This document shows positions 1-45,388 of a DNA stretch of 45,388 nt, piece after piece (the stretch's first letter is position 1; every line of letters starts with the position of its first letter). Source of the stretch: Bacteroidia bacterium (GTDB taxonomy: Bacteria; Bacteroidota; Bacteroidia; JADZBD01); the NCBI GenBank assembly GCA_020054095.1, contig JAGVMA010000081.1, positions 1 through 45,388 of the forward strand, read 5' to 3'. The position numbers were made by a program, and so were the translations under genes. Below the pieces are notes generated by a model that was given only the letters and a program-made list of their open reading frames with translations, ran no database searches and was not told the DNA's origin.

Positions 1-63
1 GTGTATATGGTACAAGTAAATACAACAAGCGGAGTAACCACCAAAAAAATCACGCTTAACTAA
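1..63 (+). CDS. C-terminal end of a T9SS-sorted secreted protein (5' end outside window)
   Basis: Frame 1 is open from the first base to a TAA at 61-63. It encodes the end of a protein finishing in VYMVQVNTTSG followed by VTTKKITLN. A G/VYxVxv...g...KKI core followed by a short end is what type A T9SS C-terminal sorting domains look like. In known family members this domain directs export through the outer membrane and is then removed. Only the last 20 residues are visible, so nothing can be said about the body of the protein. A perfect hairpin terminator follows 22 bases after the stop. The next gene is convergent. Confidence 0.7.
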   Translation: MYMVQVNTTSGVTTKKITLN

Positions 64-85
64 TTCTTATAACAAACATGAATAA

Positions 86-118
86 AAACATCCCTCAGCT
101 TATAACTGAGGGATGTTT
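86..118. terminator. Bidirectional hairpin terminator between convergent genes
   Basis: A perfect 13-bp inverted repeat (AAACATCCCTCAG at 86-98, its complement at 106-118) with a 7-nt loop lies between the partial plus-strand gene ending at 63 and the minus-strand gene ending at 126. A/T-rich ends on both sides would serve either direction. Confidence 0.85.
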
Positions 119-125
119 AATTGGC

Positions 126-3100
126 TCACTTTTCTATCACCACTTTTTTAGTCCAAAGTTCGTTTGCATTAGCAATATTAAGTATATATATTCCTGCTGG
201 CTGATTTAGGGGTAGGTTAATTGTTTGTGCAGAAACACTTATGCTTTTCACTGTCAATACATCTTGCCCAATACTGCTCACTAACTGTATATTAAGTTCT
301 GTTTCATTTTCAAAATAAAAATTTATTGTTAAATAATGATTATCATTTGTAGCTGTTATGTATTCACTCAAATCTATTTCGTTTACAGATTGTGGATTAT
401 TTAAAACTGTAACAATTTTATAACTTGTGTCAGCACAATTTCCATTTAGAGCAATGAGAGATATTGTGTAATTTCCTTGCGAGTTATAATAATGTGATGT
501 GTTTGTAGAATTACTGTAGCCGGTTTGGTCACCAAAGTCCCAAATGTAGTTTTGAGCATTAACCGAATTGTTTAGCATTGTAACAAAGCCATTGTTACTG
601 ATGAAAACTGTATCATCACTTAAACTAAAATTTGATGTAATAGCTTGTGGTTGATTAACGGCAGTATTAAATTGCATTGTACAGCCATTAGCATCATTAA
701 CTGTTAGTGTATAGTTTCCGGCAAGTAAATTAGAGATATTTGCCGTAGTGCTTCCTGTGGACCATGCGAAAGTATAGGGTGCAGTTCCACCTGAAATATT
801 TGCGATTAAAACACCATCGCTATATCCGAAGCAGCTTACAGGGGTAGATGCTGAAAAATCAGCACCGATGTTTTGTGGAGCAATTAGTAGAACAGTATCG
901 CTAACCATTCCGCAAATAGAATTTGTATTGCTCACTTCCACAATATATGTTCCTGCCTGCAAGTTAAAAAGTGTGTCTGCATCCATATCGTTAGTAGATG
1001 TTTGCAAAATATTGCCGTTTATGTCTTTCCAAATATAAGTCCAAGGATTAGTTCCTGTACCTTGTACCGTTGCATAGCCGGTTTGGTTAACACAGTTGGG
1101 ATGAAGTGCAGAGGTATAAAGTGGTTCTGAAACGTGCAGTAAAAAGCGCGGAGCTGAAGTGGTGTCTTCAATTTGAAAGGAATAGGTGTTTACCGTTCTT
1201 AAATCCGTAATTATTCCTGTTAATAAATCTTCAAGTAATATGCATGCACTTGCCGGAATATTGGATAAACTGTCTTTTGTGAGCTGATAATTACCACTCA
1301 CGGATACATTTAATCTCAGCGGAATTGTAACACCACCATTACTGAACGGAACACTGTTGATTGAAAAATCGCCATCAGACATTGCACTTGCAAGGTAAGG
1401 AGCATCCGGGCCACCCAATAATTTAAATGCGTCTAATTGCGAATCGAAATTAAGAGATGCATTATTATCGAATCGAATTACAGTATGGTCTTGCAAATTA
1501 TTTCCGTAAACAAATAAACCTAAGTTTGAAATTTGCTGTTGTGTACTCATCCGCATAAAACTTTGATCAGTAGCCGACTTTACACTTTCTGTAAGCGATA
1601 ATGCAGCACCATTTGCATTTGCTTGCACCCAAAATGCTTGCGAAGATGGTATAATAGGGCTGCCACCATTTGTACCAACTCCTGAAATATAACTTGCATA
1701 CTGTTGCAAACTTGGATTCCAAACGTAAACAGCATCATTAATATTTGTTTTTGTCCAGCCACTTACACTTGTCCAATCTATTGATGATGGATAGGGATTG
1801 CCAATTAAATTCCAACCATCGTTAAATGAATTTCCGCTATTGTTGTAAGTAATAGTAAAGTTTTGATTAAACTTTCCGGGTGCACCCGTAACATCTATTG
1901 TGATAGGTGATGGTCCTATGTAGCAGAAAAAACCTTGACCAAGATTTACCGGGTTGTTTGTATTTGTTGCTGCCACAAATCCCGAATCTTTATCATTGTA
2001 AGGCGGAGTAATAAGTGTTTCATCATAAGTGTAAACCGATTTAAAGTAATAGCTTGGGTCGTTCGATCCGGTGAATCCGGTCATGTAAAAATCATCGTTC
2101 CAACTTGTAAGTGTTTGTCCGCTTACAGCAGTTCCTATCATGCGCCAATCAGTAATACTACTGCTGCTTAAAAATCGTTGCATAGTTATATTGCCGGTAA
2201 TATTTGCACCCGATGGTATTGTAGCAATGCGTGCTGTACCGTTGCTGTTCGACAAAAAATTAAATGCAAACCCAGTGGTTATAAATGTACCTGCTGAAAT
2301 TGTGAGTGTGCCTTGCAAATTTTGGTTAGCAGTTAAACTTAGATTTTGATTAGTGGTTTTTGTAATGTTGTAAAAAGTATTTCCTGTTGCGGAGCCACCA
2401 ATAGTTTGTGCTGTGGTTCCGCTAAATGTTACAGTACCATTACGTGCCGTAAATGCTCCATTGTTAATCCAGTTGCGTAAAAGCGTAATCCCGAAGTTTG
2501 AAGCAGAAACATCTAACGTGCTGGCGATTGTTAAATCGCGGTTAACGGTAATGTTTCCACCTAATAACTTTGTTCCGCTTCCGGCAATGGTAAGGTTGTA
2601 AAATGTTTCACCGGTTGCTTTTGTTATTGTTTGTGTTGTTGTTCCGTTTACTGTAACCAATGCGTTACGAGGTACAAATGTTCCGGTATTAGTCCAGTTG
2701 CCACCAAGGGTAATATTCCTGTTGTTTGTGGTTACATCTAATGTGCTGCTAATTGTTAAGTTGCCATTTACAATAATATTTGCAGCTAATGTTTTTGTAT
2801 TTCCACCGGCAATTGTTAAATGATGGTATGTGGATGAAACGCCATTGCGTACTGTTTGATTTCCAGTAGAGCCATAACTTACTAAGTTGCCAGATGCGGT
2901 TGCATTAAAAGTGGTTACTGTAAAATTTCCTGTAGCGCCATTGTAGTTTAAAATTCCGGTGCTGCCTTGTAAAAAACTTCCCGATCCATTTATACGATTG
3001 TTAATTGTGATAGTTCCATTATTTGTACAGGTCGTAGTTCCGCCAGCAATTCTTAATCTGCCATTAAATGTAAAAGTGCTGCTGCCACTCATAACTCTTC

Positions 3101-3941
3101 CCGCTCCCTGTATTGTAAATGTGCCAGTGCCCGATGTAAACGAGCCGTTATTAGCGAAATTTCCATTAATTGTCCAAGCCTCATTTGCAGCATGCGTTAA
3201 GTTTCCGCCTGAGTTAATGGTGATGTTCCGTACCGTTTTTGTTCCGTTAGTGCTTGTAACACTTAATGTTCCGGCAATGGTGGTGTTGCCTGCTATATTA
3301 ATTGTTGAGCGTCCTAATATTGTTGTTCCACCCGAGGCTACAGTAAATGTTCCCGTAACTGATAGTATTCCGGTTGCCGAACCGGTAATAGTACTGCCGC
3401 TGTTAGTTGTTAAATTTCCCCCAATGGAAAGAGTTTCAATGTCAGTGAAATTTAATGCACCGTTAGTTGATAGCGTTAGATTTCCACTTAGCGTTTTTGT
3501 GCCATTTGCATTGTTGCATGTAAGTATACCATTAATTGTAGTGTTTCCTGTTACGGCAAGTGTTACTCTGCCGAGTGTGGACGTCCCGGTACCAACGGTG
3601 AAATTCCCGCTTACATTTAGCGTTCCTGTGGCAGTTCCACTAATATTGCCGGCATTATTTAATGCCAACCCACCGGCACCCACATTTGTGGTGCGTGTTT
3701 GGGTCCAGTTAGCTGTGCCGTTTATTGTTAATGATAAGCAATTACCTGCATTCCCATTCATGGTAATCGTGTGACCGGAAGCAATAATAACATCATCGGC
3801 ACTAGTTGGCACACCGTTTGGCGACCAGGTGCCGGCAGTAGACCAGTTACCGGTTCCGGTACTTGTTTTGGTTACTGCTTTTGCAACTATTGGAAAAAAT
3901 GAAAAAAATGTATGCGTAATGAGAAGGGGTAATAAGCGCAT
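126..3941 (-). CDS. Giant repetitive cell-surface protein with SprB-like, PKD and T9SS sorting domains
   Basis: 1271 residues. The N-terminus is a signal peptide (MRLLPLLITHTFF..., likely cut after AKA). Then comes a G8-like start (GNWSTAGTWSPNGVPTSADDV) and about 550 residues of Gly/Thr/Asn-rich repeats of the kind nGNltI.stLdvt, which suggest a right-handed beta-helix. A middle region (about 600-830) carries the WNLIGNPYPSSIDW motif seen in many Bacteroidota surface proteins. It is followed by an SprB-like repeat (about 1035-1100), a PKD domain (YIWDFGDQTGYSN, about 1130-1190) and a type A sorting domain ending in ELWTKKVVIEK. The protein is probably exported by T9SS and displayed or released as an adhesin; its ligand is unknown. 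The start at 3941 gives a clean signal peptide. A near-consensus -7 box (TAAATTTA, 3968-3961) and one of two identical palindromes lie just upstream. Confidence 0.85.
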   Translation of the reverse strand: MRLLPLLITHTFFSFFPIVAKAVTKTSTGTGNWSTAGTWSPNGVPTSADDVIIASGHTITMNGNAGNCLSLTINGTANWTQTRTTNVGAGGLALNNAGNISGTATGTLNVSGNFTVGTGTSTLGRVTLAVTGNTTINGILTCNNANGTKTLSGNLTLSTNGALNFTDIETLSIGGNLTTNSGSTITGSATGILSVTGTFTVASGGTTILGRSTINIAGNTTIAGTLSVTSTNGTKTVRNITINSGGNLTHAANEAWTINGNFANNGSFTSGTGTFTIQGAGRVMSGSSTFTFNGRLRIAGGTTTCTNNGTITINNRINGSGSFLQGSTGILNYNGATGNFTVTTFNATASGNLVSYGSTGNQTVRNGVSSTYHHLTIAGGNTKTLAANIIVNGNLTISSTLDVTTNNRNITLGGNWTNTGTFVPRNALVTVNGTTTQTITKATGETFYNLTIAGSGTKLLGGNITVNRDLTIASTLDVSASNFGITLLRNWINNGAFTARNGTVTFSGTTAQTIGGSATGNTFYNITKTTNQNLSLTANQNLQGTLTISAGTFITTGFAFNFLSNSNGTARIATIPSGANITGNITMQRFLSSSSITDWRMIGTAVSGQTLTSWNDDFYMTGFTGSNDPSYYFKSVYTYDETLITPPYNDKDSGFVAATNTNNPVNLGQGFFCYIGPSPITIDVTGAPGKFNQNFTITYNNSGNSFNDGWNLIGNPYPSSIDWTSVSGWTKTNINDAVYVWNPSLQQYASYISGVGTNGGSPIIPSSQAFWVQANANGAALSLTESVKSATDQSFMRMSTQQQISNLGLFVYGNNLQDHTVIRFDNNASLNFDSQLDAFKLLGGPDAPYLASAMSDGDFSINSVPFSNGGVTIPLRLNVSVSGNYQLTKDSLSNIPASACILLEDLLTGIITDLRTVNTYSFQIEDTTSAPRFLLHVSEPLYTSALHPNCVNQTGYATVQGTGTNPWTYIWKDINGNILQTSTNDMDADTLFNLQAGTYIVEVSNTNSICGMVSDTVLLIAPQNIGADFSASTPVSCFGYSDGVLIANISGGTAPYTFAWSTGSTTANISNLLAGNYTLTVNDANGCTMQFNTAVNQPQAITSNFSLSDDTVFISNNGFVTMLNNSVNAQNYIWDFGDQTGYSNSTNTSHYYNSQGNYTISLIALNGNCADTSYKIVTVLNNPQSVNEIDLSEYITATNDNHYLTINFYFENETELNIQLVSSIGQDVLTVKSISVSAQTINLPLNQPAGIYILNIANANELWTKKVVIEK

Positions 3942-3976
3942 AAAAGTATGTTTAGAAGCGTAAATTTAGTGCACTG

Positions 3977-4000
3977 TTTATTTCTGTATACAGAAATAAA
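3977..4000. repeat. Perfect 24-bp palindrome, copy 1 (operator-like)
   Basis: A perfect palindrome with core TTTCTGTATACAGAAA. It lies 9-32 bp upstream of the near-consensus -7 box of the giant surface protein gene and so covers the expected -33 position. An identical 24-bp copy lies 103 bp further away. There is no run of T after the stem, so a terminator is less likely than a protein-binding or recombination site. Confidence 0.8.
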
Positions 4001-4075
4001 TATTTTTAAGACAATGCGAGCAAAATGTTCGATATAGCTAATGATTTTAGTGATGATTTGCTAAAAAATATTGAT

Positions 4076-4107
4076 AAAATTTATTTCTGTATACAGAAAT
4101 AAATTTT
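4076..4107. repeat. Perfect 32-bp palindrome, copy 2 (contains the same 24-bp core)
   Basis: The 24-bp palindrome of copy 1 recurs at 4080-4103, and here the symmetry extends to 32 bp by AAAA/TTTT ends. It overlaps the first two bases of the MATE gene stop codon (4106-4108). It could also act as a weak terminator for that gene. The 79 bp between the two copies contain no gene. Confidence 0.8.
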
Positions 4108-5455
4108 ACGATTTAGTAAGCAAGTGAAACCTGCTTATAAGGGCGATGCACACAATTACTAACGATAGCGTTAAGCCATACCACACTCCCTGTGCGCCAA
4201 GGTTAAACTTAAATGCAAGTAAATACGAAACAGGTAATCCAATTACCCAATAAGCTATAAGTGTAACTATTGTTGGCACTTTGGTATCTGTGATGCCGCG
4301 CAGTACACCAAGCGCCACTGCTTGCAGTCCATCAAACAATTGAAAAAAAGCAGCAATTAATATCAGCGATGCTGCTGTAGCTATAACAGCTTCATCGGCA
4401 CTAAAGTAAGATGCTATGCTTTTATTGAGCAGCGCAAAACAAATGGCGCAAATAACCATAATGGTACCCACAATATGAAATGCCGAAAATGCAGCTCTGC
4501 GTATTTCGGGTTTGTTATTATTGCCCACTTCGTTTCCTACGCGCACACTTGCAGCACCACTAAAGCCGCTTGCTATCATATAAGTAGTGGCTGCTACGCT
4601 TATTGCTATTTGATGTGCTGCTTGTGGCACTTCGCCCAGCCAGCCCATCATTACTATTGCGCAGTTAAAAGCACCCACTTCAAATGTCCATTGCAGTGCC
4701 GATGAAAAACCAATTTTCCCAATTTTATTAAGCGCTGCTTTGTTAAGCGTAGTTGTTCGCATTTGGGTCCAGTAAGGTGTAAAGCGCTTGTGATAGCGCA
4801 CATATAAGAAAAACAAAAGAGCCATCAGCACCCGTGAAACAAAACTTGCCCAGCACGAGCCTTGTAAACCCATTGGTTCCATGCCCCAGTGCCCGAAAAT
4901 AAATACATAGTTAAGCAGTATATTCAGAAAATTACCAATAAAGCTAATCACCATTGCTGCCACCGTGAGCGATAGACCTTCGGTAAATTGCTTAAAGGTG
5001 AAAAACACACTTAGTGGTATCATCCCGAACATCATCACATTTAAAAACGGAATGGCTAATTGCACCACCTTTTCGGGCTGATTGAGGTGATGCAGTAATG
5101 GCGATGAAAATAATAGCGCTATAAATAAAATGGTGTTTACACTTAAATTCAAATACAAACTGTTTTTTAAAAGTTCGGCTTTGGCTTTAAAGTCTTTGCG
5201 TGCATCGGCTTCGGCTATTAGCGGTGTAATGCCAAATGAAATGCCAATACCGAAAACAAGCACCAGATTATATAAGCTATTAGCCAATGCTACCGCGGCT
5301 TGTGCTTCGGTGCCGTTGTAGCCGGCAAAGTGCTCGTTAATTTTTCCTACCATAATGGTATCAACAATGCCCACCAGCATATAGCCTAAATTGCTGATGC
5401 AAACAGGCAATGCAAGCAGGGTAATTTTCTTATAGTGTTGGGCGTATGTTAACAT
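4106..5455 (-). CDS. MATE family multidrug/sodium efflux transporter
   Basis: 449 residues with about twelve hydrophobic helices, the normal length for MATE exporters of the NorM/DinF type. Recognisable family features are the N-terminal LALPVCISNLGYMLVGIVDTIMVG, the PL(I/S)EADARKD loop after the third helix, and the second-half repeat GFSGAASVRVGNEVGNN. Family members export cationic drugs or metabolites from the cytoplasm in exchange for Na+ or H+; the substrate here cannot be read from sequence. The gene is transcribed alone from a good promoter (5476-5503) and is divergent from the nidogen-domain gene. Its stop codon runs into the second palindrome. Confidence 0.93.
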   Translation of the reverse strand: MLTYAQHYKKITLLALPVCISNLGYMLVGIVDTIMVGKINEHFAGYNGTEAQAAVALANSLYNLVLVFGIGISFGITPLIAEADARKDFKAKAELLKNSLYLNLSVNTILFIALLFSSPLLHHLNQPEKVVQLAIPFLNVMMFGMIPLSVFFTFKQFTEGLSLTVAAMVISFIGNFLNILLNYVFIFGHWGMEPMGLQGSCWASFVSRVLMALLFFLYVRYHKRFTPYWTQMRTTTLNKAALNKIGKIGFSSALQWTFEVGAFNCAIVMMGWLGEVPQAAHQIAISVAATTYMIASGFSGAASVRVGNEVGNNNKPEIRRAAFSAFHIVGTIMVICAICFALLNKSIASYFSADEAVIATAASLILIAAFFQLFDGLQAVALGVLRGITDTKVPTIVTLIAYWVIGLPVSYLLAFKFNLGAQGVWYGLTLSLVIVCIALISRFHLLTKS

Positions 5456-5475
5456 CCGATTGATAATAAAGGGCG

Positions 5476-5503
5476 CAAAGATAATTTAATCTTATTTCAG
5501 CAA
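5476..5503 (-). promoter_or_regulatory. Bacteroidota-type promoter of the MATE gene
   Basis: On the minus strand the -33 triplet TTG (5503-5501) is followed after 17 bp by TATCTTTG (5483-5476), an exact match to the -7 consensus TAnnTTTG. The start codon is 20 bp downstream, giving a short leader. Confidence 0.65.
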
Positions 5504-5508
5504 CTTTT

Positions 5509-5516
5509 TATATTTG
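5509..5516 (+). promoter_or_regulatory. -7 box of the nidogen-domain gene
   Basis: TATATTTG matches the TAnnTTTG consensus exactly and lies 39 bp upstream of the start codon. No good -33 TTTG was found at the usual distance. The box abuts the MATE promoter, so the two divergent promoters may affect each other. Confidence 0.4.
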
Positions 5517-5555
5517 TTATAGTCTATTCTTATAACTCAAGTAAAATACCTACAC

Positions 5556-7715
5556 ATGAAAAAAATATTGATGCTATTCGTTATCCTTCCGGGATTTTTA
5601 ATAGCGCAAAACCAATCAAGCGCAAAACCCACTAAAACTACAGACCCAAAACTGTATCAAGAATTAAAAAAAACAGGCAAACACGTAGAATTTGACTACA
5701 GTGGAAAGAAACAACCCCTAACGCCTGTGGTGCAAAAAAGCACACCAACCATAAGCTCACAATCTAATAATTGTGCTTGTTTGCAGCAGCGCGATAATAC
5801 CTATTCTGTAGTACCTATGAGTTTTTCATCACCACCCGATTATCGTAACGATGACGACTCATCACCACTTATTGCTTTGCCATTTAACTTTTGTCTTTAC
5901 GGACAAACGTATAACTCTTGCTACATCAATAATAACGGTAACATATCGTTTGGTACACCTTACGGCACTTTTTCAGGCTCGCCTTTTCCTAATAACCAAT
6001 TTACAATGGTAGCACCTTTTTGGGGCGATGTGGAAACAACTAACCTTGCCAGTGGTCTTGTGTATTACAAAGTAACACCTACTGCATTAATCGTAATTTG
6101 GGATAGCGTTGGGTACTTTAACAGCTGGGCCGATAAATTAAATTATTTTCAGTTGATTATTTCCGATGGAACAGATCCATTAGTACCAAACGGAAACAAC
6201 GTAGCATTTTGCTATGGCGATATGCAATGGACAACAGGCGATGCATCGGGCGGAACTAACGGCTTTGGCGGAATACCCGCAGTAGTAGGCGCTAACTTAG
6301 GTAACGGAGTAGATTTTATTCAGTTTGGTTTATTTGATTCACCTGGTAATTCTTACACCGGTCCATTTCCTGTTGGTCCGCCTTACGAAGGTGTTGATTG
6401 GTTAGATAACCAATCGTTTTATTTTAATGCCTGCAGTCAATCAGGCAATATACCTCCTATTGCAAGCGGAATAGAAGTGTGTGATACAATAAATATTTGC
6501 GAAGGCGATTCAGTGAATTTTAACATCACATTTTTTTCGCCCGAGCAAAATCAAATTACTACACCCACTGCAACAGCCACCGGCACGGGCCTCACGGTAG
6601 TTAGTACCGTGCCCGGAAATACGGCAACCATTACCTCTTATTTCATGGCTTCATCTACCAATAATGGCTGCCAAACAATAACTTTTACAGGTACCGATAA
6701 CGGCACACCGGCCGCTACTACCACCATTAGTATTGTGGTGTGTGTTGATACATTTGCAGGTCCATCGCCCATTATTACAGGCACCAATGGTTACTGTCAG
6801 GGTGGCCCCGGAGTGCCTCTTAGTGTAAATAATTTTAATTACACATCTTATTCGTGGAGCAATGGCACTACCACAAACACAACAGGAAATTTGCAAGCAG
6901 GCACTTACATTTGTATTGTGGAACTTAACGGATGCTATCGCACCGATACATTTACCATTGTACAATACCCTAATCCTACGCCCACCATTGGCGGACAAGT
7001 TTCGGTATGTGGCAGCAACAATGCATTGCTTACAGTGAGCGGTGGTCCGTATCAAAATTATTCGTGGAGCACCGGTGCCACATCATCCACCATATCGGTA
7101 AGCACCGGAAATTACAGTGTGGTTGTTACCGATGCTAATGGCTGTACAGGCCTTGCGCCAAGCGTGAATGTTGCTATTAATCCGCAGCCCAATGCAGGTT
7201 TCACTACCAATCCCACACCCACAAGTTTGCCGGGTACTAATAATCAGTTTACCGATATTTCTACCGTAAGCAGTGGAAACATTACCAATTGGTATTGGGA
7301 TTTTGGCGATGGCAACAACAGCACACAACAAAATCCGCAGCATACTTATGCGCTGCCCGGTAATTATAATGTGTGCCTTGTTGTGCAAACGCAAGCTACT
7401 TGTTACGATACCACTTGCTTTATTTATACCGTTGAACCATTTGATATTACAGTGCCCAATGTGTTCACGCCCAATGGTGATGGAATGAATGATTATTTGG
7501 TTTTCCAGAATTTAGAATTTTTTACCAATGCCGATTTAACAATTTATAACCGCTGGGGAAATAAACTTTACAACAGCCCTAATTATAAAAACGACTGGAA
7601 CGGAGCCAATGTATCTGACGGAACGTATTTTTTCATTCTCTCAATACCTGATCCGCTGGGTACTAACGCACCGATGGTGAAAAAAGGTTACGTACAAATT
7701 ATAAGAGGCAAGTAG
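5556..7715 (+). CDS. Secreted nidogen-like/PKD protein with gliding-motility type C-terminal domain
   Basis: 719 residues. A signal peptide (MKKILMLFVILPGFLIAQ) is followed by a nidogen-like (NIDO) region at about 85-290, with the motifs LPFNFCLYG, NNNGNISFG and MVAPFWGDVE. An Ig/SprB-like part (about 300-535) contains repeated YSWSNG/YSWSTG motifs, and a PKD domain (NWYWDFGDGNNSTQQNPQHTY) lies at about 570-625. The end (VPNVFTPNGDGMNDYLVFQ ... IYNRWGNKLYNS ... W.G....DGTYFF) is the gliding-motility-associated C-terminal domain, a type B T9SS signal. The protein is probably anchored or released at the cell surface. The family is involved in adhesion, but the specific role is unknown. The gene is monocistronic, and no terminator was found after it. 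Confidence 0.9.
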   Translation: MKKILMLFVILPGFLIAQNQSSAKPTKTTDPKLYQELKKTGKHVEFDYSGKKQPLTPVVQKSTPTISSQSNNCACLQQRDNTYSVVPMSFSSPPDYRNDDDSSPLIALPFNFCLYGQTYNSCYINNNGNISFGTPYGTFSGSPFPNNQFTMVAPFWGDVETTNLASGLVYYKVTPTALIVIWDSVGYFNSWADKLNYFQLIISDGTDPLVPNGNNVAFCYGDMQWTTGDASGGTNGFGGIPAVVGANLGNGVDFIQFGLFDSPGNSYTGPFPVGPPYEGVDWLDNQSFYFNACSQSGNIPPIASGIEVCDTINICEGDSVNFNITFFSPEQNQITTPTATATGTGLTVVSTVPGNTATITSYFMASSTNNGCQTITFTGTDNGTPAATTTISIVVCVDTFAGPSPIITGTNGYCQGGPGVPLSVNNFNYTSYSWSNGTTTNTTGNLQAGTYICIVELNGCYRTDTFTIVQYPNPTPTIGGQVSVCGSNNALLTVSGGPYQNYSWSTGATSSTISVSTGNYSVVVTDANGCTGLAPSVNVAINPQPNAGFTTNPTPTSLPGTNNQFTDISTVSSGNITNWYWDFGDGNNSTQQNPQHTYALPGNYNVCLVVQTQATCYDTTCFIYTVEPFDITVPNVFTPNGDGMNDYLVFQNLEFFTNADLTIYNRWGNKLYNSPNYKNDWNGANVSDGTYFFILSIPDPLGTNAPMVKKGYVQIIRGK

Positions 7716-8007
7716 TAAAGTACAGAAGCCGTTATTACGAGTTACACTTTAACCAGACGAATTAATCCCAGCATAACCAAAATCCTACCTGCCGCGTACA
7801 GGCATGATTTGGTAAACTTTTGCTTCGGGACGCAGTAACGATTGAATGTTTATTTTCGTCATTGCGAGGGCAAGCAGCGACCGAAGCAATTGCTGTTTTG
7901 TAGCAGAGATTCCACGTTTGCTAGGAATGACAAGCGTAGATTACAATTAATGTTTAAACTCCGCAATACCAAACACGGCTTTCTTTCTTTTTTAACTTTA
8001 TATCACC
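7716..8007. other. 292-bp non-coding gap holding a degenerate dispersed repeat
   Basis: No supported gene. The first 140 bases show no recognisable structure. The second part contains the repeat at 7855-7934. The last bases hold TAACTTTA (7993-8000), a one-mismatch -7 box just before the membrane protein gene. Confidence 0.6.
7855..7934. repeat. Degenerate dispersed intergenic repeat (CGTCATTGCGAG type)
   Basis: It begins with CGTCATTGCGAGG and continues with GCAGCGACCGAAGCAATT. It ends with an inverted counterpart, GGAATGACAAG. This layout resembles the short non-coding repeats with CGTCATTGCGAG...GAAGCAATCT ends found in many bacterial genomes; I recognise it by its ends only. The ends are imperfect (about 7 matching bases), so this is an old copy. 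An open frame through it is a by-product. Confidence 0.6.
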
Positions 8008-9369
8008 ATGATAGCTTTTGTTAAATTCCTAAATGATGAAAATGGCACTAATCGTTTTAGTGCATTAGTAAACAATCAGAAACGATTTTACGTTCTGTTG
8101 TTCTTAATTATTTATGCATTAATAACTTTAAGACAAAACGAAAATACCAATTACGGTTGCGAACTTTGTGCCGACAAAGCCGGCTACTATATGTATTTGC
8201 CGGCATTTTTTCATTTAGGTTTTAATGCCAGCGATTATCCGCCAAATTTCGATGTGGAGCGCGGCAACGGATTTCACTTGATAAAAGAGACTAATAAAGT
8301 AGTTACTAAATTTACATGTGGCATTGCTCTTTTGCTGTCGCCATTTTATGCGTTGGGGGCATTAGTTGCAAAAGTTTTTTCTATACCTGTTTCGCCTTAC
8401 TCTTATTATTACCTGTTTTTTGTGAACATAGGCGCAGCGCTTTACATTACTTTTGGACTTTATTTTTTACGAAGGTGGCTAAGTAATTATGTGAACGATA
8501 ATGTTGCCCTTTTAACAACCGGTATTGTTTTTTTTACCACCCATCTTTATTACTATACGCTTGACGAGAGTATTATGGCGCATCACTATTCTTTTTCATT
8601 GTTTGCCGCAATCTTGTTTTCACTTAAAACGTACACCGAAAAAAAGGAGTTCAAATATTTTATTTTACTCGCAGTTGCTTCATCTTTTGCAATTTTAGTC
8701 AGGCCATCAAATGTGATTTTTATTTTAATTGCATTGTTAGCCGATGTATCCGCATATAGCGATTTGAAAAATAAATTAAAACTACTTTTTGCACCAAAGT
8801 GTATTTTTTTTTCGGTATTAACCTTTGCTATTGTTATGCTTCCGCAAATTATGTATTGGAAATTTGCTTTTGGGAAATACATTGTATGGTCATATGACGA
8901 TGAGGGTTTTATATATTGGCAAACGCCACATCTGTTAAAAGTTTGGTTTTCGCCACAGGGAGGATTGTTCCCTTACACGCCAATTATTTTTTTATCGTTG
9001 TTTTTTGCTGCCGTAATGTTTTTGAAAAAAGAAAAAAATGCGATGCTAATTTTCATTTCATTTTTTATTGTGAGCTATGTATGTGCCGCATGGTGGCATC
9101 CATTTTTTGGATTCTGCAATTTTGGCAAACGACCTTTCGTTGATTTTTTACCAATATTAATGCTCCCAATTGCCTACATGTTAAAGTATTTTACGCTCTA
9201 TGCAAAGCGAACACAGCAAGTTTTACTCGGCCTGGTATGTTTCTTTTTTTATACAACCAATTGCTATTTAAAGCTTTTGATACTTGCTTCTATGGCACCA
9301 CTTGGGATTGGAACTCCTTTGCAAACCTGCTTTTTAAAGCGGTTAGTTAAGTTCGCTGTAAGTACTTAA
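8008..9369 (+). CDS. Polytopic inner-membrane protein, GT-C glycosyltransferase-like; probable frameshift near C-terminus
   Basis: 453 residues with about ten hydrophobic helices. A first membrane segment (about 28-40) is followed by a polar loop (NTNYGCELCADKAGYYMYLPAFF) that resembles the first external loop of GT-C enzymes. Later segments include AILVRPSNVIFILIALLAD. I do not recognise a specific family; lipid-linked sugar transfer is inference. The last 25 residues look unlike a natural end. In the frame -1 to it, from about 9264 to a stop at 9348-9350, the sequence reads KAFDTCFYGTTWDWNSFANL, which looks like a genuine C-terminus. One missing A in the run at 9268-9272 would explain this. 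The gene would then end at 9350. The cause could be mutation or an assembly error. Confidence 0.7.
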   Translation: MIAFVKFLNDENGTNRFSALVNNQKRFYVLLFLIIYALITLRQNENTNYGCELCADKAGYYMYLPAFFHLGFNASDYPPNFDVERGNGFHLIKETNKVVTKFTCGIALLLSPFYALGALVAKVFSIPVSPYSYYYLFFVNIGAALYITFGLYFLRRWLSNYVNDNVALLTTGIVFFTTHLYYYTLDESIMAHHYSFSLFAAILFSLKTYTEKKEFKYFILLAVASSFAILVRPSNVIFILIALLADVSAYSDLKNKLKLLFAPKCIFFSVLTFAIVMLPQIMYWKFAFGKYIVWSYDDEGFIYWQTPHLLKVWFSPQGGLFPYTPIIFLSLFFAAVMFLKKEKNAMLIFISFFIVSYVCAAWWHPFFGFCNFGKRPFVDFLPILMLPIAYMLKYFTLYAKRTQQVLLGLVCFFFYTTNCYLKLLILASMAPLGIGTPLQTCFLKRLVKFAVST

Positions 9370-9449
9370 TGATAATGGGTGAAATGTGCGAGAGGAAAAT
9401 ACAAACGCACTATATCAGTTATTTTTTTATTTTTAGTCAATAAACATTA

Positions 9450-9683
9450 ATGTTAGAAAATATGATGAGCAGCGAAGAAGAAAATAATCAATGGAATACT
9501 GATCACGAAAATTGGATTTGGGGCGTTTTTTACTTTAATAAAAACGACAGACGATTATTTCTTGCAAAGAGAAACTCTACACTTGGCTTTACTGTTAATT
9601 TTGCTAACCCACAAACCTATTTGTTTATTGCTGCATTAGTTTTACTACTGGTGCTTGTGAAAAATTTTAGTGCAATTTTTTAA
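9450..9683 (+). CDS. Small DUF5808-like membrane protein
   Basis: 77 residues. The centre (WGVFYFNKNDRRLFLAKRN, then LGFTVNFANP) matches the pattern I associate with DUF5808: a Tyr/Asn segment, D/N-x-RLF-x-K, then GwtlNfanP. One membrane helix follows (YLFIAALVLLLVLV). Function is unknown. Alternative starts at 9462 and 9465 would remove four or five residues. It stands alone, in the same direction as the membrane protein before it, with an 80-bp gap. Confidence 0.65.
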   Translation: MLENMMSSEEENNQWNTDHENWIWGVFYFNKNDRRLFLAKRNSTLGFTVNFANPQTYLFIAALVLLLVLVKNFSAIF

Positions 9684-9717
9684 CACTAAATATTTCCAAT
9701 TAATTTTTAAAATAATT

Positions 9718-10821
9718 CTATTTCCTTTTTTTGCTGCTTGACTTTTTAACTGATTTCTTTTTAGCTAAAGGTTTAGCTGCTTTCTTAGCTGGCTTTTTAG
9801 CAGCTTTCTTTTTAGCAACAGGTTTACCTGTCTTTTTGGCTGGCTTACTTGCTTTTTTCTTGGTAGCAGATTTGGCTTTATTTTTTGCAGCAGTTTTGCT
9901 TGCCTTTTTGGCTGGTTTAGCAGGTTTTTTAGGTGCAGCTTTTGTTTTTATTTTTTTCAAAAGTTCGGCCATCGCTTCTCCGATTTTAGCCGGAGATTCT
10001 ACTACTGTAACGCCACACTCTCGCAAAATTCGCATTTTGGCAGCGGCTGTATCATCGTGTCCGCCCACTATTGCGCCTGCGTGTCCCATTCTGCGGCCTG
10101 CGGGTGCAGTTTGTCCGGCAATAAAACCTACCACAGGTTTTGTTCCGTGTTGTTTTATCCATTTTCCGGCTAATGCTTCATAGTTTCCGCCTATTTCGCC
10201 TATCATCACTATGGCCTCGGTTTGCGGGTCGTTCATTAAAAGTTCCACAGCTTCTTTGGTAGGAGTTCCTATAATTGGGTCGCCACCAATGCCAATAGCA
10301 GTAGAAACGCCAAGTCCGGCTTTCACTATTTGGTCGGCAGCTTCGTAAGTTAATGTTCCCGATTTTGATACAATGCCCACTTTACCCGGTTTAAAAACAA
10401 AGCCCGGCATAATACCCACTTTAGCTTGCCCCGGAGTAATTACACCCGGGCAATTAGGTCCTATTAATGTACAGGCGCGGCTTTTAATATAATCTTTCAC
10501 TTTTATCATATCCTTTACAGGGATACCCTCGGTGATACAAACAATAACTTTAATGCCTGCTTCGGCAGCTTCCATAATGGCATCGGCAGCAAAAGCCGGA
10601 GGAACAAAAATGATGGTAACATTTGCACCCGCTTTGCTCACGGCTTCGGTTACGGTGTTAAAAACGGGCTTGCCCAAGTGTGTGCTTCCGCCTTTACCGG
10701 GCGTAACACCGCCCACCACATTGGTTCCGTATTCTATCATTTGCGTGGCATGAAAAGTGCCTTCGCTACCCGTAAAACCTTGTACAATTACTCTCGATTT
10801 TTTATCTACTAATACTGCCAT
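9718..10821 (-). CDS. sucD: Succinyl-CoA synthetase (ligase) subunit alpha with Lys/Ala-rich C-terminal tail
   Basis: 367 residues. Residues 1-290 are a complete SucD: CoA-binding start [15 protein letters not shown], the [11 protein letters not shown] loop (121-131), [12 protein letters not shown] (149-160), and the phosphorylated histidine in GHAGA (His247). The enzyme converts succinyl-CoA to succinate with ATP or GTP formation in the TCA cycle, together with SucB, which is not in this window. Residues 291-367 are an added tail of KKPAKPAKK-type repeats, basic and Ala/Pro-rich, resembling bacterial histone H1-like proteins. Ordinary SucD ends near residue 290. The same frame runs through without a break, so the fusion is real if the assembly is right. 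The gene lies 54 bp after the E1 gene, in the same direction. Confidence 0.93.
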
Positions 10822-10875
10822 AATTTTTATTTTTTAATGCGATAGCGAATATAGAATTTTTATTTGTTTGATAGA

Positions 10876-12879
10876 TTAATACATTATTAACCGATAGATT
10901 ATTTCCTCAAACCGCGCTTTTGCCAAAAAGTTGTTTTCTAAATCGGGCGAGAAGGGGATAGGTGTATCGAGTGAGGCGCAGCGCATAACGGGTGCATCTA
11001 AATTTTTAAAACAGTGTTCGGAAATGAGTGCAGCTATTTCAGCACCAATGCCGCCTGTTAAATTGTCTTCGTGCAAAACTATTACCTTGCCTGTTTTCTT
11101 TACCGAGTTGATAATAGTTTCTGTATCTAATGGAGCGAGTGTTCGTAAATCAATTAAATCGGCACTTATGTTTTTGTTTTTCTCAAGTGTTTCTATTGCC
11201 CAATGCACACCCATTCCGTAAGTGATAATTGATACATCGTTTCCTTGTTTTATGGTGGCTGCTTTACCGAACGGGATGGTGTAATAATCATCAGGCACAT
11301 GTTGTGTGCCGCTTCGGTAAATGGCTTTATGTTCAAAGAACATAACCGGATTTGGATCTTCAAATGCAGTGAGCAGCAATCCTTTTGCATCGTAAGGAAA
11401 GGCAGGATAAGCAATTTTTAAACCCGCAGTGTGAAAAAACCATGCTTCGTTACTTTGCGAGTGAAACGGCCCGGCTGCAACTCCCGCACCGGTGGGCATC
11501 CGCACTACCACATCAGCATTTTGTTGCCAGCGCCAGTGGCTTTTTGCAAAGTTGTTTACTATTTGTGTTATGCCTTCTGTAACAAAATCGGCAAATTGCA
11601 TTTCCACCATCGCTTTCATTCCATTAATTGAGAGTCCGAGTCCGGCACCTAAAATAGCGCTTTCGCAGAGCGGTGTGTTGCGCACACGCTGCTTGCCAAA
11701 TTCTTTTACAAATCCATCGGTGATTTTAAAGACACCACCGTATTCGGCAATGTCTTGACCCATTAATACCAAGTTGTTATGCTTTTGCATAGCGAGGCGC
11801 AATCCATCCGATATGGCATCAATCATTCTGCGTTCGGTAGTTTTTTCGGTTGCAGGTTTTGTTTCGGTAAATACAAATGGTGCATACACATCGTTGTATT
11901 CTCTTTCGGTATCGGGTTTTACTTTTTCTTCGGCAAAAGCAAGTTCTAATCCTTTTTCAATTTCTTCTTTTATGCCTGCACGTATTTTTTCCTTTCCATC
12001 GGCTGTTAAAACCGATTCTTCTGTTAACCATCGTTCAAAATTTTCTATCGGGTCTTTTCGTCCCCATTCTTCAAAGTTTTTTGGGTCAATGTATTTTACG
12101 CCCGATGCTTCTTCGTGTCCGCGCATGCGATAGGTCATGCACTCTACTATAATTGGTTTTGGATTTTTTCTTATTTCTTCGGATAGTTGTTTAAAGGTGT
12201 CGTAAACTTCGAGCACATTATTACCATCAATCTGCACAGCTTTTATTCCGTAACCAATTCCTTTATCAATAAATTGTTTGCACCTAAATTGCTCGTTACT
12301 TGGCGTAGATAATCCCCAGCCATTATTCTCAATAGCAAATAGTACGGGTAAATCCCAAACTGCAGCTGTGTTAAGCGCTTCGTGAAAATCGCCTTCCGAT
12401 GCGCCTCCATCACCGGTGTAAACAAGTGTTACTTTTTTTTGTTTTTTTAAAATAGTACCAAGTGCAATTCCATCGGCTACGCCAAGTTGCGGCCCAAGGT
12501 GCGATATCATACCCACAATATTATATTCCTGTGTTCCGAAATGAAAACTCCTGTCGCGCCCTTTAGTAAAACCACTCATCTTGCCTTGAAACTGTGCAAA
12601 TAAGCGATTAAGCGGAATGCCGCGTGTGGTAAATGTTCCTAAGTTGCGATGCATTGGCAAAATATATTCATCGCGCTCAAGCGCCATAGCAGCGCCCACG
12701 GAGCTCGCTTCTTGCCCTATGCCCGAAAACCATTTTGAAATACGTCCTTGTCGCAAAAGCACCAGCATTTTTTCTTCAATCATGCGTGGCTTTATAAGCT
12801 GGTAGTATAAATCGAGTAAAAACTTGTCAGTATGTTTTGTGGTGCGGGTGTAAATTATGGGCGTGTCAACGGTTATCAT
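10876..12879 (-). CDS. Fused 2-oxoacid dehydrogenase E1 component (alpha and beta in one chain)
   Basis: 667 residues. The alpha half (about 1-340) has the substrate/TPP regions GQEASSVGAAMAL, LPMHRNLG, the TPP motif GDGGASEGDFHEALNTAAV ending in ENN, and the phosphorylation-loop-like YRMRGHEEAS. The beta half (about 350-667) has MGQDIAEYGGVFKITDGF, TPLCESAILGAGLGLS and the C-terminal transketolase domain (IDLRTLAPLDTETI, HEDN). It decarboxylates a 2-oxoacid and passes the acyl group to lipoyl-E2. Fused E1 of this length in Bacteroidota is usually annotated as branched-chain 2-oxoacid or pyruvate dehydrogenase; sequence reading alone does not settle the substrate. E2 and E3 genes are not nearby. 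It probably shares a transcript with sucD. Confidence 0.92.
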   Translation of the reverse strand: MITVDTPIIYTRTTKHTDKFLLDLYYQLIKPRMIEEKMLVLLRQGRISKWFSGIGQEASSVGAAMALERDEYILPMHRNLGTFTTRGIPLNRLFAQFQGKMSGFTKGRDRSFHFGTQEYNIVGMISHLGPQLGVADGIALGTILKKQKKVTLVYTGDGGASEGDFHEALNTAAVWDLPVLFAIENNGWGLSTPSNEQFRCKQFIDKGIGYGIKAVQIDGNNVLEVYDTFKQLSEEIRKNPKPIIVECMTYRMRGHEEASGVKYIDPKNFEEWGRKDPIENFERWLTEESVLTADGKEKIRAGIKEEIEKGLELAFAEEKVKPDTEREYNDVYAPFVFTETKPATEKTTERRMIDAISDGLRLAMQKHNNLVLMGQDIAEYGGVFKITDGFVKEFGKQRVRNTPLCESAILGAGLGLSINGMKAMVEMQFADFVTEGITQIVNNFAKSHWRWQQNADVVVRMPTGAGVAAGPFHSQSNEAWFFHTAGLKIAYPAFPYDAKGLLLTAFEDPNPVMFFEHKAIYRSGTQHVPDDYYTIPFGKAATIKQGNDVSIITYGMGVHWAIETLEKNKNISADLIDLRTLAPLDTETIINSVKKTGKVIVLHEDNLTGGIGAEIAALISEHCFKNLDAPVMRCASLDTPIPFSPDLENNFLAKARFEEIIYRLIMY

Positions 12880-12899
12880 TATAAGTAAATGTAAATGTT

Positions 12900-12907
12900 T
12901 AAATTTG
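12900..12907 (+). promoter_or_regulatory. -7 box upstream of the small Cys-tailed protein gene
   Basis: TAAATTTG is an exact match to TAnnTTTG, 26 bp before the ATG at 12934, in the 54-bp gap between divergent genes. No clear -33 element was seen. Confidence 0.4.
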
Positions 12908-12933
12908 GAGCATAAAAATAAGAAATTGCACCA

Positions 12934-13059
12934 ATGAGCGCAGAAAACATATTTATCTTTTTAGCAGTTGCTTTAGCCGTTTTTTACTTGGGCAAAAAAA
13001 TTTATAAAACAGCTTTTCGGAAGCCGGAATGTGGCAATGGATGTAACTGCAAGCATTAA
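12934..13059 (+). CDS. 41-residue membrane protein with Cys-rich tail (FeoB-associated type)
   Basis: ATG at 12934 to TAA at 13057-13059. The N-terminus is one hydrophobic helix (NIFIFLAVALAVFYLG), then a basic patch (KKIYKTAFRK), then the tail PECGNGCNCKH with cysteines at 33, 37 and 39. This arrangement resembles the FeoB-associated Cys-rich membrane protein family, small single-helix proteins usually found beside ferrous iron transporters. No feo gene is in the window, so a role in metal binding is inference. The next gene starts 23 bp before this one ends, so the two are probably translationally coupled. Confidence 0.65.
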   Translation: MSAENIFIFLAVALAVFYLGKKIYKTAFRKPECGNGCNCKH

Positions 13060-14746
13060 CCCTGCAAATTTTATTGATAAAGCATTTAATCGCTTTTTTA
13101 TTGTAGCAGTTTTTTTTGTTGCAGTATTTCAGTTGCTTTCGCTTTTCACGGTTGATATAATGAATATTGATTCATCGCAATACGCGCTTATATCAAAAGA
13201 AATGTATCTATCAGGCAGCTATTTGGAGGTGTATTGCCGTGCGGCTGATTATTTAGATAAGCCGCCTCTTCTTTTTTGGTCGGCAGCATTGGCGTTTAAA
13301 AATTTTGGTGTTAACGATTGGGCTTTTCGCCTGCCATCTATTTTGGTTTATGTTTTAGGATTGTACTCGCTTTACCGTTATGCTAAATTATTTTACCACG
13401 AGCTTGTTGCAAAATTAGCTGTGCTTGTGATGTTATCGTGTGTTGCATCTTACATGATGGTATCGGATGTGCGAACCGATACGCTGCTTGCCGGCTGGAT
13501 TTTATTTGCGCTATGGCAGTTAGCCGAATTTAATAAGACAAAAAAAAATGTCAATATAATTTTAGGCGCTATTGGTATTGGCATGGCAATGCTTAGCAAG
13601 GGACCAATCGGTTTGGTGGTTCCGGTTATAGCATTCTCATGTGATTTTTTTTATAAGAAGCAATGGTCGCATTTTTTCAGATGGCAATATATAGTAGCAC
13701 TAATTGTAGTAGCAGTTGTTTTATTGCCTATGAGTTATGGGTTGTATTTGCAATATGATTTGCATCCCGAAAAAAATGTGTACAATCTACAAGGGCCATC
13801 GGGCTTAGAATTTTTTTATTGGACACAAAGTTTTGGGCGCATCACGGGCGAAAATTATTGGGACAATAACCCCGATCCGTTTTTTTTATACCATAGTTTT
13901 TTATGGAGTTTCTTGCCATGGGTTGTTTTTTTTATTCCTGCCTATTATCATGAGCTAAAACACATAATTAAAAGCAGGAAACTGAGCCATAAGCCCGAAG
14001 TAATTACTTTTTGTGGATTTACGTTTATTTTAATTTTTCTTTCTTTATCAAAATACCAACTGCCGCATTACACATTTTTAATTCATCCGCTTGCGGCATT
14101 AATGGTAGCAAAGTATTTACACAGATGCTGTTTTTCCGATGTTAAACCAAAATATGTTTCTACAGTTTTTAGAATTAACTGTTTTGTTATGTTGCTTCTT
14201 TTTTTAGGAATGGCACTCATTATCAATTTTGTTTTTCCGGCAAATTGGCTTTACAACTTACCTGTTTTAATCTGTTTAGGTTTGTTTTTATTTTATATGC
14301 TGAATAAAAACATCGAACGGTTGTATAAACTTGTTGGCGTTTCGGTGGTTACAATTGTGGCAGTTTATTATGTGCTTAGCTCTTGTTTCTATCCTAATCT
14401 GTTAAGATTCCAAAGCGATTCCGTTATAGCTTACGATTTGAATAAACCCGAAAATGCCGATGCGAAAATTTATGTAGTAAATAATTTTTGTGGTTTCGCA
14501 CTCGATTTTTATTGTCAATTACCTGTAAAACATGTTAGCGAAGAGGAACTGAAGCAAAATTTAATAGCAGGTAAAACTTTTATTGTTACTGATTCCGCAA
14601 CCGCTCAAAATTGGAAGGCCCATTACAGTGAAATAAAAATTATAAAACAGTACAATGACTTTTCGATAACACAATTAACCCCATCGTTTTTGAATCCCTC
14701 ATCGCGGCCACAAAAGTTGCGAAAAGTTTTTTTGCTTAAGTATTAA
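13037..14746 (+). CDS. ArnT-like GT-C glycosyltransferase (PMT_2 / GT39-83 type)
   Basis: About 569 residues from the ATG at 13037; a GTG at 13031 is also possible. Family features are the acidic first loop (IMNIDSSQYALISKEM), the conserved YLDKPPLLFWSAAL, and DVRTDTLLAGWILFALW, then about eleven membrane helices and a soluble C-terminal end. GT-C enzymes of this group move a sugar from a polyprenyl phosphate onto lipid A, protein or another lipid on the periplasmic side. The real donor and acceptor are unknown. It overlaps the small Cys-tailed gene upstream by 23 bp and is convergent with the rhodanese gene, with a 9-bp gap. Confidence 0.88.
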   Translation: MDVTASINPANFIDKAFNRFFIVAVFFVAVFQLLSLFTVDIMNIDSSQYALISKEMYLSGSYLEVYCRAADYLDKPPLLFWSAALAFKNFGVNDWAFRLPSILVYVLGLYSLYRYAKLFYHELVAKLAVLVMLSCVASYMMVSDVRTDTLLAGWILFALWQLAEFNKTKKNVNIILGAIGIGMAMLSKGPIGLVVPVIAFSCDFFYKKQWSHFFRWQYIVALIVVAVVLLPMSYGLYLQYDLHPEKNVYNLQGPSGLEFFYWTQSFGRITGENYWDNNPDPFFLYHSFLWSFLPWVVFFIPAYYHELKHIIKSRKLSHKPEVITFCGFTFILIFLSLSKYQLPHYTFLIHPLAALMVAKYLHRCCFSDVKPKYVSTVFRINCFVMLLLFLGMALIINFVFPANWLYNLPVLICLGLFLFYMLNKNIERLYKLVGVSVVTIVAVYYVLSSCFYPNLLRFQSDSVIAYDLNKPENADAKIYVVNNFCGFALDFYCQLPVKHVSEEELKQNLIAGKTFIVTDSATAQNWKAHYSEIKIIKQYNDFSITQLTPSFLNPSSRPQKLRKVFLLKY

Positions 14747-14755
14747 AAGCAATAA

Positions 14756-15205
14756 TTATTTTACCTTTTCCATAGGGTAGCCTTTGCTCACCCAATCGTC
14801 TTGCAAGTTAGAAGGTAAGTAAAGCACCTTGTGGTTTTTGTAACCGGCTTCGTTTAAATATTCAAACGGAGCGGTTACATTAGGGCAACTTTTAAATTTA
14901 CAGCAACCACAGTAAATAATTATTTCTTTGTCTTTTGCTATTTTGCTTACTAAATATTTAAAGTCTTCCATGCCTGATAATGTAGAACAGGCTTCTTTTG
15001 TAGCGATTGCAGTTTTTATTAAATCTACTTTTCCCACACAAATTATAGTTGGCTTCACCACTTTATCATCATTTAATTTCTGAACTAAATTAAATGGATA
15101 CATCATCTGAGTGGCCGTCCACGGAACATTTTCTTGATAGGTGCTAAAAGCAAGTGTGATTATAATACATAGTACACTTGCCGTTTTTAGAATGAAAGTT
15201 TTCAT
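14756..15205 (-). CDS. Secreted rhodanese-like protein with Cys-rich active loop
   Basis: 149 residues from the ATG at 15205, chosen because MKTFILKTASVLCIIITLAFS is a clean signal peptide; the frame extends 11 codons upstream. The rhodanese part (about 75-149) ends in LQDDWVSKGYPMEKV. The active-site loop reads IIIYCGCCKFKSCPN: a Cys in the usual catalytic position, surrounded by three more. Rhodaneses transfer sulfane sulfur. The four cysteines suggest a thiol or metal role in the periplasm, as inference. It is the last gene of the exporter operon, 43 bp after the CutA-like gene. Confidence 0.8.
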   Translation of the reverse strand: MKTFILKTASVLCIIITLAFSTYQENVPWTATQMMYPFNLVQKLNDDKVVKPTIICVGKVDLIKTAIATKEACSTLSGMEDFKYLVSKIAKDKEIIIYCGCCKFKSCPNVTAPFEYLNEAGYKNHKVLYLPSNLQDDWVSKGYPMEKVK

Positions 15206-15248
15206 GATTTTTTTTGGGAAATGAATATCAAAAACCATTCCAGCAAAT

Positions 15249-15563
15249 TTATACTTTTTCTAAGCTTTCTGTCAGCACATTTGCTTGCTTCCAATCCATT
15301 TGAACAACTGCCAATGAGTATAGTTCGGGCATGTTATCCATAAACACACTTCGCAATGTGTTTTCTATTTTTTGGAATAACAGTGATTTTGTTTTTGCCG
15401 ATAATAGATAAACTTTGTTGTAAACAATTTTTCCGTTTTCTACAGTCAGTCTTTCCACATCTCGGTCAACTGTTAAGTCTATAGCCAAATTTTTGGAGAT
15501 TAATATTTCGGCTACTTTCTCAATTATTTTTTCTTCCTTAGAATAAATTTGTAAGTGTATCAT
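15249..15563 (-). CDS. CutA1-like small protein
   Basis: 104 residues. The order of elements fits a divergent CutA1 (a small trimeric protein): helix EEKIIEKVAEILISKNLAIDL, then a strand with NGKIVYNKVYLL, then SAKTKSLLFQKIENTLRSVF, then MPELYSLAVVQMDW. CutA1 proteins normally have the same K-T-K...i...hPYevPei pattern, here changed to MPELYSL. Function of CutA1 is debated (metal tolerance). The call rests on pattern only. It sits between the TPR and rhodanese genes, 12 bp after the former, in one operon. Confidence 0.45.
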   Translation of the reverse strand: MIHLQIYSKEEKIIEKVAEILISKNLAIDLTVDRDVERLTVENGKIVYNKVYLLSAKTKSLLFQKIENTLRSVFMDNMPELYSLAVVQMDWKQANVLTESLEKV

Positions 15564-15575
15564 GGTTTTTGCTTT

Positions 15576-16820
15576 TTAATTATCACAAAATTTTATGAGC
15601 ATGTTTTTTGCAGGAGTATATCCAAGGTCAATTGCGAACCTTAAATCATCGCAGCCGGGTATTAATCTGTAAGACATTAATTGAGCTAAACCGCGATTAT
15701 AATATGCTTCGGCAAAACTGCTATTAATTACGATGGCTTTGTTGTAATCGTCAATTGCATTATTGTATTCTCCAAATAACAAATTTATGCTACCCCTTAA
15801 GTTGTAATTGTAAGCGCTGTTTGGGTCAATTTCAATTAGTTTATTGGCATCATTTAATGCTGCACTGTAATCACCTAAAAATTTCTGTAAAAAAGATCTG
15901 TTGTATAGTGCATTAATGTATTCCGAATTAAGAGATAGGGATTTATTATAATCATCTAAAGCTCCATTGTAGTCGCCCATTTCTTTTTTTACTAAAGCGC
16001 GTGCGAAATAAATATGTGCATTGTCGTGTGCCAATTGAATTGCTTTGTTTAAATCTTTTTTTGACATTATAGTGTCTTTGTTTAGCCGATAGGCAATGCT
16101 TCGGTTATAATATGCCAGTGCAAAATTCGAGTCAATTGCTATAGCTGTGCTAAATGCATTAATAGATGGAGTAATGATATTCTGTTTTAAGTAAACCATG
16201 CCGATAACATCGTGCGCTATCGCGGATTTATTGTTTAAAGTCAAGGCCGAATCGGCAGTTTTTAAACAATTGAGATAGTCGTTTTTTAAAAGATGAACTA
16301 TTGCTTTTTTTACAAGTTCATCAGCGGTATTGTAATTTTTACTAATCAATAAATCCAAATCTTTTAATGCATTTATATAGTCGCCCATCAGCATAAAATC
16401 GTTTACTCTAAATTCAATGTATTTTGCACTATCCGGGTTCATGGATATTAATTTATTAATGTCATCTAAAGCTCCTTTGTAATCGTGGGCAAGTATTTTT
16501 AGTTTTGCTCTGCGGTCGTAAACATAAAGTGAGTAGGGATTTAATTTGAGGGCATAATTGTAATCGGATAGCGATTGTTGAAAGTTATTCAGCCGTTCAT
16601 TCAAAACTGCTCTTTTCATATAAGCTTCGGCATAGGTTTCATCGGCAACTATTGCATTTGTATAGGAGTTAAGCGCAGTTACCCAATTTCCTTGTCGTAA
16701 AAAAACATCACCTTCTTGAATATGTTTTATTGATTCAAGACGCTGCGTGGTTTGTGCGTTTGCAATACAGGATATTGCTAAGGTAAAAATGAATAAGGAA
16801 TTTTTAAATGCTGTTATCAT
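15576..16820 (-). CDS. Periplasmic tetratricopeptide-repeat protein of the exporter operon
   Basis: 414 residues. A signal peptide (MITAFKNSLFIFTLAISCIANAQ) is followed by about ten TPR units from residue 30 to 400, such as YAEAYMKRAVLNERLNNFQQ and SAYNYNLRGSINLLFGEYNN. TPRs are helical scaffolds for protein binding. No catalytic domain was seen. The ATG overlaps the TGA of the TolC-like gene (ATGA, minus strand), so translation is probably coupled and the protein may work with the exporter, for example as a periplasmic or outer-membrane partner. This is inference from position. Confidence 0.85.
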   Translation of the reverse strand: MITAFKNSLFIFTLAISCIANAQTTQRLESIKHIQEGDVFLRQGNWVTALNSYTNAIVADETYAEAYMKRAVLNERLNNFQQSLSDYNYALKLNPYSLYVYDRRAKLKILAHDYKGALDDINKLISMNPDSAKYIEFRVNDFMLMGDYINALKDLDLLISKNYNTADELVKKAIVHLLKNDYLNCLKTADSALTLNNKSAIAHDVIGMVYLKQNIITPSINAFSTAIAIDSNFALAYYNRSIAYRLNKDTIMSKKDLNKAIQLAHDNAHIYFARALVKKEMGDYNGALDDYNKSLSLNSEYINALYNRSFLQKFLGDYSAALNDANKLIEIDPNSAYNYNLRGSINLLFGEYNNAIDDYNKAIVINSSFAEAYYNRGLAQLMSYRLIPGCDDLRFAIDLGYTPAKNMLIKFCDN

Positions 16821-18220
16821 AATCCAAGTCTACCAAGTGAGTAATTAATTGTAAGTAACGTTTTTTTGTTTTTCGCAATTAAATCAACCAGTTTTATTTT
16901 TGCATTTATTGCGCTGTTCTCTCTGGCGTTTACTAAAAAAACCGAACTTTCACCGGTGTTAAACATTTTGTTTTCGGCCGCTAATAGCGATTCGTAGTTT
17001 ACTACAGTTTGCCGATATGTTTTTATTTGATTTTGCAATGTGAAATATTCGTTAGTTGCTGCTTTCACTTTATTGTATATTTCGTAAGATTTATCCTGCA
17101 TATCAAGAGTAGTTTCTGTGATTTTTAATTTAGTAAGTTGCAGTCCTCCTCTTTCTTTTCTCAATAAAAGTGGCATTGAAATGGTGGCGCCCCATTTATA
17201 ATTATTCAAATTATAATTATTTGAAAAAGCATCGCCAGTGCTATAATTCAATGCATTGTAATTGATGTTAAACACGGGTTTAAGCTGTTCTTTTTTCCAT
17301 CGTTGTTCAATTTTTAGTTGTTCAATTTTTAAGTTATATAACATTAACTGAGGGTGATTTGCCGTTACACTATCTTGGGATGATTGAAGTAAATCAGGTA
17401 CAATTTCGGTGGTAGTTATGAACATGTATGTTTCTGGTATGGTTCCGGGTTTTATTTCAAGTGGTATATTATTTTGAAACCAGAGATACGTGCTTAGTGC
17501 TAAGGTTGAATTGCTATAATCAAGCTTTGCTTGTTCTAAACTTATGAAGCGCTCTTGTAACTGTATGTTTGCCTCAAGTGTATCAACGTATGGTCGGTCG
17601 CCAAGTTTTGCGCTTGCCTTTGTTGCATTAAATCGTTGCAGTGTAATATTGTAGGCGTCTTGCATTATTAGCAAGGTGTTGTAACTTATAAACCAATTCC
17701 AATAGGCGCTTCCTGCATCGTAAATTAATTGGTTTAATATTAATAAGCGCTCGCTTTCGGTTGCAGTTTTATATAGTTCTGCTTGTTTTATGGCTGCTCT
17801 GCGTTGGTCAATAAACAATCCTTGCCCAATAGGAACCGAAATACCTGCTTGCCAAAGTCCGGATTGAGGTGTTGTGTTTTCCGGATTCAAATAGTAACCC
17901 ATATTATTTTCGTACGCGGCTTTTATGTCAACTCCAATCCAGGTTGGGATTGTTAATCCGGCATTAATCAAACTAAAATATTGTTGTTCATTAAAATACT
18001 TTTGATTTAAATCTGAATTAATTTTCGGGTCTAAGTTTCCTTTTGTACTTAACACAGATGCATCTCCTTGTTTTAATAAAAGATTTGCTTGCTGAGCTAC
18101 AGGGTGATATTTTTTAACGATAGCAATAAAAGTGTCGAGCGATAGAATTTTAGTATAGCTGCTCTGTGCAGATGAAATGCAATGCAGGAAAACAAAACAG
18201 TATGTAATAATTCTGTTCAT
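16817..18220 (-). CDS. TolC-like outer-membrane efflux protein
   Basis: 467 residues from the ATG at 18220, where MNRIITYCFVFLHCISSAQ makes a signal peptide; the frame extends 27 codons further into the adaptor gene but without sense. The body shows the two-fold long-helix organisation of the family: LSLDTFIAIVKKYHPVAQQA near the start, repeated AxLxxAExxYxxx-like coiled segments (GSAYWNWFISYNTLL), GISVPIGQGLFID and ATISMPLLLRKERGGLQL strands, and a C-terminal VKAATNEYFTLQNQIKTY helix. TolC-type proteins form a trimeric outer-membrane channel. It starts 1 bp after the adaptor gene ends and overlaps the TPR gene by 4 bp. Confidence 0.88.
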   Translation of the reverse strand: MNRIITYCFVFLHCISSAQSSYTKILSLDTFIAIVKKYHPVAQQANLLLKQGDASVLSTKGNLDPKINSDLNQKYFNEQQYFSLINAGLTIPTWIGVDIKAAYENNMGYYLNPENTTPQSGLWQAGISVPIGQGLFIDQRRAAIKQAELYKTATESERLLILNQLIYDAGSAYWNWFISYNTLLIMQDAYNITLQRFNATKASAKLGDRPYVDTLEANIQLQERFISLEQAKLDYSNSTLALSTYLWFQNNIPLEIKPGTIPETYMFITTTEIVPDLLQSSQDSVTANHPQLMLYNLKIEQLKIEQRWKKEQLKPVFNINYNALNYSTGDAFSNNYNLNNYKWGATISMPLLLRKERGGLQLTKLKITETTLDMQDKSYEIYNKVKAATNEYFTLQNQIKTYRQTVVNYESLLAAENKMFNTGESSVFLVNARENSAINAKIKLVDLIAKNKKTLLTINYSLGRLGL

Positions 18221-18221
18221 T

Positions 18222-19568
18222 TTACTTAGTGATGTTTTTAGGCGCATTGTATTTCTTGTAATAATCTGGAGGAAACCCATTTGTTTTGCGCCACAACTCA
18301 TACCATATTGGAACCTCTTTTAAAAGCGCTATACTGTTTGCTCCTGCTCCCACTCTTAGTGCTGTGGGCCAGCTGTGCGATGCTTTATCGGGGGCAATAA
18401 GTGTTCTGTACTTTCCGTTTTCACTAATAAAATTATCTATCGCTACTATGTTTCCTGAATATGTTCCGTAGCTTATATTAGGCCAGCCTGAGAAAACTAC
18501 TGCCGGCCATCCGTCAAATTGAACACGCACATTTTGTCCTATTTCAAGCAAGGGCAAATCAATTGGCTCTACATACATTTCCACTGCCAACTCATAGTTT
18601 GATGGCATAATGCTCACAATTTCTTCTCCTTCCTTTAATGTTTCGCCAATGCCCGTTTGAATAGCTTTTGTGATGTAACCATCTTGCGGAGCTGTTATGT
18701 AGTAAAACCCACTGCGTACCGAATAATTCATAAATTGGTTTTGCAACTTGGTTACAGAAATTTCTGCATCATACAAGTTACTTATTGCTGAGTATTTATC
18801 CGATTCTGTTTTTGAGATTTTATCTTGGTATTCTGCTTTAATGGACGATAACTCAACTCGTGTGTTTATAAGTTCATTTTTAGTTGTAAGCAATTTGTTT
18901 TCTTGTGAAATCATTTTTGCTTGTGCTTCTTGCATTTTTAGTTTTCGGGCTTCTAAATCGGTAAGTGATTTTAGCCCTTGTGCATAAAGTTCTTTCATCC
19001 GCTCAAATTGATCATTGGCTATGCTGTAGTTTAGTTTCGATGCCTCGTAATCAATGCTATCGCTTGTAACTTTTAAATATGCTTGCTTAAGTTTGTTTGT
19101 CGTTTGTTCTAATTTCAATATCAGGGTTTGTGCAATTGCATCTACTTGATTATCTAGCGCTTTTACTTTGTCCATATACGATTGTACTGTTAGTTCTTTT
19201 GCTTTTATTTGCTGCCCTGTACGGTCAATTAAAGATGAATCAAAATATTCATCTTTAATCTCGGAGATAAACAAAATGGTATCGCCTTTTTTCACAAAAT
19301 CGCCTTCTTTTACAAACCATTTTTCTACTCTGCCCGGGATAACTGAGTGAATTGTTTGCGGCCGCTGGTCGGGTTTAAGCGTAGTAACATTGCCAATGGA
19401 GCGTATGTTTTGCGTCCATGGTAAAAACAAGATGAGAATAAAAATAATCAGTATAGTATATAGCACACGCTGTATTACTGATTTGTATTTTTTTTGTTCA
19501 ATAATTTTAAATGAGCCGTAGTTCTCAACGGATACATTTATTCTATTATCGGGCGAAATGTTTAGCAT
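18222..19568 (-). CDS. HlyD-family membrane fusion (adaptor) protein
   Basis: 448 residues. One N-terminal membrane helix (VLYTILIIFILILFLPW, about 35-51) is followed by a split biotinyl-lipoyl domain: the first half around SVIPGRVEKWFVKEGDFVKKGD and the second around YITAPQDGYITKAIQTGIGE. Between them is a long coiled-coil hairpin (about 125-280), with a beta-barrel domain (ELAVEMYVEPIDLPLLEIGQNV) after the second half. The C-terminal segment is not typical of HlyD and may be specific to this phylum's version. The protein joins the inner-membrane ABC component to the outer-membrane channel. It lies 2 bp after the ABC gene. Confidence 0.9.
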   Translation of the reverse strand: MLNISPDNRINVSVENYGSFKIIEQKKYKSVIQRVLYTILIIFILILFLPWTQNIRSIGNVTTLKPDQRPQTIHSVIPGRVEKWFVKEGDFVKKGDTILFISEIKDEYFDSSLIDRTGQQIKAKELTVQSYMDKVKALDNQVDAIAQTLILKLEQTTNKLKQAYLKVTSDSIDYEASKLNYSIANDQFERMKELYAQGLKSLTDLEARKLKMQEAQAKMISQENKLLTTKNELINTRVELSSIKAEYQDKISKTESDKYSAISNLYDAEISVTKLQNQFMNYSVRSGFYYITAPQDGYITKAIQTGIGETLKEGEEIVSIMPSNYELAVEMYVEPIDLPLLEIGQNVRVQFDGWPAVVFSGWPNISYGTYSGNIVAIDNFISENGKYRTLIAPDKASHSWPTALRVGAGANSIALLKEVPIWYELWRKTNGFPPDYYKKYNAPKNITK

Positions 19569-19570
19569 GA

Positions 19571-21232
19571 TTATCGTATTATTTTTCCGTCTTTAATTAC
19601 ATAAGTTTTGCTACAGTTGCTCATGTAGTATGGTTCAGAACAAACTGCTATTATGGTACATTGCATTTCATTACTCAGCAAGTAGTTTATTATTTTTTCT
19701 CGTTCTTCTTTTTTGATGCTTTCAAAACAATCTTCTAATAGCAATAGTTTAGGTTTGCCTGCTAAACTTCTTGTAAGCAATAATTTTTGTATAATACTTT
19801 TTGGTAACAATTGACCATCTGAATATACTTTGGTGTTAAGCCCTTCAGGTAATTTTTTTATAAAATCTGCCAAATACATTTTTTCTGCTAATTGCATTAT
19901 TTCATCAGTGCTAATATTATCTCGCCCGAGCGAGATGTTATCAGCAATGGTGCCATTAAAAATTGTTTCATCGTTAATGCAGGTGCCAATGTGGTTTTTT
20001 ATACTATCCGGATTGAAATTGTTTAGAGGTAGATTGTTAATACATAGCGTACCTTGTTTTATTTCGTATTGGCTTGATAATAATTTCATTAATGTTGACT
20101 TACCTGAGCCATTATCGCCCGTGATGCAAATTTTTTCCCCACTTTTTACACTTATGTTAATATGCTCCAGTGTTAAATTTTGCGACATCGGATAAGAAAA
20201 AGAAACATCTATCAATTCAACAGCTAATGGCCTTTCTGAATAGAAATTTTCGCTGTTATTATTGCTTTCTAATTTCAGGTCAGATACTTGCCCTATTTTT
20301 TCGAGCGAAGTAAGCACATCGTAAATAGTTTCGAGGCAAAGAATTATTTTTTCTACTGAACCTAAAACAAGCAGTATAATAAGTTCGGCTGCAACAAACT
20401 GGCCAATATTCATTTGTTGATTAATTACCAAAATACCACCAATTATAAGTAACGCAGCAGCAACAAATACTTTAAACCCAATTAGCATTATCATTTGCTG
20501 TCTTAAAATTATAAAATGATTTTCTCGTGCAATGAGGTATTGCTCTGTGCGCTTGTCGGTTTCTGTAGCTGGCAAATTCGTTTTTCCGGCAAGTTTAAAT
20601 GTGGTGTGCGCTCGCGCAATTTCCTGCAGCCAATAAGCTACTCTAAATTTTTGGTTAGATTCAAGAATGCTTGTTTCGAGCCCCTTTTTACCGGTGTATT
20701 TAAGTATTGCGTATATTATAAATACTACTGATATACTCAATATAATAAATAGCGGATGATACAATGAAAGAAGAGTTAACCCAAATACTATTTGGAGTGT
20801 GGCAGTAGAAAAATCAATTAATATTTTTGATAATCCTTTTTGAACATTTGTGATATCAAAAAAACGATTCATCACTTCCGGTGCGTAGCGTTTGTACAAT
20901 TCTTCTGCTTTTATATTTGGCACCCGCAGTGCGAAATCAAATGCAGCTTGCGCAAATAATGTTTGCTGTAAATTTTCGGTGATGCGCAATTGCATTATTT
21001 GCATCACTCCCGCTAACGACACTCCCAGTACAACTATTATCACTAATACAATAAATGATGTGGATATTTCCCCGCCTTGAATTAAGTTAATAATTGCTTG
21101 GATACCCAGTGGTAATGACAGCGCAACTAATCCACTGAATAACGAGAGTGTATAAATTTGCCTTATCTCTTTATCTTTGGGTTTCAGTAATAGCCAAAAT
21201 CGCTCAATTGGTTTTATGCTTCCGTTGCTCAT
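19571..21232 (-). CDS. ABC exporter (fused permease-ATPase) with degenerate nucleotide-binding domain
   Basis: 553 residues. The membrane part (1-310) is a type IV exporter fold with about six helices. The ATPase part (335-553) keeps Walker A (GDNGSGKST, 372-380). Other motifs are changed. The Q-loop Gln is Asn420, and the LSGGQ signature position reads LPKSI (476-480). Walker B reads LLLLED (496-501), with Asp and Glu swapped, and the switch histidine is Cys531. It probably works with the HlyD-like and TolC-like proteins as a type I-like export complex. No peptidase or cargo-binding domain is present at the N-terminus. The start overlaps the tetR stop (ATGA). The family may have evolved these changes together; I cannot tell if it still hydrolyses ATP. 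Confidence 0.88.
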   Translation of the reverse strand: MSNGSIKPIERFWLLLKPKDKEIRQIYTLSLFSGLVALSLPLGIQAIINLIQGGEISTSFIVLVIIVVLGVSLAGVMQIMQLRITENLQQTLFAQAAFDFALRVPNIKAEELYKRYAPEVMNRFFDITNVQKGLSKILIDFSTATLQIVFGLTLLSLYHPLFIILSISVVFIIYAILKYTGKKGLETSILESNQKFRVAYWLQEIARAHTTFKLAGKTNLPATETDKRTEQYLIARENHFIILRQQMIMLIGFKVFVAAALLIIGGILVINQQMNIGQFVAAELIILLVLGSVEKIILCLETIYDVLTSLEKIGQVSDLKLESNNNSENFYSERPLAVELIDVSFSYPMSQNLTLEHINISVKSGEKICITGDNGSGKSTLMKLLSSQYEIKQGTLCINNLPLNNFNPDSIKNHIGTCINDETIFNGTIADNISLGRDNISTDEIMQLAEKMYLADFIKKLPEGLNTKVYSDGQLLPKSIIQKLLLTRSLAGKPKLLLLEDCFESIKKEEREKIINYLLSNEMQCTIIAVCSEPYYMSNCSKTYVIKDGKIIR

Positions 21233-21909
21233 TTTTTATTTGCTGTTAATGTTTTGAAAACAATATCTAAGTAGAAGTTTGTTATGTGATTTTCCTTACT
21301 ATTATTATTTGTTAAACGGGGCAAGTGCTCGGTAAAAAAATGCTGAAGATGCGAACCTTCAATAACAGTTGAAATTAGCATGTTGGGATATTTGTACCTC
21401 GGGCAATATTCCGTTACAAGTGCTGCAATTTTTTCAACTAAATTTTTGTACTCACCAAAAGCACCTATTTTGTTTTCCCTGTCCACATCTTTTGTTAAAA
21501 ATGTTTTTGTTGATTCTGTGAAAACAATATTGCTCAACTTTTTTATGTTTATTGAATTGTAGTTGATGTCATTTGCATTTTTTTCTGTAAGCAATTCAAT
21601 TGCTCGTTCGAGTTTTATTTTTGCCGAATCAATATTTGCTGTTGCAAAAACAAGGCGATACTCCATCCATGACCAGTACCACGATATTAAATAGCTCAGT
21701 AATTTTTGTTTGCTTTCAAAATAGCGATATATAGACGCTTCAGTAGAGTTTATTTCTACTGCAAGCTTACGCATGGTAAATGACTCAAAGCCTATCTCCT
21801 CAATCATGTTTATACTTTCTGCTATAATTTTATTTCCTAAATCACTTGTTGAAGGGTCTTTCAAATAGAGCTTTCTGTTTACTTGAATGTTTAATGTTAA
21901 TGGCATCAT
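21229..21909 (-). CDS. TetR/AcrR-family repressor of the exporter operon
   Basis: 226 residues from the ATG at 21909 (a second ATG at 21906). The DNA-binding N-terminus (about 22-70) is typical: IIAESINMIEEIGFESFTMRKLA, then VEINSTEASIYRYFESKQKLLSYL. The rest is a helical ligand-binding domain of unknown specificity. It overlaps the ABC gene by 4 bp (ATGA) and is the first gene of the operon. A 9-1-9 palindrome (21932-21950) sits inside its own promoter, so autorepression is likely, with release by an unknown ligand. Confidence 0.9.
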   Translation of the reverse strand: MMPLTLNIQVNRKLYLKDPSTSDLGNKIIAESINMIEEIGFESFTMRKLAVEINSTEASIYRYFESKQKLLSYLISWYWSWMEYRLVFATANIDSAKIKLERAIELLTEKNANDINYNSINIKKLSNIVFTESTKTFLTKDVDRENKIGAFGEYKNLVEKIAALVTEYCPRYKYPNMLISTVIEGSHLQHFFTEHLPRLTNNNSKENHITNFYLDIVFKTLTANKK

Positions 21910-21926
21910 TTAGCGATAATTTTCAG

Positions 21927-21959
21927 CAAATATAATAGTAATACTATTATTTGTGCAAA
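21927..21959 (-). promoter_or_regulatory. Promoter of the tetR-exporter operon
   Basis: On the minus strand TTTG (21959-21956) is followed after 21 bp by TATATTTG (21934-21927), an exact -7 match; the start codon is 17 bp downstream. An 11-bp inverted repeat (TAATTTTCAGC at 21917-21927, complement at 21995-22005) also brackets the region. Confidence 0.75.
21932..21950. promoter_or_regulatory. TetR operator, 19-bp palindrome
   Basis: ATAATAGTA-A-TACTATTAT: perfect 9-bp arms around one central base. It fills the spacer between the -33 and -7 boxes of the tetR promoter and overlaps the -7 box by three bases, which is the classical position for a TetR autorepression site. Confidence 0.75.
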
Positions 21960-22031
21960 TTTTTTAACATATTTTAACAGTAATAATATACCTCGCTGAA
22001 AATTAGCTGTTATCTAACATTCACTGTTAAC

Positions 22032-22119
22032 AATATAAACTACAAACATAATTGATTAAAAAATTAAGGTCGCTCGTAAGAGCGACCTGAGTTAGTCGGG
22101 GTGACTGGATTCGAACCAG
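22032..22119. repeat. 88-bp direct repeat, copy A (tRNA-Pro 3' end, terminator, first codons of GIY-YIG gene)
   Basis: Identical over 88 bp to 22368-22455, 336 bp away. It holds the T arm and 3' acceptor of tRNA-Pro, the hairpin terminator (22067-22088) and, at its left edge, the first six codons of a GIY-YIG gene (MFVVYI on the minus strand). After that the sequence runs into unrelated DNA, so this copy of the gene is a stub. Confidence 0.95.
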
Positions 22120-22145
22120 TCCCGCTCTTAGCGGGACACCCCATG
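22096..22145 (-). pseudogene. tRNA-Pro fragment A: 3' half joined to a hairpin
   Basis: On the minus strand this reads CATGGGG (anticodon loop sequence), then a hairpin GTCCCGCT-AAG-AGCGGGAC (22137-22119), then the T arm TGGTTCGAATCCAG and the acceptor end CACCCCGA. The hairpin replaces the 3' side of the anticodon stem and the variable loop of the intact tRNA 336 bp away. It has no 5' half and cannot be a tRNA. The GIY-YIG stop codon lies 4-6 bp from its left edge as transcribed. Confidence 0.8.
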
Positions 22146-22148
22146 GAA

Positions 22149-22385
22149 TTATTTATCGTCAGTAATCCACCTCTCAATTCCTCTCTTTTTAATGTGTGTT
22201 TCGAGCTTCATTGCATCGGCTCTTGTTTGGCAGTAAATTGTTTTGATAACATTCCAAGGTGCACCGTGTTTTGTGCTTTTTACAAACCCTAAATTATGCT
22301 TCTCTAATCTGATTGCAATATCATTTGTTTGTCCGCAATAATATTTTCCCGTTTTTTCGCTTCTAAGAATATAAACTACAAACAT
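22149..22385 (-). CDS. Small stand-alone GIY-YIG nuclease-domain protein
   Basis: 78 residues. The GIY-YIG motif appears as VVYIL (Tyr5) and KYYCG (Tyr17), with Arg26 in IAIRLEKHN and the metal-binding Glu62 in AMKLETHI, so the expected catalytic residues are present. Such small GIY-YIG proteins are numerous in Bacteroidota; biochemical roles are mostly unproven, but the domain cuts DNA in homing endonucleases and UvrC. It lies directly after tRNA-Pro and a hairpin terminator, with its first 18 bp inside the 88-bp direct repeat and its stop codon next to tRNA fragment A. No promoter of its own was seen, so it may depend on read-through from the tRNA. Confidence 0.88.
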   Translation of the reverse strand: MFVVYILRSEKTGKYYCGQTNDIAIRLEKHNLGFVKSTKHGAPWNVIKTIYCQTRADAMKLETHIKKRGIERWITDDK

Positions 22386-22455
22386 AATTGATTAAAAAAT
22401 TAAGGTCGCTCGTAAGAGCGACCTGAGTTAGTCGGGGTGACTGGATTCGAACCAG
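22368..22455. repeat. 88-bp direct repeat, copy B
   Basis: Exact counterpart of 22032-22119. It spans the start of the intact GIY-YIG gene, the terminator and the 3' third of the intact tRNA-Pro. The two copies diverge at once on both sides. Confidence 0.95.
22393..22424 (-). terminator. Hairpin terminator after tRNA-Pro
   Basis: Stem AGGTCGCTC / GAGCGACCT (22403-22411 and 22416-22424), 4-nt loop, followed on the minus strand by TTAATTTTTTAAT. It separates tRNA-Pro from the GIY-YIG gene. A second copy (22067-22088) follows tRNA fragment A. Confidence 0.8.
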
Positions 22456-22505
22456 CGACCACTTGCACCCCATGCAAGTGCGCTACCGGGCTGCGCTACA
22501 CCCCG
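22432..22505 (-). tRNA. tRNA-Pro (anticodon GGG)
   Basis: Minus strand, 74 nt without CCA. The acceptor CGGGGTG pairs with CACCCCG, with discriminator A. D arm GCGCAGCCCGGTAGCGC; anticodon stem CTTGC/GCAAG with loop ATGGGGT, giving anticodon GGG after T33; T arm CTGG-TTCGAAT-CCAG. All stems pair, so this is the functional copy. A 14-bp hairpin (22509-22542) lies immediately upstream of its 5' end and is duplicated with it. Confidence 0.95.
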
Positions 22506-22543
22506 AACTATTTTGGATTGTGACAAATCACAATCCAAAATAA
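22466..22543. repeat. 78-bp direct repeat, copy 1 (tRNA 5' half and upstream hairpin)
   Basis: Identical to 22668-22745, offset 202 bp. It covers the anticodon loop and 5' half of tRNA-Pro plus a perfect 14-bp stem hairpin (TATTTTGGATTGTG, loop ACAAAT). Beyond 22543 the similarity goes on to about 22592 (against 22746-22795), but with roughly a dozen mismatches. Confidence 0.93.
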
Positions 22544-22640
22544 CAGAGTCTTGCATGTGCGGAGAACTACTTCCCGACAAGTGGCAAAAATAGAAAAAAT
22601 ACATTATCGCGTGTGGGTGAATTAATGATTGAAAATTTAT

Positions 22641-22707
22641 TTCGAACCAGTCCCGCTCTTAGCGGGACACCCCATGCAAGTGCGCTACCGGGCTGCGCTA
22701 CACCCCG
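22641..22707 (-). pseudogene. tRNA-Pro fragment C: 5' half joined to a hairpin
   Basis: On the minus strand it starts with the full 5' acceptor, D arm and anticodon loop of tRNA-Pro. It then has the same GTCCCGCT-AAG-AGCGGGAC hairpin as fragment A and stops after TGGTTCGAA, within the T loop. It lacks the 3' acceptor strand, so it is not functional. Bases 22641-22676 are identical to 22110-22145 in fragment A (36 bp). Confidence 0.8.
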
Positions 22708-22745
22708 AACTATTTTGGATTGTGACAAATCACAATCCAAAATAA
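22668..22745. repeat. 78-bp direct repeat, copy 2
   Basis: Exact match of 22466-22543 (tRNA-Pro 5' half and 14-bp hairpin, here at 22711-22744). From 22746 on, up to the TonB promoter, similarity to copy 1 is imperfect. No gene lies between 22506 and 22845 other than tRNA fragment C. Confidence 0.93.
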
Positions 22746-22819
22746 TCGAGTCTTACATGTGTGGAGAACTTTTCCCCGACAGATGGCAAAAATAGTAAAT
22801 TATCATTCCGAAATCCTTG

Positions 22820-22827
22820 TAAATTTG
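22820..22827 (+). promoter_or_regulatory. -7 box of the TonB receptor gene
   Basis: TAAATTTG, exact TAnnTTTG match, 18 bp before the ATG at 22846. No good -33 element was found. Confidence 0.45.
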
Positions 22828-22845
22828 CGCTCTACATTTTTTAAA

Positions 22846-25314
22846 ATGAATAAATTTTTTTTCGCACTCTTTTTACTATTCACATTTTGCATTATCACTT
22901 TTTCTGAAGCGCAAACAAATTCAGAGAAATTTACAATAAGCGGTTATATAAAAGATGATGCTACCGGTGAATTTTTAATTGGGGCGAGCGTTTATCTTAA
23001 AGAAAATAAAAAGGGTAGCACCACAAATGTTTATGGTTTTTATTCCATAACTGTTGAGAAAGGCGATTATACACTTGTTGTTTCATACATTGGTTACACC
23101 GAAATTTCACAGCCAATAAAACTTGATAAAGACTTACGTTTAAATTATTCGCTGAAAGAAGTTACCACGGTAATGGATGAAGTAGAGATAACGAGTGATG
23201 CCCCCGATAAAAATGTGAAAAGTACGGATATGGGCAAATTCACAATTGATGTGGAGACGATAAAAAATTTGCCAGCGTTTATGGGCGAAGTTGATATACT
23301 AAAAACCATTCAGTTGTTGCCCGGCATACAGTCAGCAGGCGAGGGGAACAGCGGTTTTTATGTGCGAGGCGGTGGTCCCGATCAAAACTTGATTTTATTA
23401 GATGAAGCGGTTGTTTACAATGCCTCGCATTTGTTCGGATTTTTTTCGGTGTTTAATGCCGATGCAGTAAAAAATATTGAATTGTATAAAGGCGGTATGC
23501 CAGCGCAGTATGGCGGGAGACTTTCATCAGTGCTCGATATATCTATGAAAGAAGGCAACTCAAAGGAAACACACTACAGAGGCGGTATAGGCGTAATTGC
23601 TTCGCGATTAACAGTAGAAGGCCCGATTAAAAAAGATACAAGCTCGTTTATACTGTCCGGCCGCAGAACGTACATCGATATTTTGGCGCAACCATTTATT
23701 CCTAAAGACAGACCTGCAAAAGGTTCGGGCTACTTTTTTTATGATTTTAATGCTAAACTAAATTACCGCCTTTCGGATAAAGACCGTTTGTTTTTGAGCG
23801 GATATTTTGGGCGAGATGTTTTTAAATTCAGCAGTAAAAATAGTGGATTTAAATCGGATGTACAGTGGGGTAATGCTACCGGCAGTTTGCGTTGGAATCA
23901 TTTGTTTTCTAATAAACTATTCATGAATCTTTCAGCAATTTTTACTGATTATAAATTTGAGTTTGGCGCAACCCAAGATGTTTTCGAATTCAGATTATTT
24001 TCAGGTATCCGCGATTGGAATGCTAAACTCGATTTTAGCTATTTCCCAAACGTGAAGCACAATATAAAGTTTGGGGTAAATTATATTTTTCACACATTTA
24101 GCCCCACAAGTGTAAGCGCAAAAGCCGGTGATGTGAAATTTGATACGGGAGAAAAAGTAAAATTGTATGCACACGATGCATCTGCTTATTTTAACGATGA
24201 CTTTGATGTTACAGAATTATTTAGAGTTAGTGCAGGCATCAGGTATTCTACTTTCACACAGGTGGGTCCATTTAATCGCTATGTTAAAAATTCTTTTGGT
24301 CAGATTACTGATACTATTTATTTCAGCACCAATAAAAAAGTGGCATTTTATCAAGGCATTGAACCACGCTTGTCAACGCGCCTAACCATTACCGAAAACT
24401 CTTCTATCAAAGCCGGCTTCACACATAATTATCAATACATTCACCTGGCGTCTATTTCTGCAGTTTCTTTGCCTACCGATGTTTGGTTCCCGAGCACATC
24501 GGTTGTAAAACCACAAACAGCCACACAATATGCTTTGGGTTATTTCCAAAATTTTAAAAAAGATATGTACGAAACTTCCGTAGAAGTTTATTATAAAGAC
24601 ATGCGCAATTTGGTGGAATACAAAGAGGGTGCGCAGCCCGATGCATCGGTAAAAGATAATGTGGATGAGCCATTCACTTTTGGAAAAGGTTGGGCTTATG
24701 GTGCCGAATTTTTTATTAAAAAACGCTACGGCAAGTTTAATGGTTGGATTGGCTACACATTAGCATGGACCACTCGTCAGTTTGCTGATTTGAATGATGG
24801 AAGGCCATTTCCTGCAAAGTACGACAGGCGACACGATTTATCTGTAGTAGCTACCTATGATTTTAATCCTCAGTGGACAGTTTCTGCAATTTTTGTTTTT
24901 GCAACAGGCAATGCTGCTACTGTTCCGGTGGCACGTTATTTTTTCGAAGGATATTTAGTTAACGATTATGGCGATAGGAATTCATTCCGTTTGGCACCTT
25001 ATCATCGGGCAGATTTATCAGTAACCTTTACACCCGACAGAACAAAAAAAATTGAGAAAAAGAAAAAACGCATGGAAAAACGCTACACTAAAAAAGGAAA
25101 AGATATTTCAACAATTGTACTTCCGCACAAGCGATTTAAAAATTACGAAACCAATTGGAATTTTAGCGTGTTCAATTTATACAATCGCATGAATCCATAC
25201 TATATTTATTTTGATAGTTCGGGTGATATTAATAGTGGCACACTCGATGTAAAAGCATACCAAGTTTCGCTTTTTCCAATTTTGCCATCAGTAACGTGGA
25301 ATTTTAAATTTTAA
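22846..25314 (+). CDS. TonB-dependent outer-membrane receptor with carboxypeptidase-like regulatory domain
   Basis: 822 residues from the ATG at 22846, which begins a signal peptide (MNKFFFALFLLFTFCIITFSEAQ); the open frame extends 29 codons upstream into the tRNA repeat and is not used. Residues 28-115 are a carboxypeptidase D regulatory-like domain (ISGYIKDDATGEFLIGASVY). The plug follows (about 150-250): ILKTIQLLPGIQSAGEGNSG, YVRGGGPDQNLILLDEAVVY, MPAQYGGRLSSVLDI. A 22-strand barrel fills the rest. The protein imports a substrate with TonB energy. The substrate is unknown; there is no SusD. The DUF4249 lipoprotein gene follows 5 bp later. Confidence 0.9.
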   Translation: MNKFFFALFLLFTFCIITFSEAQTNSEKFTISGYIKDDATGEFLIGASVYLKENKKGSTTNVYGFYSITVEKGDYTLVVSYIGYTEISQPIKLDKDLRLNYSLKEVTTVMDEVEITSDAPDKNVKSTDMGKFTIDVETIKNLPAFMGEVDILKTIQLLPGIQSAGEGNSGFYVRGGGPDQNLILLDEAVVYNASHLFGFFSVFNADAVKNIELYKGGMPAQYGGRLSSVLDISMKEGNSKETHYRGGIGVIASRLTVEGPIKKDTSSFILSGRRTYIDILAQPFIPKDRPAKGSGYFFYDFNAKLNYRLSDKDRLFLSGYFGRDVFKFSSKNSGFKSDVQWGNATGSLRWNHLFSNKLFMNLSAIFTDYKFEFGATQDVFEFRLFSGIRDWNAKLDFSYFPNVKHNIKFGVNYIFHTFSPTSVSAKAGDVKFDTGEKVKLYAHDASAYFNDDFDVTELFRVSAGIRYSTFTQVGPFNRYVKNSFGQITDTIYFSTNKKVAFYQGIEPRLSTRLTITENSSIKAGFTHNYQYIHLASISAVSLPTDVWFPSTSVVKPQTATQYALGYFQNFKKDMYETSVEVYYKDMRNLVEYKEGAQPDASVKDNVDEPFTFGKGWAYGAEFFIKKRYGKFNGWIGYTLAWTTRQFADLNDGRPFPAKYDRRHDLSVVATYDFNPQWTVSAIFVFATGNAATVPVARYFFEGYLVNDYGDRNSFRLAPYHRADLSVTFTPDRTKKIEKKKKRMEKRYTKKGKDISTIVLPHKRFKNYETNWNFSVFNLYNRMNPYYIYFDSSGDINSGTLDVKAYQVSLFPILPSVTWNFKF

Positions 25315-25319
25315 ATACG

Positions 25320-26192
25320 ATGAAGAACCAATTATTAAAAATAATTTTCGGCACACATGTAATTGCATTTGTAGCATGCGAAAAAGAAATTACAGTTGAT
25401 TTACCACAGCCCAATACAAAAATTTGTGTGGAAGGAAAAATAGAACCGGGCGTGCCCGCCTTTGTTTATCTCACCAAAAATGCGCCCTACTTTGCCGAAA
25501 CCGATTTGAATGCAATACAACAATATATTGTGAAAAATGCATTTGTAACTATTACAGATGGATATACAACCGATACATTAACCGAAGTTTTTCCTAATCA
25601 AGGTTATTTGTATGCAGCCGATAACATGCTGGGCGTGGTTGGCCGAACATATACCATTACCATTGTAGCAGAAGGAAAAACAATTACTGCAACCACCACC
25701 ATTCCTCAGCCGGTTCCGCTTGATAGTTTGTGGTTTAAAACTGCACTTACTACCAACGATTCTCTTGGCTTTATTTGGGCTACTTTATCCGAGCCGGTAG
25801 GTAGCGGTAATGCCTATCGCTGGTATGCGAAACGAATAAACAAAGACGCTGATTTTGTTCCGCCATTTGGTTCTGTTTTCGATGATAAATTTATTGAAGG
25901 TCAAACATTTGATTTTGCTTATAACCGCGGAGCTGCCCCTAATTCTTCAGCCATTGATGATTCAAATGCAGAGCACGGCTATTTTAAAACAAACGATACT
26001 GTTGTAATCAAATTTTGTGTAATAGACCAAGCTGCGTTTTTATTTTATCGTTCACTCGAAACAGAATTATCAAATAACGGAAATCCATTTGCATCACCTT
26101 CACCGGTAAAAACCAACTTTACTCCCAGGCAAGATGCACTCGGTATTTTTTGTGGCTTTGGAGTATGGACAGATACGCTCATTACACAATAA
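25320..26192 (+). CDS. DUF4249 outer-membrane lipoprotein, partner of the TonB receptor
   Basis: 290 residues. A lipoprotein signal ends in FVAC|EKEITVDLP, so Cys20 is probably lipidated. Conserved DUF4249 features are KICVEGKIEPGVPAFVYLTKN and the NAFVTITDGYTTDTL segment with later GRTYTITIVAEGKTITATTTIPQPVPLDS. Family proteins occur next to TonB receptors with carboxypeptidase-like domains and may bind the imported ligand at the cell surface; function is not established. Five bases separate it from the receptor gene, so they form an operon. Confidence 0.85.
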   Translation: MKNQLLKIIFGTHVIAFVACEKEITVDLPQPNTKICVEGKIEPGVPAFVYLTKNAPYFAETDLNAIQQYIVKNAFVTITDGYTTDTLTEVFPNQGYLYAADNMLGVVGRTYTITIVAEGKTITATTTIPQPVPLDSLWFKTALTTNDSLGFIWATLSEPVGSGNAYRWYAKRINKDADFVPPFGSVFDDKFIEGQTFDFAYNRGAAPNSSAIDDSNAEHGYFKTNDTVVIKFCVIDQAAFLFYRSLETELSNNGNPFASPSPVKTNFTPRQDALGIFCGFGVWTDTLITQ

Positions 26193-26272
26193 TGAAATCT
26201 GATAAAACTATATCTCAATCGTAATCGTAAAATAATACTGAAATTTGTTCGGTCAAGTAAAAAAATAAAACT

Positions 26273-27211
26273 ATGGAAATTGAAAAAGTAAATTGTTTAA
26301 TAATTGGAAGTGGTCCGGCTGGCTACACTGCTGCTATATACGCGGCTCGTGCAGATTTAAAACCCGTAATGTATCAGGGTTTACAACCCGGTGGGCAGTT
26401 AACAATAACTACTGAAGTAGAAAATTATCCGGGCTACCCGAAAGGAACACACGGACCACAAATGATGGAAGACTTTAAAGCTCAAGCGGAGCGTTTTGGT
26501 ACTGATGTGCGCTTTGGCATTGCTACAAAAGTAGATTTTACAGGCCCTATTCACAAAGTGTGGATTGATGATACAAAAGAAATTCATGCCAACACCGTAA
26601 TTATATCTACTGGCGCATCGGCCAAGTGGCTTGGTATAGAAAGTGAACAGCGTCTCAATGGTTTTGGAGTATCGGCATGTGCTGTGTGCGATGGATTTTT
26701 CTTTAGAGGGCAAGATGTGGCAATAGTTGGAGCAGGCGATACTGCAGCTGAAGAAGCAACTTACCTTGCTAAACTTTGTAAAAAAGTATATATGATCATT
26801 CGCAGAGACGAAATGCGTGCTTCCAAAGCAATGCAACACAGGGTGTTAAACACTCCAAACATTGAAGTTATTTGGAATGCCGAAACTAAAGAGATACTTG
26901 GCGAAAACGGAGTTTCGGGGGCATTGATTACTGATATTAAAACCAAGCAAGACAGAAAATTAGATGTTACCGGCTTCTTTGTTGCAATAGGACACACACC
27001 TAATTCACAAATATTTAAAGGCTGGATAAATATGGATGAGCAAGGTTATATTATTACCACACCGGGCACTTCTAAAACTAATGTGGAAGGCGTTTTTGCA
27101 TCGGGCGATGTACAAGATAAAATTTATCGCCAAGCAGTTACCGCTGCCGGTAGTGGTTGCATGGCCGCATTGGATGCCGAACGCTATTTGGCAGCCAAAG
27201 GAATTCACTAA
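26273..27211 (+). CDS. trxB: Thioredoxin-disulfide reductase
   Basis: 312 residues, normal length. FAD-binding GSGPAGYTAAIYAARADL near the N-terminus, redox-active CAVCD (Cys136 and Cys139), NADPH-binding GAGDTAAEEA (153-162) with RRDEMRAS, and the C-terminal FASGDVQDKIYRQAVTAAGSG. It reduces thioredoxin with NADPH in the cytoplasm. A hairpin terminator follows. The 80-bp upstream gap holds AAATTTG but no full promoter match. Confidence 0.96.
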   Translation: MEIEKVNCLIIGSGPAGYTAAIYAARADLKPVMYQGLQPGGQLTITTEVENYPGYPKGTHGPQMMEDFKAQAERFGTDVRFGIATKVDFTGPIHKVWIDDTKEIHANTVIISTGASAKWLGIESEQRLNGFGVSACAVCDGFFFRGQDVAIVGAGDTAAEEATYLAKLCKKVYMIIRRDEMRASKAMQHRVLNTPNIEVIWNAETKEILGENGVSGALITDIKTKQDRKLDVTGFFVAIGHTPNSQIFKGWINMDEQGYIITTPGTSKTNVEGVFASGDVQDKIYRQAVTAAGSGCMAALDAERYLAAKGIH

Positions 27212-27246
27212 AACTTAATCTGTTTTTTGCAATTTTTTGAGATAGT

Positions 27247-27276
27247 AAAAGGGGAACGCTTTTCCCCCTTTTTTTT
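27247..27276 (+). terminator. Hairpin terminator after trxB
   Basis: AAAAGGGGAA, loop CGCT, TTTCCCCCTTTTTTTT: a G/C stem with one extra C and a run of eight T. Confidence 0.8.
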
Positions 27277-27291
27277 CTAAATTTGCTAACC

Positions 27292-28008
27292 TTGAAAAAC
27301 TCCCTATTCATATCGGCATTATTTTTTAGTCTATTGTCGTTTGCACAAGTTAAGCAGGCCGATACCTATAAGATGATAAAATACGACTCGTCTTATGGCA
27401 TTACCATGTACGAGAAACTAAACTTTTATCTCGGTGGCGATTCAGTTAGGTACGATAAAAAAGGATATTCCGCCAGCGGATGGTACGAAGATTATTACGA
27501 TGGCGGTCAAGTGCTACACAAAGGTTATTACGTGGAAGGACATTTAAAGGTTTACAAAAATTTTTATGAGCATGGTCAATTGGAGCGCGAGTTTAAAAGC
27601 GAATTTAATAAAGCAACGCTCAGTACATTTTTCGGGAATGGCAAACCACATGCTCAAATAGAATATTTAGCAGGTAATGTTATAAAAGAAACTGATTATT
27701 TTGAAAACGGACAAATAGAGTTTACTGAAGAATATGATAAAGATGGCGTTTATATTAAACGTGAGTTTTATTACGAAAACGGTAAACCACAATCTATACT
27801 TGCGTTGGTAGATGCAAAAAAGAAATTGTTTTCGAGTAAAGAATATTTTGTCAACGGAAACATTAAAGAAGAAGGTCAGATTCATTACAGCAAAGCAATA
27901 GGCGATTTTCAGAAAGAAGGAAAATGGCTTGTATATAACGAGCAAGGCAAGGTAGTTGCCGAACAGTTTTTCTCTAAAGGCGAAATGTCTAACGAAAATA
28001 AATTTTAG
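27292..28008 (+). CDS. Secreted MORN-like (YwqK-type) repeat protein, TTG start
   Basis: 238 residues from the TTG at 27292, chosen because (M)KNSLFISALFFSLLSFAQ is a compact signal peptide; a TTG at 27283 is the alternative, and no in-frame ATG lies near. The body holds seven or eight short repeats of the MORN/YwqK kind: YYDGGQVLHKGYYVEGHLK, FYEHGQLEREF, FFGNGKPHAQIEY, YFENGQIEFTEEYDKDG, YYENGKPQS, YFVNGNIKEEG. Such repeats form a beta-sheet. A true antitoxin role is doubtful given the signal peptide; the function is unknown. A -7 box TAAATTTG (27278-27285) overlaps the upstream TTG codon and the end of the trxB terminator. Pyrophosphatase follows after 16 bp. Confidence 0.75.
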   Translation: MKNSLFISALFFSLLSFAQVKQADTYKMIKYDSSYGITMYEKLNFYLGGDSVRYDKKGYSASGWYEDYYDGGQVLHKGYYVEGHLKVYKNFYEHGQLEREFKSEFNKATLSTFFGNGKPHAQIEYLAGNVIKETDYFENGQIEFTEEYDKDGVYIKREFYYENGKPQSILALVDAKKKLFSSKEYFVNGNIKEEGQIHYSKAIGDFQKEGKWLVYNEQGKVVAEQFFSKGEMSNENKF

Positions 28009-28024
28009 TTAGCATTTTTTTCAG

Positions 28025-28636
28025 ATGGTATCAAAACACAAATCTCATCCATGGCACGGTGTAAGTATTGGAGATGGCTCGCCAAATGTGGTAAATGCTT
28101 TTATAGAGATTGTTCCTACAGATACTGTGAAGTATGAAATTGACAAGGCGAGCGGCTATTTAAAAATTGACCGCCCTCAAAAATTTTCAAATGTTGTTCC
28201 TGCGCTATATGGTTTTATTCCGCAAACTTATTGCATGGAAAAAGTAGCAGAGCTTGCATCGCAAACAATAGGTAAAACAATTGCTAAAGGCGATGCTGAC
28301 CCATTGGACATTTGTGTTTTAAGTGAACACACTATTGCTCATGGCGATATTTTATTGAAGGCAATTCCGATAGGTGGTTTTTGTTTGATTGATAAAGGCG
28401 AAGCCGATGATAAAATTATTGCTGTAATGAAAGGCGATGAATTTTATGAACAATGGAAAGATATTACTGATTGTCCTCAATCGTTCATTAATCGCTTAAG
28501 GCATTATTTTCTTACCTATAAAAATTTGCCCGGTGAAAAAACAACTTGCGAAATTGCATCTGTTTACGAAACTGCTCACGCTTTAAAAGTAATTGAAGCA
28601 GCAACTGCCGATTACAAAAATTACTTTAATCAGTAA
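28025..28636 (+). CDS. ppa: Family I inorganic pyrophosphatase
   Basis: 203 residues. Conserved features are FIEIVPTDTVKYEIDKASG, LYGFIPQTYC and the metal-binding DADPLDICVL (Asp90, Asp92, Asp95). The enzyme splits pyrophosphate to two phosphates and pulls biosynthetic reactions forward; cytoplasmic. It is 16 bp after the MORN-like gene in the same direction. Its 3' end overlaps the convergent PD40 gene by 11 bp. Confidence 0.94.
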   Translation: MVSKHKSHPWHGVSIGDGSPNVVNAFIEIVPTDTVKYEIDKASGYLKIDRPQKFSNVVPALYGFIPQTYCMEKVAELASQTIGKTIAKGDADPLDICVLSEHTIAHGDILLKAIPIGGFCLIDKGEADDKIIAVMKGDEFYEQWKDITDCPQSFINRLRHYFLTYKNLPGEKTTCEIASVYETAHALKVIEAATADYKNYFNQ

Positions 28637-29681
28637 AAGTTACAATCACCGTGTAGCCAACTAAACCAAGTGGCTTTACCATTATGCCTCCATAGAAAGT
28701 GTTATCATTAATAAAACTTACACAGCCAGCCAGGCGATAATGATTTACAGAATGAGGATGGTTTTTTACATTCATATACGTTAGTCTATTATTGTTTGTG
28801 CCATCTGTATTCATTATCCACCAGTCTGCGCCTTGTATTTCAAACGAAAAAATTTTGCAATCTCGTCCGGTCATATAAACTAATTTCTTTCCATCTGGAG
28901 TAAAAGTGGGTGCTTGCGAAAAACTCTCGGTGGTTAATTTTTTTATTTCGCCAGTTTTTATATTTAATGTATAAATAGGTGTAGCGAACAAATTTTTTGA
29001 CTCGAAGGTGCTATAGAAGGAAATGGTGTTATTGTCCTGAGAAATGCCATCTACTTCATTTGCAGCTAATACACTTCCCGGCTGAAAAGTTTTTATGTTT
29101 TCAAATCGAGGAACTGTGTCAAAAATAAATTCAGCTAATTTTATTACGTAAGCGCCTGCGGCTAAATTCATATCAGTAAATTTTGGAGCTTTTATTCGTT
29201 CGCTCCATGCAAACAAACTGCCATCGGCAGAAATTGCACTATGTATAATGCCACAGTTATAATTGTTTTTTGTGTCAACTAACTTCCACGCTTTTGTGCC
29301 ATCGCGTTTAACAAGCCATAAATCTGTATATGCACCATATCCTGGCGTGGCGTCAACAGGTTTTCGTCTATGTCCTTTTTCTTTTACGTATTCTTCTTTT
29401 TCAACATAGCAAAATAAATATTCACCAGATGGGTGCCACTCTTCTGCCCACTGTTGTCTTTCGTTGCTCCATTCGCTACAGGTGAGTTTTTTTTCGTTGT
29501 TACCTAGTGAGTCAGAAATGTAAATGCAATAATTACCTTTTTTATCGGGCTTGTTGTATGCAACTGATTTGGTTACTACATTGTATATAGCACCCATAGC
29601 ACTATCTTTCCACAATGTGATGGTAACTTTTTGAGCATTTAATACTGAACTAAAAAAAAATAATGCAAGGATTCTTTTCAT
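28626..29681 (-). CDS. Secreted TolB/PD40-type beta-propeller protein
   Basis: 351 residues with a signal peptide (MKRILALFFFSSVLNAQ). Propeller blade motifs are seen: CIYISDSLGNNEKKLT, AEEWHPSGEYLFCYV, TDLWLVKRDGTKAWKLVD, FTPDGKKLVYMTG and DWWIMNTDGTNNNRLTYMN. PD40 repeats occur in TolB and in many Bacteroidota periplasmic proteins; the exact function is unknown. It shares direction and close spacing with the DUF4159 and rsmE genes (9-bp gap) and overlaps ppa at its end. Confidence 0.82.
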   Translation of the reverse strand: MKRILALFFFSSVLNAQKVTITLWKDSAMGAIYNVVTKSVAYNKPDKKGNYCIYISDSLGNNEKKLTCSEWSNERQQWAEEWHPSGEYLFCYVEKEEYVKEKGHRRKPVDATPGYGAYTDLWLVKRDGTKAWKLVDTKNNYNCGIIHSAISADGSLFAWSERIKAPKFTDMNLAAGAYVIKLAEFIFDTVPRFENIKTFQPGSVLAANEVDGISQDNNTISFYSTFESKNLFATPIYTLNIKTGEIKKLTTESFSQAPTFTPDGKKLVYMTGRDCKIFSFEIQGADWWIMNTDGTNNNRLTYMNVKNHPHSVNHYRLAGCVSFINDNTFYGGIMVKPLGLVGYTVIVTFTD

Positions 29682-29690
29682 GCAATTGTA

Positions 29691-30377
29691 CTACTTGTTT
29701 TCGCCACCCATTAAAACGTATTGTAACATATTAGCGCCAAATTTCAACGCCTGTTGATGTTTCTCTGGAGAATCTTTGTGTACTTCCGGGCTTTCCCAGC
29801 CATCGCCAAGGTCGCATTCGAAATCGTAAAAACATACAAGACGGCCATTGTAAATCAGTCCTAAGCCCTGTGGGCGTTTATCATCATGCTCGTGAATTTT
29901 TGGTAAGCCATTTGCGAAATCAAATTTTTGGTGATAAATGGGGTGCGAGTAGGGCAGTTCAACAAAAACAAGTTCAGGAAATATTTTTTTTATTTGCGGC
30001 CTTATAAATTTATCCATTCCGTAATTGTCGGATATATGCAAAAAGCCACCGGCAATTAAATATTTCCGGAGGTTTTCTGTTTCTTGAGAGTTGAAAATTA
30101 CATTACCATGCCCGGTCATGTGTATAAATGGGTAGTTATAAATTTCCATACTGCCTGCATCAACTATGGCTTGTTCTTCATCAATACTTGTGTTTAAATT
30201 GAGGTTGCAAAATTTTATAAGATTTGGCAGCGATGTTTCTAAATTGGCATACCAGTCGCCACCGCCATTGTATTTTAATAATGCAATTTTATAAGTTGCA
30301 GTTGGTGAAAAAGAGCAGAAAGTAAAAACTGAAAATAGTGTAAAAGCAAGTAGCTTTTGTACGCTTAATTTATTCAT
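29691..30377 (-). CDS. Secreted DUF4159 protein
   Basis: 228 residues. Signal peptide-like start (LLAFTLFSVFTFCSF). The DUF4159 pattern is visible: ALLKYNGGGDWYANLETSLPNL, YPFIHMTGHGNVIFN, LRKYLIAGGFLHISDNYG, and VFVELPYSHPIYHQ. The fold is related to class I glutamine-amidotransferase-like domains; no function is established. It overlaps the rsmE end by 8 bp and precedes the PD40 gene by 9 bp. Confidence 0.82.
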   Translation of the reverse strand: MNKLSVQKLLAFTLFSVFTFCSFSPTATYKIALLKYNGGGDWYANLETSLPNLIKFCNLNLNTSIDEEQAIVDAGSMEIYNYPFIHMTGHGNVIFNSQETENLRKYLIAGGFLHISDNYGMDKFIRPQIKKIFPELVFVELPYSHPIYHQKFDFANGLPKIHEHDDKRPQGLGLIYNGRLVCFYDFECDLGDGWESPEVHKDSPEKHQQALKFGANMLQYVLMGGENK

Positions 30378-31068
30378 TAATCAAATTTACAATATTACAT
30401 GCTACAATTGCAGCTGTTTCTGTTCTTAGTCTTGAATTGCCTAAACTTACAGGTGCAAATCCGTGTTTTATTGCATTTGCTATTTCTTGTTCAGTAAAAT
30501 CTCCTTCGGGGCCAATTAATATCGAAGCATTACTGTTTGCTTTATATTCATTTTTAAAATTTTTTCGTTCAGTCTCTCTGCAGTGCGCTATGAATTTATT
30601 TTCGCTATAATTCATTTCTATAAAGTCAGAAAATGGAATGAGCGAATTCAGTTTTGGCAGCGTAGCTCTTTGTGATTGTTTTACTGCTGATAGTATTACT
30701 TTGTTTAGTCGATCGGTTTTTACAGTTGTCCGCTCCGAGTTGTTGCAACATATTAAACTAATTTCATCTATTCCTATTTCCACCGCTTTTTCAATAAACC
30801 ATTCGGTACGTTCAATGTTTTTTGTTGGTGCTATTGCTATGTGTGAATAGTAGTTTCTTTTATCTTCTGAAAGTAAATTTGCAATTTCAAGTTCGGTTTT
30901 TTTTGCATTCGCTATTTTAATTATGGCAATATAAAAAGTTCCTTTTCCATCAATAACTGTAATTGTATCGCCTTCATTTTTTCTTAAAACGCGTATGCAA
31001 TGGGCAGATTCTTCTTCGCCAAGAGTAATTGAATTGCCACTAATCTGGTTTGAATAAAATAATTGCAT
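30370..31068 (-). CDS. rsmE: 16S rRNA (uracil1498-N3)-methyltransferase
   Basis: 232 residues, normal for RsmE. The N-terminal PUA-like part holds HCIRVLRKNEGDTITVIDG. The SPOUT part has IAIAPTKNIERTEWFIEKAVEIG, the STRS-like NNSERTTVK stretch, and the knot GPEGDFTEQEI ... SLGNSRLRTETAA. It methylates U1498 in the decoding region with SAM. First gene of a three-gene minus-strand cluster. Confidence 0.95.
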   Translation of the reverse strand: MQLFYSNQISGNSITLGEEESAHCIRVLRKNEGDTITVIDGKGTFYIAIIKIANAKKTELEIANLLSEDKRNYYSHIAIAPTKNIERTEWFIEKAVEIGIDEISLICCNNSERTTVKTDRLNKVILSAVKQSQRATLPKLNSLIPFSDFIEMNYSENKFIAHCRETERKNFKNEYKANSNASILIGPEGDFTEQEIANAIKHGFAPVSLGNSRLRTETAAIVACNIVNLINE

Positions 31069-31098
31069 TTAACAAATATGCGAACTGTAAACAGAAAT

Positions 31099-31137
31099 AA
31101 CAAAAAAGCCCCGCTTTAAAGGCGAGGCTTTTTTGTT
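31099..31137 (-). terminator. Hairpin terminator after the 605-residue T9SS gene
   Basis: AACAAAAAAGCC (31099-31110) pairs with GGCTTTTTTGTT (31126-31137), with a further CGC/GCG pairing after one mismatch and loop TTTAAAG. T-rich on both sides. Confidence 0.85.
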
Positions 31138-31152
31138 AAAATTTAGAGTTGA

Positions 31153-32970
31153 TTACTCAACAATCATTTTCTTGCTAACTGAGAAACCACCGGCAGTAAC
31201 AGTATAGAAGTAAACACCTTTGCTGTAATTAGCAGCATTGATAGTTACTAAGTTGTTACCTGCAGTAAGTTCGTTAGAAACAACAGAAATCACTTCACCT
31301 AAAATGTTAGTTACGCTAATTGTAACTTGAGCAGATTTAGTCATGTTGATTTCAATTTGTGTATTTCCGTTAGTTGGGTTAGGCATGTTTTGACCTACAT
31401 AGAACAAGTTGTTCTTTGTTTCGTTAACACCAATAATTTGGTTGTCGCATATAGAGGCATTGTGCAAGTAGAAATAATCAACAGGAGTTGTAGGGTCTGT
31501 ACCAGTTTGTATTTTTTGGTATGCAGCAGGTATTACCCAGCAGTTATTGGGAGCAGGTAATGCATATTGAGAAACCACACCAAAATTTACGGCCCCTTCG
31601 TCACATGTACCTACTGTGGTATTTACAACTGTACTGTAGTTATTGTTTGTAGTGTTAAAACCAATTAACAGTTGGTTAGGGTTTACGTTGCCAGCACCAG
31701 GGAATAAGTTAGTGTCTGTATCAAACCATGAGAAGAACATTCTATCGCCAGCCCAGTTTGTACAAACTTGCGGACGGCTATCTTCGCTCACGTTTTGAGT
31801 TCCAACGAAAGTACCTCTGAAAGTCATTGGTTTGCCTAATAAAGTAGCATTGTAAACACCTGAAGTGGAAGTGCTTCTGATGTGGAAAATACCCCAGCTG
31901 CCTGGATTTGATGCGATAGAGAAACCATCAGCTGATCCGCCAATAGCAAGAACCATGTGAAGCATGCCGGCAGCATCAACAGAACAATCAACTTCGAAAC
32001 CCGTAGTATAAGATGTGCCTAGGTTTAAGATTGGCTCAATGAAAGATTGGTTATCTAAGTCAACTCTTTCTGGTGCGTTCCAACTATTTCCACCGTTAGT
32101 TGTTTTCCAAACGATTGGGTATAGGCTAGAGTCAGCTTGGAAAGTATAGCTGTCGTGACCAAGAGCTACGATATAACCAGTTTGTCCATCAGGAGAAAAA
32201 GCAACAGAAAGTGCAGATAACTGTTTTGCACCACCTAAGTTAACGCTCATAGGCGCGAATAAACGCTGAGTTGTGTAATCGTAATCCATGTTTGTAGTGT
32301 TCCAAACACCTTTACGCAAATAAATTGTGTCAGTATAGTCTGTACCATCAAAACTAAAGTCAACAATCCAGTTAACGCCTTGCTCTGTCTGATACATAGA
32401 ATATGGAATCAAACCAGTTAAGCCGTTTGAAAACAAATCTAAGTTTTGAACACCGGCACCAGTAGTAAGAGGTGCTGAACCGCGACCATAAGCTACCCAA
32501 TTGGTACCATCCGTAACTGCACCGTGCACAGAAACAAATGCGTTAGCAGGTATTGTGTTACCTGTTGGGTTATATATTGTTCCTTGTGGGTAACGACCTC
32601 GCTGTGAAGTAGAACCGGTAAACGCAGGCCCGAAATTACGTGTAAAAGATGTTCCTCCGTTTGTAGAAAAATCATACATATAATCATTACTTCCCGGGTT
32701 GCCTCTGTGTACTAAGATGATAGAGTTAAGGTTTGGGTCAGCGTAAATGATACTGCGTGAGGATCTTGTGTAACCACCAAAAGCGTTAACTGCGCCTCCT
32801 AAAGAGTCGCAAGTAGAAACAGTTTGAGTGTTGTCAGGTGTTGTGTTTTTTTGGTTAACGTTTTCTAATTCGTTAACGAAAAGAGGTGGTCTTTTCATAA
32901 CATATTTGCCATTTTGTGCAAATGTTACACTGGCAAACGCTAAAGCCACAAATAGTAGTGATTTTTTCAT
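31153..32970 (-). CDS. Secreted T9SS type A protein, exo-alpha-sialidase/BNR-like body
   Basis: 605 residues from the ATG at 32970, where MKKSLLFVALAFASVTFAQ is a signal peptide; the frame extends 9 codons upstream. The body has FSTNGGTSFTRNF, TTNGGNSWNAPERVDL and similar Asp/Ser-box-like motifs, so a BNR/sialidase-like beta propeller is possible. The end (NLFYVGQNMPNPTNGNTQIE ... GVYFYTVTAGGFSVSKKMIVE) is a type A sorting domain. Asn codons near the start are mostly AAC, unlike the AAT of neighbours, which suggests high expression. The gene has its own promoter and terminator. Confidence 0.82.
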   Translation of the reverse strand: MKKSLLFVALAFASVTFAQNGKYVMKRPPLFVNELENVNQKNTTPDNTQTVSTCDSLGGAVNAFGGYTRSSRSIIYADPNLNSIILVHRGNPGSNDYMYDFSTNGGTSFTRNFGPAFTGSTSQRGRYPQGTIYNPTGNTIPANAFVSVHGAVTDGTNWVAYGRGSAPLTTGAGVQNLDLFSNGLTGLIPYSMYQTEQGVNWIVDFSFDGTDYTDTIYLRKGVWNTTNMDYDYTTQRLFAPMSVNLGGAKQLSALSVAFSPDGQTGYIVALGHDSYTFQADSSLYPIVWKTTNGGNSWNAPERVDLDNQSFIEPILNLGTSYTTGFEVDCSVDAAGMLHMVLAIGGSADGFSIASNPGSWGIFHIRSTSTSGVYNATLLGKPMTFRGTFVGTQNVSEDSRPQVCTNWAGDRMFFSWFDTDTNLFPGAGNVNPNQLLIGFNTTNNNYSTVVNTTVGTCDEGAVNFGVVSQYALPAPNNCWVIPAAYQKIQTGTDPTTPVDYFYLHNASICDNQIIGVNETKNNLFYVGQNMPNPTNGNTQIEINMTKSAQVTISVTNILGEVISVVSNELTAGNNLVTINAANYSKGVYFYTVTAGGFSVSKKMIVE

Positions 32971-33019
32971 TTTGTTTTTATTGGTTTGGTTAGACAATTG
33001 TTTGTTTTTTATAGACGAG

Positions 33020-33050
33020 CAAAAGTAATTAAAGGATTTGTATTAGCCAA
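33020..33050 (-). promoter_or_regulatory. Promoter of the 605-residue T9SS gene
   Basis: On the minus strand TTG (33050-33048), 20-bp spacer, TACTTTTG (33027-33020), exact TAnnTTTG. About 50 bp leader before the ATG at 32970. Confidence 0.6.
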
Positions 33051-33126
33051 CTTAATTTTAAACAAATATTAACACCAAAATTTCTCACATATTAATGGTC
33101 AGGAGCAGGGTTTTGTATTTAGTTGT

Positions 33127-34893
33127 TTACATCTTTTGCGATTGTATGGAGTCCGACCATGCTAACTTAGAATAAGTATTGGGCATTATTTTCCATATTC
33201 TGATCAGTAACTTGGAGAACATTTTAAGTATTAAGCTATTGCTTTTCAGTGTTTTATGGCCAAAACGATTAATGTTTAAATAATACAAACCATATATAAG
33301 CGGTGAAAATGGCTTAAAGTTTTTCTTTTCTTTAAAAAATAAGGTATTACCGTTTTTTTTAACAATCCACTTGTGAAACGGTTCGTTCAGAAAAAATTCA
33401 TCTAACGGTCCCGGACATTCAATGTATCCTCTTTTGCCCACTCTCGAAATTTCTTTACACAATTGCAAAGGGTCGTCTACATGCTCGGCAATGTGCGATG
33501 CAATTACATAATCAAATTGTTTATCGGCAAAAGGCATAAGCAGCGCATCGGCCACCATCATTTGTTTTCCTTTTGGAGAAATGGCTGTTTTTCCTGAACG
33601 ATGTATCGTTTCGCCCATCTCGCTGTCAATTAAAACATCGGCACGCTTATTTGGCCTGTGGCCGCTGCCCACATCTAAAACCAACCAGTCGGGGTGAATA
33701 AATTGTTTTTTGCCCGATAGCCCAACAACAAATTCTGCACACATATTATCGTACAGTTGTTGAAACAGCATCGAAACAACTTCTGCGGAAAATTTTTCCG
33801 CTACCGTTTGTTTTAGCTTTTCTGTATTATATGATGAATAATTTGCCATCATTTTTTTTATTGCATTTTGCAGTGCGGCATCATCGTTAACCGGAATTAA
33901 TATGCCGTTTGTTTCATCAATAAAAAATTCGGGTCCACCGCATATAGTTGCAACTACTGGTTTACCGGCAGCTAATGCTTCGGCAGCTACCACACAAAAA
34001 CTTTCTACGCGGCTGTTTACCACTACAAAATCAAATTCATTTAATTTTTCGAGCACATAATTATTCGGCTGCCGCCCGTGAAAAAATACCTTGTCGTTTA
34101 ATTTTTTTTCATCTGCTAATGATTGCAGCATTTTTTCATCAGCACCACCGCCTATAACATGGAATTCAAAATCGAGGTTTTGCTTTTTTAGTTTTTCGCA
34201 AGCTGCTATGGTTGCGCTAATGTTTTTTTGACTGTCCACCAAATCGGCAACAGTTAAAAATTTCACTGCAACATCTTTTTTTGAAACCAAAGCCAAATTT
34301 TTACTTTCAATAATGTTCGGCACTATTACATAGTTGCCATCAATACCACAGTTTTCCATTGCGCTTTTCAAGCTTTGCGAAACTGCTGTAACATATTTTG
34401 CTTTTTTTGCAGCTCGTTTAACAATCAGCTTTTTGAGCAACGATAGTTTCTCAAATTTTCCGCTGATATAACCCGTCCAGTGTTCGGTGATAATAAATGG
34501 TATTCCTTTAAATGCACACAGAAGTTGTGCTATAAAATAGGTGCGTGTTAAAACGTGTGTATGCACAATATCGGGCTTGCCGATATATGCTGCTGCGGTT
34601 TTAATTGCTTTGCGTGTGGCTACCAAATAACGCCAAAAATTAACCACAGCAAAATTGCTTTTGCGATAGTGAACTAAAATTTCGTGCACATTATTTGCGT
34701 AAGCATAAGTTGAATTATATTTTTCTTTTTGCTTTGCCGATGAGGTGTACACAACAGCAACATCGCAATTTTTTGCAACTGCTGCTGCATGTTTTTGCAC
34801 AAATACACCCAATTGCTCATCAGCATAATTAGGATACCATTTTGCTAAAAACAAAACTGAAAAACGAGTAGGCACACGCTTAAACTCAGTCAT
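33127..34893 (-). CDS. Glycosyltransferase family 4 fused to a class I SAM methyltransferase
   Basis: 588 residues. Residues 1-385 are a GT-B glycosyltransferase of family 4: VLFLAKWYPNYADEQLGVFV, HTHVLTRTYF, the C-terminal Rossmann HVIGGGADE, and the nucleotide-sugar ExxxxxxxE (Glu297 and Glu305 in ESFCVVAAEALAAGKPVV). Residues 400-560 are a methyltransferase: VLDVGSGHRPN (405-415) and DYVIASHIAEHVDDP (461-475). The two activities probably act on one surface sugar chain. No signal peptide or membrane helix is clear, so it is cytoplasmic or peripheral. It is coupled to the copper ATPase (TAATG overlap). No frame break was seen at the junction. Confidence 0.88.
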   Translation of the reverse strand: MTEFKRVPTRFSVLFLAKWYPNYADEQLGVFVQKHAAAVAKNCDVAVVYTSSAKQKEKYNSTYAYANNVHEILVHYRKSNFAVVNFWRYLVATRKAIKTAAAYIGKPDIVHTHVLTRTYFIAQLLCAFKGIPFIITEHWTGYISGKFEKLSLLKKLIVKRAAKKAKYVTAVSQSLKSAMENCGIDGNYVIVPNIIESKNLALVSKKDVAVKFLTVADLVDSQKNISATIAACEKLKKQNLDFEFHVIGGGADEKMLQSLADEKKLNDKVFFHGRQPNNYVLEKLNEFDFVVVNSRVESFCVVAAEALAAGKPVVATICGGPEFFIDETNGILIPVNDDAALQNAIKKMMANYSSYNTEKLKQTVAEKFSAEVVSMLFQQLYDNMCAEFVVGLSGKKQFIHPDWLVLDVGSGHRPNKRADVLIDSEMGETIHRSGKTAISPKGKQMMVADALLMPFADKQFDYVIASHIAEHVDDPLQLCKEISRVGKRGYIECPGPLDEFFLNEPFHKWIVKKNGNTLFFKEKKNFKPFSPLIYGLYYLNINRFGHKTLKSNSLILKMFSKLLIRIWKIMPNTYSKLAWSDSIQSQKM

Positions 34894-37016
34894 TAGTTTA
34901 TTTTTTTTGTTTTTAATCGAATGGAATTTCCTATCACAATAACATCAGAAAATGCCATTGTGAGCGCACCTACCATTGGGTTTAATAATCCGCAAGCGGC
35001 TACAGGAATTGCAATAATGTTATAGAAAAATGCCCAAAATAAATTTTGTTTTACGGTGAGTAATGTGTGTTTGCTAATTTGATGAGACAATACAAGTTGA
35101 GCTAAATCTGATTTGTTGAGCAAAACTATTTGTGCTTGTTGAATGGCCACATCAGTAGCATTGGCAATAGAAATGCTAACATCAGCAGCGGCAAGTGCAG
35201 GAGCATCGTTTATTCCATCGCCAAGCATTGCAATTTTTCCTGTTTGTTTTATTTTAGTTACGGATTTTAATTTTTCTTCGGGCGATTTTTCGGCAATAAT
35301 ATTTTTTATTCCTGTTCGCGATGCCGCCAATTCGCATTTTTCTTTTTTATCGCCACTTAATAGATGCGTGGTAATTTTTAGCTCATTAAAATAGTTAACA
35401 CACATTTGCGAGTTTTGTTTTATTTCATCGGCAATAGTTAACCAAGCTACAAGCAAATTGTTTTTTGTAATATATACATCTGCTACTTTATCCGTTTCAA
35501 TTAAATGTTTTGAACCCACCTTCCATTGAATCCCGGCTTTGTCTTTAAAGACTATGCCCTTCCCTTTCAGCTCCTGCACATCAGTAATAGTTGGTTTTGC
35601 GGTAATTTGGTTTGCTAATTCGCGCACCAGCGATTTTGCAATAGGATGCGATGAATAATTTTCAGCAGCAAATAAATAGTTTTTTATTTCCGCTAAGTTT
35701 TCGCCTTCAGCAATGTTAAGCGCTGCAATTTTAAAATCACCGGTGGTTATAGTTCCTGTTTTGTCGAATGCAATGTTTTTAATTTTTGCAAATTCTTCGA
35801 GCGTGCTTCCGCCTTTTATTAAAATACCGTTTTTCGCTGCTCGGCCTATGCCTGCAATTATTGCCGTAGGAGTTGCCAAGCCCATGGCACACGGGCACGA
35901 TATAACCAGCACCGCAATGCTATTCATAATTGCAGTTTGCAAATTGCTATTTAAAACATAAAACCAAATGATAAATGTTATTAAGGCAATAAGTAAAACT
36001 GCGGGTACAAAAACTGCTGCAATTTTATCGCCAAGCATTTGTATGGCAGGTTTAGTGTTCTGCGCTTTTTTTACCAAATCAATTATTTGCGATAGCGTAG
36101 TGTTTTTCCCCGTTCGCTCGGCAATTAGTTTTATGCTGCCATCGGTAACAATTGTTCCACCGGTAACTTTGTTGCCATTGGTTTTTGAAACAGGTAAAGT
36201 TTCACCGGTAATCATCGCCTCATTTACTAATGCATCGCCCGAAAAAATAAAACCATCAGCCGGAATTTTATCGCCTGTGTTTACTAAAACTAAATCGCCA
36301 GGTTTAAGTTTGTCGGCTTCAATTTCTATTGTTTCGTTTTCACTTATTACTTTTTTTGCTGTTGTTTTTTGAAGTTTGGATAATTCGCTAATTGCAGTTG
36401 TAGTTTGTTTTACCGACCGATGCTCGAGTACATTGCCAAGTAAAACAAGTGTGATGATGGTGGCAGCAGTTTCGTAAAACAAATAATTGTGAACATCATC
36501 TGCATAAAAAAAGGTACCGCTAATGCTATAAACCAAAGCAGAAAGCGAACCAATAAAAATTAAAACATCCATATTGGGTACTCCGGCTTTTACAGAACCT
36601 AAAGCGCTTCTGCCAAAATGGTGCAGCCCAACAGCAGCCACAGGCAAACACAAAAACAACTGCACATATTTGTTGTGAAGCACTGCAAACGGCAAAAACA
36701 TGTGCATAAAAAGTGGCAGTGTAAAAATCAAGCAAAAAATAAATTTCTTTTCTACCGAACTAAACTTGCCTTCGTTTTGCAAATCCGCGTTTTCAATAAC
36801 CTTGTATCCCAGCTTGTGTATGTCGCTGATAATATCTTTTAGCAGGTTGCTGTTATCCAGATTGAATGCAGCTTCGCCCGTTGCAAAATTTACATTTACA
36901 TTTTTAAGCCCACGTTTTTCAATTGTACGAGCAATGCCCAAGGCACAATTATTACAATCCATGCCCTCTATTTTTAAAGTTATCGTATGCTCGTTAGTCT
37001 CCATTTTTTTAATCAA
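34893..37016 (-). CDS. copA: Cu(I)-exporting P-type ATPase (P1B-1)
   Basis: 707 residues. One N-terminal metal-binding domain (GMDCNNC, Cys21 and Cys24), then the membrane helices, TGE (270-272), CPC (374-376), the phosphorylated DKTGT (Asp418), the HP motif (457-458) and GDGINDAP (599-606). FFYN in the seventh and MAFS in the eighth helix fit the Cu(I)-binding residues of P1B-1 pumps. It exports Cu+ from the cytoplasm. The start could also be the Met at residue 5 (37004). The stop overlaps the GT-methyltransferase start by 1 bp (TAATG), so the two are translationally coupled although their roles look unrelated. Confidence 0.94.
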   Translation of the reverse strand: MIKKMETNEHTITLKIEGMDCNNCALGIARTIEKRGLKNVNVNFATGEAAFNLDNSNLLKDIISDIHKLGYKVIENADLQNEGKFSSVEKKFIFCLIFTLPLFMHMFLPFAVLHNKYVQLFLCLPVAAVGLHHFGRSALGSVKAGVPNMDVLIFIGSLSALVYSISGTFFYADDVHNYLFYETAATIITLVLLGNVLEHRSVKQTTTAISELSKLQKTTAKKVISENETIEIEADKLKPGDLVLVNTGDKIPADGFIFSGDALVNEAMITGETLPVSKTNGNKVTGGTIVTDGSIKLIAERTGKNTTLSQIIDLVKKAQNTKPAIQMLGDKIAAVFVPAVLLIALITFIIWFYVLNSNLQTAIMNSIAVLVISCPCAMGLATPTAIIAGIGRAAKNGILIKGGSTLEEFAKIKNIAFDKTGTITTGDFKIAALNIAEGENLAEIKNYLFAAENYSSHPIAKSLVRELANQITAKPTITDVQELKGKGIVFKDKAGIQWKVGSKHLIETDKVADVYITKNNLLVAWLTIADEIKQNSQMCVNYFNELKITTHLLSGDKKEKCELAASRTGIKNIIAEKSPEEKLKSVTKIKQTGKIAMLGDGINDAPALAAADVSISIANATDVAIQQAQIVLLNKSDLAQLVLSHQISKHTLLTVKQNLFWAFFYNIIAIPVAACGLLNPMVGALTMAFSDVIVIGNSIRLKTKKIN

Positions 37017-37069
37017 CCAAAGGTATAACGAATAAACTTAAAAGATGCTTTATGCAAACAAAATTTGTT

Positions 37070-37077
37070 TATTTTTG
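37070..37077 (+). promoter_or_regulatory. -7 box of tRNA-His
   Basis: TATTTTTG, exact TAnnTTTG match, 13 bp before the tRNA. No -33 box was found at the usual distance. Confidence 0.45.
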
Positions 37078-37089
37078 CTGCCCTAATAC

Positions 37090-37164
37090 GGAGATTGTAG
37101 CTCAGTTGGTTAGAGCATCAGATTGTGATTCTGAGGGTCGGGGGTTCGAGCCCCCTCATTCTCC
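37090..37164 (+). tRNA. tRNA-His (anticodon GTG)
   Basis: 75 nt including G-1, which pairs with discriminator C73 as expected for tRNA-His. Anticodon stem TCAGA/TCTGA with loop TTGTGAT. T loop TTCGAGC. The acceptor stem GAGATTG against CATTCTC has one T-T mismatch at position 5; all other pairs form. Confidence 0.93.
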
Positions 37165-37167
37165 CCG

Positions 37168-37198
37168 AAAAGGTTACCGGGAAAATGGTAACCTTTTT
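37168..37198. terminator. Bidirectional terminator between tRNA-His and the lectin gene
   Basis: AAAAGGTTACC (37168-37178), 8-nt loop, GGTAACCTTTT (37187-37197), then T. It overlaps the stop codon of the minus-strand lectin gene. Confidence 0.85.
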
Positions 37199-38375
37199 AT
37201 TTTACTGTTACTGTAAAACTGCAAGTTGCAGTACTTCCATCAGGCGCAGTTACCATAAATGTATTTACAGTAGTTCCCATCGGAAAACTTGAGCCGCTTG
37301 GCAGCCCTTCGGTTTGCACTAAATTATATTCGGGGCAATTGCTTTTTACTACTGGTAAATTATAGTTTACGTTATCTCTGGCGCATTTGCTGGGCGTATT
37401 GTCAAATGTCATATTAGGAGGGCAAATAATTACAACTGCCGAATTTTGATTACCACTCACATTAAAAGTTTGCATGCCAATATTTCCGCAAGCATCCACC
37501 ACGGTTACTGTGTAAGCTCCGGCACCCACTGCTGTTATGTTTTGGGTAGTAGCACCGTTCGACCATATATAGTTTATGGGCGCAACCGCACCTGCAACAT
37601 TAATTGTTATTGATCCGCTCGGCTGGCAAGTGCTTGGTTTTGTGGTGCCGCTTATGGTTAACTCCTGCTTAAAGTTTCCCGAAATCATTTTTACTTTTTG
37701 TAAATTTTTTGCATTCCCGGTGCTGCCTGTCCAGCCCCAGTAAACAAACGAATTGTTGTTAAACAGCAGTCCTTTCATTTCAATTGTTTTTTCAATTTTT
37801 GCATTGGGGTTGCCATCCCAAAAAACTTTAAACAATTGTACTGATGCAGTCCATGTGAATTTTACTTTGTGATATTTATTGTCCTCAATATTGCCAACTT
37901 CAAATGGTGAAGTAATTTGACTTTCATCGTGTTTCACTTTACCATTCATGTTTATTGAAATGTGGTCAGCATCGGGGTCGTTGTTATCCGGATTTTTCCA
38001 GGTGTCAAATTCTACGCCCATTGATGGTGTAATACCTCTGTAACCAAGTCCGCCACCTATACTTGTAGCTGCTGTTCCTTGTGGCGATTGTTGTAAAACA
38101 AAAGTCATCCCATCTGCTCCGCCATCGGCATCGCCTAAATATATTTCAAACTCTAAAGTAAAATCAGCATCTAAATCTAAATGATTTCCAAACCAAATAG
38201 AACCGCTTTGCTGCTCGGTATTGTTGGTGAGTTTGTATTCATTATTTCCCAAATGGCCTGCTGAGCCATTTACTTTAAAATTAGCGGGGTTTATTAAACC
38301 GTTGCATTGTGAATGTGCAATATCAATATTCAGAAGTACAACTATCGCAGTTGCGAAAAATGATTTTTTAAGCAT
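37197..38375 (-). CDS. Secreted L-type lectin-domain protein with SprB-like and HYR domains
   Basis: 392 residues. A signal peptide (MLKKSFFATAIVVLLNIDIAHS) is followed by a legume-lectin-like domain (about 25-230): FTLEFEIYLG, ADGMTFVLQQSPQG, GYRGITPSMGVEFDTWKN, HISINMNGKV. An SprB-like domain (about 235-310, NYIWSNGATTQNIT) and a HYR-type domain (about 315-392, with VVIICPPNMTF and CSFTVTVK) come next. L-type lectin domains bind carbohydrates. The HYR domain reaches the last residue; there is no T9SS sorting domain, unlike the other secreted genes here. Its stop lies inside the tRNA-His terminator, so the 3' end may be truncated. Confidence 0.8.
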   Translation of the reverse strand: MLKKSFFATAIVVLLNIDIAHSQCNGLINPANFKVNGSAGHLGNNEYKLTNNTEQQSGSIWFGNHLDLDADFTLEFEIYLGDADGGADGMTFVLQQSPQGTAATSIGGGLGYRGITPSMGVEFDTWKNPDNNDPDADHISINMNGKVKHDESQITSPFEVGNIEDNKYHKVKFTWTASVQLFKVFWDGNPNAKIEKTIEMKGLLFNNNSFVYWGWTGSTGNAKNLQKVKMISGNFKQELTISGTTKPSTCQPSGSITINVAGAVAPINYIWSNGATTQNITAVGAGAYTVTVVDACGNIGMQTFNVSGNQNSAVVIICPPNMTFDNTPSKCARDNVNYNLPVVKSNCPEYNLVQTEGLPSGSSFPMGTTVNTFMVTAPDGSTATCSFTVTVK

Positions 38376-38398
38376 ATAATTTCTTTTACTTGGTGCGT

Positions 38399-38427
38399 CA
38401 AATATATGTTTTTACATATCAATCAAA
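38399..38427 (-). promoter_or_regulatory. Promoter of the lectin gene
   Basis: TTTG (38427-38424), 17-bp spacer, TATATTTG (38406-38399) on the minus strand: both consensus boxes perfect. A small inverted repeat ATATGT-N4-ACATAT (38404-38419) lies in the spacer and may be a binding site. Confidence 0.7.
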
Positions 38428-38475
38428 TAGTGTAAATCTTTGACAAGTTTTTTCATGTAAATGGAAAAAATAGAT

Positions 38476-38483
38476 TATGTTTG
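38476..38483 (+). promoter_or_regulatory. -7 box of the SPFH gene
   Basis: TATGTTTG, exact TAnnTTTG match, 25 bp before the ATG at 38509. No -33 TTTG at the usual distance. Confidence 0.45.
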
Positions 38484-38508
38484 AACGTATAATAAAAAAC
38501 AATAAGCC

Positions 38509-39609
38509 ATGGGATTATTTGATAAAATTAAAAATGAATTTATAGATATTATTGAGTGGCAAGATAACACCAATGATACTATTGTGTGGAAATTTCCGCG
38601 CTACCAAAATGAAATAAAAATGAACGCCAAGCTTACTGTGCGCGAAAGCCAGCAAGCAGTGTTTTTAAACGAAGGAACAATTGCCGATGTGTTTCAGCCG
38701 GGCATGCATAATTTGCAAACACAAAATATGCCTATCCTTTCAACTTTAAAAGGATGGAAATACGGATTTAACTCACCATTTAAAGCCGATGTTTTTTTCG
38801 TAAGCACCAAACAATTTATTGATCAAAAATGGGGAACCAAAAACCCGATTACACTTGATGATGATCGTTTCGGATTCATTGAATTACGCGCATTCGGCAG
38901 TTATGCTTTTAGAATTACCGATGCCGGAAAATTTATTAAAGAAATTGCCGGAACCAATGGTGAATACACCACCGAAGAAGTAAACGGCCAGTTGCGCAGT
39001 TTAATTGTTACAAAATTCACTGATGCTATAGGCGAAGGAGGAATTCCGGTTGAAAAATTTGCTGCCAATTTGGAGGAGCTTTCAAAACTTGGCTTAGATA
39101 AACTGAACGCTGATTTTGAAGAATACGGATTGAAAATCACTAAATTTTTAGTTGAAAATGTTTCGATGCCGGAAGAGCTGAAAAAAGAAATTTTCGAATA
39201 CTCGCGTCTCAATAAAATTGACATGCAAAAATTAGCGCAAATGAAAACCGCTAAATCAATTGAAAAAGCTGCCGAAAACCAAGGCGGAACAATGGGAATG
39301 GGCATGGGCATGGGTATGGGAATGGGCATGGGAAATATGATGACAAACATGTTTGGTCAGAACATGCAACAGCAAAATAACCAAATGCCGCCACCACCAC
39401 CACCACCATCGCAATTTTTTGTGGCAGTTAACGGAGCGCAAACAGGCCCATTTGGAATGGAACAGTTAGCACAAATGGCTATGCAAGGGCAACTTACGCG
39501 CGAAACCAATGTGTGGAAAGCAGGCATGGCAGCTTGGGCACAAGCAGGAACAGTGACAGAATTAGCGCCTGTTTTTAACCAAATGCCACCACCGCCACCA
39601 CCAATGTAG
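38509..39609 (+). CDS. SPFH-domain protein with C-terminal GYF_2 domain (YdjI-like)
   Basis: 366 residues. SPFH/virion-core-type domain at about 20-240 (ESQQAVFLNEGTIADVFQPG, LRAFGSYAFRITDAGKFIKE, GEYTTEEVNGQLRSLIVTKF, KLNADFEEYGLKI). A flexible region (about 255-300) has a (Met-Gly) repeat, Gln-rich and Pro tracts. A GYF_2 domain is at about 300-350 (FFVAVNGAQTGPFGMEQLAQ, LTRETNVWKAGMAAWAQA), ending in a second Pro tract. The domain order resembles the YdjI family, which in Bacillus acts with a zinc-ribbon protein and PspA at stressed membranes. No PspA is in the window. GYF domains bind proline-rich peptides, so the Pro tracts on both sides could be internal or partner ligands. The zinc-ribbon gene follows after a terminator. 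Confidence 0.85.
   Translation: MGLFDKIKNEFIDIIEWQDNTNDTIVWKFPRYQNEIKMNAKLTVRESQQAVFLNEGTIADVFQPGMHNLQTQNMPILSTLKGWKYGFNSPFKADVFFVSTKQFIDQKWGTKNPITLDDDRFGFIELRAFGSYAFRITDAGKFIKEIAGTNGEYTTEEVNGQLRSLIVTKFTDAIGEGGIPVEKFAANLEELSKLGLDKLNADFEEYGLKITKFLVENVSMPEELKKEIFEYSRLNKIDMQKLAQMKTAKSIEKAAENQGGTMGMGMGMGMGMGMGNMMTNMFGQNMQQQNNQMPPPPPPPSQFFVAVNGAQTGPFGMEQLAQMAMQGQLTRETNVWKAGMAAWAQAGTVTELAPVFNQMPPPPPPM
39292..39333 (+). repeat. Hexanucleotide tandem repeat ATGGGN, seven units
   Basis: Seven consecutive in-frame units encode (Met-Gly)7 in the SPFH gene linker. Because the unit is 6 bp, a change in copy number would not shift the frame but would change linker length. Confidence 0.9.
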
Positions 39610-39621
39610 TACTTGTTTTTT

Positions 39622-39658
39622 AAAAGCGTACTAATCTATTGCGATTAGTACGCTTTTT
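39622..39658. terminator. Hairpin terminator between SPFH and zinc-ribbon genes
   Basis: AAAAGCGTACTAATC (39622-39636), loop TATTGC, perfect 15-bp complement (39643-39657) ending in TTTTT. It lies between two genes of the same direction. Confidence 0.9.
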
Positions 39659-39685
39659 CATTTTAAAATTTTTAAATAAAAAATT

Positions 39686-40807
39686 ATGAGTTACGAAGAA
39701 AAAAATACGGAAGTATCAGGCCAACTCGATTGTAAAGATTGCGGAGCACTATTAAAATTTGCGCCCGGAACCAATTCACTTAAATGTGAGTATTGCGGTG
39801 CTCAAAACGAAATATCATCAGCTCCACAAACTACAGTTGTGGAAGAAATTGACTTTGAGAAATTTTTAAATGAAAATACAGTTTCGGAAGCGGATAAGCA
39901 ACAAGTAACAACGGTAGGATGCAAAAACTGTGGAGCCAACACCACCCTAAAGCCAAATGTGGCGAGCGATAATTGCCCATTTTGCGATACACCACTTGTA
40001 GTGCAGGGTGGAGGTAACACAAGTAGTATAATTAAACCAAAATATGTGCTTCCGTTTGCCATTGATAAGAAAAAAGGTGGAGATGAATATAAAAAATGGG
40101 TGGGCTCACTTTGGTTTGCACCCAATGATTTAAAACGCTTTGCCGAAACATTTGAAAAGCTAAACGGAATGTATATTCCTTACTGGACTTACGATTCAAA
40201 TACCGATAGTAGTTATTCCGGCATGCGAGGCGATAATTACATGGTAACCGAAACTTACACAGCATTTGAAAACGGAAAATCAGTAACACGCACACGCACA
40301 GTTACAAAAGTAAGATGGACACCTGCTGCAGGTAGTGTAAATAATGAATTTGACGATGTGTTGGTGCTGGCAAGTAAATCATTACCCGATAAGTATGCCT
40401 ATGCTTTAGAGCCCTGGGATTTAGAAAACTTATCTGCTTTTGACGAGAAATTTTTGAGCGGTTTTAGAACCGAAACCTACCAAGTAGATGTAAAAGGCGG
40501 TTTTGATGTGGCTAAAACCATTATGGAAAAAGAAATACGTAACACCGTGCGCAGAGATATAGGTGGCGATCATCAGCAAATTTTAACACTCAACTCAAAT
40601 TATAACGACATTACATTCAAGCATATTCTGTTGCCTGTTTGGTTAAGTGCTTACAGGTATAACGATAAAGTTTACCGATTTATGATTAACGCCCGCACAG
40701 GCGAAGTTCAAGGCGAACGTCCGTATAGTTGGATAAAAATTACATTAACGGCACTTACCGTAATTGCACTGGGATTAGCTATCTGGTGGTTTGCTACAAA
40801 AAGTTAA
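39686..40807 (+). CDS. Membrane-anchored double zinc-ribbon protein (YdjG-like)
   Basis: 373 residues. Two CxxC-x14-17-CxxC zinc ribbons: DCKDCGALLKFAPGTNSLKC (to CEYC, about 15-40) and GCKNCGANTTLKPNVASDNC (to CPFC, about 75-100). A long soluble central domain (about 110-345) includes PYWTYDSNTDSSYSG and LPVWLSAYRY, a pattern found in YdjG-like proteins. One C-terminal membrane helix (TLTALTVIALGLAIWWF). Such proteins are often misnamed as helicases because of the ribbons. It probably works with the SPFH protein at the membrane, but a strong terminator separates the two genes, so expression may be uneven. Confidence 0.8.
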   Translation: MSYEEKNTEVSGQLDCKDCGALLKFAPGTNSLKCEYCGAQNEISSAPQTTVVEEIDFEKFLNENTVSEADKQQVTTVGCKNCGANTTLKPNVASDNCPFCDTPLVVQGGGNTSSIIKPKYVLPFAIDKKKGGDEYKKWVGSLWFAPNDLKRFAETFEKLNGMYIPYWTYDSNTDSSYSGMRGDNYMVTETYTAFENGKSVTRTRTVTKVRWTPAAGSVNNEFDDVLVLASKSLPDKYAYALEPWDLENLSAFDEKFLSGFRTETYQVDVKGGFDVAKTIMEKEIRNTVRRDIGGDHQQILTLNSNYNDITFKHILLPVWLSAYRYNDKVYRFMINARTGEVQGERPYSWIKITLTALTVIALGLAIWWFATKS

Positions 40808-40818
40808 TTAGTAAGATT

Positions 40819-41622
40819 TTAGTTGTAAGCGAAATACTTGTTCGCATAAACGATTAGTTCAGTAACTTTTTTGATACCAGTTTTTGCGAAAATTTTTTGC
40901 TTGTGGTTTTCTACTGTGTTTTTTGATATTTTCAGCGCTGCCGCAATTTCTTTACTCGCTAACCCTTTAGCAATTAATTTTAAAACATCATGTTCTCTTT
41001 TGCTAAGTGCTTCATGATTCTCAAATGGCTTTAAGTCAATTTTTTCGTCTTCACAATAAAACATGGTACCGTCTTTTGTGTTATTATCAATAATGTACAT
41101 AGTAGATTTTGCATCCTGCATATTAATTAAAAAATCTACTGTAGTTATTTGGCAAAATATATATTGAGGGAATTTGCTTTTGTACACCACCTTTGGATAT
41201 TGCATTAAGCGCCATGTGTACTTTCTTTTCGCATCCATCATCCTGAACAACATAGTTATTTTTATTAATCCTCTTTCTTTTTCTGATTTTTTTGATAAAA
41301 AATTAGAGATAAAGTGCGTAAATGATTGCATTTTCGAAACGTCTGCCGGATGCATTAACTGCCCAATTTCCATTGGATTTATTCCTATCCACTTGTTATG
41401 TGAAAGTGGAGTGCAATGCTTGAAATCGCCTCCAAGCGCAACTACCTGTGCAGTAGAAAAATCACCGATGTACCAAAAGCTGTGAGCTGTGGAAAAGGAC
41501 GAGAACAGTGCTATCTCGTTTGCAAATAATTCTTTCCAGGACTCAGCGTTTTTTATTTCCTTAGCACAATATATATTATTGAAATCATTTTCTGAAACCG
41601 CAGGAATAATTTTCTTTTTCAT
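40819..41622 (-). CDS. LuxR-type transcriptional regulator with PAS-like N-terminal region
   Basis: 267 residues. The C-terminal HTH (about 205-262) is typical: LSKREHDVLKLIAKGLASKE, IAAALKISKNTVENHKQKIF and GIKKVTELIVYA. The N-terminal 200 residues look like a PAS fold (NKWIGINPMEIGQLMHPADV, RKYTWRLMQYPKVVY), without response-regulator features. The ligand and targets are unknown. It is convergent with the zinc-ribbon gene (11-bp gap) and 31 bp downstream of the LRR gene. Confidence 0.85.
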   Translation of the reverse strand: MKKKIIPAVSENDFNNIYCAKEIKNAESWKELFANEIALFSSFSTAHSFWYIGDFSTAQVVALGGDFKHCTPLSHNKWIGINPMEIGQLMHPADVSKMQSFTHFISNFLSKKSEKERGLIKITMLFRMMDAKRKYTWRLMQYPKVVYKSKFPQYIFCQITTVDFLINMQDAKSTMYIIDNNTKDGTMFYCEDEKIDLKPFENHEALSKREHDVLKLIAKGLASKEIAAALKISKNTVENHKQKIFAKTGIKKVTELIVYANKYFAYN

Positions 41623-41653
41623 CCAAGCAAATTACGGAAAAAACATCGCGTAG

Positions 41654-42670
41654 CTAGTCAATCACTGATACATTTAAATCTGCGAGTTTTGATTTTAAAT
41701 CAGCGATTTGTTTCTCACTTACCGTTGCAGATAATTTTAAAGATATTAATGATGTGCACGCGTACAATGGTGATAAATCAGTTACACTAACTTTTTCCAT
41801 TCTTAAATCAGAAAGTTTTGTACAGTATCTAATATTAGCAATACTTGTTATTTTACATTCATCAAAATCTATGTTTTCCAGACTTGTTAAAAACTGAATG
41901 TCATCAACATTAGCTAATCCGGATGTCGCGGCTTTAAGGACTTTTAACCCGGTACAGTTTTTTAAAAAGGAAAGATTAGTAACACCATCACAATATGTGA
42001 AACTTATTTGCTCTAACTTTTTACAAATCCCAATTGGACCCATCAAGCTATCGTGCGCTTGCACGTTTTCTTCAATTATAAGTTCTTCTAAGTTAATTAG
42101 CGCTCCTATAGGTTTGTAATTAGTAAACTTATGATCAGCGCCAGATATATCTAACGCTTTTAGTTTTTGAAGTTTTGCTACGAAATCAATAGTACTTATA
42201 TCACAAAACCCTAAATCTAAGTGGGTGAGTTGTGTAAGAATGCCCAATTTTTCCTCGTTTTTTATTTTTGTTCCTCTCATTTCAAGCCATTTAAGGTTAT
42301 TTAATTTTGTTAATGGCGTAACATCAATGGGCATTTTTCTTGATGACCATAATTTGAATATATATAAACTTTCTAAATTGATTAAACCCGATATGGCATT
42401 TATATTGGTAATTTGCTCGTTCCCGAATGATAATTGAAGCGTTTTTATCCATGCCATTTTACAAACTGCATCAAAATCGGCTTGTGAGCATTGGCTTAAA
42501 ATACAAATCCGTAGCTTTTCTTTATTTACAGTTTCGTTAATTTTTTGCGTTGCTTCAGGAGTAAGTTTATTGATGTCTATACTATAACTTGTTATTTTAT
42601 AATCATAGTCTTGCGAAAATACTGATAGGGAAAGCACAGACAGAAAGAATGAGATGATGTTTGTTTTCAT
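41654..42670 (-). CDS. Secreted leucine-rich-repeat protein
   Basis: 338 residues. Signal peptide MKTNIISFFLSVLSLSVFS. From about residue 70 to 325 there are ten or so LRR units of the internalin/SDS22 length (about 22 residues), such as LESLYIFKLWSSRKMPIDVT, LTHLDLGFCDISTIDFVA and LENIDFDECKITSIANIRYC. LRRs bind proteins. No sorting domain or lipobox was seen, so it is probably periplasmic. It starts from a good promoter and precedes the LuxR gene by 31 bp in the same direction. Confidence 0.82.
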   Translation of the reverse strand: MKTNIISFFLSVLSLSVFSQDYDYKITSYSIDINKLTPEATQKINETVNKEKLRICILSQCSQADFDAVCKMAWIKTLQLSFGNEQITNINAISGLINLESLYIFKLWSSRKMPIDVTPLTKLNNLKWLEMRGTKIKNEEKLGILTQLTHLDLGFCDISTIDFVAKLQKLKALDISGADHKFTNYKPIGALINLEELIIEENVQAHDSLMGPIGICKKLEQISFTYCDGVTNLSFLKNCTGLKVLKAATSGLANVDDIQFLTSLENIDFDECKITSIANIRYCTKLSDLRMEKVSVTDLSPLYACTSLISLKLSATVSEKQIADLKSKLADLNVSVID

Positions 42671-42691
42671 TTAATTAGTTTTGAGTTTATT

Positions 42692-42722
42692 CAAAAATAA
42701 ACCCCTCAACTAATATTGACAA
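42692..42722 (-). promoter_or_regulatory. Promoter of the LRR gene
   Basis: On the minus strand TTG (42722-42720), 20-bp spacer, TATTTTTG (42699-42692), exact TAnnTTTG; 21 bp before the ATG. The rest of the 108-bp gap holds nothing recognised. Confidence 0.6.
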
Positions 42723-42778
42723 TAGTAATAAGTTACTATGATTCTATCTTAAAATTTATTCAAATGCATCAGTAATCA

Positions 42779-43225
42779 CTAATCATCAATTACCACTTCG
42801 TTAGTGTTTTGAGGATTAAAGAGAACATTTATTTTGTTCCCCGGCATTAAACCGCTCACACTTAATATGCTTGCAGTTTTATAAACTGTGGCAGTAAACT
42901 TTCCATTTAGTTTATCGTGAATATCAATTTGTATTTTTAGCACCGGGCGGTTATTGATACGCATACTTGTTTCTGCAGTGCTTATAATTGTTCCTATGGC
43001 GGCAACTCCTGTTTTGCGTAAACGCTTTTTTAGTATTCTGTTTTTTAAAAGTAGGTGATAAATCAAGTAAAACACTGCTCCAAAAGTGAAAATAATAAAA
43101 CCCACCACAGCATACGGCTTTTGATAAAGCGGAATAGTATCAGATACCATAAGTGATACAAAAATGCCGGTAACTAACATTTCTATTGCGAAGAATATAA
43201 AGAATGGTTTTATTGGATTTTGCAT
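42779..43225 (-). CDS. Small membrane protein, DUF3592-like
   Basis: 148 residues. Two membrane helices at the N-terminus (PFFIFFAIEMLVTGIFVSLM, and VGFIIFTFGAVFYLIYHLLL), then a soluble part: GVAAIGTIISTAETSMRINN, VLKIQIDIHD, and GNKINVLFNPQNTNEVVID. The layout (GxaxG.I..te...iN..pv.k....v ... pG..v.v.ynP.n...v.id) resembles DUF3592-type proteins. No function is known. A -7 box TATGTTTG lies on the minus strand at 43260-43253. Confidence 0.6.
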   Translation of the reverse strand: MQNPIKPFFIFFAIEMLVTGIFVSLMVSDTIPLYQKPYAVVGFIIFTFGAVFYLIYHLLLKNRILKKRLRKTGVAAIGTIISTAETSMRINNRPVLKIQIDIHDKLNGKFTATVYKTASILSVSGLMPGNKINVLFNPQNTNEVVIDD

Positions 43226-43281
43226 TGTTTGTTTTTTAACTGATTAAGTTGCAAACATAATGCATATCAAGCACAAAGACC

Positions 43282-43956
43282 TTATTTTTTCATCAATGTA
43301 ATAGCTTTTGGTAAAATGAGTTGCTCCCATATTGCATATTCTTTTGCCGATGGGTGCAGGCCATCGGCAGCAATTAAACTATTATCGGCTGCCATTTTTA
43401 GCGATGGCTGAAATAAATCAATGTATATTAAGTTGCGTTTTTTTGTTTCGCTGATTATAATGCTGTTAAATTCGGTTATTCCTTTTGTAATATCTCGCCC
43501 AAACGAATATTTTTTGCCTTGTGGTGTTACCGAAAAATCAGGGATGGTGAGCAAAATAATATTTTGTTTATTACTGATGTGTTTTTCTATTTCGTTTAAA
43601 ATATAAATAAGGTTTGTGTGAAAAATGCCCGAATCAATATTTTGTACCCAATCGTTTACTCCTATGCATAGCGTAACTAAATCTGGATTTTGTGTAAGCT
43701 GCTCTAATTCATTGTCAATTAAATCTTGTGTGGTGTAACCGGTGCGGGCTAAGTTTGTAAGCATTGTAGTTTGTATTCCGCTATCGCATAAATGCTTGGT
43801 GAGCAGCACCGGCCAAGATTCTGCTTGTTTTGCTCCCTGGCAAATGGTGTAAGAATCGCCAAGCGGTAAATACTTTATTTTATTTCCGTTTGTTTGCCCA
43901 CACGATTGCATTGCGATAATTATAAAAGGTAAAACGGGAAATAAAAATTTAAGCAT
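43282..43956 (-). CDS. SGNH/GDSL-family lipoprotein hydrolase
   Basis: 224 residues. The lipoprotein signal ends in IIIAMQS|CGQ, Cys19. Block I GDSY (Ser35), block III GVNDW (GxND) and block V DGLH (Asp198, His201) make up the catalytic set of SGNH esterases. The protein probably removes acyl groups from a lipid or sugar in the envelope; substrate unknown. Single gene, no terminator seen. Confidence 0.88.
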   Translation of the reverse strand: MLKFLFPVLPFIIIAMQSCGQTNGNKIKYLPLGDSYTICQGAKQAESWPVLLTKHLCDSGIQTTMLTNLARTGYTTQDLIDNELEQLTQNPDLVTLCIGVNDWVQNIDSGIFHTNLIYILNEIEKHISNKQNIILLTIPDFSVTPQGKKYSFGRDITKGITEFNSIIISETKKRNLIYIDLFQPSLKMAADNSLIAADGLHPSAKEYAIWEQLILPKAITLMKK

Positions 43957-44005
43957 AAACTCATTTACGAAATACTATTTTTAAGGGATTTTTTCAGAAA
44001 TAATT

Positions 44006-44233
44006 TTACTCTTCTTCGAACAGAGTACCAACTTTTACATTTAAAACTTGGGCTATTTTATACGCATTTAAAATCCCTGTGTTTATTTCGCCTTTTTCTA
44101 TTAAGCGTATATGTTTTTCATCGGTGTTAATTTCAAATGCCAATTGCACCCTGCTTATTTTTTGATGTGTACGTATTTTAAAAACACGACTTCCAAACAG
44201 CGATAATATCTTGTCTTTTTTGTTTTTAGGCAC
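44006..44233 (-). CDS. Small XRE-family helix-turn-helix repressor
   Basis: 75 residues from the GTG at 44233 (MPKNKKDKILSLFG); a TTG at 44239 gives two more, and there is no in-frame ATG. HTH_3: RVFKIRTHQKISRVQLAFEI, then NTDEKHIRLIEKGEIN and the third helix region ILNAYKIAQVLNVKVGTLF. It is DNA-binding only, with no effector domain. A perfect 20-bp palindrome (44264-44283) lies upstream in the promoter region, suggesting self-regulation and control of the divergent region. Confidence 0.82.
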   Translation of the reverse strand: MPKNKKDKILSLFGSRVFKIRTHQKISRVQLAFEINTDEKHIRLIEKGEINTGILNAYKIAQVLNVKVGTLFEEE

Positions 44234-44263
44234 TACCAAAAATCAATCAAGATAAATTTCGAG

Positions 44264-44283
44264 TTCGGTAATATATTACCGAA
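44264..44283. promoter_or_regulatory. Perfect 20-bp palindrome, likely XRE operator
   Basis: TTCGGTAATATATTACCGAA. On the minus strand it lies 10 bp upstream of TATCTTGA (44254-44247), a 6/8 match to the -7 box, and so covers the -33 and spacer region of the XRE promoter. Confidence 0.7.
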
Positions 44284-44300
44284 TATTTTTTATATTAGCT

Positions 44301-44384
44301 GTGCAAAAAAAGGAGGTTTTTGATGATTACATAAAAAGCACTAATTTTAATGCTACGCCAAGTATAGTAACGTGGCATTTGTAA
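44301..44384 (+). CDS. Possible 27-residue ORF with Shine-Dalgarno-like AAAGGAGG inside
   Basis: From a GTG at 44301 to a TAA at 44382-44384. It encodes (M)QKKEVFDDYIKSTNFNATPS followed by IVTWHL. Amino-acid and codon choice look like real coding sequence, but there is no ATG and no family is recognised. It may be the remnant of the N-terminus of a larger gene divergent from the XRE gene. AAAGGAGG (44309-44316) followed by ATG ATT ACA TAA is probably coincidence in a phylum that rarely uses it. Confidence 0.25.
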   Translation: MQKKEVFDDYIKSTNFNATPSIVTWHL

Positions 44385-44415
44385 TATTCAAGAAAAAATA
44401 AACAAACTTTAATAA

Positions 44416-45388
44416 TTGAAAAAAATCCTTTTTTATATTTTTCTTTTTTCTATATCTAACATTTACAGATGGCTGGGGCGTGTTATATGGCCAAGTAAAT
44501 TTAGTGCCTAATGGCAGTTTTGAAAATTATACACTTTGCCCACAAAATGAAAATGAATTATCTAAATGTATTGGCTGGTGGAAAGCAAATCTTGCCACAA
44601 CGGATTATGTTAATGCATGTGCACCTATTTTAATGGGAGGCGGAGTAAATGTGCCTTATTATTTTATGGGTTATCAAAATGCATATCATGGTAATGCCTA
44701 TGTGGGAATTGGCTCATATTATTATAATGGAAATGCGGATGCTGAATATGCTCAGTGTAGTTTAAATTTTCCATTAAAATGCGGCTATGAGTATGTTTTG
44801 AGAGCATACATATCGCTTGCCAATCATTCAGAGTATACTGTTAATAATTTCGGCATATTGGTGTCAAAGCTTCAGCCCTATGCCCCTTGGCAATATACCG
44901 TATTTACCCATCAGCCACAGTTAGTAGTTAATCCACCAGTTACCGATACGTTAGGATGGACAAAAATTGAGACTAAGTTTTATGCACGAGGAGACGAACA
45001 ATTTTTAACAATAGGAAGGTTTGACTATGCTGGACAAGGAGTATTCACTCCTTTTGCAGGAGATACAACCAATCCGCTAATTAATAATTTAACGTATTAC
45101 TTAGTAGACAGCGTATCGTTGATAGAAACAGGTGAGATAATAAATTGTAATGCCCCAAATGTATTTACGCCAAATGGTGATGGCATTAATGATTTGTATA
45201 CTGTTTTTGATTTATCCGATGGCGATAGAATAAAAATTTACAACCGATGGGGTACACAGGTGTATGAATCTACCGGCATTAAAGATGGGTGGGATGGCAG
45301 AACTACGAGTGGCGAACAATGTTCCGAAGGTGTTTACTACTATATTATTGAGCGAAAAGAAAAAGAAAATAGAAAAGGATATATTCAA
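44416..45388 (+). pseudogene. Gliding-motility type secreted protein, 3' end outside window, frameshift near signal peptide
   Basis: A TTG at 44416 starts (M)KKILFYIFLFSISNIY, a clear signal peptide. That frame then reads to nonsense (WLGRVIWPSKFSA, stop). The mature protein is in the next frame from about 44480: YGQVNLVPNGSFENYTLCPQ and on without a stop to the window end. The C-terminal part (APNVFTPNGDGINDLYTVFD, IYNRWGTQVYES, GWDGRTTSGEQCSEGVYYY) is the gliding-motility-associated type B sorting domain. The central part looks like a carbohydrate-binding-type beta sandwich (VPNGSFE start). The frame change lies between about 44456 and 44488. This could be a mutation that kills secretion or an assembly error. 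In-frame alternative starts would lack a signal peptide. Confidence 0.72.

Follow-up and report, generated by a model that had tools for sequence, protein, structure and literature searches.

The closest described system is SegB of phages T4 and T6, a free-standing GIY-YIG homing endonuclease that adjoins tRNA genes of many isotypes (PMC13096335; PMC2988022). The enzyme cleaves tRNA genes at the motif RAWTSGAAC, and the homologous recombination that it drives multiplies a 718-bp unit of tRNA and segB in tandem (PMC13096335). When reverse-complemented, as was done in this analysis, the recognition sequence reads as the T-loop motif GTTCSAWTY. GIY-YIG homing endonucleases are also carried by group I introns that occur in tRNA genes (PMC3984707). 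The locus described here lies in a contig of a Bacteroidia bacterium (GenBank assembly GCA_020054095.1, contig JAGVMA010000081.1; the whole stretch of 45,388 nucleotides that was analysed is called the window). With SegB it shares a GIY-YIG nuclease gene placed beside tRNA genes which, across its homologues, are likewise of many isotypes. With free-standing homing endonucleases in general, the family to which it belongs shares filled and empty versions of a site, decay, loss and, in one case, horizontal movement. Unlike the phage enzyme, the protein is a single domain of 78 aa, is encoded on bacterial chromosomes and has no match found in a phage collection; unlike homing endonucleases such as SegB, it has, according to Pfam and the structural model, no separate DNA-binding module. 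The two SegB papers (PMC13096335; PMC2988022) make no mention of arm-swapped tRNA copies or of a fixed rule for 3' and 5' pieces. The unit is best placed as a variant of the tRNA-linked free-standing GIY-YIG elements, in a new form and with a putative mechanism. Group I introns resemble it in the GIY-YIG nuclease, the tRNA host gene and the logic of homing, but here the tRNA is uninterrupted and an intact copy stands beside the gene. An intron was rejected because an Rfam scan of positions 21900-22900 gave only tRNA above the gathering score and no group I intron RNA.

Read along the minus strand, the region between 22.0 and 22.8 kb opens with a 5' fragment of tRNA-Pro with a palindrome, a spacer of ~43 bp and a duplicated upstream region. 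The intact tRNA-Pro(GGG) follows, and after it come a terminator-like hairpin, the GIY-YIG ORF, a 3' fragment with the identical palindrome, the terminator once more and 18 nt from the start of another GIY gene. The intact tRNA-Pro(GGG) (22431-22505, minus strand) was called by ARAGORN and matches Rfam RF00005 with 62.4 bits. A search of the genome found it to be the sole intact GGG isoacceptor, the other match, on a different contig and with 79% identity, being a different tRNA. The 3' fragment (22095-22145, minus strand) covers the tRNA from its anticodon loop onwards as far as the 3' end and carries an arm-replacing palindrome, while the 5' fragment (22641-22707, minus strand) comprises tRNA positions 1-40 followed by the identical palindrome. 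It is broken exactly at the T-loop TTCGAA, which is the position of the reverse complement of the SegB motif. The palindromes, at 22119-22137 in the 3' fragment and 22650-22668 in the 5' fragment, read GTCCCGCT-CTT-AGCGGGAC, or GTCCCGCT-AAG-AGCGGGAC along the minus strand, with an 8-bp stem, and in both fragments stand in for the 3' half of the anticodon arm. The inventory of the initial annotation, made from the letters alone, which had listed one intact tRNA-Pro(GGG), a 3' and a 5' fragment, is confirmed. A 34-bp inverted repeat with 15-bp arms (TATTTTGGATTGTGA) is present at 22509-22542 and again at 22711-22744, duplicated along with the tRNA upstream region. Two minus-strand ORFs, 22428-22604 and 22567-22740, traverse the tRNA-Pro gene (GVAQPGSALAWG...); they are spurious and are likely to be annotated as hypothetical proteins.

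Three nested direct repeats organise the locus. The 36-bp exact repeat common to both fragments (22110-22145 and 22641-22676), already pointed out in the initial annotation, is real, and the starts of its copies are 531 bp apart. The two longer repeats had been missed. The first, of 100 nt, takes in the terminator together with the tRNA 3' end before it and the initial 18 nt of the GIY gene behind it; one copy lies beside the intact tRNA (22356-22455, minus strand) and an outer copy, which ends in 18 nt left over from a second GIY start (22032-22049), at 22020-22119 (minus strand), with 96% identity and a spacing of 336. The second, of 132 nt, comprises the 5' part of the tRNA and the sequence upstream of it, with one copy on the intact tRNA (22466-22597, minus strand) and an outer copy at 22668-22799 (minus strand), 92% identity and a spacing of 202. 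The 531-bp segment had been proposed as the mobile unit. We reject this extent because recombination across the 36-bp repeat would delete the only intact tRNA-Pro(GGG) of the genome. By comparison with its relatives, the unit is plausibly the 336-bp segment between the 100-nt repeats, which contains the GIY gene, the tRNA 3' piece and the terminator and whose removal would leave the intact tRNA in place. The additional 5' fragment, with its break at the T-loop, would then be what a second event left behind. So many repeats within 800 bp, in an assembly of 87 contigs, could be taken for an assembly artefact at the short repeats of this contig. We give that explanation a negligible probability: because the same architecture recurs in more than 100 independent loci, including single-contig genomes, the structure of the window is neither chance nor an artefact.

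The nuclease gene (22149-22385, minus strand) was defined by its ORF and examined with Pfam, AlphaFold and fold matches. Its product matches Pfam PF01541 with an E value of 1.9e-14 (54.2 bits; cutoff 22.6), and Y5, Y16, G18, R26, H30 and E62 are invariant across 14 relatives, in line with the initial reading of a GIY-YIG gene with its catalytic residues. The AlphaFold model has a mean pLDDT of 95. Its best structural match is UPF0213 BH0048 (structure 1zg2), followed by Slx1-Slx4 complexes, with TM values by query of 0.66-0.75, as compared with 0.50-0.54 for the more distant I-TevI; UvrC domains are also among the matches. The small GIY-YIG proteins of the UPF0213/COG2827 type are similar to the window protein in size and fold, and this group is not known to have a tie to tRNA genes or to mobility. 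Between pairs of intact GIY genes, dN/dS ranges from 0 to 0.35, which indicates that the intact genes evolve under purifying selection. Known homing enzymes carry a DNA-binding module, and the make-up of this protein, a bare catalytic domain of 78 aa, does not account for its specificity.

A search with the window protein found GIY homologues in 49 of 99 genomes, the window's own included. The 110 homologues examined are most of the matches in those 49 genomes and were found by similarity alone. For 76 of the 110, ARAGORN places a tRNA gene less than 500 bp away, as compared with a chance rate of ~1-2% estimated from ~45 tRNA genes per 3.5 Mb, and in 76/76 the tRNA shares the strand of the GIY gene. 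The gene usually begins 30-65 bp downstream of the tRNA end. In a second set, 67 of 81 GIY genes are near a tRNA, again all on the same strand (67/67); this set was assembled with a profile of tRNA-linked members, and its association rate does not count as an independent one. It comprises 80 named loci and one viral contig, mostly from Bacteroidota, with single Ignavibacteriae and Chlorobiota records. Where an intact tRNA was missing, tRNA fragments were still present on the same strand in 11 of 33 loci and on the opposite strand in none. The genome of the window has a second GIY copy on contig C22, 11 bp past tRNA-Ser(GGA), with a tRNA-Ser 3' piece behind it, and in the genus of genome G094 homologues occur in 54 of 59 species. 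The search of other Bacteroidota that the initial annotation had suggested finds the architecture again in more than 100 loci. A phage or plasmid origin was rejected, since tblastn of the window protein gave no match in either the phage or the plasmid collection, the one weak viral contig having come from a separate search. No description of the Bacteroidota GIY/tRNA association was found in searchable papers, and an earlier description may exist. The tRNA-associated GIY unit of Bacteroidota is real and widespread and, as far as those papers go, apparently undescribed.

The arrangement of genes and fragments follows a rule. A fragment of the same tRNA is present in 111 of the 137 loci that have a tRNA nearby. 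When the GIY gene is downstream of the tRNA, the fragment lies beyond the gene and reaches the tRNA 3' end (63/70); when it is upstream, the fragment lies ahead of the gene and begins at the tRNA 5' end (22/32). Same-isotype tRNA calls on both flanks are restricted to 4 of 148 GIY genes. In tandem arrays, gene and tRNA piece recur as a pair (e.g., L011, L045, L072, L113 and L117), and the stand-alone cassette of ~300-400 bp recurs in them with constant strand and spacing.

Since islands and phages classically integrate at tRNA genes, the tolerance of their flanks to insertion could in principle have turned GIY genes and fragments into the debris of larger integrating elements. Integrating islands and prophages, too, are bounded by an intact tRNA and, at the opposite end, by the 3' fragment of a tRNA. 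The units described here differ from them in having no tyrosine recombinase, in their length of ~300-400 bp and in the mirror-image form with 5' fragments. The five flanking ORFs tested in the window (HlyD, ABC exporter, TetR, TonB receptor and DUF4249) include no recombinase or other mobile-element gene, and an integrating island was rejected on this ground. Together with the constant geometry of a stand-alone cassette and the lack of matches in the phage and plasmid collections, this makes a passive hotspot very improbable.

The turnover of the units could be followed at one orthologous site, tRNA-Thr(TGT), in 30 species of the genus of G094, where the gene ahead of the site is presumably DUF349-like. 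Six species have intact units, some of them in tandem, about six have decayed genes, one retains the palindrome and a tRNA piece alone, and the remaining species are empty. The tRNA-Thr itself is intact in all 30, whatever the state of the unit. On a tree of the flanking gene, the sister species L224/L229 and L211/L213 differ in being filled or empty, and in L224 an exact 62-bp repeat of the tRNA 3' end and terminator, in the host's own variant, lies on both sides of the inserted gene. The tRNA thus remains intact while units at a fixed site appear or disappear and decay. For the window itself the comparison gave no orthologous empty site: in G001, the only family member compared, tRNA-Pro(GGG) stands in surroundings unrelated to those of the window. 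Signs of horizontal transfer between species come from a single case: the GIY gene of L214 shares 80-81% identity with those of the distant species L231/L232, against 73% for the flanking gene. In 19 of 19 other pairs, by contrast, the GIY gene is the less conserved of the two. The outer terminator of L214 is also of the L231/L232 type, not that of its own clade. The initial annotation would have given up its reading had the arrangement turned out to be without empty sites and without other copies; both exist. Its proposal of a mobile unit that targets tRNA genes has gained from the working tRNA that is left behind, the many tRNA hosts, the tandem arrays, the turnover and the one likely transfer, and has lost its 531-bp extent.

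The reading that we favour, with a probability of about 0.6, is a SegB-like chromosomal unit that parasitises tRNA genes and is composed of a minimal free-standing homing-type GIY-YIG nuclease of some 80 residues and a partial duplicate of the host tRNA. The nuclease would cleave its tRNA region wherever the unit is absent, and the break would be mended by homologous repair that copies the unit in. The tRNA-derived repeats would supply the homology and would allow the unit to excise or amplify without destroying the tRNA, and selection for a working tRNA would leave the damaged copy outside. The palindrome in this outer copy may remove or mask the target arm and so protect against further cutting; in a filled allele, the palindrome would shield one side and the inserted gene the other. 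As the tRNA in filled alleles is unchanged, the target would have to extend beyond the tRNA, or cutting would have to be limited in some other way. For the unit in the window, cutting by the nuclease and any circular form are putative. Against homing speak the single-domain protein, its fold, which is closer to UPF0213 and Slx1 than to I-TevI, and similar palindromes that lie at a distance from GIY genes or in genomes that have none.

The fold comparison lends some weight to a different route, in which an Slx1-like structure-specific nuclease cuts hairpins or cruciforms into which tRNA arms and dispersed palindromes fold. The duplications would then be a side effect of repair at these structures, and the gene would be carried along between the repeats. 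After UPF0213 BH0048, Slx1-Slx4 is indeed closer than I-TevI, the insertions are at hairpin arms and loops, and dispersed palindromes often seem to be nested within other inverted repeats. However, the isotype-specific lineages at tRNA-Met and tRNA-Val imply recognition of sequence, and the horizontal spread of gene plus tRNA piece suits homing better, so that we consider this route rather unlikely. A benefit to the host, with the nuclease protecting or amplifying tRNA genes, for instance against a tRNA-cutting defence or toxins, would agree with the purifying selection on intact GIY genes and with the amplification of tRNA genes by SegB, by which tRNA-cutting defence is survived (PMC13096335). 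Patchy presence, frequent pseudogenes, loss at an otherwise constant site and the near absence of extra intact tRNA copies beside the gene nevertheless make it improbable.

The palindrome is not peculiar to the window locus, as arm swaps recur in homologous loci. A palindrome stem of at least 7 bp is present in 69% of fragments, as compared with 13% of intact tRNAs and 3% of mononucleotide shuffles. In most fragments it replaces or fills one tRNA arm and is placed at arm boundaries or loops, namely in the anticodon arm (28 loci), the T-loop (23), the whole T arm (11) or the D region (6). Positions 27-43 of the tRNA are swapped exactly for a palindrome in L036, L064 and L128, and positions 49-65 in tRNA-Pro(TGG) of Flavobacteriaceae. 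The palindrome of the window is the local version of this recurrent arm swap.

Palindromes of the TCCCGA..TCGGGA type are also dispersed through these genomes, with as many as 98 copies in a genome where the reversed-pattern control gives 1 (37 genomes counted). Genome G047 has 35 against 0 in the control and no GIY homologue found, and most of the palindrome sites sampled in G057 (L241-L258) lack both a tRNA and a GIY gene. A production of the palindromes by the GIY unit is not supported in view of this dispersal, which includes genomes where no homologue was found; they were likely recruited or inserted independently. REP-like dispersed repeats are similar in being short perfect palindromes that are present elsewhere in these genomes, but the palindromes described here occupy particular arms of tRNA copies that adjoin a GIY-YIG gene. 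Among the window genes tested, there was no Y1 (HUH) transposase, the REP/RAYT partner.

If the altered arm marks the target, its position should bear on the range of tRNAs that a unit can use. The nearest relative is at the same tRNA for 2 of 22 T-loop units, 18 of 25 anticodon-arm units and 10 of 10 whole-T-arm units (Fisher p 1.8e-5 for T-loop versus anticodon arm, in groups that comprise few independent clades). The switching of T-loop units between tRNAs fits the altered arm as the target, because the T-loop, unlike the other arms, is common to all tRNAs. Arm classes cluster on the tree (7 changes against 18.5 when shuffled), and isotype-specific clades at tRNA-Met and tRNA-Val span several families. 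An exception is the tRNA-Thr lineage, which carries T-loop palindromes and yet remains at tRNA-Thr. A prediction of arm class by nuclease similarity across isotypes was dropped: it was significant unstratified and lost significance once stratified by sample set (44/56 versus 39.5). We tentatively suggest, as a possibility we would not yet bet on, that the units represent a new class of selfish element in which a single-domain nuclease addresses tRNA genes by one arm and the arm-swapped copy serves as a mark of immunity. If so, the position of the palindrome, in the T-loop or in an isotype-specific arm, would read out both the target and the isotype range.

Should the homing reading hold, a large share of Bacteroidota, to judge from the 49 of 99 sampled genomes, would host a tRNA-gene parasite small enough to have escaped description. 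Homing into tRNA genes, so far shown for the phage enzyme SegB, would extend to bacterial chromosomes, and many tRNA fragments and spurious tRNA calls near Bacteroidota tRNA genes would be explained. The units would also offer a compact natural system in which the specificity of a nuclease may be readable from which arm has been replaced.

ARAGORN at times seems to call arm-swapped copies as extra tRNAs, such as a false tRNA-Phe (L014, 1724-1799) or the tRNA-??? calls in L199, L204, L209 and L168, which are a source of annotation error. Tandem palindrome-armed tRNA-like copies with no GIY gene between them were seen in L259 (G023:C22:1-700), L264 (G074:C6, 1200-2000) and L266/L271 (G023), and these arrays are possibly relics or non-autonomous derivatives. 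One homologue with no tRNA nearby, in L017 around 1477-1698, seems to lie inside a tyrosine-recombinase-like coding region. In L075, a GIY homologue is found 125 bp behind a tmRNA on the same strand (1010-1376 and 1501-1719), and the association may thus reach other RNA genes with a tRNA-like end.
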